Source: Ignavibacteriota bacterium (GTDB lineage Bacteria > Bacteroidota > Ignavibacteria > Tepidaquicellales > Tepidaquicellaceae). From it: a stretch of DNA of 64,000 nt. The notes below the pieces were generated by a model, which did not search any database, was not told where the DNA came from, and worked only from the letters and a program-made list of their open reading frames with translations. How positions within the stretch are numbered: position 1 is the stretch's first letter; every line of letters starts with the position of its first letter. This document shows positions 1 through 64,000 of this stretch, piece after piece. A program made the translations under genes and the position numbers. The stretch spans positions 124,001 through 188,000 of the forward strand of contig JAPLFJ010000034.1 of assembly GCA_026390735.1 (NCBI GenBank). The letters run 5' to 3'.

Positions 1-667
1 AAACCTGTTTATTCGAATCAAGTTTAGGACACGCAATTACAAGTTTCTTGTTCTTAAGGAATCTTGAATGAAAATTACTGATACTGAACGGAACACAATC
101 TGCAGCGAGGAGTAAATCACAACCGTTGAAATGAGAAGCTGCGGGATTTGCAAGGTGCAGTTGAATAGGCCAGTGAGTTAACTCAGATGAAGATGATACT
201 TCTTCCTTTTCGGCAATATCTGATTTAACGAAGGCCCTTTCTTTTGAACCAGGGCAGCCAGTGTGCTGAGGAGGATTATTGTTAATTACATTAATATTCT
301 GATTAAAGAGTGATGATAGGTCGGCTTGAATATTGTTTGCTTTAAGGTATTCAACACCCTCCTTAAAATACTCCATTTCATTATGCTCCTTAAGGTGCTT
401 AAGATGAGCAAGAATAACCTTCTCACCAAGTCTGGAGATTCTCTCAATAACTGCCAGTTCACTGTACGGCTCAGCTTCCCTTTCTTCGAGAATGATTGCC
501 CCTTCAGGACAGGTTCCTATGCAGGCACCGAGACCATCGCAGAATAATTCACTTACAAGTCTTGCCTTACCATCAATCATCTGGAGTGCACCCTCGTGAC
601 ATCCGTTAACGCATTCCTCGCATCCGTTACATTTTGCTTCGTCTATTGTTATGATTGTTCTTTTCAT
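1..667 (-). CDS. 4Fe-4S dicluster iron-sulfur protein (C-terminus cut by window edge)
   Basis: The reverse frame is open from an ATG at 665-667 to the window edge, giving 222 residues with no stop. Residues 13-23 carry a CNGCEECVNGC ferredoxin motif. A second cluster motif follows at about residue 43 (FCDGLGACIGTCPEG). The rest matches a family of 4Fe-4S proteins with a C-terminal domain containing HWPIQLHL, an AADCV-type segment and IACPKLD, all visible here. The family is common in anaerobes, and its electron partner is not known to me. The gene is divergent from mscL across about 190 bp of AT-rich DNA. The C-terminus lies outside the window. Confidence 0.85.
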   Translation of the reverse strand, partial: MKRTIITIDEAKCNGCEECVNGCHEGALQMIDGKARLVSELFCDGLGACIGTCPEGAIILEEREAEPYSELAVIERISRLGEKVILAHLKHLKEHNEMEYFKEGVEYLKANNIQADLSSLFNQNINVINNNPPQHTGCPGSKERAFVKSDIAEKEEVSSSSELTHWPIQLHLANPAASHFNGCDLLLAADCVPFSISNFHSRFLKNKKLVIACPKLDSNKQV

Positions 668-855
668 ATATTTAATACTTTATGTTTGTAATCAGATAAA
701 TATATCTGTTTTGGTTATAATATTCAAGTCTGATTTAAACGTATAATTTATTTATTCCGGACAATTAATAGCAGCACTTTATTTTCATACTGTTTGTTTA
801 TGATATTTTACGGGAATAATAATATTAGTATATTTACACAAATTAAAACCATAAT

Positions 856-1302
856 ATGTCATTAATAAAGGAATTCAGGGAATTTATAATGAAGGGCAAT
901 GTGCTTGATTTAGCAGTTGCCGTAATCATCGGCGGAGCATTCGGGAAAATAGTTACTTCACTTGTAAACGATATATTAATGCCGCCAATAGGAATATTAC
1001 TTGGAAGAGTGGATTTCAAACAATTGAAGTTTGTAATACAAAGCAGTAAAGAGGCGGTAATGAACGGAACGCAGGTTGTATCCCCTGCTGTTACGGAAGT
1101 ATCATTAAACTACGGTGCATTCTTACAGAACACAATAGATTTTATACTGATTGGATTTTGTATTTTTATAGTCTTAAAAGCATATCAGAAAGTTACGAGG
1201 AAGAAAGAAGAAACACCTGCACCTCCTTCCGAGCCAAGCAATGAGGAAAAGTTACTGACAGAAATAAGAGATTTACTAAAAGATAAGAACCAGACAGAAT
1301 AG
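856..1302 (+). CDS. mscL: Large-conductance mechanosensitive channel MscL
   Basis: 148 residues, slightly longer than the usual 130-140. The N-terminal helix (KEFREFIMKGNVLDLAVAVI) and the following IIGGAFGKIVTSLVNDILMPPIG region are the MscL signature covering the first transmembrane helix and pore. A second membrane segment lies at about residues 96-110 (FILIGFCIFIVL), followed by a charged cytoplasmic tail with a proline-rich linker (PAPPSEP). It is a pentameric inner-membrane channel that releases solutes on osmotic downshock. It is a single-gene unit closed by the hairpin at 1321-1356. Confidence 0.97.
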   Translation: MSLIKEFREFIMKGNVLDLAVAVIIGGAFGKIVTSLVNDILMPPIGILLGRVDFKQLKFVIQSSKEAVMNGTQVVSPAVTEVSLNYGAFLQNTIDFILIGFCIFIVLKAYQKVTRKKEETPAPPSEPSNEEKLLTEIRDLLKDKNQTE

Positions 1303-1320
1303 ATTTCGTAACGAATAAAT

Positions 1321-1356
1321 AAAAAGGGGAATCCATAATATGGGCTCCCCTTTTTT
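1321..1356. terminator. Bidirectional intrinsic terminator between mscL and the M13 peptidase
   Basis: A 10-bp stem, AAAAAGGGGA / TCCCCTTTTT, encloses a further CCAT/ATGG pairing and is flanked by A- and T-runs. It can serve both mscL (+) and the convergent peptidase gene (-). Confidence 0.85.
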
Positions 1357-1373
1357 AATTTCACAAATATACA

Positions 1374-3383
1374 TTACCAGATCTGAACTCTTACGTTCTC
1401 ATTTCTGAAGAGTTTGTTACCGTCTTTAACGTTAAATGCACCATAAAACTCTTTTATGTTGGAATAAGGTCCGTTCACGCGCAGGAATGCTGGTGAATGA
1501 ACGTCTGTCATTATTCTTCTTGCGAGAGTTTCAGGTCTGTAATAAACAGCCCACGAATATGCATACCCGAGGAAATATCTCTGTAGTGCATTGAATCCGC
1601 CGATTTCCTTATTCGATTTCCCCTCTTCAGAATTCATCAGTGCTTCAATACCAATGACAAGACCTCCGAGGTCGGCAATGTTTTCGCCGAGTGTCGCTTT
1701 GCCGTTAACGTGCATCGAATCGAGAACGACATAATTACTGAACTGGTCGACCATTAACTGAGACTTCTTAACAAACTTAGTTGAATCCTCAGCTGTCCAC
1801 CATCCTTTGAGATTTCCAAACTCATCATACAGCCTGCCCTGGTCGTCGAAACCGTGAGTCATTTCATGTCCGATAGTACTTGCTCCAATAAATCCGTAAA
1901 GGAAAGCATCATCAACTTCACTCATTTTCTTACCGGGAACAGTCAGAATTGCTGCAGGGATAACTATTTCATTGTTAGATGGATTATAATAAGCATTGTA
2001 AGTCTGTGGGTTCATATGCCATTCAGTTCTGTCGACAGGTTTACCGTATTTCGAGACCATATCATTGAACTGCCATCTTCGGGCGTTCAGGACGTTATTT
2101 ACGTATGAATCCTTAGACATCGTTAAAGTGGAATAATCTTTCCATACATCAGGATAACCAATTTTCTTTACCATCGTACCGAGTTTCTTCAAAGCCATTT
2201 GTTTTGTAGGCTCGCTCATCCAATCAAGTTTCTTAATCCTTTCAGCGAATGCATCTACCATATTGCTAACGATTTCCTTTGTTCTCACTTTATCCTCTGG
2301 CGGGAAATATATCCTGACGTATTCCATACCGAGAATTTCACCTAATAATTCATTAGTATTATCAAGAACTCTTTTCCAGCGGGGTCTTTGTTCGGTTGTT
2401 CCTGACATAACCTTTCCGTAGAAATCAAAATTCATCTGGTCAATATCATCAGATAGAAGATTAGCCGTGGAATTTAGTACATTCCATTTCAGGTAAACCC
2501 TCCAGTCTTCTATTGAATATTTATCGAGTGCTTTTTCAAGTTCTGTAAAAAACTCAGGCTGGCCTACAATCACTTCATTGATATTATTAAGTCCGAAAGA
2601 AACGAACATTTTGTTCCAGTCAATAGAAGGAGTCAGTTTTGATAATTCCTTCATGGATTTCTTGTTGTAGTTAGCATAATCATCGCGCAAATCTTCAAGT
2701 TTTCTTGAGGCTTTGGCTAAATCATACTCAATATTATAAACAGTCTGTGGTGCTTTGGAATCACTTTTAGGCAATATCAGTCCCAACATTTTACCAAGAT
2801 GCTTTTTATACTCAGTCCTTATATTCTTATTTCTCTCATCATTATTAAAGTAATAATCTCTTTCAGGCAGGCCAATTCCGCCCTGGCTTATGTACACGGA
2901 ATATTTCTCGCTGTTCATTAAATCCTGTCCTACGTAGAAAGAAAACATTGGAGAGACAGAATTCCTCTGAAACTCAGTAACAACTTTAATAAGTTCTTCT
3001 TTATTGCTGATTTTATCAACCTGGTCCAGATACTTCTTCAGCGGAAGCAATTTATTACTTTCAATAGTTTTCACATCAAGTCCACTATAGAAGAAATCCC
3101 CTATTTTCTGGACATTGCTTCCCTGCACGGCACTTTTGTCATTCATAGCACTTTCGCAGATTCTCTGAAGATATACGTAGACACTGTCCTCAACCAGATT
3201 AAAGATTCCGTAAGTATGTTCTTCAGGTGGTATCGGATGTGCTTTAATGAAACTTCCGTTGGCGAAGGTGAAGAAATCTTCTGCCGGATTTATGCTATAG
3301 TCAATATTCTCTTTTAAGAAATAATCCTGAGAATAAGTATATCCTGCAAAAAGGATAAAGAGTAAAGTGATATATTTTTTCAT
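1374..3383 (-). CDS. M13-family (neprilysin/PepO-like) zinc metallopeptidase, secreted
   Basis: 669 residues, the normal length for M13. An N-terminal signal peptide (MKKYITLLFILFAGYTYSQ) predicts export to periplasm or surface. The zinc site HEMTH lies at about residue 507 in the context GHEMTHGFDDQGR. The downstream glutamate motif ENIADLGG, diagnostic of M13, is at about residue 569. NAYYNP and the C-terminal RVNGP segment are also family-typical. No T9SS C-terminal domain is present, so it is probably periplasmic or membrane-associated. It cleaves oligopeptides. It is monocistronic and converges on mscL. Confidence 0.95.
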   Translation of the reverse strand: MKKYITLLFILFAGYTYSQDYFLKENIDYSINPAEDFFTFANGSFIKAHPIPPEEHTYGIFNLVEDSVYVYLQRICESAMNDKSAVQGSNVQKIGDFFYSGLDVKTIESNKLLPLKKYLDQVDKISNKEELIKVVTEFQRNSVSPMFSFYVGQDLMNSEKYSVYISQGGIGLPERDYYFNNDERNKNIRTEYKKHLGKMLGLILPKSDSKAPQTVYNIEYDLAKASRKLEDLRDDYANYNKKSMKELSKLTPSIDWNKMFVSFGLNNINEVIVGQPEFFTELEKALDKYSIEDWRVYLKWNVLNSTANLLSDDIDQMNFDFYGKVMSGTTEQRPRWKRVLDNTNELLGEILGMEYVRIYFPPEDKVRTKEIVSNMVDAFAERIKKLDWMSEPTKQMALKKLGTMVKKIGYPDVWKDYSTLTMSKDSYVNNVLNARRWQFNDMVSKYGKPVDRTEWHMNPQTYNAYYNPSNNEIVIPAAILTVPGKKMSEVDDAFLYGFIGASTIGHEMTHGFDDQGRLYDEFGNLKGWWTAEDSTKFVKKSQLMVDQFSNYVVLDSMHVNGKATLGENIADLGGLVIGIEALMNSEEGKSNKEIGGFNALQRYFLGYAYSWAVYYRPETLARRIMTDVHSPAFLRVNGPYSNIKEFYGAFNVKDGNKLFRNENVRVQIW

Positions 3384-3500
3384 AAACTGTGGTTTAATTT
3401 ATTATTATTTACGTAACAACCCCTGTAAAGTTGTGTAAATATAATCATTCAGAGAATTAGAAAGAGTATAGAAATACACGGCATTATCAGAACTAACTAT

Positions 3501-3529
3501 TTGACGGACATGAATGTTATACTTATAAA
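3501..3529 (+). promoter_or_regulatory. Possible sigma-70-type promoter for the cytochrome c gene
   Basis: TTGACG and TATAAA are separated by exactly 17 bp, ending 25 bp upstream of the ATG at 3555. This is a good match to the classical -35/-10 layout. Many members of this phylum use a different consensus, so it is tentative. Confidence 0.4.
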
Positions 3530-3554
3530 GACACAATAATAAAATCACAATAAA

Positions 3555-3947
3555 ATGAAAATAACATTATTAATTACATTTATTACCGTATTACTTATTT
3601 CAATCAGCGGGTGTTCAAAAGAGGACAAAGGTATAGGAATGATTAAAGAAGTAAAACTTGGAGAAATTGACAAAAGCATGGTAACAGAGGGACAGGCATT
3701 GTTTCAGAAAAAATGTTCAACCTGTCACAGAATGGATGAGAAATTAATAGGTTCCGCACTTCGAGGTATAACGAAAAGGAGAACACCTGAATGGATTATG
3801 AATATGATATTAAATCCTGACGGAATGATTAAAGAGAACAAGGAAGCAAGAGAATTGTTTGAGAAACTGAAAGTCAGGATGGCACCACAGAACATGAATG
3901 AAGATGAAGCAAGAAAAATACTCGAATACTTAAGGACCGTAAATTAA
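3555..3947 (+). CDS. Mono-heme c-type cytochrome lipoprotein
   Basis: 130 residues. The N-terminus is a lipoprotein signal (hydrophobic stretch then ISGC at residue 20), so the mature protein is probably lipid-anchored. A single CSTCH heme-binding motif lies at about residues 55-59. KVRMAPQNM near the C-terminus offers a candidate distal methionine. The size and fold match cytochrome c class I, an electron carrier on the periplasmic side. No oxidase or partner gene is adjacent, so the redox partner cannot be named. Confidence 0.9.
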   Translation: MKITLLITFITVLLISISGCSKEDKGIGMIKEVKLGEIDKSMVTEGQALFQKKCSTCHRMDEKLIGSALRGITKRRTPEWIMNMILNPDGMIKENKEARELFEKLKVRMAPQNMNEDEARKILEYLRTVN

Positions 3948-4265
3948 TTCTTTACAATCCCTTAATAATACATAAATCACCGACAATATTGCCTCTCAAA
4001 AGACAATTACAAAAATATAATCTGGTATAAGTCTTAATAAATATCTTGACACTGAATTCTTCCAGATTTAAATTGCAAAAGAACCTCATATATTCAGTTA
4101 ATTTTATAGAGAATAATGTAATGAAATCAACAGGATATATTAATATTTTCGTAATAGATTGTTAATATTAAATTTCAATATTTATTCGTATGATATTGAT
4201 ATGAATTCAATCGATATTTGCTTTACTTTTCAAACATATTTAATTAACTAAAAACAGGAAGAAGA
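3948..4265. other. 318-bp AT-rich intergenic gap
   Basis: I see no gene, repeat or clear hairpin here. It presumably holds the promoter of the former TonB-receptor gene and the end of the cytochrome transcript. Confidence 0.6.
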
Positions 4266-5893
4266 ATGAGAAAAACTTTTCTACTTATTTTACTCATCAT
4301 CCTGGTAACTTTCAGTGTAAACGCACAATCACTAAAGTTATCAGGTACAGTAAAAAATGCAGAGAACGGAGACGTATTTGCCAATGCCACAATTGAATTA
4401 GCACCAGGTCAGTTCAGGGTAAAGACAAACGAATTCGGTTCTTATGAAATCAAGGGTTTAAGCCCTTTGAATTACACCATAGTATCAACTACGTTGGCTA
4501 TGAACAATACACTGCTGTTTTTGACATGTAATCAGATATGACTTACGACGTAATGTTAAAAGGCGGCGGTTTATCTACAGAGGTCATTGAAATCAACCGT
4601 GCAATTGACCGTGAAACACCTGTAGCTTTTACAGATATCGATTCAAAAACAATTGAAAAAAGAAGACAAGGGCAAGATGCCCCCCTTCTTTTAAGAAACG
4701 TTCCGGGTTTCTATTCTTATTCGACAGACGGTGTCGGTAACGGAGTGGGCAAACTTTTAATAAGAGGTTTCAGCCAGAAATATGTTCAGGTTTTAATTAA
4801 CGGTATTCCAACTAACGACCCGGAATCAAATTCTGTATACTGGTCTAACTGGGGTTCTGTATCTGCAAACGCAGGCTCTATACAGATTCAAAGAGGAGCA
4901 GGCTCATCATTGTAAGGCTCGGGTTCATTCGGTGGTTCTTTTAACGTTATCACTGAGAATCCTGCATTAACGAGATATTTCGGTCTTAATGGAAGTTATG
5001 GTGACCCGACAAACACAATGTACGGAGTGAATCTGTCTTCCGGATTAATCGGTGGTAAATTTGCAGGTGCATTTAACATAGACAGAAAAATAGGTAAAGG
5101 TTCAAGAACAAGTGGTAGGTACGAAGGAACCAACTATTATCTTTCTACAGCATTTCTTCCATCAGCAAATCAATCATTATATTTTGTATTTCACGGAGCT
5201 CCTCAGGTACACAGATATTCATGGAGCAATTACGCAGGTTATTTCAAGAAGTTTGGATTCACAGCAAACCCTGCACCGTTCGTAACAAGTGATGTTGCAA
5301 ATCATTGGGATGTAAAATACGGCTCAAGCCAGTATTTCAAGAGTATTACAGACGGTTCCAGAGAGTTAACAGATAACGATTTCGTTAATCTATCGCATAA
5401 CTTCTACCGTAAACCGCAGGCAGAGTTACACTGGACTATGAACTTAAAGGATAATTCAACTTTAAAGGCAACTGCATTTTATACAATCGGCAGGGGCGGC
5501 GGTTCGAGTATTACAGGAAACGGTTCTGTATATGCTTACAAAAGAGGTGTAGGTATTAACGGAATGTCTTTAGATACAATCACAACCAATAAATACGGCC
5601 CAGATGGATACATAAACAGTCTCGGAGTAGCCGATAAAGTTTATTTAAAAACAGCGGTGCAAAGGATAAGTTATTCTTTCCACAATCAGACAGGTTTATT
5701 AGCTTCATATGAGAAGAAAATAAACAATAACCTTAACATAACCGGTGGAGCCGAATTCAGGTACTGGAAAGCAAATCATCCGGGTCATTTCACAAACTTA
5801 TTCAATAAAGCAAGTTCTACCACATCTTATGCAGGTGATACTTCTACAACACCGGGTGTAGCAAAAGCAATTTCCTTTTCCCGAAAAGTATAA
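4266..5893 (+). pseudogene. TonB-dependent outer-membrane receptor, decayed
   Basis: Three pieces of one receptor are readable. They are a signal peptide plus carboxypeptidase-like regulatory domain (from 4266), a TonB plug (4538-4915, with LLRNVPGFYSYSTDG and LIRGFSQKYVQVLINGIP), and the start of a beta-barrel (to 5893). Lesions are visible. A one-base shift occurs near 4480-4486, after which the other frame reads INYVGYEQYTAVFDM. An in-frame TAA sits at 4529-4531, and a second TAA at 4913-4915 inside the normally invariant SSLYGSGSFGG turn. The barrel stops at about 540 codons against a usual 700-900. It can no longer make a functional receptor unless these are sequencing errors. Confidence 0.85.
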
Positions 5894-6020
5894 GAATATA
5901 TTACATTTATTCACGAGCACAAAATGAAAAAGAGAAGTAATGGAACGCGGATTTACAAGGGTTTAATGGCTTTACACGGATTTGAGAATATTGAATAATT
6001 AAAACCTCATTCTAAGTTAA

Positions 6021-6054
6021 TTAAAAGAGTCTTCGCCTATGAAGACTCTTTTAA
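6021..6054. terminator. Perfect 14-bp stem terminator
   Basis: TTAAAAGAGTCTTC / GAAGACTCTTTTAA with a 6-nt loop (GCCTAT). It lies just past the 3' end of the reverse-strand gene at 6066 and can act in either direction. Confidence 0.85.
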
Positions 6055-6065
6055 TAAAAGCACAT

Positions 6066-6539
6066 TTATATCTTTTTAAAAGTAACGCTCATACCGGGTG
6101 AGAGCCCCAGAGACATATTTACAGTATCGAGTGCATAATCCCCGAGTTTTACAGCCTTATAATAATCACCTGCCTTGAAAAGAAGTTTAATAATCATTTT
6201 AATCATCTTCTTATCCTCTGCCTGTTCCAGTATTGAGTTTCTGGCTTCTTCCGGAATATCTCTCAGGTAATGAAAAGACAATGATATTGACGGAGCAAGC
6301 CCCAAAGAAACGCCAATACCTTTAAATTCATAACCTGAAGAAGTAATAAGAGCCATCGACTCATTGATGCTATCGAGGACTTCCTTAACTTTATTGCTTG
6401 AAGACTCCTTAAAATTTTCCGCTATTTCGTTCTGTTCATCTCCGATTATATTGTCCTTAAAACTTACAAGTTTATCAGAAACGTTTGAAACTGCACCCTT
6501 TGCAGCGTCCTTTGCCTTATTTAAAATACTATCAATCAT
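6066..6539 (-). CDS. Conserved-looking protein of unknown function (157 residues)
   Basis: I do not recognise a family. The N-terminal 25 residues form a lysine/alanine amphipathic helix (SILNKAKDAAKGAVSNVSDK). The rest has two similar segments, GVSLGLAPSISLSF at about residues 75-90 and MSLGLSPGMSVTF at the very end, suggesting an internal duplication of a beta-strand element. There is no signal peptide or strong membrane segment. The gene stands alone, closed by the terminator at 6021-6054 and divergent from the kinase gene at 6731. Coding bias and clean boundaries support a real gene. Confidence 0.7.
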   Translation of the reverse strand: MIDSILNKAKDAAKGAVSNVSDKLVSFKDNIIGDEQNEIAENFKESSSNKVKEVLDSINESMALITSSGYEFKGIGVSLGLAPSISLSFHYLRDIPEEARNSILEQAEDKKMIKMIIKLLFKAGDYYKAVKLGDYALDTVNMSLGLSPGMSVTFKKI

Positions 6540-6730
6540 AGATTTAATATGTTTTTACAAAAATATTACTTAATATAATTATAATCAAGATGATTCTAAA
6601 ATATCGAATTTCCCGTAATGAGACAGCAGAATTAATATACTATAATTTCAATCTTTACTTTTTCTTTTGTTTCATTTAAATTTAGCATTAGCCCTTTATA
6701 ATTTGTATTTATAATTTCGAGTAAATCAGT

Positions 6731-9700
6731 ATGGGAATAAATTCAGGGAATATTCAGGAAAGCAATAATATTACCAAGGTTTCGATACCTTTAATAGTTT
6801 CTACTATAATAATAGTATTAGTAATTATCGTACTTGGAATATTAAACTATTATCACACCCAGGCAAATCTTTCCAAAGAAGCATTCCTGAATTTAGAAAA
6901 CATATCCAACTCAAAAATAGCAAGCATAACTTACTGGAGAAAAGATAAATTAGACGATGCCAGTATGCTGATGAATGATATTTCTCACAGGGATTTACTG
7001 GTAAACTATGAGAAGGGAAAATCTTCAGTAGTGCAGGTAGAAGTGTGGCTGAAATCTATGCTTATTCACGATGACGTTACCGAACTTATACTTTATGACA
7101 CAAAAAAGACTCCTCTTATTTATACTGAAAAGAAAGAATACCTAATTGAGAAGGAAAGGATTGAAGCTTTTGATAAATGCGTTCAGACAAAAGATGTAGT
7201 AATGTCTGACTTTTTTTCGGAAGAGCATGAAAACAACATAAGGATTGCAGTATTTATACCCGTATTCAAATCTTCCACGGAAAAGAATGAACTCAGCAAA
7301 GTTTTAATGATAGATTTCGACCCGGATAAAGGTCTGCATAAATTCATAGAAGAATGGCCGGTTCAGACAGAATCATCCGAAGCTTTTTTAATCAGAGATG
7401 ACGACAGGAACGTTCTTTACTTATCTAAACTAAAAGGGTCACAGAATAAAACTCTGACCTTCAAGATGCCTAAAAGTGATTCCGGTTTAATATCTGTTAA
7501 GGCGATAAACGGATTAAGAGGTAATTACCGCGGGTATGATTATTCAAGAAAAGACATTCATGTATTTATAAAGGAAGTTCCGGGAACGAACTGGGTTTTA
7601 ATTTCAAAAACTGATACTGACGAGATAAAGCATAATTCAATGGTAACGAGCGGATACATAATCTTAATCACATTTATTATTGTCATCCTTGCTCTGATGG
7701 TTACTTATATTTATAACAAAAGAAATAAAGTACACTTTTTCAAGGAACTATACGATAATGAATTACGAAAGAATATTCATCTTGAAAGGTTCAACATTTT
7801 ACTGAACAATGCCTACGACAGTATAATCCTTTACGATCATCAGGGTAATATTCTGGAAGCGAATTCAAGTGCACTTGAGTTGTATGGGTATAATCTTGAA
7901 GATATTAAAAAGCTAAACGTGAGTAATATAAGGGCACCCGAGAAAAGAATGGATGTAAGCGAAATACTGAAAGCACTGCACCATTCTGAAGGTATGATAT
8001 TTGAGACACTTCATCAGACAAAATCAGGCAGGGTATTCCCTGTTGAAGTAAGTGCATCGAGAATCGATTTTGGCGGGAAGACTTTTTTACAGGGCATTTC
8101 CCGGGACATAAGTTCGCGCAAGAAGTCTGAGGAGAAAATCATAGAATCGGAAGAAAAGTTTAAATCTGTATTCACTTATGCTAATGATGTGATGTTTATT
8201 ATGGATGAAATGAGATTTATTGCTGCCAATAAAAATGCGGAATCTTTATTCGGTTATAAAGCAGAACAATTGTTTAAATTAACTCCTGGTGACATTTCAC
8301 CCGAATTTCAGGAAGACGGAAGTCCTTCAAAAGACAAGTCTGTAGAATATGTAACGAAAGCATACAACAACGAACCTCAGTTCTTTGAATGGATTCATAA
8401 AAATTCGGACGGAGCTGAATTTCCTACCGAAGTAAGTTTAAACGCAATAATTATAAATGACAGGAAATATATCTTTGCAGTATTAAGAGATATTACATTC
8501 AGAAAGATACTTGACAAGACTTTAAAGGAAAAAGAAAAGAGTCTTGAACTGGCTCTTGACAGTTCCGAACTTGGGTACTACGATATGAATTTTGTTACAG
8601 GAAATGTAATAACAAACAAAACCTGTTTAAAAATGCTTGGATACGAAGAGGATAATTCTAAGAAAGACAAAGATTGGTGGAAAGGTTTAATACATCAGGA
8701 TGATAAGGAGAATGCAGATAATGTCTGGCATGAGTTTACTAACGGAAATACCGACTCGTATCAGGTAGAAGCAAGAATGCGTACAAAAGACGGGAATTAT
8801 AAATGGATACTGGATAAATGCAAAATATTCGAAGTCAGCCCTGATGGCAAACCCGTACGAATTGTAGGTACTTTTATGGATATATCTCAGAGAAAAGCAT
8901 ATGAAGAGGCAATCCTTACAGCAAAAGAAGCGGCAGAAGAATCCAACAACCTTAAATCGAATTTCCTAACGAACATGAGTCACGAATTAAGGACTCCTTT
9001 GACAGGTATTCTCGGGTTCTCTGAATTGCTCAGTTCCGAACTAGAGGATGAAGAACACAAAGAGATGGCAGAATTAATCTTAAAAGGAGGTAAGAGATTA
9101 ACTAATACACTTAATTCCATACTTGACTTATCAAGACTGGAATCAAACCAGTTAAGCGTATCAAGAAGTTTAGTTGATTTAGTAACTATCCTTGGAGAGA
9201 CTGTTGATTTATACTCAAGGAATGCTGCAAACAAAGGACTGAACTTAACGTTTGAAACGAATTGTGAGTCTCTTAACTGTAACATAGACGAAAAGATGAC
9301 CAATGATATTTTATACAATCTTTTACAAAATGCAATAACATACACAAACAAAGGCAGTGTCCGGGTGAGATTGGATGTAATAGAAACTGCCGAAACAAAA
9401 CTTGCAAGGATAAGCGTAAAAGATACCGGTATTGGGATTAATCCGAAATTCCACAAACAAATCTTTGAGCCGTTCAGACAGGCAAGCGAAGGTTTAAGCA
9501 GAAAGTTTGAAGGAACGGGACTGGGATTAACATTAACGAAAAAATTCACTGAAATGATGAGCGGAGAAATTTCATTGCTCAGTAACGAAGGCACAGGTTC
9601 TGAATTTATTGTAAAGTTTCCATTGATTAACTATACTTATAAAACTGAACGCATGCCGCAGTTCAACACAGAAGTAAAGAACGTCAGCAGAACAGAAGTA

Positions 9701-10087
9701 AAGAACGACGGCAGATTAAATGCAATCTTCATTGAAGATGAAATAGAGAATTTTGAGTTATTGAATATGCTTCTGAAGCCTTACATGAACATTAAGCACT
9801 ATTCATCGAGCATTGAGGCGATTGAGAATATAAAAGAGAATCAATACGATATAATATTTATGGACATTGGTTTGAAGGATCTAAATGGTATTGAAGCCAC
9901 AAAGCGAATCAGACAATTTGAAAATCATAAAAATACACCTGTAATAGCCATCACTGCATTTGCAATGGAGGGCGACAGGGAAAGGATACTATCAAGCGGC
10001 TGCGATGCGTATATATCAAAACCATTTACAAAGGAACAACTTTTTGTTGTGTTACGAAAATTTAAAATATTAGAGCACATAATTTAA
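6731..10087 (+). CDS. Membrane-bound hybrid sensor histidine kinase with three PAS domains and a receiver
   Basis: 1118 residues. Two membrane helices (about residues 18-42 and 308-330) bracket a periplasmic sensor region of about 265 residues. Then come PAS domains at about 350-475, 475-600 and 605-725, each closing with a DIS/DIT-type PAC motif. The HisKA box has the phospho-accepting histidine at about residue 748 (FLTNMSHELRTPLTGILGF). The HATPase has DTGIGI and GTGLGLTL motifs. A C-terminal receiver has its aspartate near residue 1044 (IIFMDIGLKDLNG). A lone receiver gene follows 4 bp later, so the two are probably one phosphorelay operon. The ligand is unknown. Confidence 0.95.
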   Translation: MGINSGNIQESNNITKVSIPLIVSTIIIVLVIIVLGILNYYHTQANLSKEAFLNLENISNSKIASITYWRKDKLDDASMLMNDISHRDLLVNYEKGKSSVVQVEVWLKSMLIHDDVTELILYDTKKTPLIYTEKKEYLIEKERIEAFDKCVQTKDVVMSDFFSEEHENNIRIAVFIPVFKSSTEKNELSKVLMIDFDPDKGLHKFIEEWPVQTESSEAFLIRDDDRNVLYLSKLKGSQNKTLTFKMPKSDSGLISVKAINGLRGNYRGYDYSRKDIHVFIKEVPGTNWVLISKTDTDEIKHNSMVTSGYIILITFIIVILALMVTYIYNKRNKVHFFKELYDNELRKNIHLERFNILLNNAYDSIILYDHQGNILEANSSALELYGYNLEDIKKLNVSNIRAPEKRMDVSEILKALHHSEGMIFETLHQTKSGRVFPVEVSASRIDFGGKTFLQGISRDISSRKKSEEKIIESEEKFKSVFTYANDVMFIMDEMRFIAANKNAESLFGYKAEQLFKLTPGDISPEFQEDGSPSKDKSVEYVTKAYNNEPQFFEWIHKNSDGAEFPTEVSLNAIIINDRKYIFAVLRDITFRKILDKTLKEKEKSLELALDSSELGYYDMNFVTGNVITNKTCLKMLGYEEDNSKKDKDWWKGLIHQDDKENADNVWHEFTNGNTDSYQVEARMRTKDGNYKWILDKCKIFEVSPDGKPVRIVGTFMDISQRKAYEEAILTAKEAAEESNNLKSNFLTNMSHELRTPLTGILGFSELLSSELEDEEHKEMAELILKGGKRLTNTLNSILDLSRLESNQLSVSRSLVDLVTILGETVDLYSRNAANKGLNLTFETNCESLNCNIDEKMTNDILYNLLQNAITYTNKGSVRVRLDVIETAETKLARISVKDTGIGINPKFHKQIFEPFRQASEGLSRKFEGTGLGLTLTKKFTEMMSGEISLLSNEGTGSEFIVKFPLINYTYKTERMPQFNTEVKNVSRTEVKNDGRLNAIFIEDEIENFELLNMLLKPYMNIKHYSSSIEAIENIKENQYDIIFMDIGLKDLNGIEATKRIRQFENHKNTPVIAITAFAMEGDRERILSSGCDAYISKPFTKEQLFVVLRKFKILEHII

Positions 10088-10091
10088 TTTT

Positions 10092-10532
10092 ATGGGAATT
10101 CTAAAATATTACTCTTCTGAGATATCAGAAAATTCAGTTAGTAATACTCCTAAAAGGAAGATATTGCTCATAGAAGATGACGAGTTTTGCGCATACACTG
10201 TATTAAGGTTAATGAGGAGTGATTTTGAGATTGTTCATAAATTCACAGGACTTGAAGGAATCGAAGAAGCAAAGAAAAATAATTACGATTTATTACTGCT
10301 TGATATCGGATTAAAGGATATCAATGGAATGGAAGTCCTGAATCGAATAAAAAACTTACCGGGTTATAATAACACACCCTCAATAGCCGTTACTGCTTTC
10401 GCAATGCTTGGAGACAAGGAGCGGTTCCTGAACAGAGGTTTTTCATATTATATTGCTAAACCATACGCAGTTAAAGAATTTATAGAGTTAATTTATAAGG
10501 CTCTGGAAAACAATAACATTATTCCTACATAA
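10092..10532 (+). CDS. Stand-alone response-regulator receiver protein
   Basis: 146 residues, receiver domain only (about residues 22-140). It has the acidic pair EDDE, phospho-acceptor aspartate in LLLLDIGLKDING, the T/A switch region AVTAFA and the conserved KP. There is no output domain. Its sequence closely resembles the receiver at the end of the upstream kinase (DIGLKDLNG versus DIGLKDING; ITAFAMEGD versus VTAFAMLGD), so it probably arose by duplication. It is translated 4 bp after the kinase stop, so it is in the same operon. It may act as a diffusible phosphate carrier or sink. Confidence 0.9.
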   Translation: MGILKYYSSEISENSVSNTPKRKILLIEDDEFCAYTVLRLMRSDFEIVHKFTGLEGIEEAKKNNYDLLLLDIGLKDINGMEVLNRIKNLPGYNNTPSIAVTAFAMLGDKERFLNRGFSYYIAKPYAVKEFIELIYKALENNNIIPT

Positions 10533-10595
10533 AATATTCATTAGTTAGTCCATTCACTTATCAATTATAGCCGGATTGACATCAAAATATAACAT

Positions 10596-10617
10596 TTAAA
10601 CTACATTAGTAGTTTAA
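10596..10617. promoter_or_regulatory. Palindromic candidate enhancer site, AAACTA-N6-TAGTTT type
   Basis: Perfect inverted repeat TTAAACTAC-ATTA-GTAGTTTAA, centred about 107 bp upstream of the transcription start predicted from the sigma-54 promoter at 10688. That is the usual distance for an NtrC-family activator site. The same core, AAACTA-N6-TAGTTT, recurs at 13581-13600 upstream of another sigma-54-like promoter. Confidence 0.5.
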
Positions 10618-10687
10618 TAACTATAATATCTATACCCCTCTTAACAATAAAAGTGCGAATACTACTTAATATCCAATAAAATCACTT

Positions 10688-10703
10688 TGGCACGCATATT
10701 GTA
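10688..10703 (+). promoter_or_regulatory. Sigma-54 (-24/-12) promoter of the 31-residue peptide gene
   Basis: TGGCACG-CATA-TTGTA keeps the GG-N10-GT spacing and the full TGGCACG -24 element. The predicted start is near 10713, giving a leader of about 42 nt with a strong Shine-Dalgarno. Confidence 0.65.
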
Positions 10704-10754
10704 TGTTAAAAGCAAATCACTATTTAAAAATTTAAATCAAGGGAGATTTAAACA

Positions 10755-10850
10755 ATGGGAACAGAAGTTAAAACCAACTTACTAAATCCTTACACAGTAG
10801 TTTTAGGAATCGTATTATTCGTATTCGTTAACTTAGCAATTTTTAGTTAG
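10755..10850 (+). CDS. 31-residue single-span membrane peptide, sigma-54 controlled
   Basis: The ATG is preceded by AAGGGAG (10739-10745) at 9-bp spacing, an unusually strong ribosome site for this window. The product starts MGTEVKTNLLNPYTVVLGIV and ends FVNLAIFS. It has a short polar N-terminus and one hydrophobic helix of about 18 residues running almost to the C-terminus, so it is probably an inner-membrane peptide. The unit is complete: sigma-54-like promoter upstream, then a 32-bp-stem hairpin at 10861-10980. I know no homologue. Function is unknown; membrane-protein modulators or type I toxins have similar size, but nothing here shows either. Confidence 0.65.
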   Translation: MGTEVKTNLLNPYTVVLGIVLFVFVNLAIFS

Positions 10851-10860
10851 GAATCAAGCT

Positions 10861-10980
10861 AACCCACGGATTTATAGAATGTACGATAATTCAATAATAA
10901 GTTTGTAAGATTAACACTTTCATTTCCTTCTTTGTCGTTGGAGTAAGAGAATTTTCGTGCATTCTATAAATTCGTGGGTT
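10861..10980 (+). repeat. Long hairpin (32-bp imperfect inverted repeat) after the small peptide gene
   Basis: Arms at 10861-10892 and 10949-10980 surround a 56-nt loop. As plus-strand RNA only one of 32 positions fails to pair, because two of the three DNA mismatches become G-U pairs (10869/10972 and 10882/10959). A T-run follows the 3' arm. It is most simply a large terminator or 3' RNA structure. A small MITE-like insertion is the alternative. Confidence 0.75.
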
Positions 10981-11041
10981 TTTATTCTAAATAATACCTG
11001 CTATACGGTATATTCGTATAATAACTAAACAATTCTTCGCT

Positions 11042-11069
11042 AATAATATAGTGCCATTACTATATTATT
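11042..11069. promoter_or_regulatory. Perfect palindrome upstream of the second sigma-54 promoter
   Basis: AATAATATAGT-GCCATT-ACTATATTATT, 11-bp perfect arms with a 6-bp spacer, centred about 103 bp upstream of the start predicted from 11133-11148. Same spacing class as the sites at 10596 and 13581, but the half-site orientation differs (TAGT-N6-ACTA rather than ACTA-N6-TAGT), so it may bind another protein. Confidence 0.4.
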
Positions 11070-11132
11070 CATGATATTACTGCTATTACACTATACATGT
11101 ATTCAAAATCATCATAATTTACTGCTATTTTT

Positions 11133-11148
11133 TGGCACACATTTTGTA
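11133..11148 (+). promoter_or_regulatory. Sigma-54 (-24/-12) promoter of the first Asp-box T9SS gene
   Basis: TGGCACA-CATT-TTGTA, GG-N10-GT spacing. Predicted start near 11158, about 20 nt before the ATG at 11179. It argues that the in-frame ATG at 11071 is not used. Confidence 0.6.
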
Positions 11149-11178
11149 ATACTATTAGTAAAACAAAACAACACGACT

Positions 11179-12822
11179 ATGAAAAATATAAACATAATAA
11201 TCGCAGCAATAGTAATCACACTCACAAGCCAGTTGTCATTCGGACAATGGGTTCCGGTAAATACTCTCAGTCTAGATTCGTATCCAGTGGTATCAATGGC
11301 ATCAAACAGCATAGTATTCGTTGCAGGCTCACAGAAGACTCAGAATGACAAAGGCGTAGTTTATAAATCAACAGACGGCGGAACAACATTCAGTTCATTG
11401 AACATTAATCCCCCGACAAGAAAATTATACTGCATCAACGCAAGAAGCGAAAATGAATTATACATCGGTGAAGGCGGAGTCAGGTTAACATCAGAAGGTC
11501 AGGTAAAAGCTTACAGAAGCACTAATGGCGGACAAACCTGGAATTCAATAATCACCACAGTTGACAGAGGATTCTTTAACTGGATTCTTTTCTCAAAGAC
11601 AAACCCGAATTTTGGTGTTATAATGTCAGACGCAAAGAACATAGGCAACAACAGTGATTTTTCTATGTGGAAAACAACAAACAACGGCACAACCTGGACA
11701 GCATTCACAGTTCCGAGTCAGAAATCAACCAGTTATATGAATTCAGGATATCTTATAGACAATAACTTCTACGGATTCGGTATGCAGGAAAAGACAGGAA
11801 TTATGATGACTAAAAACGGCGGAGCAAACTGGATATTCTCAGATTTATCGGCAATCAGCACAAAAGGTGTCTCTTCAGTTAGTTTTAACGATGACAAACT
11901 AAACGGTATTGCCTCATTCTTAAATGATAATGTAGTAGCAAGAACAACAAACGGCGGTACAAACTGGTTCTCGCAGTCAGTAAGCCCCTCAAACGCAATG
12001 ATTACAGGAACAGGCTCAGTTGATTACGTATCAGGAACAAACGCAGTATATTTAATGGTATCGAACACAACAGGCACACAGAGTTACAAATCAGTCGATA
12101 ACGGTGCAACGTGGGAATCGATTCCTGTACCTTCACAGGTAAAGGACGTTTACAGTTTTGATATATATTACAACGGTGTAAGCAATGCAACAGGATTCGG
12201 AACATCAAGCACAACAGCACCTATAAAATTAATAGACTCTTCCCCGCTGCCGGTTAAATTACAATCATTCACTTACTCAGTAAGCGGAAGAAATGTAAAT
12301 CTGAACTGGGCAACATCGATGGAAGAAAACAACGCAGGATTTGATATCGAAAGAAAAAGCGAAACAGGTAACTGGACAAAGGTCGGATTCGTAGCAGGAA
12401 AAGGAAATTCAAACAACGTAAATAACTATACATACACAGACAGCAAAATTGAATCGGGTAAGTTTTCATACAGACTGAAACAATCAGACTACAACGGTAA
12501 CTTTGAATACTTCACACTTTCAGGTAACGTAACAGTAGGAACACCTTCAAAGTATGTTCTTTCACAGAACTATCCAAACCCGTTCAACCCTGTAACAAAG
12601 ATAGATTTTGAAATACCGCAGGACGCAAAAGTAACTATGAAAGTTTATGACATCACAGGTAAGGAAATGTCAACATTGTTCAGCGGTGTAAAGAGTGCAG
12701 GTTTCCATACAGTACAGTTCGATGGAAACGGATTGAGCACAGGAATTTATTTCTACCGCCTGGTTGCCAGCGCAAACGGACAGGAAACAGTAATCACAAA
12801 GAAAATGAATCTGATAAAATAA
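11179..12822 (+). CDS. Secreted Asp-box beta-propeller protein with T9SS type A sorting domain
   Basis: The start at 11179 places a clean signal peptide (MKNINIIIAAIVITLTSQLS, cleavage after SFG-Q) at the N-terminus and lies after the sigma-54 promoter. The 547-residue product has at least six Asp-box (BNR) motifs such as STDGGTTF, STNGGQTW, TTNGGTNW and SVDNGATW, the signature of a sialidase-like or YCF48-like beta-propeller. A linker beginning SPLPVKLQSFTY leads to a fibronectin-like module. The C-terminus is a T9SS sorting domain with NYPNPFNPVTKIDFEIP. It is cargo for outer-membrane export and surface attachment or release. No catalytic residues were identified, so it may bind rather than cleave. 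Confidence 0.88.
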   Translation: MKNINIIIAAIVITLTSQLSFGQWVPVNTLSLDSYPVVSMASNSIVFVAGSQKTQNDKGVVYKSTDGGTTFSSLNINPPTRKLYCINARSENELYIGEGGVRLTSEGQVKAYRSTNGGQTWNSIITTVDRGFFNWILFSKTNPNFGVIMSDAKNIGNNSDFSMWKTTNNGTTWTAFTVPSQKSTSYMNSGYLIDNNFYGFGMQEKTGIMMTKNGGANWIFSDLSAISTKGVSSVSFNDDKLNGIASFLNDNVVARTTNGGTNWFSQSVSPSNAMITGTGSVDYVSGTNAVYLMVSNTTGTQSYKSVDNGATWESIPVPSQVKDVYSFDIYYNGVSNATGFGTSSTTAPIKLIDSSPLPVKLQSFTYSVSGRNVNLNWATSMEENNAGFDIERKSETGNWTKVGFVAGKGNSNNVNNYTYTDSKIESGKFSYRLKQSDYNGNFEYFTLSGNVTVGTPSKYVLSQNYPNPFNPVTKIDFEIPQDAKVTMKVYDITGKEMSTLFSGVKSAGFHTVQFDGNGLSTGIYFYRLVASANGQETVITKKMNLIK

Positions 12823-12825
12823 GGG

Positions 12826-12929
12826 ATTAGGCAATAGGCATTAAGCAAAAGCAGGAAACAGAATACAAAATTTAAATAAGTAATAGGCAATTCGGGGATT
12901 TGAGAGCCGGTAGGGGTACCGGCTCTTTT
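12826..12929. terminator. Repeat fragment followed by intrinsic terminator
   Basis: AGAGCCGGTA-GGGG-TACCGGCTCT (12903-12926) followed by T-residues is a strong terminator for the upstream gene. Between stop codon and hairpin, at 12828-12850, lies a copy of the GCCTAATGCCTATTGCC repeat in reverse orientation, the same sequence that ends the dnaJ gene at 46865-46890. Confidence 0.75.
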
Positions 12930-13580
12930 CATTTGTATTCCTTCCCTCAAAACCTAAGAAAAGAGTAACTCTGTGTTCTCCGTGAGCCTCTTGATATGCG
13001 AAGGTCCGCGTCTTACTGAGCAGATGAACCTAATCCTATAATTCCTTATCTTAGTCTATGATTAGTCTATGATTGGTCTCCATTTTCAGGGCTTCACGTC
13101 CTCATTATATATAACACCACAAAAACTAATCAACGGCACACATTGGAGTGGGAAAGACATTCAAAAGGTAAGAATAAGGTATTCAAAAGGCTTTAATTTG
13201 AATTGAGATTATCATAAATGTTTAAAATTGCTAAAGGAAAATACTCCATATGTAATTTACATTAATCATAAAATTACTCTGATATATAATGAATAATGAA
13301 ACCGACAAAAAAATTCCTATACTCAAACATCTAAATTTATTAACTGATAAAATAATAGTATAAAAGCATAATGCTTCAGATGGAAATGTATAAAGGAATA
13401 AAAAGAGTGTGACAAATCACGGAAATCTGCAATATTAGATTAATGTAAATATCTTTGATTTTAGTCTTATAATGGTGAATATTTACTAATCTAAATCGGT
13501 TCATGAATAATGTAAATTGATAAATCAATAATTTAGTAAGTAAATAATTTATCAAGAAAAGTTCCATTATGCGCAGTACC
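12930..13580. other. Intergenic region with an 11-bp tandem repeat and no convincing gene
   Basis: TAGTCTATGAT occurs twice in tandem at 13052-13073, followed in the same 11-bp phase by TGGTCTCCATT. The remainder is AT-rich with no ORF I trust. The next recognisable element is the palindrome at 13581. Confidence 0.6.
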
Positions 13581-13600
13581 AAAACTACGTAGATAGTTTT
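13581..13600. promoter_or_regulatory. Palindromic candidate enhancer site, second AAACTA-N6-TAGTTT copy
   Basis: AAAACTA-CGTAGA-TAGTTTT, centred about 93 bp upstream of the start predicted from the sigma-54 promoter at 13658. It shares arms and spacer length with the site at 10596-10617. Confidence 0.5.
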
Positions 13601-13657
13601 AGCACTTCATAATTATGATTTGTGACCCTGTTTTCATTGAAATATTGCACATTAGTA

Positions 13658-13673
13658 TGGCACGATATTTGAT
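13658..13673 (+). promoter_or_regulatory. Sigma-54 (-24/-12) promoter of the second Asp-box T9SS gene
   Basis: TGGCACG-ATAT-TTGAT has the complete TGGCACG element and GG-N10-GA spacing. Predicted start near 13683. Confidence 0.6.
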
Positions 13674-13694
13674 TAATAGAAGGCATAAACGATA

Positions 13695-15458
13695 ATGAAT
13701 AAAAATTATAATATAAATACTATGAAAAAATCAAAGACAAAATCGGGCAAAATAGCAGTAATAATAGGATTACTGTTGATTTTGACTTCTAATTTGAGTT
13801 TTGGGCAATGGGTTGTCACAGGCAACTCTTCCCTGAGTAATATAGGTAGTTTTCCAAGTACCTGCGTAGTAGATCAAAATGTTATATTTGTAGCAGGTGG
13901 TGATAATACCGTTGGCGGTGTTATTTATCGCTCAACAAATGCAGGGGCTAATTTTACAAAACTGTCGATAAACGGTATAACAGTAAGAGATAACAAGAAT
14001 AAATACAGGTTCTTTTCCTGCATTTATGCAAAAGATGCTAACAATATTTTTGTAGGTGACGCATCGGCTTATGCAACAGACGGACTTTTGTTAAACGCAA
14101 AGTTTTACAAAACTACTAACGGTGGTACAAACTGGACAGTGGTTGACCAGACAGGTTCGGGTGTATATGGATTTTTCAACGGTATAGTATTTTCTAAATC
14201 AAATCCGCAATTTGGTATTGCACATTGCGACCCAAGCGACGCAAACGGTACTTTTTTAATCTGGAAAACAACTAACGGCGGGAGCAACTGGACCAAGATG
14301 AGTAACGCCCAGGCACCTAATGCCTATGGTGCTCAGAACAGTTTGTTCGTAATTGATCAGAACTTTTTCGGTTTTGGACTTAATATTTCGAATGCAAGAG
14401 TTGCAATAACAACAAATGGCGGAACAAACTGGAATTATTATTCATTAAATGGAGCAACATCTACACAAGGGTTTATATCAACAGTTACTTTTAATGATGA
14501 TAAGTTACACGGTTATGCAGCAGTCAGTTCTACAAATAATTTTATCTGGAAGACAACTAACGGGGGCCAGACATGGGATACTTTAAGAGTCGACGGAGTT
14601 CCTAACAATGCAAGTGGTCAGGCAAACATTAAATATATTAGCGGTACAAATTCTGCATTCTATGTACTTTCAAGTGCAACAACAGGATATAGTTTTAAGA
14701 TACTTGATAATGGTGCCGAATTCAGCCCTTATGTATCTTCAAATTTACTGAATGTAATGCACGTTGATTCATTCTACCAGCTGACTGACAAAGCTGTAGG
14801 AGAAGTAACGACAGTTGCAGTAACAAATACAGGTTCAGTTTTAAAACTGCAGGACTCCCCACTCCCGGTGACTCTTGCATCATTCACATACGCAGTTTCA
14901 GGGAGAAATGTTAACTTGAAGTGGATTACTTCAAGCGAACAAAACAATTCAGGATTTGAAGTCTGGCGTATCTTTGGCGATGCGGACAGAAGTATTGCTT
15001 CAAACTGGACAAACATTGGTTTTATACAAGGTAAGGGTAATGTAACCGGTAACACTGAATATAATTTCACGGATAAGAATCTTTCTACCGGGAAATATTA
15101 TTACAGGATTAAACAAGTAGATTACAACGGAAACTATGAGTACTTCGATTTAAACGGTTCAGCAAACATTGGTGCACCGTCGAAGATTACTCTCGGACAA
15201 AACTATCCGAATCCGTTTAATCCGGTTACCAGTATCGGATACGAAATTCCGCAGGATGCCAGAGTGACTATGAAAGTCTATGACATCGCAGGCAGAGAAA
15301 TTTCGACTCTCGTGAACGAGAAAATGGCGGCAGGATATCACACAGTGAGATTCGACGCGTCGAATTACTCGAGCGGTATGTACTTCTACAAGGTAGTAGT
15401 AAGAAGTGCAAACGGGACAGTATCCGAATACACTAAAACAATGAGTGTCGTGAAGTAA
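13695..15458 (+). CDS. Secreted Asp-box beta-propeller protein with T9SS type A sorting domain (paralogue)
   Basis: 587 residues from the first ATG. An internal ATG at 13722 gives a more compact signal peptide and a longer leader from the predicted transcript start, so either may be used. The export signal ends LSFGQW, the same junction as the protein at 11179. At least five Asp-box motifs are visible (STNAGANF, TTNGGTNW, TTNGGSNW, TTNGGTNW, TTNGGQTW). The SPLPVTLASFTYAVSGRNVN module and the sorting domain with NYPNPFNPVTSIGYEIP follow. It is a diverged tandem paralogue of the upstream T9SS gene with the same kind of promoter. Surface-exposed; ligand unknown. Confidence 0.88.
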   Translation: MNKNYNINTMKKSKTKSGKIAVIIGLLLILTSNLSFGQWVVTGNSSLSNIGSFPSTCVVDQNVIFVAGGDNTVGGVIYRSTNAGANFTKLSINGITVRDNKNKYRFFSCIYAKDANNIFVGDASAYATDGLLLNAKFYKTTNGGTNWTVVDQTGSGVYGFFNGIVFSKSNPQFGIAHCDPSDANGTFLIWKTTNGGSNWTKMSNAQAPNAYGAQNSLFVIDQNFFGFGLNISNARVAITTNGGTNWNYYSLNGATSTQGFISTVTFNDDKLHGYAAVSSTNNFIWKTTNGGQTWDTLRVDGVPNNASGQANIKYISGTNSAFYVLSSATTGYSFKILDNGAEFSPYVSSNLLNVMHVDSFYQLTDKAVGEVTTVAVTNTGSVLKLQDSPLPVTLASFTYAVSGRNVNLKWITSSEQNNSGFEVWRIFGDADRSIASNWTNIGFIQGKGNVTGNTEYNFTDKNLSTGKYYYRIKQVDYNGNYEYFDLNGSANIGAPSKITLGQNYPNPFNPVTSIGYEIPQDARVTMKVYDIAGREISTLVNEKMAAGYHTVRFDASNYSSGMYFYKVVVRSANGTVSEYTKTMSVVK

Positions 15459-15478
15459 AATCATTCCTCCTTTCTCCC

Positions 15479-15510
15479 AAGGGGACAATCTGTCAGATTG
15501 TCCCCTTTTT
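15479..15510 (+). terminator. Strong intrinsic terminator
   Basis: AAGGGGACAATC-TGTCA-GATTGTCCCCTT followed by a T-run, 20 bp after the stop codon of the T9SS gene. Confidence 0.9.
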
Positions 15511-15670
15511 ATATTGGAATACTTTCATCACCTATTTTCTTTGTTTGCAGCTTTTGTTCTTCCAGTTTAAAAGGACACTGATTTTAGTGATTTGGTGTTT
15601 TAGTGGTAAGTTTTCTCTGCCTGTTTACTTTGTTATTAACAGAAGGCTGAATCATAAATTTTGAGTAAGT

Positions 15671-18600
15671 CTAAATATCAAATCCCTGATGCCGGATTTT
15701 CTCTGTGAGAATTTCCATATTAACAGGTTTAGGGATATAATCGTCACAACCGACATCAAGTGCCTTTTTTTCATCTCCCGACATAGCATAAGCAGTTAAG
15801 GCTATTACTTTAACATCAGGATTATGTGTCTTAATCATTCCGGTTGCCTTATAGCCATCTATACCAGGTAACTTGAGGTCCATCAATACAATATTGATCT
15901 CAGGATTTTTCATGCACATACTGATTGCTTCCTGCCCGTCCGTGGCTTTGTACAGTTTTACTTTATTATTGTCTTTGTATAACATTTCCAGTAAATACAT
16001 ATTGGATTCATCATCTTCAACTATTAATAAGTTTGGGAATCTGCTGTGGTTGCTGGCAGTATCATTTTTAGCAACACCGGTGTTAACTGTTTCTGTACAG
16101 GGCAGCAGTACTGAAAAGACAGAACCTTCCTCCTTTTCGGAAACAATGCTTATTTCTCCGCCAAGAAGTTCTGTAATCCCTTTTGCTATTGATAGCCCAA
16201 GCCCGTTTCCTTCGTAGAACCTTCCCATCCCTTCGCTTTCCTGCCTGAAGTAATCAAAAATGTATTTCTGAGAATCCTTTGATATTCCAATACCTGTATC
16301 TCTCACAGTTATTGTCACACTTTCAGGAGTTTTGTCTAAACTAATAGAAATTTCACCTTTTGACGTGTACTTAAAAGCATTATTTAAAAGTTGATACAGT
16401 ACTTTTTCGATTAATTCAGGATCAGATTTGATGATTATATTTTCACAGGATTTTGAGAAAGATAGATAAAACTGGAGACCCTTTAGTTTAGCAACATCAT
16501 AAAACTCACCTGATATTTTTGTAATTAAACCGGATAGGTTGACTTCTTCTGTATTATTCTGCATACTTCCTGAAACAATCAGTGAAATATCCATATAATC
16601 CGTAACAGTGTGCATCAATCTCTTTGTACTCTTTTGTAAATGCCCAAGGAATTTCAGCTTATTCTCGTGTGTGATTCCCTGCCGAGTAACAAGTTCTCCG
16701 AAACCAAGAATTCCGTTTAACGGAGTCCTTATTTCGTGAGAAATATTATTCAGGAATGCTGTCTTAAGTTTATCGCTTGCTTCTGCAGTCTCTTTTGCGG
16801 TGATTAGTGCTTCCTCCATTTTTTTGCGTTCAGTAATATCCTGTACGGTTCCGACTAATTTAACAGGATTATTTCCGGCATCGTATTTAATTACCCCAAG
16901 ACCGTGAGCCCATCTTACTTCCCCGTCGTTTTGGCGTATGAATTTATACTCCTTGTCAAATTTAGTACGATTTTGTAAAACAGTAAAGATATAATCATTC
17001 ATTATTTCACGGTAATCCGGATGCATTATTGAGACCCAGTTTTCTATCGAATGTTTAAAAGAAGAATCTATACCGAATATTTCATCGAGCACTTCTGAAC
17101 TTTTCCATATCAGAGTTTTAAAATCGGTTTCATAGTTACCAAGTCCTGCAACTTTCTGAGACTCACGAAGCAATCTTTCGCTTTCTTCAAGTGCAAGCTG
17201 GTTTGCTTTTATATCTGTGATGTCATTTATTATCCCTACAATGAATTTTTCTCCTGAAGTTCTTTTAAATACACTTTTTTTGGTAACAATAGTCATCATC
17301 TTTCCATCAGCATTAGTGAAATATTCTTCATTAATATTATCCTGTTCAGTTTTAAAAACCTCATTATCTTTTGCAATGAAAACATCTACCTGTTCCTTCG
17401 GGAAGAAATCGGAATCCCCTTTCCCTATAAGTTCTTCCTTCTTGTATCCCATGAATTCACAGAGTTTGCTGTTCATCATAACATACTTATGGTTTATATC
17501 TTTAACAAAGACAGGCTCCGAGAGTGTATTTATAATTCTCTCAAGAAATTGTCTTGAGTTCACAAGTTCCGTCTGAACTGTATGTTTTTCTGTGACGTCA
17601 CGTATAATACCTGTATAGAACGAACCCTCAGAAGTTTCCCATTTTGATATTGATAAATCCATAGGAAATATTTCACCATTCTTTCTTTTTCCAGAGACTT
17701 CAACTATCTTTCCTATAACATTTGAATTTTCGGACGGATTAAATCCGTTTGTGTGGTGTGAATGGTATTTCCCATCCATCAACATCGTAAGAGGTTTCCC
17801 CGTTATTTCATCTTCACTGTACCCAAAAATAACTTCAGCACTTTTATTCCAGTCGACTATTACACCTTTACTGTCGGTAGTAATTATAGCATCACTTGCT
17901 GAATGTGAAACGGCCTTATACCTTGCTTCACTTTTTCTCAATGCTTCATCAGCCTGTTTCCTCTCAGTAATATCCCGGGAATAACCTGTAGTGCCTATTA
18001 CATTTCCCTTCTCATCAAGGATAGCCTTTTTAAAAGTTTCATACCATAACTTTTGGCCGTTGACAAATACAGATTCTTCAACAGTAAGAGATTGACGGCT
18101 CTCAATAACTTTCCTGTCGTCAGCAGAAAACTTTTCGGCAGTTTCCTTGTCCCATAAGTCAGAATCTTTCTTACCAATGGCGTCATCAGCTGAACTTAAG
18201 TTGCAGAACCTGAGAAACTCATTATTTATTGCAAGTATTTTTCCGTTAACATCTTTCAGCCACAATAATCCGGGCTGATTTTCTATAATGGCTGTTAAGT
18301 AGGATTCTTTAATAAGTTTTTCTTTGTTCGCTTCTTTAGTATCAGAAATATCAATTAATGAGGTAACCCTTAATTGTTTACCTTGAATAATCTGCGTTTT
18401 TCCTCTTATGACACAGGGGAAAGTAGAACCATCCTTCCTTAACGCAGTAACTTCGTATGGTTTTTCATATCCTGACTTCATATTTTTTGCGACTATATCC
18501 CTGTCTTCGGGTACAATCCAGTCTGTTCCCGAACGTCCTATAGCTTCTTTGTTAGTGTAACCAAAAGTCATTTCTCCCATTAAGTTCTGGCCGGTACAGA

Positions 18601-19054
18601 GTCCTCCTTCGGACAGGAATATGCATTCAAATGCTGCTTCGCTTAAAGAGCGAAATAACTCTATATTATCAGAAGATTCATTGTCGTTTTCCTGATTCAG
18701 TTTAACAGGGAGAAGTAAATATCCCGATACTTTTTTCTTATCGGACATCGGATTGCACTCAACTTTTAAAGAAAATGTGCTTCCGTCTTTATGTTTTGCT
18801 GTAAAAGTATTTTTAAAGTTCGCAGGATTTTTTAATAGTTCAGAAGTATGTGCCGAATCGTATCTGGAATCAGCAGGAGCCAAGATAGCAATAATATTCA
18901 TCCCAGTGACTTCATCCGCCATCCAGCCAAATTGCTGTTCAGAATATTTATTCCAGTATGTTATAATCCCGTCTGCATCAGTAATAATTACAGACTGACT
19001 TAATGCATTTAACACATATTCAGATTGTTTTCCAGTTATTCCGGATTTCTTCAT
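15671..19054 (-). CDS. Cytoplasmic hybrid histidine kinase with six PAS domains and a receiver
   Basis: 1127 residues and no membrane segment. Six PAS/PAC units run from residue 10 to about 750, recognisable by repeated DI(T/S)-type PAC endings (VTSLIDISDTKE, GYSRDITERK, GIIRDVTEK, GIINDITD, GTVQDITERK). HisKA has its histidine near residue 773 (AFLNNISHEIRTPLNGILGF). The HATPase has DTGIGIS and GNGLGLSIA. The C-terminal receiver has its aspartate near residue 1056 (IVLMDLKLPGIDG). The soluble location and stacked PAS domains suggest sensing of internal redox, gas or small-molecule cues. No regulator gene is adjacent, so the output is probably in trans. Confidence 0.95.
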   Translation of the reverse strand: MKKSGITGKQSEYVLNALSQSVIITDADGIITYWNKYSEQQFGWMADEVTGMNIIAILAPADSRYDSAHTSELLKNPANFKNTFTAKHKDGSTFSLKVECNPMSDKKKVSGYLLLPVKLNQENDNESSDNIELFRSLSEAAFECIFLSEGGLCTGQNLMGEMTFGYTNKEAIGRSGTDWIVPEDRDIVAKNMKSGYEKPYEVTALRKDGSTFPCVIRGKTQIIQGKQLRVTSLIDISDTKEANKEKLIKESYLTAIIENQPGLLWLKDVNGKILAINNEFLRFCNLSSADDAIGKKDSDLWDKETAEKFSADDRKVIESRQSLTVEESVFVNGQKLWYETFKKAILDEKGNVIGTTGYSRDITERKQADEALRKSEARYKAVSHSASDAIITTDSKGVIVDWNKSAEVIFGYSEDEITGKPLTMLMDGKYHSHHTNGFNPSENSNVIGKIVEVSGKRKNGEIFPMDLSISKWETSEGSFYTGIIRDVTEKHTVQTELVNSRQFLERIINTLSEPVFVKDINHKYVMMNSKLCEFMGYKKEELIGKGDSDFFPKEQVDVFIAKDNEVFKTEQDNINEEYFTNADGKMMTIVTKKSVFKRTSGEKFIVGIINDITDIKANQLALEESERLLRESQKVAGLGNYETDFKTLIWKSSEVLDEIFGIDSSFKHSIENWVSIMHPDYREIMNDYIFTVLQNRTKFDKEYKFIRQNDGEVRWAHGLGVIKYDAGNNPVKLVGTVQDITERKKMEEALITAKETAEASDKLKTAFLNNISHEIRTPLNGILGFGELVTRQGITHENKLKFLGHLQKSTKRLMHTVTDYMDISLIVSGSMQNNTEEVNLSGLITKISGEFYDVAKLKGLQFYLSFSKSCENIIIKSDPELIEKVLYQLLNNAFKYTSKGEISISLDKTPESVTITVRDTGIGISKDSQKYIFDYFRQESEGMGRFYEGNGLGLSIAKGITELLGGEISIVSEKEEGSVFSVLLPCTETVNTGVAKNDTASNHSRFPNLLIVEDDESNMYLLEMLYKDNNKVKLYKATDGQEAISMCMKNPEINIVLMDLKLPGIDGYKATGMIKTHNPDVKVIALTAYAMSGDEKKALDVGCDDYIPKPVNMEILTEKIRHQGFDI

Positions 19055-19263
19055 ATTTAAACTTTTTATTAAAACAGAAGTCAGGATATATCAGATTAAT
19101 ACACATAGGGGAATGATTTAACCTTTCTTCTATTTTGAAAATATGCTTTCGTCTTAAAATAATCAATCTATTTTTAATTATGGGATAAAAGATAAATGTA
19201 AATAATTACAATTACAGTTTGGTTTTAATTATATTGAGAAGAAAACAAATTAAAACACCAAAC

Positions 19264-20613
19264 ATGGATTTACTTTCTGTAATATTCGGTATGATTATTG
19301 GCGGAATAATAGCATTTATATCTGCAAAAGTTATTTTTTCCAAAACTGATTCTGTCCCTCAGGGTGTATTCATAAAAGCACAGAATGATATAGCTTCACT
19401 TAACAAGGAAACAGAGTTACTGGGAATAAGTATTGCAGAAACAGATAAACAACTAAAATCCGAACGGGAAAGTAAATTCAGCCTTAGTTCTGAATTATCA
19501 AAAGAGATTAATGAGAATAAGAACCTTCAATTAAGATTAACTGAACAGAAAGAACAACTTGAATCACTTGAGAAAAGGTTTCAAACAGAATTTGAGAATC
19601 TTGCAAACCGTATACTTGAAGAAAAGAGTTTGAAATTCACAGAACAGAATAAGACAAACATAGACCAGATTTTAAAACCTCTCAGCGACAGGATAAAAGG
19701 GTTCGAGGATAAGGTTGATAAAGTATATAGTGAGGACCTGAAGGACAGGGCAACACTTCTCAGCCAGATAAAAACACTGCAGGACCTGAATCAGAGGGTT
19801 TCCGATGAGGCAAATAATCTTACTAAAGCCCTGAAAGGAGAAAGCAAGACTCAGGGAAACTGGGGAGAGTTTATTCTTGAAAGTATTCTTGAAAAGACTG
19901 GTCTGGTGAAAGACAGGGAATTTGTCGTGCAGGAAAGTATAACGAATGAAGACGGGAAAAGATACCAGCCAGATGTTATTATCAAACTGCCCGATGACAG
20001 GAATATAATTGTGGATTCCAAAGTATCACTTAAAGATTATGAAGTATTCTGCTCGACTGATAATGACGAGGAAAGGAAGCGGGCACTGGCATCACACATC
20101 AGTTCTGTGAGGAATCACATTAAGGGTTTGAGTCTGAAGAAATATCAGGACCTGTACGGAATACAGAGTCTGGATTTCGTGATTATGTTTATGCCGATAG
20201 AACCTGCGTTATCAATAACCGCACAGGGAGATATCAACATCTGGAATGATGCTTTTGAAAATAACATAGTAATTGTCAGCCCTTCAACATTACTCGCAAC
20301 TCTGAGAACAATAGCAAACATATGGAAACAGGAATACAGAACACGGAATGTTCTGGATATTGCAAAGCAAAGCAGTCTGCTTTATGACAAGTTTGTCGGA
20401 ATGTACAGTGACTTACTCGAAGTGGAAAGGAAATTTGATGCAGCAAGAGAAAGTCTGGATTCATCGATGAAGAAGATTAAAACAGGAAGAGGTAATTTAA
20501 TTTCTCAGGTAGAAAAGATAAAACATTTAGGTATTACTACAGCAAAGAGTCTTCCTGCTGATTTAACTGCAGAAGCATTCGAAGAAGATGAGACTGATGA
20601 ATCTGTTACTTAG
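19264..20613 (+). CDS. rmuC: RmuC-family DNA recombination protein
   Basis: 449 residues from the ATG at 19264; an in-frame TTG at 19219 would add an uncharacteristic basic leader. The N-terminus is a membrane anchor (LLSVIFGMIIGGIIAFISAK), then a coiled coil to about residue 150. The RmuC core follows with GNWGEFILESILEKTGL, YQPDVIIKLPD, IVDSKVSL and MFMPIEPAL. RmuC proteins limit inverted-repeat recombination and have a restriction-nuclease-like fold. The gene converges on lpxA and overlaps its end by 8 bp, so the two share a terminus. Confidence 0.93.
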   Translation: MDLLSVIFGMIIGGIIAFISAKVIFSKTDSVPQGVFIKAQNDIASLNKETELLGISIAETDKQLKSERESKFSLSSELSKEINENKNLQLRLTEQKEQLESLEKRFQTEFENLANRILEEKSLKFTEQNKTNIDQILKPLSDRIKGFEDKVDKVYSEDLKDRATLLSQIKTLQDLNQRVSDEANNLTKALKGESKTQGNWGEFILESILEKTGLVKDREFVVQESITNEDGKRYQPDVIIKLPDDRNIIVDSKVSLKDYEVFCSTDNDEERKRALASHISSVRNHIKGLSLKKYQDLYGIQSLDFVIMFMPIEPALSITAQGDINIWNDAFENNIVIVSPSTLLATLRTIANIWKQEYRTRNVLDIAKQSSLLYDKFVGMYSDLLEVERKFDAARESLDSSMKKIKTGRGNLISQVEKIKHLGITTAKSLPADLTAEAFEEDETDESVT

Positions 20614-21364
20614 GAAGTATGCCTCTTTCAGACCTGGCTATGAAATCATAGATGTTCTTAACTTCGTTTGTCATTTCCATTTCATCCGTAAGTTTCTTTA
20701 AGGCATCTTTAAAGTTTAATTCTTTAGAATAAACGATACGATAAGCATCCTTAATCTGATTTATAACCTCACCTGAAAATCCCTTACGTTTAAGTCCGAT
20801 ATAGTTTATACCTATAAACCTCTGCGGTGTTCTTCCTGCAAGTATATATGGCGGAATATCCTTTGTGACTTTTGTGTTCGATTCTACCATCACGTATTCA
20901 CCGATATGAACAAACTGATGGACACCTACCAGACCGCCTATAGTTGTGTGCGAGCCCACAGAAACGTGCCCGCCAAGCCCTACGCCGTTCGTAAGTACAA
21001 CATTATCACCAATCCTGTTATCGTGTGCAACGTGAACATAATTCATAATGTAGCAATCTTTTCCGACAATCGTTCTGTAACTGTATTTTGTTGCCCTGCT
21101 GATTGTTGAGAACTCTTTTATTAACGTACCCTCACCGATTTCAACAGTGGATACTTCATCCGCAAACCCAACTGAATGAGGGTGAGAAGCAATACTTCCG
21201 CAGTGAAAGATTTTAACATTATCTGCTATTCTTGAACCATTACCTAAGTATGCACAAGGGCCAATAAACACATTATTGCCGATTTCAACATCGTCATCAA
21301 CTACTGCGAACTCTTTTATTTCAACATTTTTACCAATCTTTGCTTTACTGCTTACACTATTCAT
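20606..21364 (-). CDS. lpxA: Acyl-ACP--UDP-N-acetylglucosamine O-acyltransferase LpxA
   Basis: 252 residues (family about 255-265). The N-terminal two-thirds is a left-handed beta-helix of hexapeptide repeats (IGPCAYLGNG, VEIGEGTLI, IGGLVGVHQF). The catalytic histidine region reads NYVHVAHDNRIGDN, matching the HVAHD motif of LpxA. It performs the first committed step of lipid A synthesis in the cytosol, so this organism makes LPS or a related glycolipid. No lpxC, fabZ or lpxD neighbours are present; the gene is alone between rmuC and the tRNA. Confidence 0.95.
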   Translation of the reverse strand: MNSVSSKAKIGKNVEIKEFAVVDDDVEIGNNVFIGPCAYLGNGSRIADNVKIFHCGSIASHPHSVGFADEVSTVEIGEGTLIKEFSTISRATKYSYRTIVGKDCYIMNYVHVAHDNRIGDNVVLTNGVGLGGHVSVGSHTTIGGLVGVHQFVHIGEYVMVESNTKVTKDIPPYILAGRTPQRFIGINYIGLKRKGFSGEVINQIKDAYRIVYSKELNFKDALKKLTDEMEMTNEVKNIYDFIARSERGILPK

Positions 21365-21446
21365 ACTTATAAATTATGTTTGTCTGAAATTACTTAAACT
21401 AAAATTTAAAATAAGTGATAAAATTTAAGTAACATGTGTATAACAA

Positions 21447-21475
21447 AAAAGCCGGTAAGTTCATTACCGGCTTTT
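21447..21475. terminator. Terminator downstream of tRNA-Lys
   Basis: AAAAGCCGGTAA-GTTCA-TTACCGGCTTTT, perfect 12-bp stem with T-runs on both strands. It ends the reverse-strand tRNA transcript. Confidence 0.85.
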
Positions 21476-21484
21476 CTTTTTTTC

Positions 21485-21559
21485 TGGTGAGGATGGGAGG
21501 TCTCGAACCTCCGACCCATTGCTTAAAAGGCAATTGCTCTACCCCTGAGCTACATCCCC
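21485..21559 (-). tRNA. tRNA-Lys (anticodon UUU)
   Basis: 75 nt on the reverse strand. Acceptor GGGGATG pairs with CATCCTC (one G-U pair). The anticodon stem ATTGC/GCAAT holds the loop CTTTTAA, giving anticodon UUU. The T-arm GGAGGTTCGAGACCTCC is canonical, and the 3' CCA is encoded. Confidence 0.95.
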
Positions 21560-21588
21560 ATTTGGAACTCTTTAAATCTTAAACTCTA

Positions 21589-21999
21589 TTACTTTAAAAT
21601 CCCTGCTACTTTTAATCTTATCTTTGCTCTTTGCATTGAGAACTTAGCGCGTTCCCTATCGAATCCTTTGCCGCCTTCTTTTAATCTTTCTTCTGCCCTC
21701 TGCATCGCTCTCTCTGCTCTTTCAACATCTATACTGTCTTTTGCTTCAGCTGTATCAGCCAGAACAACTATTTTATTATCTTTAACTTCCAGTACTCCGC
21801 CTCTTGTTGAGAAGTTAATCTTCTCTCCCTTTTCATCTTCTATCGTTATCACACCTGTTTCAAACATCGAAATCATCGGAGCATGCATATTCAAAACCTG
21901 AAACAAACCTTCAACACCCGGGACTGTGAGTACTTTAGCAGTTCCCAGAAACACATTCTTTTCAGGACTAACTATTTCTATATTGAGTAAATTATCCAA
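21589..21999 (-). CDS. atpC: F1F0 ATP synthase epsilon subunit
   Basis: 136 residues, the usual size. The N-terminal beta-sandwich begins LNIEIVSPEKNVFLG and contains TVPGVEGLFQVLNMHAPM. The C-terminal alpha-hairpin is rich in RAE/RAK repeats (AERAMQRAEERLKEG). It is the rotating stalk subunit that couples and inhibits ATPase activity. It lies 20 bp after atpD in the same direction. Confidence 0.96.
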   Translation of the reverse strand: MDNLLNIEIVSPEKNVFLGTAKVLTVPGVEGLFQVLNMHAPMISMFETGVITIEDEKGEKINFSTRGGVLEVKDNKIVVLADTAEAKDSIDVERAERAMQRAEERLKEGGKGFDRERAKFSMQRAKIRLKVAGILK

Positions 22000-22019
22000 G
22001 GATAATATTCTTAATTAAT

Positions 22020-23510
<1,491 letters not shown>

Positions 23511-23592
23511 TTAAAAATGAATGACTGAGGAGAAAAATGCTTATTCACATATACACGAATAATGCCACAATACTAAATTAAACATTTTATTA

Positions 23593-23608
23593 AGGCATTA
23601 TATTTGTT
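23593..23608 (+). promoter_or_regulatory. Weak sigma-54-like promoter before the M14 carboxypeptidase
   Basis: AGGCATT-ATAT-TTGTT keeps the GG-N10-GT layout, with a predicted start near 23618 about 30 nt before the ATG at 23649. The -24 element is less perfect than those near 10.7-13.7 kb and I see no upstream palindrome. Confidence 0.3.
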
Positions 23609-23648
23609 AATTTTGTATATATTTATAAATGTAAACAAATCATTCTAT

Positions 23649-25415
23649 ATGAAAAGGGTTCTTCTTATTACACTCGTTTTAACATTTATGTTAACGGGTT
23701 TTTCTATTTCCCAGACTTATCAGAGTTATGACTCTCAGAAAGAAAAAGTTGAAAATGCTTTTAAAAGAAAAGGTGAATTGTATTTCAGGTTTGTTGTAAA
23801 TTCCAAAGACAGAGTAAATGATATCGGAAGACACATATCTGTTGATAACGTATTTAATAAAGTTTTCTACTTTGAAGTTTATGCTTATGCGTCTCCTGAA
23901 GAGATGAGTTATTTTTCAAAACAAAATATAGACTTTGAATTACTTAAACATCCGGGTGATGGAGAGAATATTATCACCACAGATGACTTAAAACAAATAG
24001 CAGCATGGGATGTTTACCCTACATACCCTGCTTATGTCACTATGATGAATAATTTTGCAACGGCTTATCCTAACCTTTGCAGGATTGTTAATTTTGGTAC
24101 AACTGGACAAGGAAGACAAATGTTGTGTGCAGTTATCAGCGATAGTGTTCAATTCAGAAAACCAAAACCGCGTTTCATGTATTCTTCTTCAATGCACGGA
24201 GACGAAACAACTGGTTATGTTTTAATGCTCAGATTAATCGACACGCTTTTAAGCGGCAACGGAAACAATGCTACAATAACAAACCTTGTAAAAAACTGCG
24301 AAATATGGATTAACCCTCTGGCAAACCCCGACGGTACATATCACGGCGGAGACGCTTCGGTTTCAGGTGCCTGGAGATACAATGCAAACTCCAAAGACAT
24401 AAACAGAAACTTTCCCGACCCTGTTGCAGGTCCAAACCCAACAGGTACATGGGCTGTTGAAACAATAGCATTCATGAATTTATTTAATCAGTTTAATTTC
24501 ACGCTGTCAATGAATTTCCACGGCGGTGCCGAAGTTTTTAACTATCCCTGGGATTCAAAAGCCGCACATCATCCTGATGACGCTTGGTTTCAAAATCTCG
24601 GAAAAAGGTATGTTGATACAGTACATAAATATTCTCCATCAACTTACCTGGACGATATGCTTAGTACTGACCCGAATATTCCCGGTATTACTAATGGGTA
24701 CGCCTGGTATGTTGTTGCTGGTGGAAGACAGGATTATATGACATATTTTACAGGAGGTCGTGAAGTTACATTAGAAATTTCAGGCACGAAACTTTTGCCG
24801 CAGGCCCAATTACCTGCTCACTGGACTTATAATTTTAAATCCTTCCTTATGTATATGAAGGAATCATTAAACGGTATTAAAGGAACAGTAAGAGATTCAT
24901 TGACAAATGCACCTTTAAAAGCAAAAGTGTATGTAGTTGGTGTTGCTGATACAAACTGGATTTATTCCGACTCAATCTGCGGTGATTACCATCGTATGAT
25001 AAATGCAGGTACTTACTCATTGCTGTTTACCGCACCTAATTATTTCCCAAAGACTGTAACGGGAATTACAGCTGTTAATGATGCAGCAATTGAATTGAAC
25101 GTTAAACTCAGACCAAGAGTCACTTCAACATCAAATGAAGTCACCGAAGTTACGAATTTTAATCTTTACCAGAATTATCCGAACCCGTTTAACCCTGTCA
25201 CAAATATTGACTTCGATTTAAAAGAAAACTCTTTTGTTACTTTAAAGATTTATGACGCAACGGGCAAGGAAGTAAAGACACTCGTGAATTCAAGATTAAA
25301 TGAAGGACAGCATTCTTACAACTGGAATGCTGAAAACTTTTCAAGCGGAGTATATTTCTATAAAATAACAGCAGGCAGTTTCTCAGATATCAAAAAGATG
25401 TTATTTATCAAATAA
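23649..25415 (+). CDS. Secreted M14 zinc carboxypeptidase with T9SS type A sorting domain
   Basis: 588 residues from the ATG at 23649; an in-frame TTG at 23604 would put extra residues before the signal peptide MKRVLLITLVLTFMLTGFSI. The M14 domain carries the HxxE zinc pair in SSMHGDETTGY, the substrate region NPDGT and NRNFPDP, the third ligand in MNFHGGAE, and the catalytic glutamate in EVTLEISGTK. A carboxypeptidase regulatory-like domain (IKGTVRDSLTNAPLKAKVYV) follows, then the sorting domain with NYPNPFNPVTNIDF. It trims peptides outside the cell or on its surface. Confidence 0.95.
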   Translation: MKRVLLITLVLTFMLTGFSISQTYQSYDSQKEKVENAFKRKGELYFRFVVNSKDRVNDIGRHISVDNVFNKVFYFEVYAYASPEEMSYFSKQNIDFELLKHPGDGENIITTDDLKQIAAWDVYPTYPAYVTMMNNFATAYPNLCRIVNFGTTGQGRQMLCAVISDSVQFRKPKPRFMYSSSMHGDETTGYVLMLRLIDTLLSGNGNNATITNLVKNCEIWINPLANPDGTYHGGDASVSGAWRYNANSKDINRNFPDPVAGPNPTGTWAVETIAFMNLFNQFNFTLSMNFHGGAEVFNYPWDSKAAHHPDDAWFQNLGKRYVDTVHKYSPSTYLDDMLSTDPNIPGITNGYAWYVVAGGRQDYMTYFTGGREVTLEISGTKLLPQAQLPAHWTYNFKSFLMYMKESLNGIKGTVRDSLTNAPLKAKVYVVGVADTNWIYSDSICGDYHRMINAGTYSLLFTAPNYFPKTVTGITAVNDAAIELNVKLRPRVTSTSNEVTEVTNFNLYQNYPNPFNPVTNIDFDLKENSFVTLKIYDATGKEVKTLVNSRLNEGQHSYNWNAENFSSGVYFYKITAGSFSDIKKMLFIK

Positions 25416-25440
25416 GTTTAATCAAATATTTCAGGCAATA

Positions 25441-25470
25441 AAAAAACGGGGTTTATAAACCCCGTTTTTA
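25441..25470. terminator. Bidirectional terminator between the carboxypeptidase and glmS
   Basis: AAAACGGGGTTTA / TAAACCCCGTTTT palindrome flanked by A- and T-runs, between convergent genes. Confidence 0.9.
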
Positions 25471-25494
25471 TTTATAGTCATTTATCTGAACTTA

Positions 25495-27333
25495 TTATTC
25501 TACAGTAACACTCTTTGCTAAATTCCTTGGCTGGTCTACATCGCATCCTCTGGCAGCAGCTACATAATAAGACAGGAACTGTAAAGGTATCACGTTTAAT
25601 ATCGGAGCAAACAATGCAAGTGTCTTAGGCACTCTTAATACATAATCTGCATACGAATTGATATTCTCATCATCATCGCTTGCAAGTGCTATTATCTTAC
25701 CTTTTCTTGCCTTCACCTCCTCGATGTTAGATATAATTTTATCATAAGTCCTGTCCTGCGGAGCAATGAATACAACCGGCATATTCTCATCGATAAGTGC
25801 AATCGGCCCGTGTTTCATCTCAGCGGCAGGATAGCCTTCTGCGTGGATGTACGATATTTCTTTTAATTTCAGCGCACCTTCCAGAGCAACAGGAAAATTA
25901 AATCCCCTTCCAAGGTACAATGCATTATTTGCATCCTTAAAAGCTTCGGCAACTTTCTTATAATCATCTTTCGAATCAATCATTTTTTTAATCTTACCTG
26001 GAATATTCTTAAGTTCTGTCGCTATCTCGATTAATGATTCTTTTGAGATAGTATTCTTTTCGGCCGCTATCATAAGAGTGATTAATGCAAGCGACATTAC
26101 CTGGCTCGTAAAGGCTTTCGTGGAAGCTACACCTATCTCAGGTCCTGCATGAACATACGTTCCTGCATCAACTTCCCTTGCTATAGTACTTCCAATAACG
26201 TTAATAATTCCGATTGTAGTTGCACCGAATTTCTTTGCTTCTCTCAATGCAGCAAGTGTGTCTGCAGTTTCACCGCTCTGACTTATTAATATGACAACAT
26301 CATCTTCATCTATTATCGGCCTTCTGTACCTGAATTCAGACGCATACTCGACTTCAACAGGAATCCTGCAAAACTGTTCAAGCATATACTCCCCTACCAG
26401 AGCAGCATGCCATGCGGTCCCGCAGGCAGTAATAATAAACCTCTTTGCTTTTAACATCTTTTCAAAAACTGAATCAAGACCTCCTAATTTTGCGATTCCT
26501 GTATCAAAATTAATTCTCCCCCTGTATGTATTCTGTATTGTTTCAGGCTGTTCGCATATTTCCTTTAACATAAAATGGTCGAACCCTGATTTTTCAATTT
26601 CTTCAAGCAGGAAATCCACTTTGTGTGCTTCTCTGTATATCTTGACATCATGAATGGTTTTCATCTTAAAGCCCTTCTTAGTAAGAATTGCCATATCACC
26701 ATCCTCAAGATAGACAACATTCTTGGTATGATTGATAACGGCAGATGCATCGGAAGAAACAATCGTCTCTTCTAATCCTACCCCAAGTAACAACGGACTT
26801 CCATTTCTTGCAACTATAATCTTATCCGGTTCTTTAGCACATAAACAGGCAAGACCGTATGTACCTTCTACTTCATTAAGCGCAAGCCTTACCGATTTTT
26901 CAAAATCATTCGTCTGTCTGAAGTAATAATTAATGAGGTTTGCAAGAACTTCGGTATCGGTATCAGAACTGAACTTGAATCCTTCGGCAATTAACTTTGT
27001 TTTTATGTGTTTATAATTTTCAATAATACCATTATGAACGATTACTATATTATCATCCATATCAAAATGCGGATGAGCATTTACGTCATTAGGAACTCCG
27101 TGAGTAGCCCAGCGTGTGTGACCGATCCCAATTGAGCCCTGATAAATATCCTTATCAATATTATCGTTCATTTCACCGACTCTGCCGGCTTTCTTATAGT
27201 TCAGTACTTTTGCTTCACTGTTAACTATCGAAACCCCGGCGGAATCATACCCCCTGTATTCTAATCTTCTGAGTCCCTCAATGATTATCGGCAATGAATT
27301 CCTTTTGCCTATATACCCTACTATTCCACACAT
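25495..27333 (-). CDS. glmS: Glutamine--fructose-6-phosphate aminotransferase (isomerizing)
   Basis: 612 residues. Cys2 nucleophile in MCGIVGYIG and LEYRGYDSAGV define the N-terminal glutaminase half. The C-terminal half has two SIS domains with ITACGTAWHAAL, SQSGETADTL and GVASTKAFTSQ. The end DQPRNLAKSVTVE is typical of GlmS. It makes glucosamine-6-phosphate for peptidoglycan and lipid A. I see no glmS ribozyme core in the 92-bp upstream gap. Confidence 0.98.
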   Translation of the reverse strand: MCGIVGYIGKRNSLPIIIEGLRRLEYRGYDSAGVSIVNSEAKVLNYKKAGRVGEMNDNIDKDIYQGSIGIGHTRWATHGVPNDVNAHPHFDMDDNIVIVHNGIIENYKHIKTKLIAEGFKFSSDTDTEVLANLINYYFRQTNDFEKSVRLALNEVEGTYGLACLCAKEPDKIIVARNGSPLLLGVGLEETIVSSDASAVINHTKNVVYLEDGDMAILTKKGFKMKTIHDVKIYREAHKVDFLLEEIEKSGFDHFMLKEICEQPETIQNTYRGRINFDTGIAKLGGLDSVFEKMLKAKRFIITACGTAWHAALVGEYMLEQFCRIPVEVEYASEFRYRRPIIDEDDVVILISQSGETADTLAALREAKKFGATTIGIINVIGSTIAREVDAGTYVHAGPEIGVASTKAFTSQVMSLALITLMIAAEKNTISKESLIEIATELKNIPGKIKKMIDSKDDYKKVAEAFKDANNALYLGRGFNFPVALEGALKLKEISYIHAEGYPAAEMKHGPIALIDENMPVVFIAPQDRTYDKIISNIEEVKARKGKIIALASDDDENINSYADYVLRVPKTLALFAPILNVIPLQFLSYYVAAARGCDVDQPRNLAKSVTVE

Positions 27334-27425
27334 AATAATTTATTGTTTGATTATTTGTTATTAAAATAATAATATAATTCTACCTAAACAAGAATATTTG
27401 ATTTCACAAATTCCTGTACAACACT

Positions 27426-28418
27426 TTACTTCTCAAAAAGTCTTTTAACCAGCTCATTTACGTTTACACTGTCTGCTTCTGCGTTAAAGTTAAGTATTAA
27501 CCTGTGACGCAATACTGATTCAGAAACAGTAATAATATCTTCTTTTGACGGAGTATACCTACCTTCGATAGCTGCTAATGCTTTAGAGGCAAGAATTAAA
27601 TACTGCGAAGCCCTTGGACCTGCCCCCCATCTTACGTAATCCTTGACGAATTTAGGTGACGATACAGATTCCGGTCTTGTCTTATTAACTATTTCTACTG
27701 CGAACTTCATGACCTCATCGGACACAGGAACCTTCCTCACTAAATTCTGGAATTCTATTATCTCGTCTTTGTTAAAAACAGGTTTAATCTCGTTAGTAGT
27801 ATATCCTGTAGTTCTTTTTACAATTTCAATCTCATCTGCCTCACTCGGATACCCAAGCCAGATATTAAACATAAACCTGTCGAGCTGTGCTTCAGGCAAA
27901 GGATACGTACCTTCCTGCTCTATAGGGTTCTGTGTTGCAAGAACGAAGAAAGGCTCATCGAGTGAATAAGAAACTCCGCCTGCAGTAACTTTATGCTCCT
28001 GCATTGCCTCGAGTAAAGCGGATTGTGTTTTCGGCGGTGTTCTGTTAATTTCGTCAGCCAGAATCATATTCGCAAAGACAGGTCCTTTTATGAATTTAAA
28101 CTTCTTCCCACCCGTACCGTCATCATCAAATATCTCTGTACCTACAATATCAGACGGCATTAAGTCAGGCGTGAACTGTATTCTGCTAAACCTTAAATCC
28201 AGTGCTTCGGAAAAAGTTTTAACGATTAATGTCTTGGCCAGACCCGGAACGCCTATAAGCAGACAATGACCTCTTGACAATATTGTTATGATAATGTCTT
28301 TGAGTACACTTTTTTGCCCGACAATGATTTTCTCAACCTCAGAATTTAGTATCTTATACTTAGAGCTTAATTCTTCAATCTTTTCTACATCGCTTGTACT
28401 TTTGATGATATCTTTCAT
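27426..28418 (-). CDS. MoxR-family AAA+ ATPase
   Basis: 330 residues. Walker A LLIGVPGLAKT, Walker B ILADEINRTPPKTQSALLEAM and the sensor segment VLATQNPIEQEGTYPLPEAQLDRF are diagnostic of MoxR. These ATPases act as chaperones in assembling or activating complexes, usually with DUF58 and von Willebrand proteins. Neither partner is next to it. Its start overlaps the end of the M16 peptidase gene by 4 bp (ATGA type), so the three genes from 31026 to 27426 look co-translated. Confidence 0.95.
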   Translation of the reverse strand: MKDIIKSTSDVEKIEELSSKYKILNSEVEKIIVGQKSVLKDIIITILSRGHCLLIGVPGLAKTLIVKTFSEALDLRFSRIQFTPDLMPSDIVGTEIFDDDGTGGKKFKFIKGPVFANMILADEINRTPPKTQSALLEAMQEHKVTAGGVSYSLDEPFFVLATQNPIEQEGTYPLPEAQLDRFMFNIWLGYPSEADEIEIVKRTTGYTTNEIKPVFNKDEIIEFQNLVRKVPVSDEVMKFAVEIVNKTRPESVSSPKFVKDYVRWGAGPRASQYLILASKALAAIEGRYTPSKEDIITVSESVLRHRLILNFNAEADSVNVNELVKRLFEK

Positions 28419-29773
28419 TTTACTTTTTCTATGATTTCTATTTTACCGAATTTACTCAATTGTTCTTTTAATTTACTCACGTCACCCGCGGCGACAATTT
28501 TCAAACCGTCAGGGAGTAAGTACTTTTTAGCGGCGGCGGAAACATCTTCTTTGCTGATAGAATTTATATTCCTTAAAAATGTATTGTAATACTCTTCGTT
28601 TAATCCGTACAATTCCATATTAAGCAGTTTCCCGGATACACCGTTTGATGTTTCAAGCTGCAGAGGATAATTTCCTGTTATGTAATTCTTTGTCTCTTCA
28701 AGCTCTATATCACTAACAAAATTATCCTTAATATCATTTAACTCTTTTATGATTTCTTCTACTGCAAACATTGTCTTATCAGCGTTTAATTCCGTTTCAA
28801 TGGAAAAATCCCCTGAATACATCTTACAGTTAAAAGAAGTTCTTGCCCCGTAAGTCAGACCATTCTTCTCTCTCAGGTTTTTATTTATCCTTGAAGTAAA
28901 TGAACCTCCCAGCAGGTTGTTTAGAAAAGATACGTTAATAAAGTCTTTATTGTTACGCTTGATTCCTTTGTGACCTACATGCAGGCTTGTCTGAGAAGCA
29001 TCATCTTTTTCAATTAAATAAACTTTTACCTCTTCCTTATCCTCATTAATAAACTCATAATCATCGGATTTTGTTTCGCTTTTGAGTACTGAATATTTTT
29101 CCTCAATCTTCTTCAGTATTTTGTCCTCTTCAAAATCGCCAACCACAGCCATTATCAGATTCTTTGAGGTATAATAGTTTCTGACGAAATCGAACAAATC
29201 GCCTGTGTTGATATTCTTTATAGATTCGATGTATCCGTCAGGGTCATACTGATACGGAGTATTTCTGTACATTTCAGTTTTAAAAACTCTTTCGGCTAAA
29301 AACGAACCGTCATCCTGAAGCGAAATAAGTAAATTTATCAACTGTTCTTTCTTGCTTTCCAGTTCATCTTCCGGGAATGTGTGCTCAAAAATCATCTCTG
29401 TGGTTAAATCAAGCATAGCATCAAAATTGTAGTTCAGACATGTCATCATCAGGTATGAGGCATCGTAACCCGCACCTGAGGAAAGCATTGCTCCTGTATA
29501 ATCAATCTGTTCTGCGATGTTAAGCGCCTTTTTATTCTTCGTACCTTTATTAATCATTTCGGCCGTAAGTGTTGCCACTCCAAACTTTTCCTTTCCGGAG
29601 AAGAAATCGTTGTAAGAGCCTGCCTTGAACAGATATCTTATAGTAGTAACAGGATAACTTTTATCGTTAACGAAGAATACTTTAATCCCGTTGGACAATG
29701 TATGCTTATGGAACTCAGGAAACTTAATATCTCTTGGTGCTTTGCCTACCGGCATTATTTTTCTGTCAATCAT
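28415..29773 (-). CDS. M16-family peptidase, non-catalytic partner subunit
   Basis: 452 residues. The fold is M16 (insulinase/PqqF type) but the zinc motif HxxEH is replaced by GVATLTAEM, so this subunit cannot bind zinc in the usual way. It does keep the arginine/tyrosine pair of the second half (LREKNGLTYGAR), as in the inactive partner of two-subunit M16B enzymes. There is no signal peptide. The reading frame overlaps the upstream active-subunit gene by 4 bp. Probably forms a heterodimer with it. Confidence 0.92.
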   Translation of the reverse strand: MIDRKIMPVGKAPRDIKFPEFHKHTLSNGIKVFFVNDKSYPVTTIRYLFKAGSYNDFFSGKEKFGVATLTAEMINKGTKNKKALNIAEQIDYTGAMLSSGAGYDASYLMMTCLNYNFDAMLDLTTEMIFEHTFPEDELESKKEQLINLLISLQDDGSFLAERVFKTEMYRNTPYQYDPDGYIESIKNINTGDLFDFVRNYYTSKNLIMAVVGDFEEDKILKKIEEKYSVLKSETKSDDYEFINEDKEEVKVYLIEKDDASQTSLHVGHKGIKRNNKDFINVSFLNNLLGGSFTSRINKNLREKNGLTYGARTSFNCKMYSGDFSIETELNADKTMFAVEEIIKELNDIKDNFVSDIELEETKNYITGNYPLQLETSNGVSGKLLNMELYGLNEEYYNTFLRNINSISKEDVSAAAKKYLLPDGLKIVAAGDVSKLKEQLSKFGKIEIIEKVK

Positions 29774-31026
29774 TTCTTTACCTTTCTTTTAGGTACGTAA
29801 TTCAGCACTACCTTCTTGTTATCAAACAAATATTGGCGCGCAAAATTCTTTACTTCTTCATTTGTTATCTGTTTGAATATCTCTTCTTCCTTATTTATCA
29901 TATTACAGTCATCAAAAAACAGTTTATAGAAAGAAAGACTGCTCGCAAGCCTCAGCGACTGCTGTATTTTCGAGTAATACGAAGTAATAACCTTGTTAAT
30001 CGATTTTTGAATATCAGAATCCGATAAACCTTTCTCAGCAAGTTCCGAAAGAATACTATCCATTACAGCCGATGCTTCCTTTATAGTTTTACCTTCATTC
30101 ACAAAACAGTTAAAGCTGAAAATACTTTCAAATTCCATACCCTGAGACATTAAAAATGATTCAGTGGAAATATTTGAGTTTCTTATCAGTTCCTGGTAAA
30201 CTTTTGAACTTTCACCTGAAGAGAGACCAACACTGATAAGTCTTGATGTATAAAACTCCTTGGAACCTATGCGCGGAATCCTGTAAAACTCAAACCTTGC
30301 AGGCAATGATATATTATCTTCAATATCTTCTTCAGTATTTTCCTTTAAATCTTCTTCGTTATACTCTCTTACTATATCCCCGCCGTTGTTTTGTATATCG
30401 CCATAGTATTTTTCAGCTAATTTCAGCGTATCGTCATAATCAATATCACCAGCTATAGTTAAGACCATATTCCGTGGACTGTAATATTTTTCATAATATT
30501 TCTTTACATCTTCCAGAGTAAAACCTGCGATGTGTTTTTCGTCACCTATTATCTGCCACCTGTAACCGCTCTTACTGAACAATCTTATAGCACTTTCATA
30601 TTCCAGAGAACCATAAGGAGTATTATCGTGTACCTGTAATTTTTCTTCCATGACAACTTTTCTCTGTATTTCAAGGCTCTCTTCACTTACGGGAAATTCC
30701 GAAAGCCTGTCAGAATCGAGCCACATTCCAAGTTCAATCTTTGATGAAGGTATAGACAGATAATAACTTGTATAATCCTGTGTCGTAAAAGCATTACTCT
30801 CACCGCCGTTCGCATGCAGTATTTCGTCAAATTTACCGTCAGGAATGTTTGCCGAACCTGAAAACATAAGGTGTTCAAGTAAGTGTGATAAACCTGTTTT
30901 CGAAGGATCTTCATCTTTAGAACCTACATGAAAACCCGAATTTACAATCACGTTTGGTATTTCAGACTTCCTGCTCATCACCAGCCTAATTCCGTTCTTC
31001 AATACGCTTTCTCTGAATTCAATCAT
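29770..31026 (-). CDS. M16-family zinc peptidase, catalytic subunit
   Basis: 418 residues. The inverted zinc motif H48-LLE-H52 is intact in TGLSHLLEHLMFSG, and the downstream glutamates in QRKVVMEEKL supply the third ligand. There is no signal peptide, so the site of action is probably cytosolic unless exported otherwise. It is first gene of the M16-M16-MoxR operon. M16B pairs degrade short peptides or process maturation substrates; the substrate here is unknown. Confidence 0.93.
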   Translation of the reverse strand: MIEFRESVLKNGIRLVMSRKSEIPNVIVNSGFHVGSKDEDPSKTGLSHLLEHLMFSGSANIPDGKFDEILHANGGESNAFTTQDYTSYYLSIPSSKIELGMWLDSDRLSEFPVSEESLEIQRKVVMEEKLQVHDNTPYGSLEYESAIRLFSKSGYRWQIIGDEKHIAGFTLEDVKKYYEKYYSPRNMVLTIAGDIDYDDTLKLAEKYYGDIQNNGGDIVREYNEEDLKENTEEDIEDNISLPARFEFYRIPRIGSKEFYTSRLISVGLSSGESSKVYQELIRNSNISTESFLMSQGMEFESIFSFNCFVNEGKTIKEASAVMDSILSELAEKGLSDSDIQKSINKVITSYYSKIQQSLRLASSLSFYKLFFDDCNMINKEEEIFKQITNEEVKNFARQYLFDNKKVVLNYVPKRKVKK

Positions 31027-31195
31027 TATAATGAAATTTATATAATTTTATATTAGTTTTAAATTTTGAATACAATTAGTTTTCTAAAATGGTTAAATTA
31101 AACTATATTAATATTATAAGCAGTGATAAAAGAACGTAAAAACAGGACATGAATATGGTATAATTATACACAGTTTTTAAAAGACGTAAAATATT

Positions 31196-34100
31196 ATGAG
31201 GGAAATTAAATTTAAAAAGTTATTAATATCGGTAATTGCCGTAGCAGTTATATTTTCGGCATTCCAGAATGCATATTCTCAGTTTGGCAAGAACAAAGTG
31301 CAGTATAAAGTATTCGACTGGAAGTTCATACAATCGAAACACTTCGATGTATATTTTTCGCAGGGAGGTTATGAACTTGCACAATATACTGCAGTTGTTG
31401 CTGAAAGTTCTTTAACTTCACTTTCAAAGAACCTTGACTATAATATTTCCAGCAGGATTCCAATAGTTGTTTTTAATTCACACAATGAGTTCCAGCAGAA
31501 TAATGTACTCGATGAATTTATGCCTGAAGGCGTAGGCGGAGTAACAGAACTCTTTAAAAACAGGGTACTTATTCCTTTCGAGGGAAATTACGAGCAGTAC
31601 AGACACGTTATTCATCACGAGTTACTTCACGCATTTATGAATGATATGTTCTACGGAGGTTCTATTCAGAATATTATATCCAAAAATATTACTTTGAATG
31701 TTCCTATCTGGTTCAGCGAGGGGATGGCGGAATACCAGAGTCTCAACGGTCTTGACAAAGCCACTGATATGTACATAAGGGATGCTGTACTTAACAATAA
31801 CCTTCCCCCTATAGAATATAACAACGGATACCTTGCATACCGTGGAGGACAGAGTTTTCTTGCATTCATCGCAGACACTTACGGCGACTATAAGATGGGT
31901 GAACTTATGAACAACATAAAGTCTCTGAATGATGTGGATTTTGCATTGAAAGAAACGTTCAAACTTAATACTGAACAGTTATCAGAAAAATGGTTAAAAG
32001 AATTAAAGAAAACACACTGGCCTGAAATAGCTAAACGTGAAGATGTTAAGGATATTGCTAAGATGCTAACTGACCATACTAAAGACGGAGGTTTCTACAA
32101 TGTTGCCCCTACTATCTCTCCAAAAGGCGACAGGTTTGCATTCATTTCAAACAGGAATGATTTCTTCTCCGTTTTCCTGGCTGATGTTCAGACAGGAAAG
32201 ATTATTGACAAAGTCATAGAAGGCAATAATACAAATAGTTTTGAGGAACTTCAGGTTCTTACACCCGGACTGACCTGGTCACCCGACGGTAAAGAACTTG
32301 CAATCAGCGTAAAAGCCGGTGACAAAGATGCTATTTTTATTATAAACGCTGATAACGGTGACGAAAACAGGCTACCTATAGAATTAAATTCAATTTCTCA
32401 GGTTAAATGGTCTCCGTTTAAGAATATGATTGCTTTCGTTGGTACCGACACAAAACAATCTGATATATATATTTACGATATTTCAAAGAATAAGCTTAAA
32501 AATCTTACCAATGATATTTTCTCGGACCAGACTCCTACCTGGTCACCGGACGGTAAACAGATTTATTTCTCATCAGACAGGGATAAATACCTGACTAAAG
32601 AAAGCATCCCGCCTGATTTTAAAATGTATGATTATGATGTAAACAGAAAAGATGTGTACAGGATAAATGTTGATGACGGGAATATTGAAAGAATAACAAA
32701 TTCCAAAGAGACTAAAAACGGATACGTTAACTTTACTGATGACGGTAAAAAAGTCCTCTACGTTTCGGACAGGAACGGCATTTCCAACATATATTACGGA
32801 CAGTGGGATTCTACGGGTCAATATTCCGAGAAACCAATAACTAACTCAATTAGCCCTATCGACCAGCTATCTTTATCAAAAGATGCAAAGAAATTACTGT
32901 TCGTATCGCTTAACGAAGGTGGTTATGATATATACTCTATGGATAATCCATTCGACAAGAAAATTGAATTCGATACTTTACCGCCAACTGAATTCGTTAA
33001 GAAGAAATATGATGTAAGAAAAAGTATTTTTGTGGACAGAAAAGCTGACAGCCTGCAACATGATTCATCATTCACGTTAACTGATTCGCTCAACACAGAC
33101 TCTACAAAGAAGTTTGTTAAAACAGAGCCTGATTCTTCTGCAAACAAGGTTAAGAAAGATTCCACGAGTATTTACGGCAGCAACATTAAATTAAAATTAA
33201 ACAATAAAAAAGACCCGGGGCAGAAATTCTTTGATAATTATGATTCTCTGTATTCGTCAAACAACAATTTCAAAGTTGATAACCAGACGAATGATGACGG
33301 CTCTTTCAGGATAAAAGATTATAAAATCAAATTCACGCCTGATCTTGTATACGGTAATGCTATGTATTCAAGTTATTATGGCGTGCAGGGTGTAGCAACA
33401 ATTTCTCTCAGTGATATGCTCGGCAATCACAGGATAACATTCCTTACTTCTATGGTGATTGACCTGAAGAACAGTGACTATGCCGTTGGATACCAGTATT
33501 TACCGAAGAGAATCGATTATGGTTTTGAACTTTATCATACTGCAAGATTCGTTGTGTACGACAAGGGATTTGGCTTCGGCGGTGAATTATACAGGTACAG
33601 CACAATAGGCGCTAACGTAAACATTTCTTATCCTATAAACAGATTCAGAAGACTGGATGCAGGTGTATCTTTTATGAGCATCACAAGGGAAAACCTTGAT
33701 AACGAAAGCGAACCCACAACAAGAAAATACTATACCGTTCCGTCTGTTACTCTGGCTTTTGACAATGCACTCTACGGGTACATTTATCCTGAAAAAGGAA
33801 CGAGGTATTACATCACAACACTTTTAAGCCCGAATCTTGGCGATGAGAGTTCTGAGTTTTTTACCTTAATAGGTGACTTCAGGAAATATTTTAAACTTGG
33901 AGATAATTATTCTTTCGCAATGAGATTTAACGGCGGAGCAAGTTTCGGAAAAACCCCGCAGAAGTTTTACCTTGGTGGTATTGACAACTGGATTAACTGG
34001 CAGTTTGAAAACAATACAATCCCGTTTGGTGAGAGTATTGATAATTATGCCTTCGCATCAACAATCACTCCCTTAAGGGGATTCAATTTTAATGCAAAAG

Positions 34101-34429
34101 GTGGCTCCAAGTTTGCTCTCGTAAACATGGAACTGCGTTTCCCGATATTCAAGTATCTGATACTCGGGGCACTGCCTCTCGGATTCCAGAACATAATGGG
34201 CTGTTTTTTCCTCGATGCAGGTTCTGCCTGGAACGACACAAAATATTTACAGTTAACAAAGAGAACTGAATCAGGAAGTACAATGACAAAAGACCTTCTT
34301 ATTGCTCCGGGTTTTGGTTCAAGAATAATATTCCTCGGATTCCCTGTCAGGATGGATATTGCATGGAGGTATAATCTGCATAGTTTCTCAGATCCGATTT
34401 ATATGTTCTCTATAGGTCTCGATTATTAA
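31196..34429 (+). CDS. Metallopeptidase-like / TolB-type beta-propeller / outer-membrane barrel fusion protein
   Basis: 1077 residues with a signal peptide (cleavage near AYSQ). Residues about 45-290 resemble gluzincin peptidases. HHELLHAF supplies HExxH at about residue 140, and IWFSEGMAEY supplies the third glutamate about 40 residues on. Residues about 300-600 hold six WD40-like PD40 strands (ISPKGDRFAFIS, WSPDGKELAIS, WSPDGKQIYFSSD and others). After a low-complexity serine/lysine linker, residues about 720-1077 form a BamA/D15-like barrel ending FLDAGSAWND and GFPVRMDIAWRY. It is therefore a predicted outer-membrane protein with a periplasmic propeller and protease-like domain. Substrate unknown. 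Confidence 0.85.
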   Translation: MREIKFKKLLISVIAVAVIFSAFQNAYSQFGKNKVQYKVFDWKFIQSKHFDVYFSQGGYELAQYTAVVAESSLTSLSKNLDYNISSRIPIVVFNSHNEFQQNNVLDEFMPEGVGGVTELFKNRVLIPFEGNYEQYRHVIHHELLHAFMNDMFYGGSIQNIISKNITLNVPIWFSEGMAEYQSLNGLDKATDMYIRDAVLNNNLPPIEYNNGYLAYRGGQSFLAFIADTYGDYKMGELMNNIKSLNDVDFALKETFKLNTEQLSEKWLKELKKTHWPEIAKREDVKDIAKMLTDHTKDGGFYNVAPTISPKGDRFAFISNRNDFFSVFLADVQTGKIIDKVIEGNNTNSFEELQVLTPGLTWSPDGKELAISVKAGDKDAIFIINADNGDENRLPIELNSISQVKWSPFKNMIAFVGTDTKQSDIYIYDISKNKLKNLTNDIFSDQTPTWSPDGKQIYFSSDRDKYLTKESIPPDFKMYDYDVNRKDVYRINVDDGNIERITNSKETKNGYVNFTDDGKKVLYVSDRNGISNIYYGQWDSTGQYSEKPITNSISPIDQLSLSKDAKKLLFVSLNEGGYDIYSMDNPFDKKIEFDTLPPTEFVKKKYDVRKSIFVDRKADSLQHDSSFTLTDSLNTDSTKKFVKTEPDSSANKVKKDSTSIYGSNIKLKLNNKKDPGQKFFDNYDSLYSSNNNFKVDNQTNDDGSFRIKDYKIKFTPDLVYGNAMYSSYYGVQGVATISLSDMLGNHRITFLTSMVIDLKNSDYAVGYQYLPKRIDYGFELYHTARFVVYDKGFGFGGELYRYSTIGANVNISYPINRFRRLDAGVSFMSITRENLDNESEPTTRKYYTVPSVTLAFDNALYGYIYPEKGTRYYITTLLSPNLGDESSEFFTLIGDFRKYFKLGDNYSFAMRFNGGASFGKTPQKFYLGGIDNWINWQFENNTIPFGESIDNYAFASTITPLRGFNFNAKGGSKFALVNMELRFPIFKYLILGALPLGFQNIMGCFFLDAGSAWNDTKYLQLTKRTESGSTMTKDLLIAPGFGSRIIFLGFPVRMDIAWRYNLHSFSDPIYMFSIGLDY

Positions 34430-34445
34430 AATTATCATAAATAAA

Positions 34446-34477
34446 AAATGGGACTGTCGTTTCCGGCAGCCCCATTT
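34446..34477. terminator. Bidirectional terminator between barrel protein and korB
   Basis: AAATGGG...CCCATTT outer stem with inner CTG/CAG pairing and a TTTC loop, between convergent genes. Confidence 0.75.
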
Positions 34478-34499
34478 ATATTTTGGTTAAATCTGAACC

Positions 34500-35522
34500 T
34501 TAATTAATTTCCCAGGATGATTTACCTCTTAACAATGAATTAATATCACCTTCACCGTATTTTTTCTTGGCCTCTGCAATTTGATTTGTCATATCGTCCT
34601 CAAACGTAGAGTAATCTAAATCAACAAATACACCAACGGGTAAAGGCATTGCAGAATTATCACTGAACTGGCTGATAATGTATGCAAGTTCTTTTGATTT
34701 TTCATTATAGACCAATGCATCGTTAACACTGTGCTTGCCATCTTTAAGGTCAATCAGGACAGGTGTAAAGCCGTCTAACTTGATTGCTTTATCCTTTTCT
34801 TTTCCGAATACCATCGGCTGGCCGTGTTCAAGATAAACAACTCTGTCTTCTCTGTGTGCTTTTAAAGTATAATTATCAAAAGCACCATCATTGAATATTA
34901 CACAGTTCTGTAATATTTCTATAAATGATGTTCCCTTGTGCTGATGTGCTCTTTGAATTAATGCCTGCAAATGCTTCGTATCTACATCCATCGCCCTCGC
35001 GATGAAAGTGCCTTCAACACCTATTGCCATAGCAATCGGGTTTACAGGATACTCAATATTTCCAAGCGGTGTTGATTTTGTAACTTTGCCGTGTTCAGAT
35101 GTAGGCGAGTTCTGACCTTTTGTAAGACCATAAATTCTGTTGTTAAACAGTAATACATTAATATCAATATTTCTTCTGAGTAAATGTACAAAGTGATTAC
35201 CGCCTATCGAAAGGCAGTCACCGTCACCTGTCGCCATCCATACTGAAAGGTCAGGGTTTGCAGTCTTCACACCCGAAGCAATCGCCGCTGCTCTTCCGTG
35301 AATCGTATGAAAGCCGTATGTATTCATGTAGTAAGGAAAACGGCTTGAACATCCGATACCTGATATGAAAACTATTTTTTCTTTCTCAACACCAACCAAC
35401 TGCGGGAAAGATCTCTGCACCTGTGCGAGGATAGAAAAGTCTCCGCAACCAGGGCACCAGCGTACATCAATACCCGAAGAATAATCTTTTGCCGTATATT
35501 TTACTTCTGCTTTTTCGCTCAT
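34500..35522 (-). CDS. korB: 2-oxoglutarate:ferredoxin oxidoreductase, beta subunit
   Basis: 340 residues. The thiamine-diphosphate site GDGDCLSIGGNHF and the cluster cysteines in RWCPGCGDFSIL, GIGCSSRFPYY and NCVIFNDGAF match KorB. With the alpha/gamma partner it catalyses CoA-dependent oxidation of a 2-oxoacid with ferredoxin as acceptor, or the reverse carboxylation. Translationally coupled to korA by a 4-bp overlap. Substrate is inferred from family; other 2-oxoacids are possible. Confidence 0.93.
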   Translation of the reverse strand: MSEKAEVKYTAKDYSSGIDVRWCPGCGDFSILAQVQRSFPQLVGVEKEKIVFISGIGCSSRFPYYMNTYGFHTIHGRAAAIASGVKTANPDLSVWMATGDGDCLSIGGNHFVHLLRRNIDINVLLFNNRIYGLTKGQNSPTSEHGKVTKSTPLGNIEYPVNPIAMAIGVEGTFIARAMDVDTKHLQALIQRAHQHKGTSFIEILQNCVIFNDGAFDNYTLKAHREDRVVYLEHGQPMVFGKEKDKAIKLDGFTPVLIDLKDGKHSVNDALVYNEKSKELAYIISQFSDNSAMPLPVGVFVDLDYSTFEDDMTNQIAEAKKKYGEGDINSLLRGKSSWEIN

Positions 35523-37396
35523 TTTTTACCTCCAAGTCCTTTTAAAACTTCTTCAATTTTTTCTTCTATTTCAAAAGCCTTAAACGGAGTTCCTTTAACT
35601 TTATTAAACTGAACAGCACCAACCAGATAATTCATTCTTATCAATTTTGCCAACTGTCCTGTGTTTACTTCGGGAATCAGTATTGTATCAAAATTCTTCA
35701 GAACTTCTAAAGTGTTTTTAGGCATCGGATACAGGTACTTTAAATGTGCAGCAGAAACTTTATTGCCCTTTGCAATCTGATTCTCAACTGCCGAAGTAAT
35801 AGCACCGAATGTACTTCCCCATCCAAGAACTAATAGTTTACCGCTCTTATCACCAACGACTTCAAGTTCAGGAATATCGTTAGCAATATTCTGAATTTTC
35901 TGTTCTCTTGTCTTCACCATAAATTCATGATTGTCAGGGTCGTAACTTATATTTCCGTATATATGCTGTTTTTCCAGTCCGCCGATTCTGTGTTCCATAC
36001 CCGGAGTACCTGGTTTTACCCAAGGTCTCACAAGATTTTCATCTCTGTTATAAGGATGGAAACCTTCAGGATTAGTATTCAACTTCGCCGTCATTTCAGG
36101 AAGTTCTTCAATCGTTATTACTTTCCATGGTTCTGAACCGTTACCGATATAACCGTCTGTTAAAAGAATAACAGGTGTCATGTATTTCATCGCAAGTCTT
36201 GCTGCTTCAACTGACATGGTAAAACAATCTGATGGTGTCGATGCTGCAACGACTGCAACAGGACACTCGCCGTTCCTGCCGAATACTGCCTGTAAAAGGT
36301 CAGCCTGTTCCGTCTTTGTGGGTAAACCTGTTGAAGGTCCGCCTCTTTGAACGTTTACAACGACCAGTGGAAGTTCAGCCATAACTGCAAGACCGATTGC
36401 TTCAGTCTTTAAAGCCATACCCGGTCCGCTTGTAGTCGTTATACCAAGACTTCCTGAAAATGAAGCACCTATTGCCGATGCAATACCTGCTATTTCATCT
36501 TCTGCCTGAAATGTCTTTACACCGTGATTACGCATACCCGAAAGGAATTGTAATATTTCAGTGGCCGGTGTTATAGGATAACTACCGAGGAAAAGGTTCA
36601 CGCCTGCTTTTTTTGCTGCTGCAACAAGACCAAGTGCTACTGCTTCATTACCGTTAAGGTTTCTGTAAGTTCCCTTTGGCAGTTCGGCAGGTTTCACTTC
36701 ATACCTTGTATCGAATATCTCTGCTGTTTCGCCGAAAAACAATCCGGCTTTTAAAACTCTGATATTTGCGTCAACGAGTTCAGGACTCTTCTTGAACTTT
36801 TCGCTGATCCATTTTAATGTAATTTCGGGTGATTTATTGTATAACCAGTAAATAACTCCGAGTGCAAAAAAGTTTTTACACTTTTGAGCCGTCTTTAAAG
36901 GCAGGTTTAATTCCTTTAAAGTTTCGAGTGTTGATTTTGTGATAGGGATTGAATGCACGCTGTAACCTGATAGTGAACCATCCTTCAAAGGATTTTCAGC
37001 ATACCCTGCCAGTTCAAGATTCTTTCTTTCAAACGAATCTGAATTAACTATAATAATGCCATTCTTCTTTATGTCTTTCAGATTCACCTTGAGTGCTGCA
37101 GGATTCATAGCGACGAGTACATCAACCTGATCTCCTGTGGTATAAATTTCATGACTTGAAAAATGAATTGTGTAACCGCTTACTCCATACAGGCTTCCTG
37201 CTGGTGCACGGATTTCTGCGGGATAATCAGGTAATGTGCCTAAGTCATTACCGTAAGATGCAATAGTATCGGAAAACTGTGCTCCGGTTAACTGCATACC
37301 GTCGCCCGAATCTCCTGCAAACCTTATTGTTACGTCTTCTACTGTAACAACTTCAGGTACAGAATGTTCAGGTTCTACTGGTGTTTTTTCGTCCAT
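35519..37396 (-). CDS. korA: 2-oxoglutarate:ferredoxin oxidoreductase, fused gamma/alpha subunit
   Basis: 625 residues. An in-frame TTG one codon upstream could extend it, but the ATG at 37394-37396 is the sensible start. Residues about 20-200 are the gamma domain (IRFAGDSGDGMQLTGAQFS). The alpha domain follows (GNEAVALGLVAAAKKAGVN, SYPITPATEIL, TTTSGPGMALKTEA, NVQRGGPSTGLPTKTEQADL). The fused architecture is typical of KorA. Acts in the cytosol in the TCA or reductive TCA cycle. Confidence 0.94.
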   Translation of the reverse strand: MDEKTPVEPEHSVPEVVTVEDVTIRFAGDSGDGMQLTGAQFSDTIASYGNDLGTLPDYPAEIRAPAGSLYGVSGYTIHFSSHEIYTTGDQVDVLVAMNPAALKVNLKDIKKNGIIIVNSDSFERKNLELAGYAENPLKDGSLSGYSVHSIPITKSTLETLKELNLPLKTAQKCKNFFALGVIYWLYNKSPEITLKWISEKFKKSPELVDANIRVLKAGLFFGETAEIFDTRYEVKPAELPKGTYRNLNGNEAVALGLVAAAKKAGVNLFLGSYPITPATEILQFLSGMRNHGVKTFQAEDEIAGIASAIGASFSGSLGITTTSGPGMALKTEAIGLAVMAELPLVVVNVQRGGPSTGLPTKTEQADLLQAVFGRNGECPVAVVAASTPSDCFTMSVEAARLAMKYMTPVILLTDGYIGNGSEPWKVITIEELPEMTAKLNTNPEGFHPYNRDENLVRPWVKPGTPGMEHRIGGLEKQHIYGNISYDPDNHEFMVKTREQKIQNIANDIPELEVVGDKSGKLLVLGWGSTFGAITSAVENQIAKGNKVSAAHLKYLYPMPKNTLEVLKNFDTILIPEVNTGQLAKLIRMNYLVGAVQFNKVKGTPFKAFEIEEKIEEVLKGLGGKK

Positions 37397-37471
37397 CAAA
37401 AGTTTATATCCTTTTAATTATTTACTTTGGGAAAGTTAAAAATACTATTATTGAATAGTTTATTCAAGTTA

Positions 37472-37504
37472 TAAAGAAAAATCCATTCCCTTTTGAGGAA
37501 TGGA
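37472..37504 (-). terminator. Terminator after the ribosomal-protein operon
   Basis: TCCATTCC-CCTTTTGA-GGAATGGA region forms an 8-bp stem followed, on the reverse strand, by TTTTTCTTT. It lies 28 bp past the rplI stop. Confidence 0.75.
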
Positions 37505-37531
37505 CTTCGTCTTTATTTGACTAAAATTCTT

Positions 37532-38038
37532 TTATTCTGATTTTCCTTCTTCAGATGCCTCAGTCTCTTCGGTCTTTGGCTCTTCTAAAGTTGCTTCTTC
37601 ATCTTCAACATTCACTTTCAGTTTAGCAACTACATCGGTATATAATTTAACGTCAACAACAAATTCACCAAGCGACTTAATGTGCTCAGGAATGCTGATT
37701 TTCTTCTTGTCAATATTATATCCCTTTTGTACTAACACTTCGTGAATCATGGTAGGTGTTACAGAACCATAAATCTTGCCTTCGTCGGCAGTCTTTACCT
37801 TTATGATAACGAGGTCAGTTTCTATCCTTGAAGCAATAATCTTTGCGTCATTGGTTTCTCTCAGGATTTTTCTGCCCTGCTGTCTTCTTACTTCTTCGAA
37901 CGACTTAATGCTCGAAGGTGAAGCAAAAGTGGCAATTCCCTGAGGGATTAAATAATTTCTTGCATAGCCGTCTTTTACTTCTTTAATGTCTCCGGCTGAT
38001 CCGATTAAATCGAAATCCTTTTTTAATAATACTTTCAT
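37532..38038 (-). CDS. rplI: 50S ribosomal protein L9
   Basis: 168 residues, longer than the usual 148-150. The L9 signature is visible at the start (LLKKDFDLIGSAGDIKEVKDGYARNYLIPQGIA). The last 25 or so residues are an extra acidic tail (DEEATLEEPKTEETEASEE). Last gene of the rpsF-ssb-rplI unit, 66 bp after ssb. Confidence 0.97.
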   Translation of the reverse strand: MKVLLKKDFDLIGSAGDIKEVKDGYARNYLIPQGIATFASPSSIKSFEEVRRQQGRKILRETNDAKIIASRIETDLVIIKVKTADEGKIYGSVTPTMIHEVLVQKGYNIDKKKISIPEHIKSLGEFVVDVKLYTDVVAKLKVNVEDEEATLEEPKTEETEASEEGKSE

Positions 38039-38104
38039 AATATTTTACAATAAACGAATGGTTCTACCACCCGAGTTAATATATTTTTAAAACTTTTATA
38101 ATTG

Positions 38105-38545
38105 TTATTTAATTAAATCTGAATCTTCTGGTGAAAGTAATGAATCAAAACTTTCATCTGTAAAGGTTGAAGGTTCGTCTTTATCGTGTGTCTCACCTGC
38201 TCTTTTATTCAGGAACTGAATTCTTCTTGCTTTAATCTCTACGATTGTTCTGTTTGAACCATCTTCTGTCTTAAAGGTTCTGCTCTGTAATTCACCATCT
38301 ACGAGAACAGCATTTCCTTTTTTAAGTTTGTCTCTGCAACTTTCTGCGAGTCTGTTCCAGGCAACTATCCCAACGTAGCATACATCTTCTTTCCAGTCTT
38401 CGTTCTTGTCTCTAAATCTTCTGTTACTTGCAATCGAGAAATTGACCACCGGTGTTCCGTTTGTTGTCTGTCTGAAAATCGGGTCCTTTGTCAGGTTTCC
38501 TGCAATGATAACACTGTTTAATTCGGGCATCTTAAATTCAGCCAT
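38105..38545 (-). CDS. ssb: Single-stranded DNA-binding protein
   Basis: 146 residues with a complete OB-fold (NSVIIAGNLTKDPIFRQT, VNFSIASNRRF, LAESCRDKLKKGNAVLVDGEL, AEFKMPELN start). The tail is short and ends LLSPEDSDLIK instead of the usual DDDIPF-type acidic tip that recruits repair proteins. It binds ssDNA as a tetramer. Located between rpsF and rplI, where rpsR often also sits; rpsR is absent. Confidence 0.94.
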   Translation of the reverse strand: MAEFKMPELNSVIIAGNLTKDPIFRQTTNGTPVVNFSIASNRRFRDKNEDWKEDVCYVGIVAWNRLAESCRDKLKKGNAVLVDGELQSRTFKTEDGSNRTIVEIKARRIQFLNKRAGETHDKDEPSTFTDESFDSLLSPEDSDLIK

Positions 38546-38596
38546 AATGTACCTCCAGATATATTGTTTTTATTAGTAAATAACCTATTCTTATTC

Positions 38597-39037
38597 CTAC
38601 TCAGCCTTTACGCCTTCAGTTTCGGCGGGTTTAACAGCTTCCAGCTCTTTTGCTTTTTCTTCAGCTGCCTTAGCTGCTTCGAATGCGGCAAGAGTTGCGG
38701 CTTTCTTTACAAAGTACTCATGTTTGTCTTTCAGGTCTTTCTTGCTCATTACTATTGCAAGATTTCTTAATATATTTTCGTCAATCCTGAATGTCTTCTC
38801 AAGTTTACCGACAACATCTGCAGGGGCTAATACCTCAAAGCAAATGTAATAACCGTTTACTTTTTTCTTTATAGGGTATGCAAGTCTTCTTCTGCCCATT
38901 CTGTCTACATTAATAATCTCTGTACCGTTCTTGACCATAAGTTTCTCGTATTTGGAGATAATTTCTTCTACAGTCGTATCTTCAAAGTTACCGTCAACGA
39001 TAATGTAAATCTCGTAATTTCTCTTAACGTTATCCAT
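38597..39037 (-). CDS. rpsF: 30S ribosomal protein S6
   Basis: 146 residues. The S6 core covers the first 100 or so (RNYEIYIIVDGNF, GRRRLAYPIKKKVNGYYICFEV, ENILRNLAIV). A lysine/glutamate/alanine-rich tail of about 40 residues follows, longer than in many bacteria. First gene of the rpsF-ssb-rplI unit. Confidence 0.96.
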   Translation of the reverse strand: MDNVKRNYEIYIIVDGNFEDTTVEEIISKYEKLMVKNGTEIINVDRMGRRRLAYPIKKKVNGYYICFEVLAPADVVGKLEKTFRIDENILRNLAIVMSKKDLKDKHEYFVKKAATLAAFEAAKAAEEKAKELEAVKPAETEGVKAE

Positions 39038-39183
39038 TTATAAGTATTTATAAGTATTTAAAAATATTTAAAGTAATAAAATTATGATTATTTAGACAAA
39101 AAATCAAGTGATTTAAACTTATAAATCACTTTATTGAGTTTAAACCGGTTTTAGTCAGAATAATCTGATTCCTTATTATAAAA

Positions 39184-39214
39184 ACGGAAAAGAGGATTCT
39201 GTCCTCTTTTCCGT
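39184..39214. terminator. Terminator downstream of tRNA-Leu
   Basis: ACGGAAAAGAGGA-TTCTG-TCCTCTTTTCCGT, perfect 13-bp stem, 32 bp past the tRNA 3' end on the reverse strand. Confidence 0.88.
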
Positions 39215-39245
39215 AAAAACAAAACGTTCTTTAATCTAAAATCAG

Positions 39246-39328
39246 TGCGGAAAGGGGGACTTGAACCCCCACGCCTACGCGGCGCCACCCCCTCAAGATG
39301 GTGTGTCTACCAGTTCCACCACTTCCGC
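39246..39328 (-). tRNA. tRNA-Leu (anticodon GAG)
   Basis: 83 nt on the reverse strand. Acceptor GCGGAAG pairs with TTTCCGC. The anticodon stem CCATC/GGTGG holds loop TTGAGGG with anticodon GAG. A long variable arm (type II) and a T-arm with GTTCAAGTC are present. The 3' CCA is not encoded (the genome reads A-CTG), unlike tRNA-Lys in this window, so it must be added by CCA transferase. Confidence 0.95.
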
Positions 39329-39499
39329 ATTCTATGGTATCTTATAAATATAAGCATTTCTATATTTTTTATCAATTTATTTCCTTATACCACAACAATA
39401 AAATTTATTCGTTCCGTAAATGCCTATAAACAACTGACAACGGAAAACGTTTAACTAATTGCCTTTTTACAGTTCCTCATAAAATATATTTTCATAAAT

Positions 39500-40657
39500 A
39501 TGAAATCATCAAGTTTTATAATATTCATTTCGATTGTATTAACTATCTACGGATTCGGCAATTTTTATGTATTCTATCACGGTTTACAGTCTTTAAGTAA
39601 TTATGGCTGGCTGAAAACAGTTTATATTCCCGTATTTCTGTTTTTCTCAATTTCTTATATCGCAGCAAGAGTTTTGCAGTCTTACCAGCATAACGGCATC
39701 AGCGACTTTTTCCTGCTTACAGGTTCGTTCTGGCTGGCTGCATTATTATACTTCTTTTTAATCTGTATCGGTCTCGATATCCTCAGGGGGATTCATCATT
39801 TTGTCAACATCTATCCGTCTTATATCACATTCAACTATGAAAAGTCTAAAATGGTGTTTTTCTTCGCATCAATAGTTTTAGTCTCATCACTTCTCATTTA
39901 CGGTTATATTAATGCAAAAAATCCAGTACTGAATAAAATTGATTTGACCTTTAACAAGGAAAACTCGAAATCCACAACCATTAATGCAGTTGTGGTTTCC
40001 GATATACATCTCGGCCCACTATCCTGCGGGAAATGGTTCGATGAAGTAGTTGAAAGGATTAATGCGCTGAACCCCGACGTAATCCTGCTCGCAGGCGATG
40101 TAATAGACGAAGACATAAAACCTGTAATTGAACGTAATCTTGGCGAACATCTTCTAAACCTAAAAGCAAAATACGGTGTATTCGCAATTACAGGTAACCA
40201 CGAATTCATAGGCGGAGTCGGACCTGCAGTTAAATATCTTCAGGAACACAATATTACTGTTCTGCGGGATACATCAGTACTCGTTAACAATCAGTTTTAT
40301 TTAATCGGAAGGGACGACAGGGAGATTGACAGATTTTCGGGTAAGCAGCGAAAACCACTCGATGAACTTATGAAGGAAGTTGATAATAAATATCCTGTTA
40401 TAGTATTAAACCATCAACCCACAAAACTGGATGAACTGGTTGGGAAAGGAATTGACCTTTCAATTTCAGGCCACACTCATCACGGTCAGTTCTTCCCGAA
40501 TAACCTAATTACCAAAATGATTTATGAAGTCAGCCGTGGATTGATTAATAAATCAGGCACATGGGTTTTCGTTTCCACAGGTCTCGGCACCTGGGGACCA
40601 CCTATACGAATCGGTAATCATCCCGAAATCGTAAACCTCATTATTAATAATAACTAA
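39500..40657 (+). CDS. Membrane-anchored metallophosphoesterase (YkuE/YaeI-like)
   Basis: 385 residues. Four membrane helices fill the first 140 residues. The calcineurin-like phosphoesterase domain then shows all five metal-binding blocks: VSDIHLG, AGDVIDED, TGNHEF, LNHQP and SGHTHHGQ. Members of this group act on phospholipids or UDP-linked lipid intermediates, but the substrate here cannot be told. The gene is solitary, after tRNA-Leu on the other strand. Confidence 0.92.
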   Translation: MKSSSFIIFISIVLTIYGFGNFYVFYHGLQSLSNYGWLKTVYIPVFLFFSISYIAARVLQSYQHNGISDFFLLTGSFWLAALLYFFLICIGLDILRGIHHFVNIYPSYITFNYEKSKMVFFFASIVLVSSLLIYGYINAKNPVLNKIDLTFNKENSKSTTINAVVVSDIHLGPLSCGKWFDEVVERINALNPDVILLAGDVIDEDIKPVIERNLGEHLLNLKAKYGVFAITGNHEFIGGVGPAVKYLQEHNITVLRDTSVLVNNQFYLIGRDDREIDRFSGKQRKPLDELMKEVDNKYPVIVLNHQPTKLDELVGKGIDLSISGHTHHGQFFPNNLITKMIYEVSRGLINKSGTWVFVSTGLGTWGPPIRIGNHPEIVNLIINNN

Positions 40658-40661
40658 AAGA

Positions 40662-40889
40662 ATCTCCCTAATGCCTACTCCCTAATCCTTATATTGGTAA
40701 ACCAGAATTTTTATCTTTAACCCTAAAAAATCTCTTTCTTTAATCTTATCTTTAACCATAAAAAAATCTCTATCTGCGAATTAGCTTGCTAATCGCTCTT
40801 TAAAATCCGTTCTTTCAGCGTCATTCCGCCGCGGCGTGTTCCATTCCTTTCTTTGACATTTTGTGCACGTTTTCACTCGTAACTGCCTG
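40662..40889. repeat. Dispersed intergenic repeat, copy A
   Basis: Shares a nearly identical 39-bp stretch (40740-40778, beginning TTAATCTTATCTTTAACC) and several shorter blocks (TCTTTCAGCGTCAT, CTCGTAACT) with 46740-46778 and its surroundings. A second partial TATCTTTAACCCTAAAAAA unit lies at about 40712. No coding potential. It fills the whole gap between two convergent genes. Confidence 0.65.
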
Positions 40890-43800
40890 CTACTTAAAAT
40901 ATTTAATTATTAATTCACCCAATAAATTACGATTTACAGGTTTTGTCATATAATCATTGCATCCTGATTTTATTAACCTTTCTCTGTCGCCTTTTAGTGC
41001 AAATGCAGTTTGAGCAATAATTACAACTGATTTATTAAACAGCCGTATTTGCTTTGTCGCTTCATCTCCGTCCATTGCAGGCATTTTTATATCCATCATT
41101 ATCAAATCAATATCGGGATTGTTCCGGCAGATATCAACTGCTTCAATACCGTTTTGAGCTGTTAAAATTTCCTTGCTGTACATTTTTACTATCAAAGAAA
41201 TATACATTCTCGAGGTTTCATCGTCTTCGGCAATCAGTATTTTCAGTTTTTTTATTTCCGGTTCTAATTTTACACTATTAACTGCGCGTTCTGTGTCGCA
41301 GATTCGCCTTGGAGAAAGTCCGCCGTGGCTAAACGACGAACTATTTTCAACTGAATAAGGAATTGTAAAATAAAATGTCGAACCTTTTCCCGCCTCGCTT
41401 TCCACCCATATTTTCCCGCCAAGAATCTCTACGAATGCTTTTGAAATTGATAATCCTAAACCCGACCCTTCATATCCGCGGGACAGACCTTCGCTTCCCT
41501 GCCTGAACCTTTCAAAAATGATTTCTTTCTGATCCTGTTCAATACCGGCACCCGTATCTTTTACATAAAATTCCAGCAGGTTTTCCTTTATCTTGCATCC
41601 GATTTCTACGTATCCTTCTTTTGTGAATTTTATTGCATTACTCACAAGGTTAGTAAGTATGCCGTAAACTTTATCACTGTCTGTGTTTACTAAGGAATCT
41701 TTTGCCTGTAAATTTTCCTTAATGAGAATCTGTATTCCTTTTTTCTCTGCCTCTGACCTGAAGAATATTTGTATGCTCTCAATATGGTCTTTAATATTCG
41801 TCACTGACAATAATAAATTCATCTGCTTTGCTTCAATTTTAGATATATTTATAATGTCGTTTATCGTATTCAGCATACGTCTGCCGCTTTTCTCAATTAT
41901 GTTTATAAACTTTTCCTGCTCTTCTCCCGTCAGATGCGGTTCTTTAAGCAACTCCGAGAAACCCAGAATGCCATTCATTGGAGTTCGTATCTCATGGCTC
42001 ATATTAGTCAGAAAGGCGGATTTTAAGCGGTCACTTTCTTCGGCCTTTTCTTTAGCCAGGATTAATTCCTGCTGCACCTGCTTTTGTTCTGTAATGTCAG
42101 TATTAAATCCATACCACGTTATACTTCCATCAGGTAATTTTTCGGGTGACGAGTTTGAATATACCCATTGGATTTCTTTGCCGGGTATTTGAACTCTGAA
42201 TTCACTCGTAAAGTATGTCATATTATTTGCCGAATACTCTATGTCCGAAATCACTCTTTCCATATCGTCAGGATATATGACCCTGGCTATCGGTGAAAAA
42301 TCCTCTAACACGTCTTCAGGAGTACATCCAAAAATATCCATTATGCCTTCAGATGCTATCGGTACGTAGTATGTCCCGTCAGGTCTCCTCGTAAACTGAT
42401 AAATCAACCCGTGTGCATTAGCAGATAGTTTCCTGAATTCTGAGTTCCATTTCTCCAAAACTTCTTCCGCTTGTTTGCGGATTGTTATGTCATAATGAAA
42501 TGCAAGAATATAGTCCTTATTATCAATATTAATCATACTGGTAACTACGTCTTGAATAATAATATTCCCGAGTTTATGAAAATGTTTAACTTCAAATTTA
42601 AGCGTTTCTCCTTTCAGGAGTCTTTCTATTCTTTCGGGAATGAGGTGATTCTCTTCAGGAATATCAATTTCACTTAAATCCATGCCATACATTTCCTCAA
42701 CAGTATATCCATGCATTTGAGCAAAGGATTCATTTACTGTAATTAATTTTTGGTTCATATCCATCAGGAAAATCCCGCTGCTCGATTTATCGAAAAACGT
42801 TTTAAACTTTTCCTCGCTCGTCTTCAGTATTTCTTCCGCATGCTTGCGCTCCGTGATGTCACGCAATGTCCAGATTCTTCCGTAGTTTTTTCCATCCTTG
42901 TCCAGGACTGGTGAAGAATATCTATCAAGAACCATACCGCTCTTAAATTCCACTTCGTCCCTGCTGGTTTCACTGGGGTTATTATATAGATACTTAATCT
43001 TTTCAAGAAATTGTTCGGGATTTTTTGCCAGGCCGGTTACGTACTGAAGCATCTTTGCTTCATCTTCATCATCCATATTATGCTGTGGAATATTGAACAA
43101 TTCAACAAAGCGGTTGTTCATTAATACAGGTTTATGATTTTTATCTACAACTAAAATCCCGTCAATTGTAGAGTTCATCTGTGCTTTAAGCAGTGCTGTC
43201 TGTGATAGCAATTTCTCCTCCGCCTGCTTCCGCTCGGTGATATCAACAATAGTGGCTATATGAAAAAGCAGTTTCCCTTCTTCATTTCGGTATGCGGATG
43301 AACTAACATCTACCCATATAACCGACCCATCTTTATGCAAATATCTTTTATTAAACCTCATCTCGTTAGTTTCGCCCGAGTTAATCCTGTCAACATTTTT
43401 TTGTGTTAGTTCAATATCATCGGGATGAGTAATATCCTGCCATTTTGTTCTTTTTAATTCCTCGCTGGTATATCCGAGCAAGTTATAAAAAGCCTTGTTT
43501 ACATTTAACTCACCATTAGGCAATGTGATTGATTTACTAACATTGGAGCTTTCGAAAACATGCTTAAATAATTCGTCGCTTTCCTTTTTAGCTAATTCCG
43601 CCTGCTTGCGCTCTGTGATGTCTTGTATTATTCCAATCATTTCTACCGGCTCACCGTTTTCATTTAATCTTAGTTCCCCAACGTCGTGAACCCAGTGCTC
43701 TGTCTTGTCTTTATTGCGGATTATTTTATATTCTTTATCAAATTTTGCTTTTTTGTCGCTTATTACCTGATGAAAATAATCAGATATAATTTTCTGCCAT

Positions 43801-45833
43801 TCCGGATGAATCAATGATATCCACCCTTCGCCCGATTTATCATAATCAGTTTCTATGCCGAATATATCATCAAGTATTTCAGAACTTGACCAATTGCCCG
43901 ATGTTAAGTCCATCGTATAAGTACCAAGATTTGCAATTGTCTGTGTCTTTTTTAAATATATTTCGTTATCCCTTATTATCTTTTCCGTCTGCTTGCGCTC
44001 GGAGATGTCACGACCGCTAATAAAAATAACAGTTTTCCCGTTTTGAATAAACTTACTCGCGGATGCTTCCACAATCACAATTGTTCCGTCTTTTCTTTTC
44101 CATCTTCTCTCGCCCATGGAAAAACCTGTACCCGATAATACTTTAGTTATATTTCTGTCTATGCTCGAGTGTTCTTCAGCAACTATGTCATACAATGTAA
44201 GAGTTCTCGCTTCTTCTATTGCATAACCTGATAATTTTAAAAATGCAGGGTTTGCATCGACAATTTGTTTTGAATATTCGTCAAATAAGTAGACGGACTC
44301 GAAAGAATTCTTTAAAATTAACCTGTATCGCTCTTCGCTCTTGTGTAATTCTTCCTCAGCAAGTTTACGCTCGGTGATGTCGTGAGCTATGCCTTCTAAA
44401 GCGACGACAATACCCGTTTCATTTGTTATATTAATTACATTCGATGTTTGCCATAACCATTTTCCGTTTTTATGCCTTACGCGGAAATCAATACCCTCCT
44501 GACGTTTTCCAGTTTCTATAATTTTTTGCAGAAATGCCGTACACATGGGTATATCATCAGAATGGACAAATTTCTGGAATGGTTGTCCCACCACCTCTTT
44601 TATCGTGTGACCCAGAAGATTTGTCCACGATTTGGAGACAAAGGTGAAAACACCATCAACTGATATTGTGAATATAATATCATGGCTATTCTCTATTAAT
44701 TGCCTGAATTTTGCTTCGCTTTCTTGTATATCAGCTGTTAATCCTTCCGCAATTTCAACAGCTCTGATACGTGTATTAAGCATAGATTTAATTAAAAAGA
44801 ATATCAATATGCTTATCACGATTCCACATATTAGAAATGCATAAATGAAATTAAGATATGACGAGTGTAAATCTGCACCTGAAAGATTTAAAGTCCAGTG
44901 TTTTCCGTTGAAATCTATCGGCAATAATTGATTTAGTGTCTCTTTAACAGAAACTGTATCACCGGTTTTTGTATCAAAAAGTAATGTTTCCGTCGTTAAA
45001 ATATCACCGTCATATATTTGTAAACGTATTCTGTTTTCGCTCTGCAAATCCCAACCACCCAAAATTCCCAGCATTAAATCGTTCATGCGGTAAGGATTGT
45101 AAACCCATCCCATTATTGCTAAACGCCTCTCTTCAACTGTATTTACCGGCATTCCCTCTTTATAAACAGGGACATACATTAATGTACCTGCCTGAACTTC
45201 CTCGTCGCCTTCCTGTACAAGTCTCACTTTACCCGAGAGCATTGCAGTATTTGAATCACGCGATTGCTCCATTGCCGCTCTGCGTACCGGCTCGGAATAC
45301 ATATCATACCCGAATGCGCGGAGATTTTTTCCTGAGAAAGGTTCTAGGTAGATTACTGAAGTATAGATTTCGCGGTTGCCTTCGGGAAACATTTTATACT
45401 CTGGGAATCCCTCTTTGCGGATTTCCTGTATATGACGTGTTAATTGCACTTTTGGAACAATTAATGAAAAACCCATACCCTGAATACCCGGAAGATTCTT
45501 ATCTATTTTTCCATTCTCTATATAAGATTTCCATTCCTCACGGGATACGTACTCATCAGACATTAGATACGAAGCACCTCCCCGTAATAATTGAGCGTGA
45601 GCAGAAAGCCTAACAGAAATACTTTTCTTTATTTCATTGCACTCAATTTCAAATTCATGTTTTAAGTCAGCATCAATTTTCAGTTTTATTATATAGGCAG
45701 TAAAACCTGTCAGTATAAATCCTGAAATCAGGAAACACCATGCAATCCAATAACCGCTTCGGTATGGAGGGAATAATGTTTTGTCTTTTTCATTCATAGT
45801 GTTTATCACTCTTTTTAAATAAATAAAATTCAT
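40890..45833 (-). CDS. Giant CHASE / seven-PAS hybrid histidine kinase
   Basis: 1647 residues; an ATG 12 codons in is an alternative start. Two membrane helices (about residues 30-52 and 325-350) flank a periplasmic CHASE domain (GIQGMGFSLIVPK, GYDMYSEPVRRAAMEQSRD, GTLMYVPVYKEG). Seven PAS/PAC units follow from about 365 to 1250, most closing with a DITERKQAE-type motif. HisKA histidine is near residue 1279 (FLTNMSHEIRTPMNGILGF). The HATPase has DTGAGIE and GSGLGLSIS. The receiver aspartate is near residue 1580 (LIMMDIKMPAMDG). It senses an extracytoplasmic ligand through CHASE and adds cytosolic PAS inputs. No regulator gene is adjacent. Confidence 0.94.
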   Translation of the reverse strand: MNFIYLKRVINTMNEKDKTLFPPYRSGYWIAWCFLISGFILTGFTAYIIKLKIDADLKHEFEIECNEIKKSISVRLSAHAQLLRGGASYLMSDEYVSREEWKSYIENGKIDKNLPGIQGMGFSLIVPKVQLTRHIQEIRKEGFPEYKMFPEGNREIYTSVIYLEPFSGKNLRAFGYDMYSEPVRRAAMEQSRDSNTAMLSGKVRLVQEGDEEVQAGTLMYVPVYKEGMPVNTVEERRLAIMGWVYNPYRMNDLMLGILGGWDLQSENRIRLQIYDGDILTTETLLFDTKTGDTVSVKETLNQLLPIDFNGKHWTLNLSGADLHSSYLNFIYAFLICGIVISILIFFLIKSMLNTRIRAVEIAEGLTADIQESEAKFRQLIENSHDIIFTISVDGVFTFVSKSWTNLLGHTIKEVVGQPFQKFVHSDDIPMCTAFLQKIIETGKRQEGIDFRVRHKNGKWLWQTSNVINITNETGIVVALEGIAHDITERKLAEEELHKSEERYRLILKNSFESVYLFDEYSKQIVDANPAFLKLSGYAIEEARTLTLYDIVAEEHSSIDRNITKVLSGTGFSMGERRWKRKDGTIVIVEASASKFIQNGKTVIFISGRDISERKQTEKIIRDNEIYLKKTQTIANLGTYTMDLTSGNWSSSEILDDIFGIETDYDKSGEGWISLIHPEWQKIISDYFHQVISDKKAKFDKEYKIIRNKDKTEHWVHDVGELRLNENGEPVEMIGIIQDITERKQAELAKKESDELFKHVFESSNVSKSITLPNGELNVNKAFYNLLGYTSEELKRTKWQDITHPDDIELTQKNVDRINSGETNEMRFNKRYLHKDGSVIWVDVSSSAYRNEEGKLLFHIATIVDITERKQAEEKLLSQTALLKAQMNSTIDGILVVDKNHKPVLMNNRFVELFNIPQHNMDDEDEAKMLQYVTGLAKNPEQFLEKIKYLYNNPSETSRDEVEFKSGMVLDRYSSPVLDKDGKNYGRIWTLRDITERKHAEEILKTSEEKFKTFFDKSSSGIFLMDMNQKLITVNESFAQMHGYTVEEMYGMDLSEIDIPEENHLIPERIERLLKGETLKFEVKHFHKLGNIIIQDVVTSMINIDNKDYILAFHYDITIRKQAEEVLEKWNSEFRKLSANAHGLIYQFTRRPDGTYYVPIASEGIMDIFGCTPEDVLEDFSPIARVIYPDDMERVISDIEYSANNMTYFTSEFRVQIPGKEIQWVYSNSSPEKLPDGSITWYGFNTDITEQKQVQQELILAKEKAEESDRLKSAFLTNMSHEIRTPMNGILGFSELLKEPHLTGEEQEKFINIIEKSGRRMLNTINDIINISKIEAKQMNLLLSVTNIKDHIESIQIFFRSEAEKKGIQILIKENLQAKDSLVNTDSDKVYGILTNLVSNAIKFTKEGYVEIGCKIKENLLEFYVKDTGAGIEQDQKEIIFERFRQGSEGLSRGYEGSGLGLSISKAFVEILGGKIWVESEAGKGSTFYFTIPYSVENSSSFSHGGLSPRRICDTERAVNSVKLEPEIKKLKILIAEDDETSRMYISLIVKMYSKEILTAQNGIEAVDICRNNPDIDLIMMDIKMPAMDGDEATKQIRLFNKSVVIIAQTAFALKGDRERLIKSGCNDYMTKPVNRNLLGELIIKYFK

Positions 45834-46275
45834 TTAAACCTGAAAATACTTTTCGGGGTTGATAGTATTTCAGATGGGCTTATACGAATTCAATAAATAA
45901 TTATACTTTATCATTCCTCGTTTATAATATCCCACTCATAAAAATAATGCATAATCAGAACTTATGTAACCGAATTGGAATTAACAAGACCTTTTTTATG
46001 TGTGAGATGTGAGCACCAAATTTGTACAAAACGAAACAGACTAACAATGAAAATTCAATGGTCAAAAATCCAACCCAATATTTTATTATTACTTGGTAAA
46101 ACTATAAATATTGATTTACATTTATTAGTTTTTGACTTGACAATTAAATTCTATTTTTGTATATTATAATATTATCAGAATACCCTGAGTTTAACTTTTA
46201 AGCATACGTAAAAATGTTTATATTTTTATTAAAATAGCTTAAATATCTGATAAAACATAGCATTCCTGTTCCACC

Positions 46276-46330
46276 CACTTCAAATACACTTGAAACGCAC
46301 TTCAAACACACTTCAAACGCACTTTCCTAT
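46276..46330. repeat. 11-bp tandem repeat, CACTTCAAACG type, five units
   Basis: Units read CACTTCAAATA, CACTTGAAACG, CACTTCAAACA, CACTTCAAACG, CACTTTCCTAT. Weaker units in the same phase (CGTTCATCTAT, CGCTTTGCTAA) extend to about 46352. Confidence 0.8.
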
Positions 46331-46568
46331 CGTTCATCTATCGCTTTGCTAATGCTTTCCCTATACTATATCATAGCCTGGAGTATACTGAATCATAGTT
46401 ATTCTATACCTATTTATATTCCCGTTAAACTGTTTTACAAATAATGAGAATTGTATAACAATAATTATATCATTTCCTCCTCTTGTTTCTTAATATTTGG
46501 TGAGAAATTAGGTTTGATGTTTATAAAATAATGGACTTTTGTTCGTTCCTTGCTCTTTTTAGCATTTT

Positions 46569-46656
46569 GTCGAAGAAAGGTCGAGGAAAGGTCGAGCGAG
46601 CGTCGAGAAAAGGTCGAAGAGCGGTCGACAAAAGGTCGAAGAGTGGTCGAAGACCA
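46569..46656. repeat. 11-bp tandem repeat, GTCGAAGAAAG type, eight units
   Basis: Exactly eight 11-bp units, every one starting GTCGA, followed by a purine-rich variable half (AGAAAG, GGAAAG, GCGAGC, GAAAAG, AGAGCG, CAAAAG, AGAGTG, AGACCA). No indels break the phase. Confidence 0.9.
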
Positions 46657-46696
46657 AATAAGAAAAAAACACGCTACTCTTTCGACTAACTGAATT

Positions 46697-46890
46697 CTGA
46701 TGCCTAATGCACACTCCCTAATCAATACGCTGGCAAGCCTTAATCTTATCTTTAACCCTAAAAAAATCTCTATCAGCGGAAATCCGCTCTTTCAGCGTCA
46801 TCCGCGTTCCAATATTCTCTTGTCATCTTGTCCGCCGCAACGGATTTTCTCTCGTAACTCTCTATTGCCTAATGCCTATTGCCTAATGCC
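46697..46890. repeat. Dispersed intergenic repeat, copy B, running into the 3' end of dnaJ
   Basis: Contains the 39-bp block shared with copy A (46740-46778) and the CTTTCAGCGTCATCCGC block. It ends in a 14-bp direct repeat (ATTGCCTAATGCCT twice, 46863-46890), which also encodes the last residues of DnaJ. Confidence 0.65.
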
Positions 46891-47789
46891 TTCAACTCAT
46901 TAAACAGTGCTGTCTCTTTCGCACTTAAATTCTTCGGTAAATCTATCTTCACTGTTAAATATAAATCACCGCTTTCGCCTGTCTTTCCATACTTCGGCAT
47001 TCCAAGTTTTGCCAGCCTGAATATCTTTCCGGCAGAACATTCCTTCGGCACATCAACTTTCACTTTTCCTTTTATCATTTCAAACTCAACTTTCCCGCCA
47101 AGAACTGCATCGTAAAGAGGCACGTTTAAGAATGCATACAGGTCATCTCCTTTTCTGTCGAAAACAGCATCGGATAAAACTTTAATAGTTATCAGTAAAT
47201 CCCCTGCCTGACCGCCCCTGATACCTGCGCCGCCTTTTCCTGCTAATTTTAATACCTGTCCGTCGGCGATTCCTGGTTTTATGTTTAACTTTATCGACTG
47301 ACCGTTATAATTAAATACTTTCGAAGTGCCGCTGTATGACTCGCGCATAGTAATCTCTATCATTGCCTGCATATCCTGACCTATCGTTGAAACACTTCTC
47401 CCGCCGCCTCTTCTCGATTTACCTCTTCCGCCAAAGAACGCATCAAAAAAATCAGAATATCCTGACATATCATCAAAGTCACCATTATATTGCTGATATC
47501 CGCCTTCTCCCTGATTTCCATACCTTCCCCAGTCAAACCCTTCGTTTCCTCCTGCCTGTTCATAATTCTGCCAGTTCGAACCGAGTTCATCATACTTCTT
47601 TCGTTTCCCTGAGTCGCTCAGTACTTCATTCGCCTCGTTTATACCCTTAAACTTTTCCTCTGCAGACTTATCTCCCTTTGCTTTATCGGGATGATACTTC
47701 ATAGCAAGTTTTCTGAACGCCTTTTTTATCTCAGCGCTGCTCGCTTTTTTATCTACTCCGAGTATTTTGTAATAATCTTTATATTCCAT
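46869..47789 (-). CDS. DnaJ-family co-chaperone of the CbpA type
   Basis: 306 residues. J-domain at residues 1-70 ([23 protein letters not shown] in [11 protein letters not shown]). A Gly-rich/Phe linker follows with [12 protein letters not shown], then two C-terminal substrate-binding domains ([19 protein letters not shown]). There is no CxxCxGxG zinc region, so it is CbpA/DjlA-like rather than DnaJ proper. The final residues (LGNRH) are encoded by an intergenic repeat. It starts 6 bp after radC and is probably co-transcribed with it. Confidence 0.93.
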
Positions 47790-47795
47790 ATTGTA

Positions 47796-48533
47796 TTAAA
47801 TTAATCCTTTATCTTTTAAACTGCAGAATTTATCCTTTGTCAGTATTATATGGTCCAGCAATTCTATTCCAAGAATCTTTCCTGCATCTTTCAGTCTTCT
47901 TGAAATCCTTATGTCTTCTTCAGACGGACTTATATCACCTGAAGGATGATTGTGCGAGACTATTATACTCGCCGAATGTTTCCTGATAGCACTCTCAAAA
48001 GTTTCCCTCGGATGTACCAGACTCGCCGTCAGTGTTCCTTTCGATATTAAATCAGCATCAATAATCCTGTTTCTCACGTCAAGGTTCAGAACGAAGAAAT
48101 GCTCTTTTGAAAAATCCTCTATCTGGTCTCTTATAAAATTCGCTGCAACCTCAGGGTCGGTTATCGACTGCCTCGATAAACGCAGGTTTTCGTTATTAAC
48201 TCTTTCCTTCGAATATCTTTTCGCAAGCGTTATACACGATGTAAGTTCAGCTGCCTTTGCCATACCGATACCTTTTATCTTCATCAAATCCTGCATAGAT
48301 GCTTCAAACAGGTATTCAAGCGACCGAAACTCACCTATTATCCTCTTCGATAAATCAAGTACATGTTCGCCCTTAATTCCTGTCCGCAAAAGTATCGCTA
48401 ATAACTCATAATCGTTCATTGCCTTGGTTCCCTTCGTGAGTAACTTCTCACGGGGTCTTTCATTCTTCGGCATATCTTTTACGAACGACCGTCTTTCTTT
48501 CTTACCCTCTCCTGAATAAATTTCTTCTTCCAT
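47796..48533 (-). CDS. radC: RadC-family JAB1/MPN (JAMM) domain protein
   Basis: 245 residues. N-terminal helix-hairpin-helix region (LMKIKGIGMAKAAELTSCI) and the C-terminal JAMM metal site SHNHPSGDISPSEEDIRISRRL, with its histidines, serine and aspartate in place. The name RadC is historical: a DNA-repair role is not well supported, and the biochemical function is uncertain. It precedes the DnaJ-type gene by 6 bp. Confidence 0.94.
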   Translation of the reverse strand: MEEEIYSGEGKKERRSFVKDMPKNERPREKLLTKGTKAMNDYELLAILLRTGIKGEHVLDLSKRIIGEFRSLEYLFEASMQDLMKIKGIGMAKAAELTSCITLAKRYSKERVNNENLRLSRQSITDPEVAANFIRDQIEDFSKEHFFVLNLDVRNRIIDADLISKGTLTASLVHPRETFESAIRKHSASIIVSHNHPSGDISPSEEDIRISRRLKDAGKILGIELLDHIILTKDKFCSLKDKGLI

Positions 48534-48653
48534 AATATAAATAATAATTATAAAATCAGTTAAACCCCATAACCCGATTACATAACAAATTATTTACACA
48601 CCAGAAATATCATATATATCAACAAACAACAACCAACGAACAACGAACAGCTA

Positions 48654-50738
48654 TCATTTTAGATATTTATCCAGCCATCCGAAGAATGTCCTCTGCCACA
48701 GTATCCCGTTCTGCGGAGATAACACCCAATGGTTTTCTTCTGGCAGCAATAACATCCTTGCAGGTACTCCCAGAAGCACTGCAGCATTGAATGCCTGCAT
48801 TGCCTGAGTATACGCAATTCTGTAATCTCTTTCTCCGTGAATTACGAGTATAGGTGTATCCCAGTTCTTCACGTATTTATGCGGAGAAATATCGTATGTC
48901 TTTTGTGCTACTTTGTTTTCTTTTTCCCAGAAAGCACCCCCTAAATCCCAGTTAACAAACCACATTTCTTCTGTTTCCAGATACTGACTCTCAAGATTAA
49001 ACATTCCGTCGTGTGCGATGAATGCTTTAAACCTCTTGTCGTGATTTCCTGCCAGCCAGTAAATAGAGAACCCGCCGTAACTCGCACCTACTGCTCCGAG
49101 TTTATCCTTGTCAACATAAGGTTCTGTCGATATATCATCAATTGCACTTAAATAATCTTTCATATTCTGACCGCCGTAGTCTCCGCTTATCTGTTCAAGC
49201 CATTCCATTCCGAATGAAGGTACTCCTCTTCTGTTCGGTGCAATTATAATGTATCCGCTTGCTGCCATCATCTGGAAGTTCCATCTGTAACTCCAGAACT
49301 GGTCAACTGTACTCTGCGGACCGCCTTCACAGAACAGCAGAGTTGGATACTTTTTATTCGGGTCAAAGTTCGGTGGATACACAACCCACGCAAGCATATC
49401 TTTATTATCTGTAGTTTTAACCATTCTCTTCTTCACTTCGCCAATCTTCAACTGGTCTAGCATTCCCTTGTTAACAAAACTTATTTCCTTCGCTTCGCCC
49501 GTTGCAGGATTAACCGAATATATCTCTGTCGGCTTTGACATCGACTGCCTCATTGCGATTAAACTATTCCCTGCTTTTGTGACCGATATATAATTATGCA
49601 CGCCGTCTGTAACTCTTGTATTTTTTCCTGAAGCAATGTCATACCTGTAAATTTCCTGCGTCCCCTTCACGCCGCTCGTAAAATATATTTCCTTGCTGTC
49701 TTTTGTAAACTCGTGATTCTCTGCATACTGGTCTAAGTCCTTCGTGCAATAAGTCTTTTCATTGGTACTTAAGTTAAGCATAAACAATCTTGTCTTATCC
49801 GATTCATACCCGTCACGCTCCATACTCGTCCACGCAACGTATTTCCCGTCAGGTGAAAAGACAGGACCGACATCGTATCCCATCATTCCCTCAGAAAGAT
49901 TAACAGTCTGCTTTGAACTTAAATCGTATAAATATATATCAGAGTTTGTGGAAATCGCATATTGTTTTCCTCTCATCTTCTTGCTCGTATAAGCAATCTT
50001 CTTTGAATCCGCACTCCAGTTAATCTGTTCCACACCGCCAAACGGCTTTACAGGTGTGTCCCATCCTTCGCCTTCGTTTATATCAAGTCCGTCTTTTATG
50101 TTCCCGCCGTTATAATCCGATATAAATATATGGCTGTACAGTCCGTCTTCCCATTCGTCCCAGTGCCTGTACATTAAGTCGTCAATTATTCTCGCATTTG
50201 CCTTTGGTAAATCCGGATAGATATCCTGAACTGTCTTATCTATCTTCACATCCTTTAAATAAAACACCTTTGTCATATCAGGCGAATACTTAAAGTCATT
50301 CACTCCGTCAGTTACGTTCAACACCTGCTTTAAATCACTTCCGTCAGGATTCATTTCCCAGACCTGCATAGTGCCACCTCTGTTTGAAACGTACCCAATC
50401 TTTTTTCCGTCAGGTCTGAACTTCAGTCCGAACTTTGCGTCCGAAGATTCAGTAAGTCTTTTCTTTTTTGAGCCGTCAACACTTACACTGTATATATCAG
50501 TCTGTCCTTTATTCAGTTTTATGTTAAAATACCTGACCGCATAAACAACGGTTTGCTCGTCAGGAGAAACCGTCATTTCTGTAATCCTTCCAAGTGACCA
50601 GAGCACTTCAGGAGTCATTATATCAGAACTTAATTTTTGTTCTGAATTCGATAGTATAGTAGCAAATTTATCCTGCGCCTGAGTCAGGTTTATGATTATA
50701 AGGAATAATCCTACAACTGCTAAAAGTAATTTTCTCAT
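48654..50738 (-). CDS. S9-family serine peptidase (prolyl oligopeptidase / DPP type), exported
   Basis: 694 residues with a signal peptide (MRKLLLAVVGLFLIIINLTQ). Residues about 45-420 are a beta-propeller of PD40/TolB-like blades (FRPDGKKIGYVSNRGG, FSPDGKYVAWTS). The alpha/beta-hydrolase domain follows with nucleophile GASYGGF near residue 553, the acid residue in HGERDYRI and the histidine in EENHWV. It cleaves oligopeptides in the periplasm. Single gene, divergent from the PorV/PorQ-family gene. Confidence 0.95.
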   Translation of the reverse strand: MRKLLLAVVGLFLIIINLTQAQDKFATILSNSEQKLSSDIMTPEVLWSLGRITEMTVSPDEQTVVYAVRYFNIKLNKGQTDIYSVSVDGSKKKRLTESSDAKFGLKFRPDGKKIGYVSNRGGTMQVWEMNPDGSDLKQVLNVTDGVNDFKYSPDMTKVFYLKDVKIDKTVQDIYPDLPKANARIIDDLMYRHWDEWEDGLYSHIFISDYNGGNIKDGLDINEGEGWDTPVKPFGGVEQINWSADSKKIAYTSKKMRGKQYAISTNSDIYLYDLSSKQTVNLSEGMMGYDVGPVFSPDGKYVAWTSMERDGYESDKTRLFMLNLSTNEKTYCTKDLDQYAENHEFTKDSKEIYFTSGVKGTQEIYRYDIASGKNTRVTDGVHNYISVTKAGNSLIAMRQSMSKPTEIYSVNPATGEAKEISFVNKGMLDQLKIGEVKKRMVKTTDNKDMLAWVVYPPNFDPNKKYPTLLFCEGGPQSTVDQFWSYRWNFQMMAASGYIIIAPNRRGVPSFGMEWLEQISGDYGGQNMKDYLSAIDDISTEPYVDKDKLGAVGASYGGFSIYWLAGNHDKRFKAFIAHDGMFNLESQYLETEEMWFVNWDLGGAFWEKENKVAQKTYDISPHKYVKNWDTPILVIHGERDYRIAYTQAMQAFNAAVLLGVPARMLLLPEENHWVLSPQNGILWQRTFFGWLDKYLK

Positions 50739-50952
50739 ATATAGTTTAAATTGTAATTATTTTAAATTAATCAAAATATAGTCTCAATAAAATTGATTTA
50801 TAAATCAACAATTATATTAATTAAATATATTTATTCAATTTTTTCCTTTTAGTATTGATTTATTTACTTTAAATTAAGATAATTAAACAAAATCACAGGA
50901 GAGTGCATATAGGCATATTGTACAATTTGTACAAAACAAAATTTTTTAAAAC

Positions 50953-51993
50953 ATGAAATATATCAAAATTTCGGTAGTTGTAATTGCATTTCTCGCAATT
51001 CTCAGTAATTCAGGTTTTTCACAGGGTAACGGCAGTAAATATGCCGGTGAATTCTTAGCCATTGGTGTAGGCGGAAGACCCCTTGGAATGGGTAGTGCCT
51101 ATGTTGCTTTGGTAAACGACGTTACAGCCGGTTACTGGAATCCTGCTCTTCTGTCCAGACTTGAATATCCGCAACTCGCATTAATGCACGATGCAAGGTT
51201 TGGGAATATTCTTAATTATAATTACGGCGCTGTCGGTATTCCTATCGGCAAGAATCAATCACTCGGACTCAGTGTTATCGTTAACGGCATAGATAATATC
51301 GCCGATACACGCAATGCATTGATTGACCTCAACGGTAACGGTCAACTTGACCCTGGTGAAAGACTCGACCCAGACAGAATCACGTATTTCAATTCAAACG
51401 ACTATGCTTTTCTGTTAACTTATTCGAAGAAACAAAACGATAAGTTTTCATACGGTGCAAACTTCAAAGTTATAAGACGTTCACTTGCAGAAGAATCTGC
51501 ATGGGGTCTTGGTTTTGATTTAGGCCTCGCTTACAATCCAATTGAAAGATTGATGATTGGTGCAAACCTGCAGGACGTTACAACAACATACCTTGCCTGG
51601 AGCACAGGGAAAAAAGAGAATATATCCCCTACTGCTAAAATCGGTGCGGCTTATGTACTCCCGGTACCTTTCCTTAATGGAACTATAGTTCCTGCCTCCG
51701 ACCTTGACGTAAGGTTTGAAAACAGAAGAACTGCATCTAATTTTAACATAGGTGCCGTATCATTCGATTTCCACGGCGGACTCGAATACAACTACGCAAA
51801 CCTTTTCAGCATTCGCGGCGGTTATAATGAAATCGGAAACCTTACACTCGGTGCAGGTATAAAACTCCCCAAGATTAATATCGATTACTCATTCGCAAAA
51901 TTTGACGGTGACGAACAACTCGGCAACACACACAGAATATCTTTAACATTCACACTCGAAGAAGACAAGTTTAAACGTAAAGTAAGTAAATAA
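50953..51993 (+). CDS. PorV/PorQ-family outer-membrane protein
   Basis: 346 residues with a signal peptide (cleavage near GFSQ). The opening AGEFLAIGVGGRPLGMGSAYVAL and VTAGYWNPALLS are the PorV/PorQ family signature. The rest alternates short beta-strands with turns, ending in a TFTLEE barrel strand. In T9SS, PorV shuttles cargo from the translocon to the attachment complex, and PorQ is part of that complex. I cannot tell which role applies here. Surrounding T9SS cargo genes make the link plausible. Confidence 0.88.
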   Translation: MKYIKISVVVIAFLAILSNSGFSQGNGSKYAGEFLAIGVGGRPLGMGSAYVALVNDVTAGYWNPALLSRLEYPQLALMHDARFGNILNYNYGAVGIPIGKNQSLGLSVIVNGIDNIADTRNALIDLNGNGQLDPGERLDPDRITYFNSNDYAFLLTYSKKQNDKFSYGANFKVIRRSLAEESAWGLGFDLGLAYNPIERLMIGANLQDVTTTYLAWSTGKKENISPTAKIGAAYVLPVPFLNGTIVPASDLDVRFENRRTASNFNIGAVSFDFHGGLEYNYANLFSIRGGYNEIGNLTLGAGIKLPKINIDYSFAKFDGDEQLGNTHRISLTFTLEEDKFKRKVSK

Positions 51994-52007
51994 TTTTATC
52001 TTTTAAT

Positions 52008-52041
52008 AAAAGGCCTCTTGTTCAGATACAAGAGGCCTTTT
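52008..52041 (+). terminator. Strong intrinsic terminator
   Basis: AAAAGGCCTCTTGT-TCAGAT-ACAAGAGGCCTTTT, perfect 14-bp stem plus T-run, 15 bp past the stop codon. Confidence 0.9.
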
Positions 52042-52155
52042 TCTTTTGCAACAATTCTTCTCAAAACCCAATATTAAACCAGGCCACCACAATTATATGT
52101 ATGAACATTTATTGTTACAATTTTGTTATATAATGAAACAACAAATAGAGAACAA

Positions 52156-52971
52156 ATGAAAAACAAACAAATTACAAAAAGTGTATTTACAGCAGCGCTT
52201 GCAATATCTTTCGTTGCCATGGTTTCAATGGTTGCCTACGCATACTCAACAGGTATCACAGGCAAAACACACAAAGGTCCTGATCCGGGATGTACCTGTC
52301 ACGACCCAAATCCGAGTACTTCCGTGTCTGTGATAATATCAGGCCCCGGCATTCTGGCACCCGGTATTACTGCAACTTATACTGTGAAAATTTCAGGCGG
52401 TCCGCTAGTAAAAGCAGGCACAAACATTGCTGTCAGCAGAGGTGTCATTGACGTATTAGCAGGTTCAGGTCTTCAGAAAATGGGCGATGAACTTACACAT
52501 ACTGACCCAAAAGCACCGCTGAACGATACCGTCAGTTTCAGTTTTCAGTATACTGCTCCTGTAACTTTAGGATTCGATACTCTGTACGCAAACGGCAACA
52601 GTGTGAATTTCGACAATTCAAACTCAGGTGATATGTGGAACTTTGCCGCTGATAAACTTGTAATGATATCTGTCCCTGCGGGAACCGGTAATAATCAGAA
52701 CATTAAAAAAGACTTCAAACTCTATCAGAACTATCCGAACCCGTTTAATCCTTCAACAAGTATTAAATTTGATGTTCCGAAAGCAGGTGATGTAAAAATC
52801 GTTGTATACGATGCAGCAGGCAAAGAAATGCAGACACTTGTTAACAGTGTATTTCAGCAAGGTTCTTATGAAACTTCTTTCAACGGTTCAAACCTCAACA
52901 GCGGAGTTTATTTCTATAAAATCACTGCAAACGGATTCACTGAAACAAAAAGAATGTTACTAATAAAATAA
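52156..52971 (+). CDS. Secreted choice-of-anchor-V-like protein with T9SS type A sorting domain
   Basis: 271 residues from the ATG at 52156; the longer frame starts at a TTG. The signal peptide ends near AYAYS. The mature N-terminus reads TGKTHKGPDPGCTCHDP, typical of choice-of-anchor V domains; the CxCH is not a heme motif. A beta-sandwich region (ISGPGILAPGITATYTVKI, IAVSRGVIDVL) follows. The sorting domain has NYPNPFNPSTSIKFDVP. Surface or secreted; function unknown. Confidence 0.88.
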   Translation: MKNKQITKSVFTAALAISFVAMVSMVAYAYSTGITGKTHKGPDPGCTCHDPNPSTSVSVIISGPGILAPGITATYTVKISGGPLVKAGTNIAVSRGVIDVLAGSGLQKMGDELTHTDPKAPLNDTVSFSFQYTAPVTLGFDTLYANGNSVNFDNSNSGDMWNFAADKLVMISVPAGTGNNQNIKKDFKLYQNYPNPFNPSTSIKFDVPKAGDVKIVVYDAAGKEMQTLVNSVFQQGSYETSFNGSNLNSGVYFYKITANGFTETKRMLLIK

Positions 52972-52988
52972 CATTAGTTTAAAGTATT

Positions 52989-53026
52989 AAAAAAGCTGCA
53001 TCAGGTTATCCCGGTGCAGCTTTTTT
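52989..53026 (+). terminator. Intrinsic terminator, first of two copies with an identical core
   Basis: AAAAAAGCTGCA...TGCAGCTTTTTT hairpin. A 38-bp block of it (52992-53029) is identical to 58049-58086. Confidence 0.88.
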
Positions 53027-53312
53027 GCTGGCTGCAGTAAACCCACGCCACCTTTGTGGCGAATACAGGTTCCCACTCATAATTATTTAACTCAGTCTCA
53101 TTTTGAGACTCTAAAATCTTTGATTACAGCCCGTAATCTGCAGTTCACAGAAATTTTTCCTCCCACGCACTCCAAATCCTCCTGTAATTCTTACATACTG
53201 TATCATCAAAACCCAAAAAAACTGGGTAGGCAATAGTTTCATTACACTCCAAAATACTCATTAATCGTTTAATATTATCTTTTGTCGTGGGTATTTACCG
53301 TTAAACCTTTCT

Positions 53313-53344
53313 TTTCAAAATGAGAAAGTATTCTCAAATTGAGA
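53313..53344. promoter_or_regulatory. Pair of TCTCA-N3-TGAGA sites upstream of a sigma-54 promoter
   Basis: TTTCA-AAA-TGAGA (53313-53325, one mismatch) and TCTCA-AAT-TGAGA (53332-53344, perfect), centred about 102 and 83 bp before the predicted start near 53421. A perfect further copy lies at 53097-53109. Position and symmetry fit an activator binding as adjacent dimers. Confidence 0.45.
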
Positions 53345-53394
53345 CAACTTTAAAATATTATACACGAATGAAGCCCATAATCGCATCATTTATA

Positions 53395-53410
53395 TGGCAT
53401 AGTAATTGCA
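53395..53410 (+). promoter_or_regulatory. Sigma-54 (-24/-12) promoter upstream of the repeat/FGE-fold gene
   Basis: TGGCATA-GTAA-TTGCA, with canonical GG-N10-GC spacing and a perfect TTGCA -12 element. Confidence 0.6.
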
Positions 53411-53712
53411 TGATAAAATATAAATTTAAGAAATGTAAATGGAAAGCGGAAGAATAAATAATTTGAATCTATGTTTAATGAACTCTCTTTCGGCACCAGA
53501 ATTTTCGCTTATGGTGTGGGATGCTGAATTAAATTTAACAGCACTCAGGATAAAATGTATAAATGCAGACTAAAAGAAAAACAGATTATAATTTTAAGAA
53601 ATTGTCAGAACAATTTAATGCTATATAAAAAATCGTTTGAAGAGATTATTAACAGAGTCAAAACAAATTATACAAACATTAATTTTTTAAATATAAAATA
53701 AAGGATAGTATT

Positions 53713-56700
53713 ATGGTAAAAACAATTAACAGCTTCATGTTTATTTTCTTAGTTGTGTTTGCATTTAGCAATGTCTTTGCGAATAACATCACTGTTTCTG
53801 GTGTAAGTTTATCGGGAAACAACACATCAGGAACACCACATTTTATAATGGTGAACTTCGGTCTAAGCTGGGATAATTCCTGGAAGACTATTTCGCGTTC
53901 AGATTATGCTTCCGCTGCCGGTGCAACTTCATCCAATTCAATCGGGTATGTTTCTGATGTAGGTGCGGCTTCTGTTTGTACTTTACCCATTGGTGCTACC
54001 TCCACTTACACTTCAGATGCCGGTGCAACTTCGCCGTATTACGTATCCAGCGCAGGTGTTGTGTCGGGAATTGGTACTTATACTTCTTCATCAAATGCAA
54101 TGAGCTATACTGATAATCCAATTATATATGTTGACAACACCGCAGGTTTAGTTCCTGGTATGATTGTTAATGTAACATCTGGCACAGGTGAATTTGCTCC
54201 TGGTACTTATGTACTGAACGTGCAAAGTGGTTATTTTGAAGTTTCTATGAATCCGATAATACCTCTTTCAGAAGCAACTGTAACAGGCACAATATCAGAT
54301 TATATTTCTTCACCCGTCAGTACCTCATCAAAATCTAATATTTCTGTAATCAGTGTAGCAGGTCTTGTGGTTGGTATGCCCGTTACAGTAACTTCGGGTT
54401 CGGGTGAATTTCCTCCGGGTACTTATGTTTCTTACATAAATACTTATCAAAACACTTTTGATGTTTCAGCAGACCCCGTTTCTGGTTTATACGACGCAGT
54501 AATAACTGCTTATAATACTATAATGACAGTTCCAAGCACAACACGGCTTATTGCAGGGATGCATTTAACCGTTACTGCAGGGACGGGAGTTTTTGCTGAA
54601 GGCACTATTGTTACAGGAGTTTTTGATGCAACACATTTCATAATCTCATCGGTTCCCGTCACTCCGTTTTCAGGAACTGAGAATGTAATCACAGGTGTAC
54701 AAAAATACGTTTCTTCTCCCGGTGCAACATCATCCGGAAATTATATATATGTTTCAAATAATGCTTTCCTGGAAGCTGGTATGCCTGTCTCTGTTACTTC
54801 GGGTACAGGTTCTTTTCCGGCAGGAACAATCGTCACTTCTGTTGATGGTACAAATTATTTTTATGTATCTGCTGAACCAACAATACCTTTGTCAAACGGT
54901 GCGGTCATTACGGCATTCGGAAACACGATTACGGTATCCTCAAATGAATGGCTCGAAGTGGATATGCCTGTTTCTGTAACTTCCGGTGCGGGTGCTTTTC
55001 CTCCGGGTACAGTAGTTACAGAAGTAATGGGTAATGGTACACAATTTAAAGTCTCTGCAGCTCCAACTTCTCCTTTAACAGGTGGTGCTACGGTTGTTAC
55101 AGCTTATGGTAAAACTATATGTGTTTCAAGTATGACAGGTCTAAAAGTCGGTATGCCAGTTTCTGTTACTTCAGGTATAGGAGCATTTCCTGCGGGCACT
55201 AAAGTAATTTATATTTACTGGGACAACCATCATTTTATAGTTGATTCTTTGCCGTCAACTCCTTTAACAGGTGGCGAAACAGTCGTTACAGGAAGTGATG
55301 ACCAGATAACAGTTGGCAGTACAACAGGGTTGAATGTTGGAATGCGTGTAGCTGTTACATCGGGTACGGGTTCATTCGTTCCGGGAACAGTTGTTACAGA
55401 AATTATCGATGGTACGCATTTTAAAATCTCTGATACACCTCTCACTCCTTTAGCCGGCGGTACTTCTGTAGTAACAGGTTATGACGGTTCAGCAATTACT
55501 GTAAGCAGCACCTCAGGCCTGAGACTTGGAATGCATTTAAGTGTAACATCAGGTACGGGTATATTTGCTCCTGGCACTGTTGTGACAGGAGTAACAGATG
55601 CAACACACTTTACCGTTTCATCCGCTCCAACAACTGCTTTGTCAAACAACGCAGTTGTTACGGGTACAGATATAAAGAACTGGGATGCCGCTTGGGTGTT
55701 TGCGAAATTTAAGGTAAGAACAAATTATGTATCATCAGCAGGCGCAACAGGTGCAACAGGACAGACAACAATTACGGTTTCCAGCACAACTGGGCTGAGA
55801 GTAGGTATGCCTGTTAAAGTAACTTCCGGAACAGGTGTATTAACCGACGGAACTGTCGTTACTGAGATTACAGATGCTACACATTTCAAAGTATCTGCCG
55901 CACCGACAACTGCTTTGTCAGGCGGTGCAAGTGTTGTCACAGGTTATACAATATGGGAACACGCAACATTAAATCAGACAGGTCACACCGCACCATCAGG
56001 AAGCACCATTACACCCGCATCCGATGGGATGGGTGCATTTATTTACCGCAGTGCCGATGGCTCAGGAACAAACACCTGGACAGGTGCACAACTCCAATGG
56101 AACTACGGAACAAATAATGTTCCTGATGCAGCATTGATTGACATTCAGGTTTTTGCTATTGAAATGGTCTATGTCCCTCAGGGTACATATTATTTAGGCT
56201 CGGGAGGTTCCGAAAATGGAAGTTTTACTGATGGTTCCTGGGTTTCCGGGAATACTATACCGTTTCAGGTTTCCTCAGAAAGTGAAATCACTGTTTCTCA
56301 AAGTTCAGGGAATCTATGGTGCAATACTTCTAACATGTACGGCGGCAATTACGTTAGTAATATTCCTGCTGCATTTCCAAAAGGTTACAATGCATTTTAC
56401 TGCATGAAAACAGAAATCATGCAGCAGCAATACGTGGATTTCCTGAATACACTCACTTACAAACAACAATACACGCGTACTACAGATGCAAATGTTGGCA
56501 TGTATATTTATCCGAATTCCTCCGCAGGTTCTTATGTATTTAGTGCAAACAGTTACAGTAACATACTATATAGAAATAAAATAAAGATAAGCACTTCGGG
56601 TGTAGTTACTACAACTCCGGCAGTTTATACTTCTGATTACCCTTACGTTGCTTGCAACTGGATAAGTTATGGAGACCTTTCTGCATATCTCGACTGGAGC

Positions 56701-57288
56701 GGTCTGCGCCCTTTAACCGAACTTGAATTTGAAAAATCCTGCCGCGGAAATTTGCCACCAGTCCGTAACGAATATGCCTGGGGTAGTATTAATATTAAGC
56801 AAAGCACTGGTTTCACAAACTCCGGACTGATAAATGAAGTGAGTGTAAACGGTGGGAACTGCAATTACAGCCCAAACTGGACTTACTATGATGGACCAAT
56901 AAGAGTTGGTGCATTCGCAACATCAAACTCTACACGCGAATCTTCAGGTGCCACATTTTACGGAATACTGGAAATGAGCGGAAACAATTTTGAACGGGTT
57001 ATTAATGTAGGTTTTTCAGAAGGAACATGTTTTAACGGTACTCACGGTAACGGCACATTAAATTCAATTGGGAATTCTGATTGTAATACCTGGCCGGGTA
57101 CATCGAACAATTGGCAGAATAACCTGGGTTCCGGAATGAGGGGCGGAACATTTTATCCTTATAATCGTCAGAGTCCTCCGTCTGATTTAGTTAATCTTTG
57201 GCAGGTATCCGACAGATATTTTGCTTGCTGGACGAGCAGCCAGCATTGGATGGATTATGGCGGCCGTGGGGTCAGAACTGCAAACTAA
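53713..57288 (+). CDS. Secreted FGE/SUMF1-fold protein with nine in-frame beta-repeats inserted in its N-terminal domain
   Basis: 1191 residues with a signal peptide (MVKTINSFMFIFLVVFAFSN, cleavage near FAN). A conserved N-terminal module begins ITVSGVSLSG and FGLSWDNSWKT (residues 50-59) but resumes only at NWDAAWVFAKFKV (656-668). It is interrupted again and resumes at WEHATL (748). Nine repeats of about 60 residues fill the gaps, eight in the first and one in the second, each like ITVSSTTGLRVGMPV plus VTSGTG, GTVVT and VSAAPTTAL. The C-terminal FGE-sulfatase fold spans about 815-1191 (EMVYVPQGTYYLG, LRPLTELEFEKSCRG, EMSGNN, GGRGVRTAN). The paired catalytic cysteines of true FGE are not seen, so a structural or binding role is likelier. 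No T9SS domain is present. Confidence 0.85.
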   Translation: MVKTINSFMFIFLVVFAFSNVFANNITVSGVSLSGNNTSGTPHFIMVNFGLSWDNSWKTISRSDYASAAGATSSNSIGYVSDVGAASVCTLPIGATSTYTSDAGATSPYYVSSAGVVSGIGTYTSSSNAMSYTDNPIIYVDNTAGLVPGMIVNVTSGTGEFAPGTYVLNVQSGYFEVSMNPIIPLSEATVTGTISDYISSPVSTSSKSNISVISVAGLVVGMPVTVTSGSGEFPPGTYVSYINTYQNTFDVSADPVSGLYDAVITAYNTIMTVPSTTRLIAGMHLTVTAGTGVFAEGTIVTGVFDATHFIISSVPVTPFSGTENVITGVQKYVSSPGATSSGNYIYVSNNAFLEAGMPVSVTSGTGSFPAGTIVTSVDGTNYFYVSAEPTIPLSNGAVITAFGNTITVSSNEWLEVDMPVSVTSGAGAFPPGTVVTEVMGNGTQFKVSAAPTSPLTGGATVVTAYGKTICVSSMTGLKVGMPVSVTSGIGAFPAGTKVIYIYWDNHHFIVDSLPSTPLTGGETVVTGSDDQITVGSTTGLNVGMRVAVTSGTGSFVPGTVVTEIIDGTHFKISDTPLTPLAGGTSVVTGYDGSAITVSSTSGLRLGMHLSVTSGTGIFAPGTVVTGVTDATHFTVSSAPTTALSNNAVVTGTDIKNWDAAWVFAKFKVRTNYVSSAGATGATGQTTITVSSTTGLRVGMPVKVTSGTGVLTDGTVVTEITDATHFKVSAAPTTALSGGASVVTGYTIWEHATLNQTGHTAPSGSTITPASDGMGAFIYRSADGSGTNTWTGAQLQWNYGTNNVPDAALIDIQVFAIEMVYVPQGTYYLGSGGSENGSFTDGSWVSGNTIPFQVSSESEITVSQSSGNLWCNTSNMYGGNYVSNIPAAFPKGYNAFYCMKTEIMQQQYVDFLNTLTYKQQYTRTTDANVGMYIYPNSSAGSYVFSANSYSNILYRNKIKISTSGVVTTTPAVYTSDYPYVACNWISYGDLSAYLDWSGLRPLTELEFEKSCRGNLPPVRNEYAWGSINIKQSTGFTNSGLINEVSVNGGNCNYSPNWTYYDGPIRVGAFATSNSTRESSGATFYGILEMSGNNFERVINVGFSEGTCFNGTHGNGTLNSIGNSDCNTWPGTSNNWQNNLGSGMRGGTFYPYNRQSPPSDLVNLWQVSDRYFACWTSSQHWMDYGGRGVRTAN

Positions 57289-57331
57289 CACAATTACGAA
57301 TAAATTAAACTTAATAATAAGGAATACACAA

Positions 57332-58027
57332 ATGAATAAAATAATATTATACATAATCTTTATCCTGGCTCTTCCTGCAATGCTTTTTGCTCAGTACAAC
57401 GGAGGAAACGGTGGAAGTGGTACTGTCGGTACAGTAAACAATTCTCCACTTCCAGTGAATCTTTCTTCTTTTACATCGAACGTCAATGGAAGAAATATTA
57501 CACTTAATTGGGTTACAGCATCAGAAGTAAATAATGCAGGATTCGAAATCCAGAGGATAAAAAGTTCGGATTCAAAAACCCAGAATTATGAAAAGGCTGG
57601 ATTCATTCAGGGTAAAGGAACTGTAAACACTTCGACAAATTATTCATATACTGATAAGAAACTTGACTGCGGCAAATATCAGTACAGACTGAAACAGATT
57701 GACATTAACGGTAACTTTGATTTCTACAACCTAAATGGCGAAGTAGAAATTGGATTGCCAACAAAATATGACATCAGCCAGAATTATCCGAATCCTTTTA
57801 ATCCAACAACTAAAATTGACTTCCAGCTTCCGATAGACGGGAAAGTGTCGCTGAAGATTTATGATATAACAGGAAGAGAGATGGCAACGCTTATGAACAA
57901 TGAGTTTAAGAAAGCGGATTATTATACGGTGATGTTTAACGGAAGTAATCTTTCGAGCGGTATATATTTCTATAGGATAATTGCAGACAAGTTTGTGGTG
58001 ACAAAGAAAATGGTTCTTTTGAAATAA
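57332..58027 (+). CDS. Small secreted protein made almost only of a T9SS sorting module
   Basis: 231 residues from the ATG at 57332 with AAGGAA upstream; the longer frame from a TTG overlaps the previous gene. The signal peptide ends MLFAQ, followed by a glycine-rich linker (YNGGNGGSGTVGTVNN). The same SPLPVNLSSFT fibronectin-like module and NYPNPFNPTTKIDF sorting domain that end the proteins at 11179 and 13695 then follow. There is no cargo domain. It lies 43 bp after the FGE-fold gene, which lacks a sorting domain, and is probably co-transcribed with it. Confidence 0.88.
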   Translation: MNKIILYIIFILALPAMLFAQYNGGNGGSGTVGTVNNSPLPVNLSSFTSNVNGRNITLNWVTASEVNNAGFEIQRIKSSDSKTQNYEKAGFIQGKGTVNTSTNYSYTDKKLDCGKYQYRLKQIDINGNFDFYNLNGEVEIGLPTKYDISQNYPNPFNPTTKIDFQLPIDGKVSLKIYDITGREMATLMNNEFKKADYYTVMFNGSNLSSGIYFYRIIADKFVVTKKMVLLK

Positions 58028-58048
58028 GGTCACCAAAAGTCTTTTCCC

Positions 58049-58086
58049 AAAGCTGCATCAGGTTATCCCGGTGCAGCTTTTTTGCT
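58049..58086 (+). terminator. Intrinsic terminator, second identical copy
   Basis: Same 38-bp hairpin and T-run as 52992-53029, 21 bp after the stop codon. Confidence 0.88.
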
Positions 58087-58105
58087 TAAATCTGTTTTTA
58101 CAAAA

Positions 58106-61100
58106 TTATTTCAGTAGAACCATTCTCTTTGTCTGTGTATACTTCTCCGTCTGTATTGCGTAGAAATATATTCCGCTCGCAAACCTGCTGCCGTTAAACG
58201 ATGTCTGGTGTATCCCTGCATCGAGACGCTTATTATCTATTAATGTCTCAACAAGTTGTCCGAGTACATTGTAAACTTTCATAGTAACAAATGATTTCTC
58301 GGGTAATGCAAACCTTATGTTCGTTTCCGGATTAAACGGATTCGGATAGTTCTGCATCATATCAAATTTATCAGGTACTTCACTCGATATTTCTATCACA
58401 GGCACTACGGGCGATGTAGTGGAGAATTCGTAAATCACACCCGGTCTCGTAACCGTATAAGGATAAAACATCAGCGAATCACCTTCTGCAAAGTTTGCCG
58501 TTGAACTTAACAGCCTTGGCGCCCATACGTACATAATATCGAACTGTGACTGCTGCGTGAATAGATTCCTGTTCTTGTATGGCGTAACTATTGAAGTATC
58601 ATAGTTTGAATTGAATATATACAACAACAACTTTCGCCCAAGTGAATCTGCCCCAGGTGCCCATTGCCCGGTTGAAGGCTGAACGTCGTTCGATTCCACG
58701 AATGCACAGTTAAGTTGTCTTGGCGATGAACTCGAATCAAGATAATCTGCATCGTATACTTTAAACGGAACCTGTGTCATTCCCTGATAAATATAAAAAT
58801 TATCACTGAACGCAGATGAATCCAGATACCTGTATGCGTACTGCTTATTTGTATTAGAGTAAACTATCTTAACCTTTCTTAAGACTTCGGGCAATATTGC
58901 AGACCTTAAGTTTGTGAAAGTACCTGCACTTGGATATGAAACCGACATTGATAATGACTGCCATGGACGTCCAGCATTCCACAAGTATCTGCTTCCAGTT
59001 ACATAATTATTATAAGGCAGATATTCCCACCCTTTCTGTCTTGTCTGTATTGAATCCGCACGAAGTATCGGGTCTTTTATAATTCCAAAATTTCCAATAA
59101 AATTCGGCACGACACCGCCGAACCTTATATTATCAACTCTGAACAGTATTCCGTCGAATATGCGGGATGAATCGTGAGATGAAGTATTAATTGATAATGC
59201 CTTCAGACCTGTCTTTAACGTTGAGAAAGAGACTCCGTTGTTTGTTGATTTCAGAATACTGTATGCTGTATCGGGAGAATTAAAGACTACTCTGTACTTT
59301 GCTTCCTGAACGTACTGCTGCCCGACTACCACAGGAGTTACTCCAAGGTCAACCCGGTTATTCCTTATCGTATCTCCGTTGTGCAAAGTAAAAGTAATAT
59401 TGTTAGAATAAGGCTGAGGCTGAGCATTGAACAAAGCCGTACCTAAAGTAGTCCTTATTACCTTAAACCCTTTCCTGATGTGAGTGGATTTGCTTACTGC
59501 ATAAGCACCCACAATGTATTTGTATGTTTGCCCGTACTGTATAGTGGAAACCCCTCCGTAGTTTTCGGGGAAGAGTGTACTCGTCATCTGTACTAATCTG
59601 CTGATGCCTGTGTTTGGAAAGTCAGAGGGCATACCAAGTCCGTAAGGCGGAACTATTGGCATCGGCGAATACAGTTCGTTGCCGCCAATAATAACTCCTG
59701 TCGGTAATGTATCAACAACTACGCCAATACTGTTTCTCTTATCGAATATCTTTACGAGTTTAATCTGATTCGGGTCTATTGTCGTAGGTCTGCTGAAATC
59801 AGGCAGACTGTATAACGGCAGGTTTTTATTCACTTCGTAAATCTCGTACCCTTCAAACTCGTAAATGTTTGAATCACTTTTCTGATAAAATATTGTATCC
59901 CAGTACCTGTAAGACTCGGCTGCATCATTCCAGTAAATATTTAATCCGCAGGTTGACGGAGTTAGCGGAGTAACGCTTTGATAAACGTATGGTACAGGCG
60001 GTCTTGGAACTGCATCAAAACCTGAATCGTAAATCAGCTGTGCTGTAACGCTTAATGCCTTTAACTTTGTAACTGAGTTAAGATTACTTGAACCTCTTGC
60101 TATTAACTGAGCTACTATGATAGTCTGAGTATCGTTTGGTGAGACTTTGAAATCAATTCTTCCTGAACCCATAATAAATCTCCTGTCATTACCGGGATCA
60201 GTAGGAATAATTGTTCCTGATGTATCTCCATTACAGTTATACATTGAGCCCTTACTTTCAGTCCAACCTGTTTGTGTTTCAGGGTCACCATAGTAACAGA
60301 ATTTGGTTCTCTTTGGAGGAGTCTTTGTTACATCCATATATGGTGTTCTGTCTTTTTTCAATCCCTGAAGCATATTGTAAGCAGGAATTGGTTCACCGTT
60401 GGGGTCTGATTCGCATGGTGGTGGAGCTGCACCAGTACCTATAAAAAACGTAAAAGAAGTTAAACCTAATGTATCATTCTGACCACCTGCATTCTTCTTT
60501 ATTGCTCCCCTGAAAAAATCAAGTCCCACAGCAGGTGGAGCCGCTCCATAAGTTGGAGGTGAACCTGTCCCATCCATATTATCAGAATTGTAACAATAAC
60601 CTAAATTTAAAGTAGTATCACAACCAATATAATCATCAACTGCATCTCCTAAATCAGGGTCTGTAACAACACCCATAAAAGTTGAATCCCACGTACTGCT
60701 TCCTTTATTTATTATACGCCATTTTATAAACTGTACATTCTCAAGTCCTGGCGAATTGTATGCCCACGAAGTCCATGCAATTTCAGCTTTCAAAAGTGGA
60801 TTCGTTATTCCTCCCCCAAATCCTTCCCCTGGTGAATGACTGCTAATATCAGCATCTGTCATCAATTCAAATATTGTCTGAGCAGCATCTTTCACACCCG
60901 GCATATCAATACCCTGGTCATATATACCATTGTTATTCCTGTCCACATAAGGAGCTCCGTAAGGAACCATCTTATACCAGTTCGCATAATCAGGATTGCT
61001 TTGAGCATTGTCACCAATCTTAACCGTGTACATTTTAAAATCTGCATCTGTATAAAAAGAACCGTTTAAAACTCTACCTGGAGAATATTCGCCTTTATAC

Positions 61101-61408
61101 GATGCCATCACCTGAGCATACTGTCCGTTAATCCCACAGCCTATACACAATCCCGCCGTAAACATAGCAGTCCTGCCAGAACCCTTCGGCCATTCCATAC
61201 CAGAAGTGTTTCCACTTGTAGTATTCTGGTCGAATATTCCCGTGCTCTGAAAGTACGCGGCAATATCATTCGCATTAAGGATAACTCTTTGGATTATTAA
61301 TGAACTTGGTTTGTATTGTTCAGCAGTAACTATTTTTACATACCTTTGCGGGTATGCGGTTTGTATTAGGAGTGCTGACAATAGCAGACAGAAACTTATG
61401 CTTTTCAT
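58106..61408 (-). CDS. Large T9SS-exported protein of unknown function
   Basis: 1100 residues. Signal peptide MKSISFCLLLSALLIQTAYP, cleavage near YPQR. The C-terminus is a T9SS type A sorting domain (MQNYPNPFNPETNIRFALP, ending MVLLK). The middle has no domain I recognise. It is rich in aromatic and aspartate motifs such as DRNNNGIYDQG and DPDLGDAVDDYIGCD, some of them calcium-loop-like, and a fibronectin-like stretch near residues 455-600. Similar long proteins are common in Ignavibacteria. Surface-located by its sorting signal; no enzymatic motif seen. Confidence 0.85.
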   Translation of the reverse strand: MKSISFCLLLSALLIQTAYPQRYVKIVTAEQYKPSSLIIQRVILNANDIAAYFQSTGIFDQNTTSGNTSGMEWPKGSGRTAMFTAGLCIGCGINGQYAQVMASYKGEYSPGRVLNGSFYTDADFKMYTVKIGDNAQSNPDYANWYKMVPYGAPYVDRNNNGIYDQGIDMPGVKDAAQTIFELMTDADISSHSPGEGFGGGITNPLLKAEIAWTSWAYNSPGLENVQFIKWRIINKGSSTWDSTFMGVVTDPDLGDAVDDYIGCDTTLNLGYCYNSDNMDGTGSPPTYGAAPPAVGLDFFRGAIKKNAGGQNDTLGLTSFTFFIGTGAAPPPCESDPNGEPIPAYNMLQGLKKDRTPYMDVTKTPPKRTKFCYYGDPETQTGWTESKGSMYNCNGDTSGTIIPTDPGNDRRFIMGSGRIDFKVSPNDTQTIIVAQLIARGSSNLNSVTKLKALSVTAQLIYDSGFDAVPRPPVPYVYQSVTPLTPSTCGLNIYWNDAAESYRYWDTIFYQKSDSNIYEFEGYEIYEVNKNLPLYSLPDFSRPTTIDPNQIKLVKIFDKRNSIGVVVDTLPTGVIIGGNELYSPMPIVPPYGLGMPSDFPNTGISRLVQMTSTLFPENYGGVSTIQYGQTYKYIVGAYAVSKSTHIRKGFKVIRTTLGTALFNAQPQPYSNNITFTLHNGDTIRNNRVDLGVTPVVVGQQYVQEAKYRVVFNSPDTAYSILKSTNNGVSFSTLKTGLKALSINTSSHDSSRIFDGILFRVDNIRFGGVVPNFIGNFGIIKDPILRADSIQTRQKGWEYLPYNNYVTGSRYLWNAGRPWQSLSMSVSYPSAGTFTNLRSAILPEVLRKVKIVYSNTNKQYAYRYLDSSAFSDNFYIYQGMTQVPFKVYDADYLDSSSSPRQLNCAFVESNDVQPSTGQWAPGADSLGRKLLLYIFNSNYDTSIVTPYKNRNLFTQQSQFDIMYVWAPRLLSSTANFAEGDSLMFYPYTVTRPGVIYEFSTTSPVVPVIEISSEVPDKFDMMQNYPNPFNPETNIRFALPEKSFVTMKVYNVLGQLVETLIDNKRLDAGIHQTSFNGSRFASGIYFYAIQTEKYTQTKRMVLLK

Positions 61409-61570
61409 AAAGTGTATAATTTAGTTTTTAAATAAATTTTACACAAGATTAGTATCTTCAGTTCGGGGAATAGAATATATTTATCAGACTAATCTCACAA
61501 TGAAATTTCAATATATTCTTTTTAATAAACAAGTAATTTTTTCATCGCAATTCTTCAGGTATAATAAAAA

Positions 61571-61595
61571 ACGGCCTCTTTGAGGCCGTCCTTAT
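61571..61595 (-). terminator. Terminator after the transketolase N-subunit gene
   Basis: ACGGCCTC-TTT-GAGGCCGT with a T-run on the reverse strand, 28 bp past the stop codon. Confidence 0.88.
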
Positions 61596-61616
61596 ATATG
61601 TAAATCCTTGTATTAT

Positions 61617-62480
61617 CTAAACAAAATCACCGAACTTTGTCGGAGCTAATTCCGTCAGTGCAATCTTTCCCTGTTCTTCGTTAGGCGGCATTCCGTGCCA
61701 TCTGTAGTCGTCTTCCATAAACGAAACTCCGCGTCCCATCTTTGTATTTGCAATAATCACTATCGGCTTTCCCTTAAAGTTCTTTGCCTTATTCACAGTG
61801 TCGAGTATATTCTGCATATTGTGTCCGTCCATTTCCATCACTTCCCAGTTGAATGCTCTGAACTTGTCTGCCATTGGGTCAAGGTTCATTACTTTCTGAA
61901 CTCTGTTGTCAATCTGGCAGTCGTTCTTGTCAACTATCATTATCAGGTTATCTGTCTTGTGATGTGCCGCCGTCATTACTGCTTCCCAGATTTGTCCTTC
62001 CTGTAGTTCACCGTCACCGTTTATACAGATTACTTTATTCGGTTTCTTATCAAGTCTCAATCCGAGTGCTGTTCCTACTGCAATCGATAATCCCTGTCCG
62101 AGCGAACCCGATGCGAGTTCAACTCCCGGTACTCCGTGTGTCTTGAACGGTGCAGGATGTCCCTGAAGTCTTCCGTTTACTTTTCTTAATGTCTTAAGTT
62201 CTTCAATAGGAATGTATCCTCTGCGTGCAAGTGTTGCATACCATACGGGTGCAATATGACCTATCGATAAATATACGTAGTCCCTGTCGTCTGCATAAGG
62301 ATTCTCATTGTCAACATTCAGAAGATTAAAATAAAGTGCTGTAAATATATCGGCAGTTCCAAGCGGACCGCCCGAATGCCCTGTCTTTGCTATTAAAAGC
62401 ATATTAATTATATCACGTCTTATCTGACGAGCCATTTCATTAAGTTCTTCTATCGTACCTAACTGTGGATTTTTACTCAT
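61617..62480 (-). CDS. Transketolase, N-terminal subunit
   Basis: 287 residues, the usual size of the N-half of split transketolases. Thiamine-diphosphate motif GDGELQEGQIWEA with the closing N (DKNDCQID), plus KTGHSGGPLGTADI and SGSLGQGLSIAVG. The C-terminal half, needed for a working enzyme, is normally the next gene, but here a terminator and an unrelated gene follow. Pentose phosphate pathway, cytosol. Confidence 0.95.
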   Translation of the reverse strand: MSKNPQLGTIEELNEMARQIRRDIINMLLIAKTGHSGGPLGTADIFTALYFNLLNVDNENPYADDRDYVYLSIGHIAPVWYATLARRGYIPIEELKTLRKVNGRLQGHPAPFKTHGVPGVELASGSLGQGLSIAVGTALGLRLDKKPNKVICINGDGELQEGQIWEAVMTAAHHKTDNLIMIVDKNDCQIDNRVQKVMNLDPMADKFRAFNWEVMEMDGHNMQNILDTVNKAKNFKGKPIVIIANTKMGRGVSFMEDDYRWHGMPPNEEQGKIALTELAPTKFGDFV

Positions 62481-62600
62481 TATTAAAGTTTATTTTTGGT
62501 TTTCAATTATTATATGTTAAAACAATTATTCAGTATATAAATTCAATTACTTATTCACTTTATTACTCTGGCACAGGTCCGCCGTCTTGTTGGGCGGATT

Positions 62601-62640
62601 ACTTTGTCACTTTGTTACTTTGTCACTTTGTCACTTTGTC
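62601..62640. repeat. 8-bp tandem repeat covering the end of plsY
   Basis: Five units of ACTTTGTC (the second ends in T). The plsY stop codon at 62623-62625 lies inside the array, so the last residues (DKVTK) are repeat-encoded. Confidence 0.9.
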
Positions 62641-63258
62641 CCCGCTCTTCCTAACCATCTCCATAAACGGCCCTATATGCTTCAGCAATATCACAAGGCT
62701 TATCACGGATACCATTGCAAACATTACTTCAAACCCGTTGCTCACAGCAGCGTCATACTTTTCGAGTAATGGTTTTGCTAAATAATACACGAGAGGCAGT
62801 AGAAGTGTCGCTACGATGTTCCCGAAATGTACTTTTCTGTAAACTGCAAATGATAAAAGGAATAAAAGACACCATATCAGTAATACAAAGGGTTCTACTG
62901 CTACGAAAAGCCCCGCTGCCGTTGCGAGTCCCCTTCCGCCTTTGAACTTAAGCCACACAGAAAAGTTATGCCCGATAATTAAAAGTGTAAAAGGTATGAG
63001 TAAAGTTTCAAACGGGAAACCACCTGCTTTAAGGAAGATGAATGAAGGTATAAACCCTTTAAGAAAATCCAGCACAAGAACCGATATTCCCGTCCACTTG
63101 GATTTTGTTACTTCGTAAGAGTTCAGTGCCCCGACATTACCAGAACCTTCTTTGGTAATATCCTTACCAGTGCTCCTTAGAATCACTAAATAAGCAGTGG
63201 GTATTGAACCTATAAGGTAAAATAATATGCAGAGTAAAACGTATTCTGTTATTGTCAT
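62623..63258 (-). CDS. plsY: Glycerol-3-phosphate acyltransferase PlsY
   Basis: 211 residues with five hydrophobic helices. Family motifs are present in slightly altered form: GSGNVGALN in place of SGNxGATN, and GHNFSVWLKFKGGRGLATA where GGKG is usual. It transfers acyl groups from acyl phosphate to glycerol-3-phosphate in the inner membrane, starting phospholipid synthesis. It begins 4 bp after the DUF1460 gene, so they are probably one operon. The C-terminus falls in an 8-bp tandem repeat. Confidence 0.93.
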   Translation of the reverse strand: MTITEYVLLCILFYLIGSIPTAYLVILRSTGKDITKEGSGNVGALNSYEVTKSKWTGISVLVLDFLKGFIPSFIFLKAGGFPFETLLIPFTLLIIGHNFSVWLKFKGGRGLATAAGLFVAVEPFVLLIWCLLFLLSFAVYRKVHFGNIVATLLLPLVYYLAKPLLEKYDAAVSNGFEVMFAMVSVISLVILLKHIGPFMEMVRKSGDKVTK

Positions 63259-63262
63259 ATTA

Positions 63263-64000
63263 TTATATTGGTCTCGCTACTATAATACCTGTCTGGACTT
63301 TATTGCCCTTAAGATATTCTTTAAGCTCTTCTTTTGAAATAATAATTTCGCGCTTTGTTATAGAAGCGTGCATAAAATGTGTCTTGCCGTTTTTCTTTAG
63401 TATAAAACCTGTATGGGTTACGTCAAGCCCGACAATGTTTGTAGTAGTTGCAATGATGTCGCCTGATTCAAGTTTATCGTAATACTCGTCAACTTCACCC
63501 TTTTTAATGTAATATAACCTTCTCTTGTTCATATTCTTTTCGATTGCTTTAATCTCTTCCACATAATCATCGTTGACTGAAAATTGTTTGTAAGAATCTG
63601 TATGTGTCGACATAAAATTAATTTTCTTGGTGTAAAGTTCTCCGCCGATATCCTGAGTAATATCTTTTAAATATCCCTTTTCCTGATTGTTGTAAATCCA
63701 GTCCGTGTAGTAGTGAAGCCTTGAAGGATATCCGTTTATCTCTCCGTTGCGGTACCTTATGTTCTGAAGTTCTGCTTTGTAACTCGCAAAATCCACTGTC
63801 CCTTTTTTAATGATTGTTGATATCGCAAGAACATTTTCCACATAAGTTACGCAGTCAAGCCCCGTAATCTTTATAACCAGTTTCTCTTCGTTCACATTTT
63901 TATCAAGTGTTCCAGCCACGTATTCCACACCCTGAAAACTTTTCCCGACAGTCTCTATTATCTCTCCAATATCCATTTTACCGAGAGATTCATCAAAACT
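63263..64000 (-). CDS. DUF1460-family cysteine peptidase-like protein (N-terminus cut by window edge)
   Basis: The frame stays open to the window edge, with eight more codons before the first in-window ATG at 63976, so the true start and any signal peptide lie outside. The region VGKSFQGVEYVAGTLD followed by GLDCVTYVENVLA gives the catalytic cysteine. GYPSRLHYYTDWI and DVTHTGFILKKNGKTHFMHAS give the histidine-bearing segment. DUF1460 proteins have an NlpC/P60-like fold and are thought to act on cell-wall peptides. It is upstream of and nearly touching plsY. Confidence 0.9.
   Translation of the reverse strand, partial: SFDESLGKMDIGEIIETVGKSFQGVEYVAGTLDKNVNEEKLVIKITGLDCVTYVENVLAISTIIKKGTVDFASYKAELQNIRYRNGEINGYPSRLHYYTDWIYNNQEKGYLKDITQDIGGELYTKKINFMSTHTDSYKQFSVNDDYVEEIKAIEKNMNKRRLYYIKKGEVDEYYDKLESGDIIATTTNIVGLDVTHTGFILKKNGKTHFMHASITKREIIISKEELKEYLKGNKVQTGIIVARPI

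Follow-up and report, generated by a model that had tools for sequence, protein, structure and literature searches.

Three promoters in a genomic segment of an Ignavibacteriota bacterium, with sigma-54-like elements at 10688, 11133 and 13658, can be assigned with good confidence to one putative sigma-54 regulon, in which a single activator would act from tandem AGT-N6-ACT dyads. To judge from the predicted target genes, this regulon, in a bacterial group that has been little studied, appears to build the cell surface. The window (the whole stretch of DNA analyzed) comprises 64,000 nt of assembly GCA_026390735.1 (contig JAPLFJ010000034.1, positions 124,001-188,000 of the forward strand) and belongs to a genome of 4.02 Mb, here designated G000.

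Window promoters and their upstream element

Each of the three promoters carries the pattern TGGCAC-N5-TTG, in which the final C of the canonical -12 TTGC is replaced by T, T and A, respectively. Pattern searches place these -24/-12 elements at 10688-10702 (TGGCACGCATATTGT; peptide promoter), 11133-11147 (TGGCACACATTTTGT; propeller gene 1) and 13658-13672 (TGGCACGATATTTGA; propeller gene 2), all on the + strand, as are the other window features described below. The first and last were correctly located in an initial annotation of the window, which overlooked the second, situated ahead of the propeller ORF at 11179. The more specific pattern TGGCACG-N4-TTG occurs 18 times in G000, compared with once for a reversed control. 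The rpoN gene, for which the initial annotation had proposed a search, is present (PF04552 at G000:C1:68158, E 5.8e-52, in a 495-aa frame). An Rfam scan of the window returned one tRNA and nothing else.

A palindrome, AAACTA-N6-TAGTTT, had been described near 10596-10617 and 13581-13600, with centers about 107 and 93 bp upstream of the predicted transcription starts. Exact copies are found at 10598-10615 (AAACTACATTAGTAGTTT) and 13582-13599 (AAACTACGTAGATAGTTT), and the distances agree: with GG at -25/-24, the predicted starts are at ~10714 and ~13684, which puts the palindrome centers ~107 and ~93 bp upstream. The palindrome forms the central part of a 32-bp element in which two AGT-N6-ACT dyads stand in tandem, 20 bp apart, with the consensus AGT-N6-ACT-N8-AGT-N6-ACT derived from 14 elements. 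The complete form (12/12 positions) is found upstream of propeller gene 2 at 13575-13606, 51 bp before TGGCA, and includes the palindrome at 13582-13599. The element of the peptide promoter (10591-10622; AAC-N6-ACT-N8-AGT-N6-ACT, 10/12) lies 65 bp before TGGCA and includes the palindrome at 10598-10615, while pattern scoring identified another upstream of propeller gene 1 (11050-11081; AGT-N6-ACT-N8-CAT-N6-ACT, 10/12), with one intact dyad, AGTGCCATTACT. The predicted start of the 11133 promoter is at ~11159, and the element centers of all three promoters lie ~93-108 bp before the predicted starts, within the ~80-150 bp range expected for activator sites.

Being 20 bp apart, close to two turns of the helix, the dyads would align two activator dimers along one side of the DNA, where they could cooperate to nucleate an activator hexamer; DNA looping would then bring the hexamer to the closed complex, which it would open. 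NtrC-type enhancers have two dimer sites upstream of glnA. They resemble the tandem dyads in having two dyads on one helix face ~100 bp upstream of a -24/-12 promoter, but differ from them in site sequence, in spacing (20 bp here) and in targets, which here are predicted surface components.

Conservation and placement of the element

Allowing two mismatches, the palindrome occurs nine times in the window (8.64 expected), which is chance level; the two exact copies are both at promoters. The whole genome holds four exact copies, compared with two of the reversed control pattern, and the two outside the window are both coding, one at the start of an ORF and the other across the end of another ORF. 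The genome scan for the palindrome near TGGCA that the initial annotation had advised gave no significant excess (4 places with a variable gap, against 7 with the reversed control pattern), but its match at C28 led to recognition of the larger 32-bp element.

AGT-N6-ACT, rather than AAACTA-N6-TAGTTT, is the most likely binding unit. In orthologous promoters of three congeners the distance of the AGT-N6-ACT dyad is conserved, and the AAA/TTT flanks, and with them the palindrome, are lost. Distances to TGGCA in G000, G001, G002 and G003 are 51/71, 51/71, 50/70 and 52/72 bp for the two dyads of propeller gene 2, and 65, 65, 63 and 65 bp for the dyad of the peptide promoter; the intact dyad of propeller gene 1 lies at 71 bp in G000 and 70 bp in G002. 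Overall, dyads are located 50-84 bp before TGGCA, with a few distances preferred. In G011 and G023, the sigma-54-like element of the propeller gene 1 homologue is not accompanied by an exact dyad at distances up to 140 bp; the propeller loci of G008 lack a sigma-54-linked element. It is very unlikely that an activator binds the palindrome as such and has the two window promoters as its only targets. Both 18-bp copies are exact and four in a genome are few, but in the orthologous promoters the dyad distance is maintained even though the flanks are gone, the palindrome core ACT-N8-AGT, which is the junction of two tandem units, is kept in just 1 of 8 single-dyad promoters, and the larger element is common to seven promoters of the genome.

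The exact 32-bp element is present at eight places in five congeneric genomes, seven of them 50-64 bp before TGGCAC-N5-TTG. Across 29 genomes of the family there are 12 places, 10 of which lie 50-75 bp before a sigma-54-type promoter, the remaining two being chance matches in coding sequence. Six of the 12 (two in G004 and one each in G018, G019, G026 and G028) were unexamined when the pattern was defined, and four of these six are sigma-54-linked. In raw count the exact element (12) is on a level with the reversed pattern (11) in these genomes, and it is placement alone that exceeds the control. That the palindromes serve a repressor or sigma-70-type regulator as operators, with the nearby TGGCAC elements being incidental, is highly improbable; a -12 element without its C would suit such operators, but they would not need the near-constant distance from a -24/-12 element found for 10 of the 12 exact elements.

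Within G000, 31 sites were assembled from searches for TGGCACG-N4-TTG and TGGCAC-N5-TTGC together with a few others, TGGCAC-N5-TTG with other letters being sampled non-exhaustively. Seven of the 31 carry at least 10 of the 12 element positions at 40-80 bp, whereas shuffled controls gave a mean of 0.065 and a maximum of 1 in 400 runs, a test that is not independent because some of the promoters counted had already served to define the element. Among 512 spacings tried on these sites, 6/8/6 alone gives a 12/12 match. A scan of genome contigs covering 79 loci yielded 29 loose matches to the sigma-54 pattern, all of them with fewer than 9 of the 12 element positions. Chance acting on an AT-rich composition is barely credible as the explanation: the raw element counts are on par with the reversed control, but placement, the conserved distances in orthologues and the shuffles all contradict it.

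The initial annotation held that one activator co-regulates the peptide and a T9SS-exported propeller protein. The presence of rpoN and of 12 AAA+ genes, the right distance and the conserved position speak for this proposal, although the site itself had been misparsed. The two promoters do share an element; rather than a pair, they would belong to a regulon, since the element is common to at least three promoters of the window and seven of the genome.

Predicted targets and related systems

The first window promoter precedes a 31-codon ORF (10755-10850) whose translation, MGTEVKTNLLNPYTVVLGIVLFVFVNLAIFS, is a single-pass membrane micropeptide. Counterparts of 31 codons sit behind a sigma-54 site in G001, G002 and G003, and neither Pfam nor NCBIfam returned a convincing match to the micropeptides. 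A 32-nt inverted repeat with a 56-nt loop (10861-10980, ending GTGGGTTTTT; z = -7.68) separates the peptide ORF from the following promoter and is a probable terminator or insulator. Propeller gene 1 (11179-12822) encodes an exported protein with a T9SS type A sorting tail, and propeller gene 2 (13695-15458) an exported beta-propeller protein with a T9SS sorting tail, both matching Por_Secre_tail and the first also Sortilin-Vps10. A model of the latter protein (residues 27-435, pLDDT 75) gave Foldseek matches to Ycf48 with a TMt of ~0.7. Further targets of the element in G000 are another micropeptide, an exported protein and an NfrB-like glycosyltransferase. The glycosyltransferase lies behind the element on C1 of G000 and, in G028 (another genus), is the second gene; its NF008411 scores of 191 bits (G000) and 329 bits (G028) do not reach the curated cut-off of 1170 and denote resemblance only. 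The outputs of the regulon would be surface components, namely single-pass membrane peptides of 31 or 32 aa, T9SS-exported proteins, a 69-aa protein and an NfrB-like polysaccharide synthase.

A comparable arrangement is the PEP-CTERM box of Proteobacteria, which is associated with PrsK/PrsR and RpoN, is sometimes repeated, and is separated from a downstream sigma-54 element by 62.8 nt on average (Haft et al. 2006, PMC1569441; PMC9850573). Genes for a group of exopolysaccharide-associated exported proteins follow it, and RpoN1 is required for pepA (PMC1569441; PMC9850573). The likeness consists in an upstream motif, a sigma-54 element and exported proteins, joined by the same kind of inference (PMC1569441). 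As given in the text of PMC1569441, the box has 17 nt ending in TTTACA, unlike AGT-N6-ACT; proteins of the PrsR regulon bear PEP-CTERM, whereas T9SS tails take its place in the exported proteins described here. The three T9SS-tailed targets tested (both propellers and C35) match Por_Secre_tail and no PEP-CTERM model. Sigma-54 is described as governing the bacterial exterior, including extracellular polysaccharide and exported proteins (Francke et al. 2011, PMC3162934; the Desulfovibrio regulome, PMC4641369), and the polysaccharide and exported-protein targets predicted here are of the same kind. Micropeptides as recurrent outputs are not met in the available text of either source, and a word search of that of Francke et al. 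(2011) found neither Bacteroidetes nor Chlorobi. Searches of the open-licence PMC literature for work on RpoN or sigma-54 regulons in Ignavibacteria found nothing, and the predicted sites described here appear to be the first concrete sigma-54 activator sites for this group. They join unannotated micropeptides, T9SS-exported proteins and an NfrB-like polysaccharide synthase in one putative regulon, and the simple element pattern can be used for finding further members and for testing the role of the micropeptides.

Candidate activators and a second class of sites

G000 has 12 full-length genes of the AAA+ activator type, none of them inside the window, as the initial annotation had stated. L086 alone among their products is without a GAFTGA-type loop. 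The fragments L087, L088 and L201 (G001) were left out, and the activator tree comprises 90 of 92 sequences, L199 and L200 having been excluded by a motif filter. By elimination only, the activator probably belongs to the orthologue group of L076 (AAA+-HTH without receiver, G000:C50) or L079 (REC-AAA+-HTH, G000:C1). No convincing combination of the AGT-N6-ACT element and a sigma-54 site was found beside any activator gene. A single 10/12 match beside these genes precedes a loose CGGTAT site and is located inside a gene.

L080 (REC-AAA+-HTH, G000:C60:703-2055) was the initial choice of activator, from its phylogenetic profile, and was withdrawn when another class of site was found behind its orthologues. 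Its loop is GSFTDA/GAFTDA; the Desulfovibrio regulome study counts GSFTGA and GAFTDA among functional activator loops (PMC4641369). Against TIGR02915, the model used to judge activators of the PrsR regulon, L080 scores 396, below the cut-off of 502.6. That it activates the window promoters is unlikely. Orthologues with 63-94% identity occur in 12 of the 29 family genomes, including all eight with a sigma-54-linked exact element, and the other 17 have at most 47% identity to L080 among the matches listed. By genus, however, the profile is weak (element in 2/5 genera with L080 and 0/11 without), and directly behind the L080 orthologues stand TCTCA-N3-TGAGA-like sites followed by a sigma-54-like element. 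Of the 12 carriers, 10 were inspected, and the arrangement is clear in 7 of them. This other-class site is single in G019 and weak in G026 and G028.

The second class, GTCTCA-N3-TGAGAC, is a different tandem-dyad site that marks eight more sigma-54-like sites, and its activator is likely the L080 protein. It has the same 20-bp geometry with a different sequence, which supports the tandem-dyad reading of the AGT-N6-ACT element. A tentative extension is that Ignavibacteria possess at least two parallel sigma-54 circuits of identical 20-bp geometry, one on AGT-N6-ACT and the other on GTCTCA-N3-TGAGAC, each with its own activator and tandem-dyad site and each inducing its own single-pass membrane peptides of 31 to 40 aa beside exported surface proteins. 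The peptides might then be dedicated, activator-specific inner-membrane effectors or feedback signals rather than by-products.

Placement of a shared site before sigma-54 elements

Both copies of the palindrome AAACTA-N6-TAGTTT (10598-10615 and 13582-13599) and both -24/-12 elements (10688 and 13658) stand in the window at the positions and distances reported by the initial annotation, and the genome encodes one rpoN. Genome-wide, TGGCACG-N4-TTG is strongly enriched (18 versus 1 in the control), and TGGCAC-N5-TTGC occurs 15 times versus 4. A third sigma-54-like element, absent from that annotation, lies at 11133, before the gene for the first propeller protein (11179..12822). The palindrome is rare in its exact form, found at only four places in the 4.02 Mb genome (reversed control, two), but with two mismatches allowed it is unenriched in the window (9 versus 8.64 expected). 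The two remaining exact copies fall within coding sequence, with no sigma-54 element in view.

Orthologous loci of congeneric genomes retain the order micropeptide, sigma-54 element and propeller gene, and conserve AGT-N6-ACT, not AAACTA-N6-TAGTTT; the search pattern was therefore set to AGT-N6-ACT-N8-AGT-N6-ACT. This 32-bp element reads AGT accaaa ACT acgtagat AGT tttagc ACT around the palindrome at 13582 and AAC atttaa ACT acattagt AGT ttaata ACT around that at 10598. It occurs at eight places in five congeneric genomes, seven of which are 50-64 bp before TGGCAC-N5-TTG. Across 29 family genomes there are 12 places, 10 of them 50-75 bp before a sigma-54 element (in one case a CGGCAT variant) and two being chance matches in coding sequence of genomes G004 and G018. 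Since the reversed control reaches 11 places in the same 29 genomes, the raw count is uninformative, while placement is informative. Six of the 12 places were unseen when the pattern was chosen, and four of these six are sigma-54-linked.

Thirty-one TGGCAC-N5-TTG sites in the window's own genome have enough upstream sequence for scoring, and seven match at least 10 of 12 letters at a 40-80 bp gap (scores 12, 12, 12, 11, 10, 10 and 10; next best site, 8). Dinucleotide shuffles gave a mean of 0.065 and a maximum of 1 in 400 runs, a comparison that is partly circular because some of the counted promoters had suggested the pattern; the five-congener and 29-genome placement counts are the freer test. 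Among 512 half-site spacings tried, 12/12 matches arose in 6/8/6 only (three of them).

The repeated unit and a second site class

Dyad distance is stable across orthologous promoters in which the flanking sequence has changed. Upstream of the second propeller gene (13695..15458) the dyads lie 51 and 71 bp before TGGCA in the window's genome (G000) and in G001, 50 and 70 bp in G002, and 52 and 72 bp in G003. The micropeptide dyad (31-codon ORF, 10755..10850) is at 65 bp in G000, G001 and G003 and 63 bp in G002, and that of the first propeller gene at 71 bp in G000 and 70 bp in G002. Before a 69-aa gene the dyads are at 64 and 84 bp in both G000 and G004, an identical spacing. Among 17 promoters compared, seven have two dyads, eight a single AGT-N6-ACT at such distances and two none; the exact dyad is missing at the G011 and G023 promoters, which counts against deep conservation. 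ACT-N8-AGT, the core of the palindrome, is kept in only one of the eight single-dyad promoters. Because dyad distances are kept and this core is not, the repeated unit is most simply read as AGT-N6-ACT, with the palindrome as the junction between two units. Judged from placement and conserved distances, the shared putative activator site is real; the earlier proposal that one activator co-regulates the peptide and a propeller protein is partly supported, with AGT-N6-ACT rather than AAACTA-N6-TAGTTT as the most likely unit of the site.

A second class, GTCTCA-N3-TGAGAC in tandem 20 bp apart, is present at eight of the same 31 sites (L006, L013, L015, L016, L023, L030, L031 and L040), 49-81 bp before TGGCAC. 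These score 22-24 of 24 versus a shuffle maximum of 17 (300 runs), and none coincides with the seven first-class sites. Tandem dyads of one geometry and two specificities thus occupy 15 of 31 candidate promoters, and this strict geometry, common to both specificities, is a notable feature of the system.

Candidate activators

None of the genome's 12 full-length AAA+ activator-type proteins is encoded in the window, as the initial annotation had said. In a 12-genome tree of 90 such proteins, four clades, represented by L076, L079, L080 and L086, have members in each of the eight genomes that carry a sigma-54-linked element. L080, whose orthologues are confined to 12 of 29 genomes including all eight, was the first choice and was dropped. 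Its gene is followed by TCTCA-N3-TGAGA-like sites and then a sigma-54-like element, after which a 35- to 40-aa membrane peptide is encoded in G001-G004, G009 and G011. In the 10 of 12 carriers viewed, the sites are clear in seven (G000-G004, G009 and G011), single in G019 and weak in G026 and G028. Because of these sites, L080 is probably the activator of the second class. Its loop reads GSFTDA/GAFTDA, and a histidine kinase gene adjoins it in G000 (L080:1-700 and regions downstream of orthologues L207-L216 were examined); several orthologous loci also carry a receiver-type gene on the downstream side. With L080 so assigned and L086 lacking the GAFTGA loop, L076 and L079 are left by elimination as candidate activators of the first class, assuming one orthologous activator in all eight genomes. 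No AGT-N6-ACT site was found near the L076 or L079 gene.

Targets and known parallels

The system is of an ordinary kind, pairing sigma-54 with an enhancer-binding protein, and the group that carries it is little studied. The nearest parallel is the PEP-CTERM box, which goes with PrsR and RpoN (portions of PMC1569441; PMC9850573), and sigma-54 as a controller of the cell exterior is an established theme (portions of PMC3162934; PMC4641369). A literature search of open-licence PMC for an RpoN or sigma-54 regulon in Ignavibacteria found nothing, and a word search of PMC12316311 did not return Ignavibacter. The word Ignavibacteria is likewise absent from all 20 papers that a further search listed.

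Besides the micropeptide, the first-class targets in the window are a pair of exported, T9SS-tailed proteins; the modelled structure of the second propeller protein is beta-rich and matches propellers (Ycf48 fit, TMt about 0.7). Elsewhere in the genome they are an NfrB-like glycosyltransferase (contig C1), the 69-aa protein (C28, 108594; L009, L108), which has a counterpart in G004 and no convincing match in a family search, a membrane peptide of 32 aa on C46 and, on C35, a protein with a T9SS tail. G028 belongs to another genus; there the element stands upstream of an operon whose products are a TPR protein, an NfrB-like glycosyltransferase, an epimerase resembling WecB and a hydrolase. The G000 and G028 glycosyltransferases match the same NCBIfam models, both below cut-off; the G000 gene (L202:3137-5401) is divided between ORFs of 431 and 320 codons, but that of G028 is a single ORF of 485. 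An NfrB-dependent, c-di-GMP-dependent glycan is known in E. coli (PMC8669469; PMC8669472).

Membrane micropeptides recur as targets, which is also notable. Counterparts of the window's 31-aa peptide in G001, G002 and G003 are likewise 31 aa, all sharing NPY and a hydrophobic stretch. Second-class targets include a pair of almost identical membrane peptides of 32 aa, encoded downstream of a single promoter, which by eye look related to the first-class C46 peptide. L015 (G000:C46:22292) and L014 (G000:C46:16705) encode similar 32-aa single-pass peptides, MKAIKQFTGADFSF... and MKNLKSFTGADFSF..., behind promoters of differing site class.

Directly upstream of the micropeptide promoter, 6731-10532 encodes a histidine kinase of hybrid type, with PAS, HisKA, HATPase and receiver domains, together with a single-domain receiver; at the G002 locus the apparent end of a kinase reading frame also lies upstream, by eye. 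On the 3' side of the micropeptide gene is a 32-nt inverted repeat with a 56-nt loop (10861-10980), of which no copy was found in other examined loci not overlapping that stretch and which folds far better than shuffles (z = -7.68).

Follow-up and report, generated by a model that had tools for sequence, protein, structure and literature searches.

A phage-shared, predicted β-barrel module inserted in frame at three sites of a secreted FGE-fold protein family

Gene layout and host protein

The analysed stretch of 64,000 nucleotides, hereafter the window, belongs to an Ignavibacteria-type genome and contains an open reading frame of 1191 amino acids at 53713-57288 (+). The features of this gene, and the gene that follows it, are listed below with the basis of each assignment where applicable.

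53713-57288, +, whole gene, secreted FGE-fold family protein with inserts
53713-53781, +, signal peptide-like N-terminus, residues 1-23 (read from sequence)
53782-53904, +, first segment of the host N-terminal domain, ending SWDNSWKTISRSD (18-member alignment)
53905-54069, +, site 1, four leader-only fragments with no core, at residues 65, 79, 99 and 110 (shuffle test)
54115-54291, +, site 1, unit 1 core (profile)
54301-54513, +, site 1, unit 2, with degenerate leader (profile)
54514-54699, +, site 1, unit 3 core (profile)
54706-54918, +, site 1, unit 4, with leader YVSSPGATSS (profile)
54919-55107, +, site 1, unit 5 core (profile)
55108-55296, +, site 1, unit 6 core (profile)
55297-55482, +, site 1, unit 7 core (profile)
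55486-55668, +, site 1, unit 8 core (profile)
55678-55725, +, middle segment of the host N-terminal domain, NWDAAWVFAKFKVRTN, separating sites 1 and 2 (18-member alignment)
55726-55947, +, site 2, unit 9, complete 74-residue module with leader, the unit modelled with AlphaFold2 (profile, model)
55948-56163, +, last segment of the host N-terminal domain, TIWEHATL... (18-member alignment)
56389-56832, +, part of the C-terminal FGE-fold domain matched by Pfam FGE-sulfatase, residues 893-1040
57138-57285, +, C-terminal end of hypervariable type (RGG...VSDR...GGRGVRTAN)
57332-58027, +, downstream partner gene with a Por_Secre_tail (T9SS) domain

The host protein matches FGE-sulfatase (PF03781) at residues 893-1040 with 30.4 bits, against a curated cut-off of 23.3, and its paralogs match as well. 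This places sites 1 and 2 in a distinct N-terminal domain that precedes the FGE domain, and not within the FGE-fold domain itself, which corrects the first-pass annotation on this point. The positions given there for the three conserved motifs were correct: SWDNSWKT is at residue 52, NWDAAWVFAKFKV at 656, and WEHATL at 748.

Catalytic formylglycine-generating enzymes have two active-site cysteines in a C-terminal motif. No cysteine pair was found on reading the window protein between RGG and VSDR and, given this missing pair, its FGE fold is likely a binding rather than a catalytic one.

Relatives of the N-terminal part of the Por_Secre_tail gene product (56-65%) adjoin other members of the FGE-fold family (loci L052, 2627-3016, and L032, 4-291). 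The arrangement suggests that the FGE-fold gene and its downstream neighbour form a two-gene unit.

Extent of the repeat unit

The profile finds nine units in the window protein, eight at site 1 and one at site 2, with domain E-values of 8e-24 to 2e-30. These are the eight repeats between the first two motifs, and the ninth between the last two, that had been recognised previously. The core of each unit spans about 61 amino acids, and the full module with its leader about 74, rather than the 60 or so residues attributed to the repeat before.

The difference lies in the stretch Y-V-S-x-A-G-A-T-S-S, formerly described as a short spacer that starts each insertion. The stretch is real, since residues 61-145 of the window protein hold four copies of it, a count reached by none of 5000 shuffles. 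It is not a separate spacer, however, but the opening portion of the module. At each of the three insertion sites of the FGE family, and also in phages, units are preceded by leaders of the form Y-[VT]-S-x-A-G-A-T-S-S; tandem copies have mostly lost the leader. All seven leaders at the starts of FGE-family insertions are preceded by N or D, whichever the site; this hints at a common donor form, with the qualification that orthologous sites are not independent.

The module is covered by no Pfam or NCBIfam family. One profile region of phrog_6005 and phrog_6002, which are families of virion structural proteins, is homologous to the units: phrog_6005 is matched by 18 of 19 units (best E-value of 1.3e-8), and by the whole protein with an E-value of 4.8e-36. 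These profiles, however, are 1512 and 1183 positions long, and the module is not described there as a separate family.

Filled and empty sites in the FGE-fold family

Further full members of the family were found in the source genome (G000), which has two, on contigs C50 and C43, and in genome G009, which has about a dozen. The G009 paralogs lie on C40, C348, C230, C300, C387, C98 and other contigs, several of them at contig ends.

Thirteen of the eighteen aligned members, including a paralog in the window gene's own genome, are empty at every site and have only a few residues there, e.g., SWRTSSDPNNWDAAWVFVKYRVGTSGWQHTWL. Given this reading of the empty members, the segments corresponding to SWDNSWKT, NWDAAWVFAKFKV and WEHATL stand a few residues apart when no insert is present, as the first-pass annotation had stated for FGE-fold proteins.

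The filled sites are distributed among five genes. Across the window gene, G009:C528 and G009:C271, site 1 holds eight, two and no units, respectively, and site 2 holds one, one and three. A third site, which lies inside the FGE domain between NExIAxNYS and GN, holds two units in G000:C43 and in its orthologue G004:C309. None of the 29 genomes from the bacterial family has a unit outside these five genes, and the eleven copies in G000 are confined to two genes of a single family. Among 395 genomes drawn from across the phylum, the remaining ones also lack the unit at an E-value of 1e-5. A scan of genome contigs with a narrow alignment yielded four loci, a number to be read as a lower bound because an exact STTGL[VRQ]VGM was required: one bacterial case with a leader, which is G009:C528, and three weaker repeats from the Verrucomicrobia group.

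History and selection

The host tree was built from the part of the protein after site 2, leaving the inserts out. The window gene groups with C271 and C528 (support of 90/85), and a group supported at 99/99 encloses these three together with the empty G009:C98. Parsimony requires one change at site 2, two at site 1 and one at site 3, and the outgroup is empty at all of them; hence, the sites were gained. The earlier proposal of in-frame insertion at two loops followed by multiplication at one of them is supported by the empty relatives, the host tree and the third site in paralogs.

Recent copying, which had been offered to explain the likeness of repeat 9 to units 7 and 8, is refuted. DNA identity among the window gene's units is only 49-67%. 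The closest relative of unit 9 is the site-2 unit of C528 (72% amino acid identity), with units 7 and 8 following (68% and 69%). In the orthologues C43 and C309, units match by position (70% and 74%) as opposed to 51% across positions, and the dN/dS of this module pair is 0.16, the host segments having values of 0.08 and 0.11. The low identity among copies, the position-wise orthology and the dN/dS together indicate that the inserts are old, ordered and under purifying selection. Trees of the modules themselves are based on 62 columns and are weak. Judging from the sequences, insertion at the three loop sites is old, was gained on an empty background and has been kept by purifying selection.

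The module in phages

Searching viral contigs with module alignments returned 26 and 25 loci. The same module, leader included, is present in tailed-phage contigs at about 50-65% identity, although a tblastn search of INPHARED phages with four units returned nothing at 1e-5. The whole module is found in a phage protein of 210-221 amino acids whose gene adjoins a major-tail-protein-like gene and lies near a tail-fibre gene. Other carriers are a two-copy protein of 248 amino acids, a protein of 581 amino acids belonging to phrog_10467, and a tail sheath (L147; phrog_10581 and phrog_23). Presence of the module is patchy among the tail sheath, the tail-adjacent protein, the phrog_10467 protein and others.

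For the sheath, whose family belongs to large phages, 80 relatives of L147 were fetched (L201-L280), 68 of which are distinct. The module is missing from 37 of these and present in the other 31, at three positions: in 22 it follows W-x-x-Q-[IL]-G, one of these proteins having two units there, in 7 it precedes that W, and in 2 it occupies a third place. A tree of the first 200 residues of the sheath, which is only partly resolved and may be affected by recombination between the halves of the protein, requires 11 or more switches between the filled and the empty state. The sheath module of L201 is 69% identical to that of an unrelated protein, L106, and 67% identical to the nearest sheath module.

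For the family of 210-221 amino acids, no empty-site relative was found. Its two distant relatives, L184 and L185, keep the cysteine-rich N-terminal part but end differently, with C-terminal parts that appear by eye to be fibronectin-like or thrombospondin-like. In L205 and L206, the usual VTIQSVWPDL right after the sheath module is replaced by FAGG...TPGASYLPNIYENVPLTGGTGTGAR, which may be a second insertion or a shuffled segment.

Predicted fold of the module

Unit 9 was modelled with AlphaFold2 from an alignment with 36 relatives taken from the window, L132 and the viral loci. The model, leader included, has a pLDDT of 97.1 and a pTM of 0.84, and in it leader and core are predicted to be one domain. 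When the model was searched with Foldseek against the PDB, phage virion proteins ranked first, with no match below an E-value of 1e-3; against predicted viral proteins, the top match is a virion structural protein from a Synechococcus phage (E-value of 8e-4). No PDB sequence matches the module profile, even at an E-value of 10.

VIA-align 2 matched the model to a phage tail tube (residues 105-177, Z = 8.5), a chain of phage Bridgette (Z = 8.1), residues 287-368 of the LKA1 tailspike (Z = 7.4), residues 225-343 of the P22 coat protein (Z = 6.1), and region 181-257 of ubiquitin E1 (Z of about 6-7). In the LKA1 and P22 alignments (Z of 6.1-7.4), 66-69 residues are aligned over positions 1-74, with an rmsd of 2.1. 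Matches with Z of 6-8.5 can reflect a common arrangement, and are no proof of descent. No Ig domain is prominent among the matches listed; the model resembles six-stranded barrels (LKA1, P22, E1 enzyme).

Residues 284-370 of LKA1 have been described as a six-stranded β-barrel insertion domain, and its likeness to residues 222-345 of the P22 coat protein was remarked upon (PMC5701251). For P22 and CUS-3, the literature speaks of insertion domains that fold autonomously (PMC11243222). The ranges matched by VIA-align 2 in LKA1 and P22 coincide with these published domains. As predicted for the module presented here, the P22/CUS-3 I-domain and the LKA1 insertion domain are six-stranded β-barrels inserted in a loop; they are single-copy, however, whereas the module occurs in up to eight tandem copies. 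By analogy with these domains, the two ends of the module are probably close together. The AlphaFold2 model of the host domain with inserts (365 amino acids, shallow alignment) reached a pLDDT of 55, and the description of the insertion sites as loops consequently rests on the alignment.

Discussion

The comparisons show that the module was inserted in frame at three places of the FGE-fold family, on an ancestrally empty background, and was then multiplied in tandem. They also show that the same module occurs patchily in unrelated virion proteins of tailed phages. Given its occurrence both in a bacterial protein and in unrelated phage virion proteins, the module looks like an undescribed portable domain common to the two. 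The explanation we favour, with a probability of roughly three in four, is that of an undescribed, phage-shared, loop-inserting β-barrel module of about 74 residues, which may form a tandem stalk or binding array in the window protein.

The module would have entered through recombination, out of a pool that bacteria and phages have in common, either from phages to bacteria or in the reverse direction. Since the ends of the barrel are presumably close together, loops would tolerate the module and the host fold would be left intact. At the cell surface, the lectin-like FGE domain may be held out by the tandem copies, which would act as a stalk or as an array for low-affinity binding. The FGE/C-type lectin fold serves as a ligand-binding scaffold, e.g., in the variable proteins of diversity-generating retroelements (DGRs; PMC5006420). 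The proposal draws on this use of the fold, together with the missing cysteine pair.

A stronger version of the favoured explanation, about which we are doubtful, is that of a domain mobile at the protein level: the barrel would move in frame between unrelated loops of phage and bacterial proteins by a precise insertion route, be gained and lost within one family, and be amplified where a stalk is useful. A partial parallel is given by the Ig-like domains of tailed phages, which are described (Fraser et al. 2006, via PMC10385173) as scattered over unrelated virion proteins, sometimes directly inserted, and patchy in distribution. Going by that account, they are, like the module, small self-folding β domains present in some relatives and absent from others. 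The module differs from them in its predicted fold, which resembles a short barrel, in having a leader of its own, and in occurring also in tandem in loops of a bacterial secreted protein.

Alternatively, the inserts could be an old fixed architecture, vertically inherited and altered by ordinary repeat expansion, with no movement between sites or from phages. The age of the units and the purifying selection on them agree with this, as does the fact that site 2 is common to two genera. Of the units at both positions across homologues that the first-pass annotation associated with such an architecture, one homologue, from another genus, does have both sites filled; a second has only site 2, and most have neither. 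The sites, however, are three different ones, all unfilled in the outgroup and in the majority of members. The same leader and core are also found in unrelated phage proteins with module-free relatives, which calls for at least some transfer of the module. We thus regard purely vertical inheritance as unlikely.

A DNA element that still copies itself into genes in frame, along the lines of Rickettsia palindromic elements or PARCELs, is strongly disfavoured, and we consider it very improbable. The unit is discrete and sharp-ended at three sites in five genes, and the N or D before all seven FGE-family leaders, regardless of site, would suit such an element. PARCELs, whose repeats have 25 residues (PMC2996958), and Rickettsia palindromic elements are, like the module, coding repeats within genes, in tandem and apparently exchanged between genomes. 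They are, however, palindromic in DNA, whereas neither dyad symmetry nor spread to unrelated genes of one genome was found for the module. Inverted pairs in the window gene are distant or weak, with one 14-nt hairpin inside unit 8 and no palindromic or terminal inverted repeats at unit ends. Together with the divergence of the copies, the order kept by the C43/C309 units and the lack of copies in other genes (29 family genomes, and the 395 sampled phylum genomes at 1e-5), this led us to reject the mobile DNA element, and with it the analogy to Rickettsia palindromic elements drawn previously.

Domain insertion is usually regarded as rare and ancient. The module adds an undescribed domain family, with no Pfam or NCBIfam model, to those of phage sheaths and other virion proteins, and links bacterial secreted proteins to the domain pool of phage virions. 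Its dozens of filled and empty pairs, at defined places in two host families unrelated to each other, make it possible to measure directly the rules by which loops receive inserts (where this occurs, how exact it is and how it is kept), and the sheath family offers a ready data set for the purpose.

The hypervariable end

The end of the window gene (57138-57285), along with those of paralogs L049, L059, L061, L050 and L052, is hypervariable between conserved flanks (RGG..W...VSDR...GGRGVRTAP), with an excess of C/T at the third base in several paralogs, and has the look of a DGR variable region. That the inserts belong to a DGR system diversifying the FGE-fold protein is scarcely credible: the hypervariable C-terminus and its third-base C/T excess in most paralogs (e.g., 0.72-0.88 versus 0.56-0.60) fit such a system, but the inserts are far from the variable end, the window gene's own third-base bias is slight (0.62 versus 0.58), and in the incomplete assemblies of G000 and G009 the reverse transcriptases are of group II intron type, with no template repeat found. 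A search of the source genome and seven related ones for a DGR reverse transcriptase or template repeat, with RVT_1 and a template-like DNA probe, returned only group II intron reverse transcriptases, one Abi-like reverse transcriptase (G008) and the gene family itself. On present evidence, the inserts are not part of a DGR. The reverse transcriptase of G008:C158 (L063, around 1063, minus strand) has the look of neither a DGR nor a group II intron enzyme (RGIPVGPIGSVPLSEA, RYVDDF), and is possibly of the abortive-infection type.
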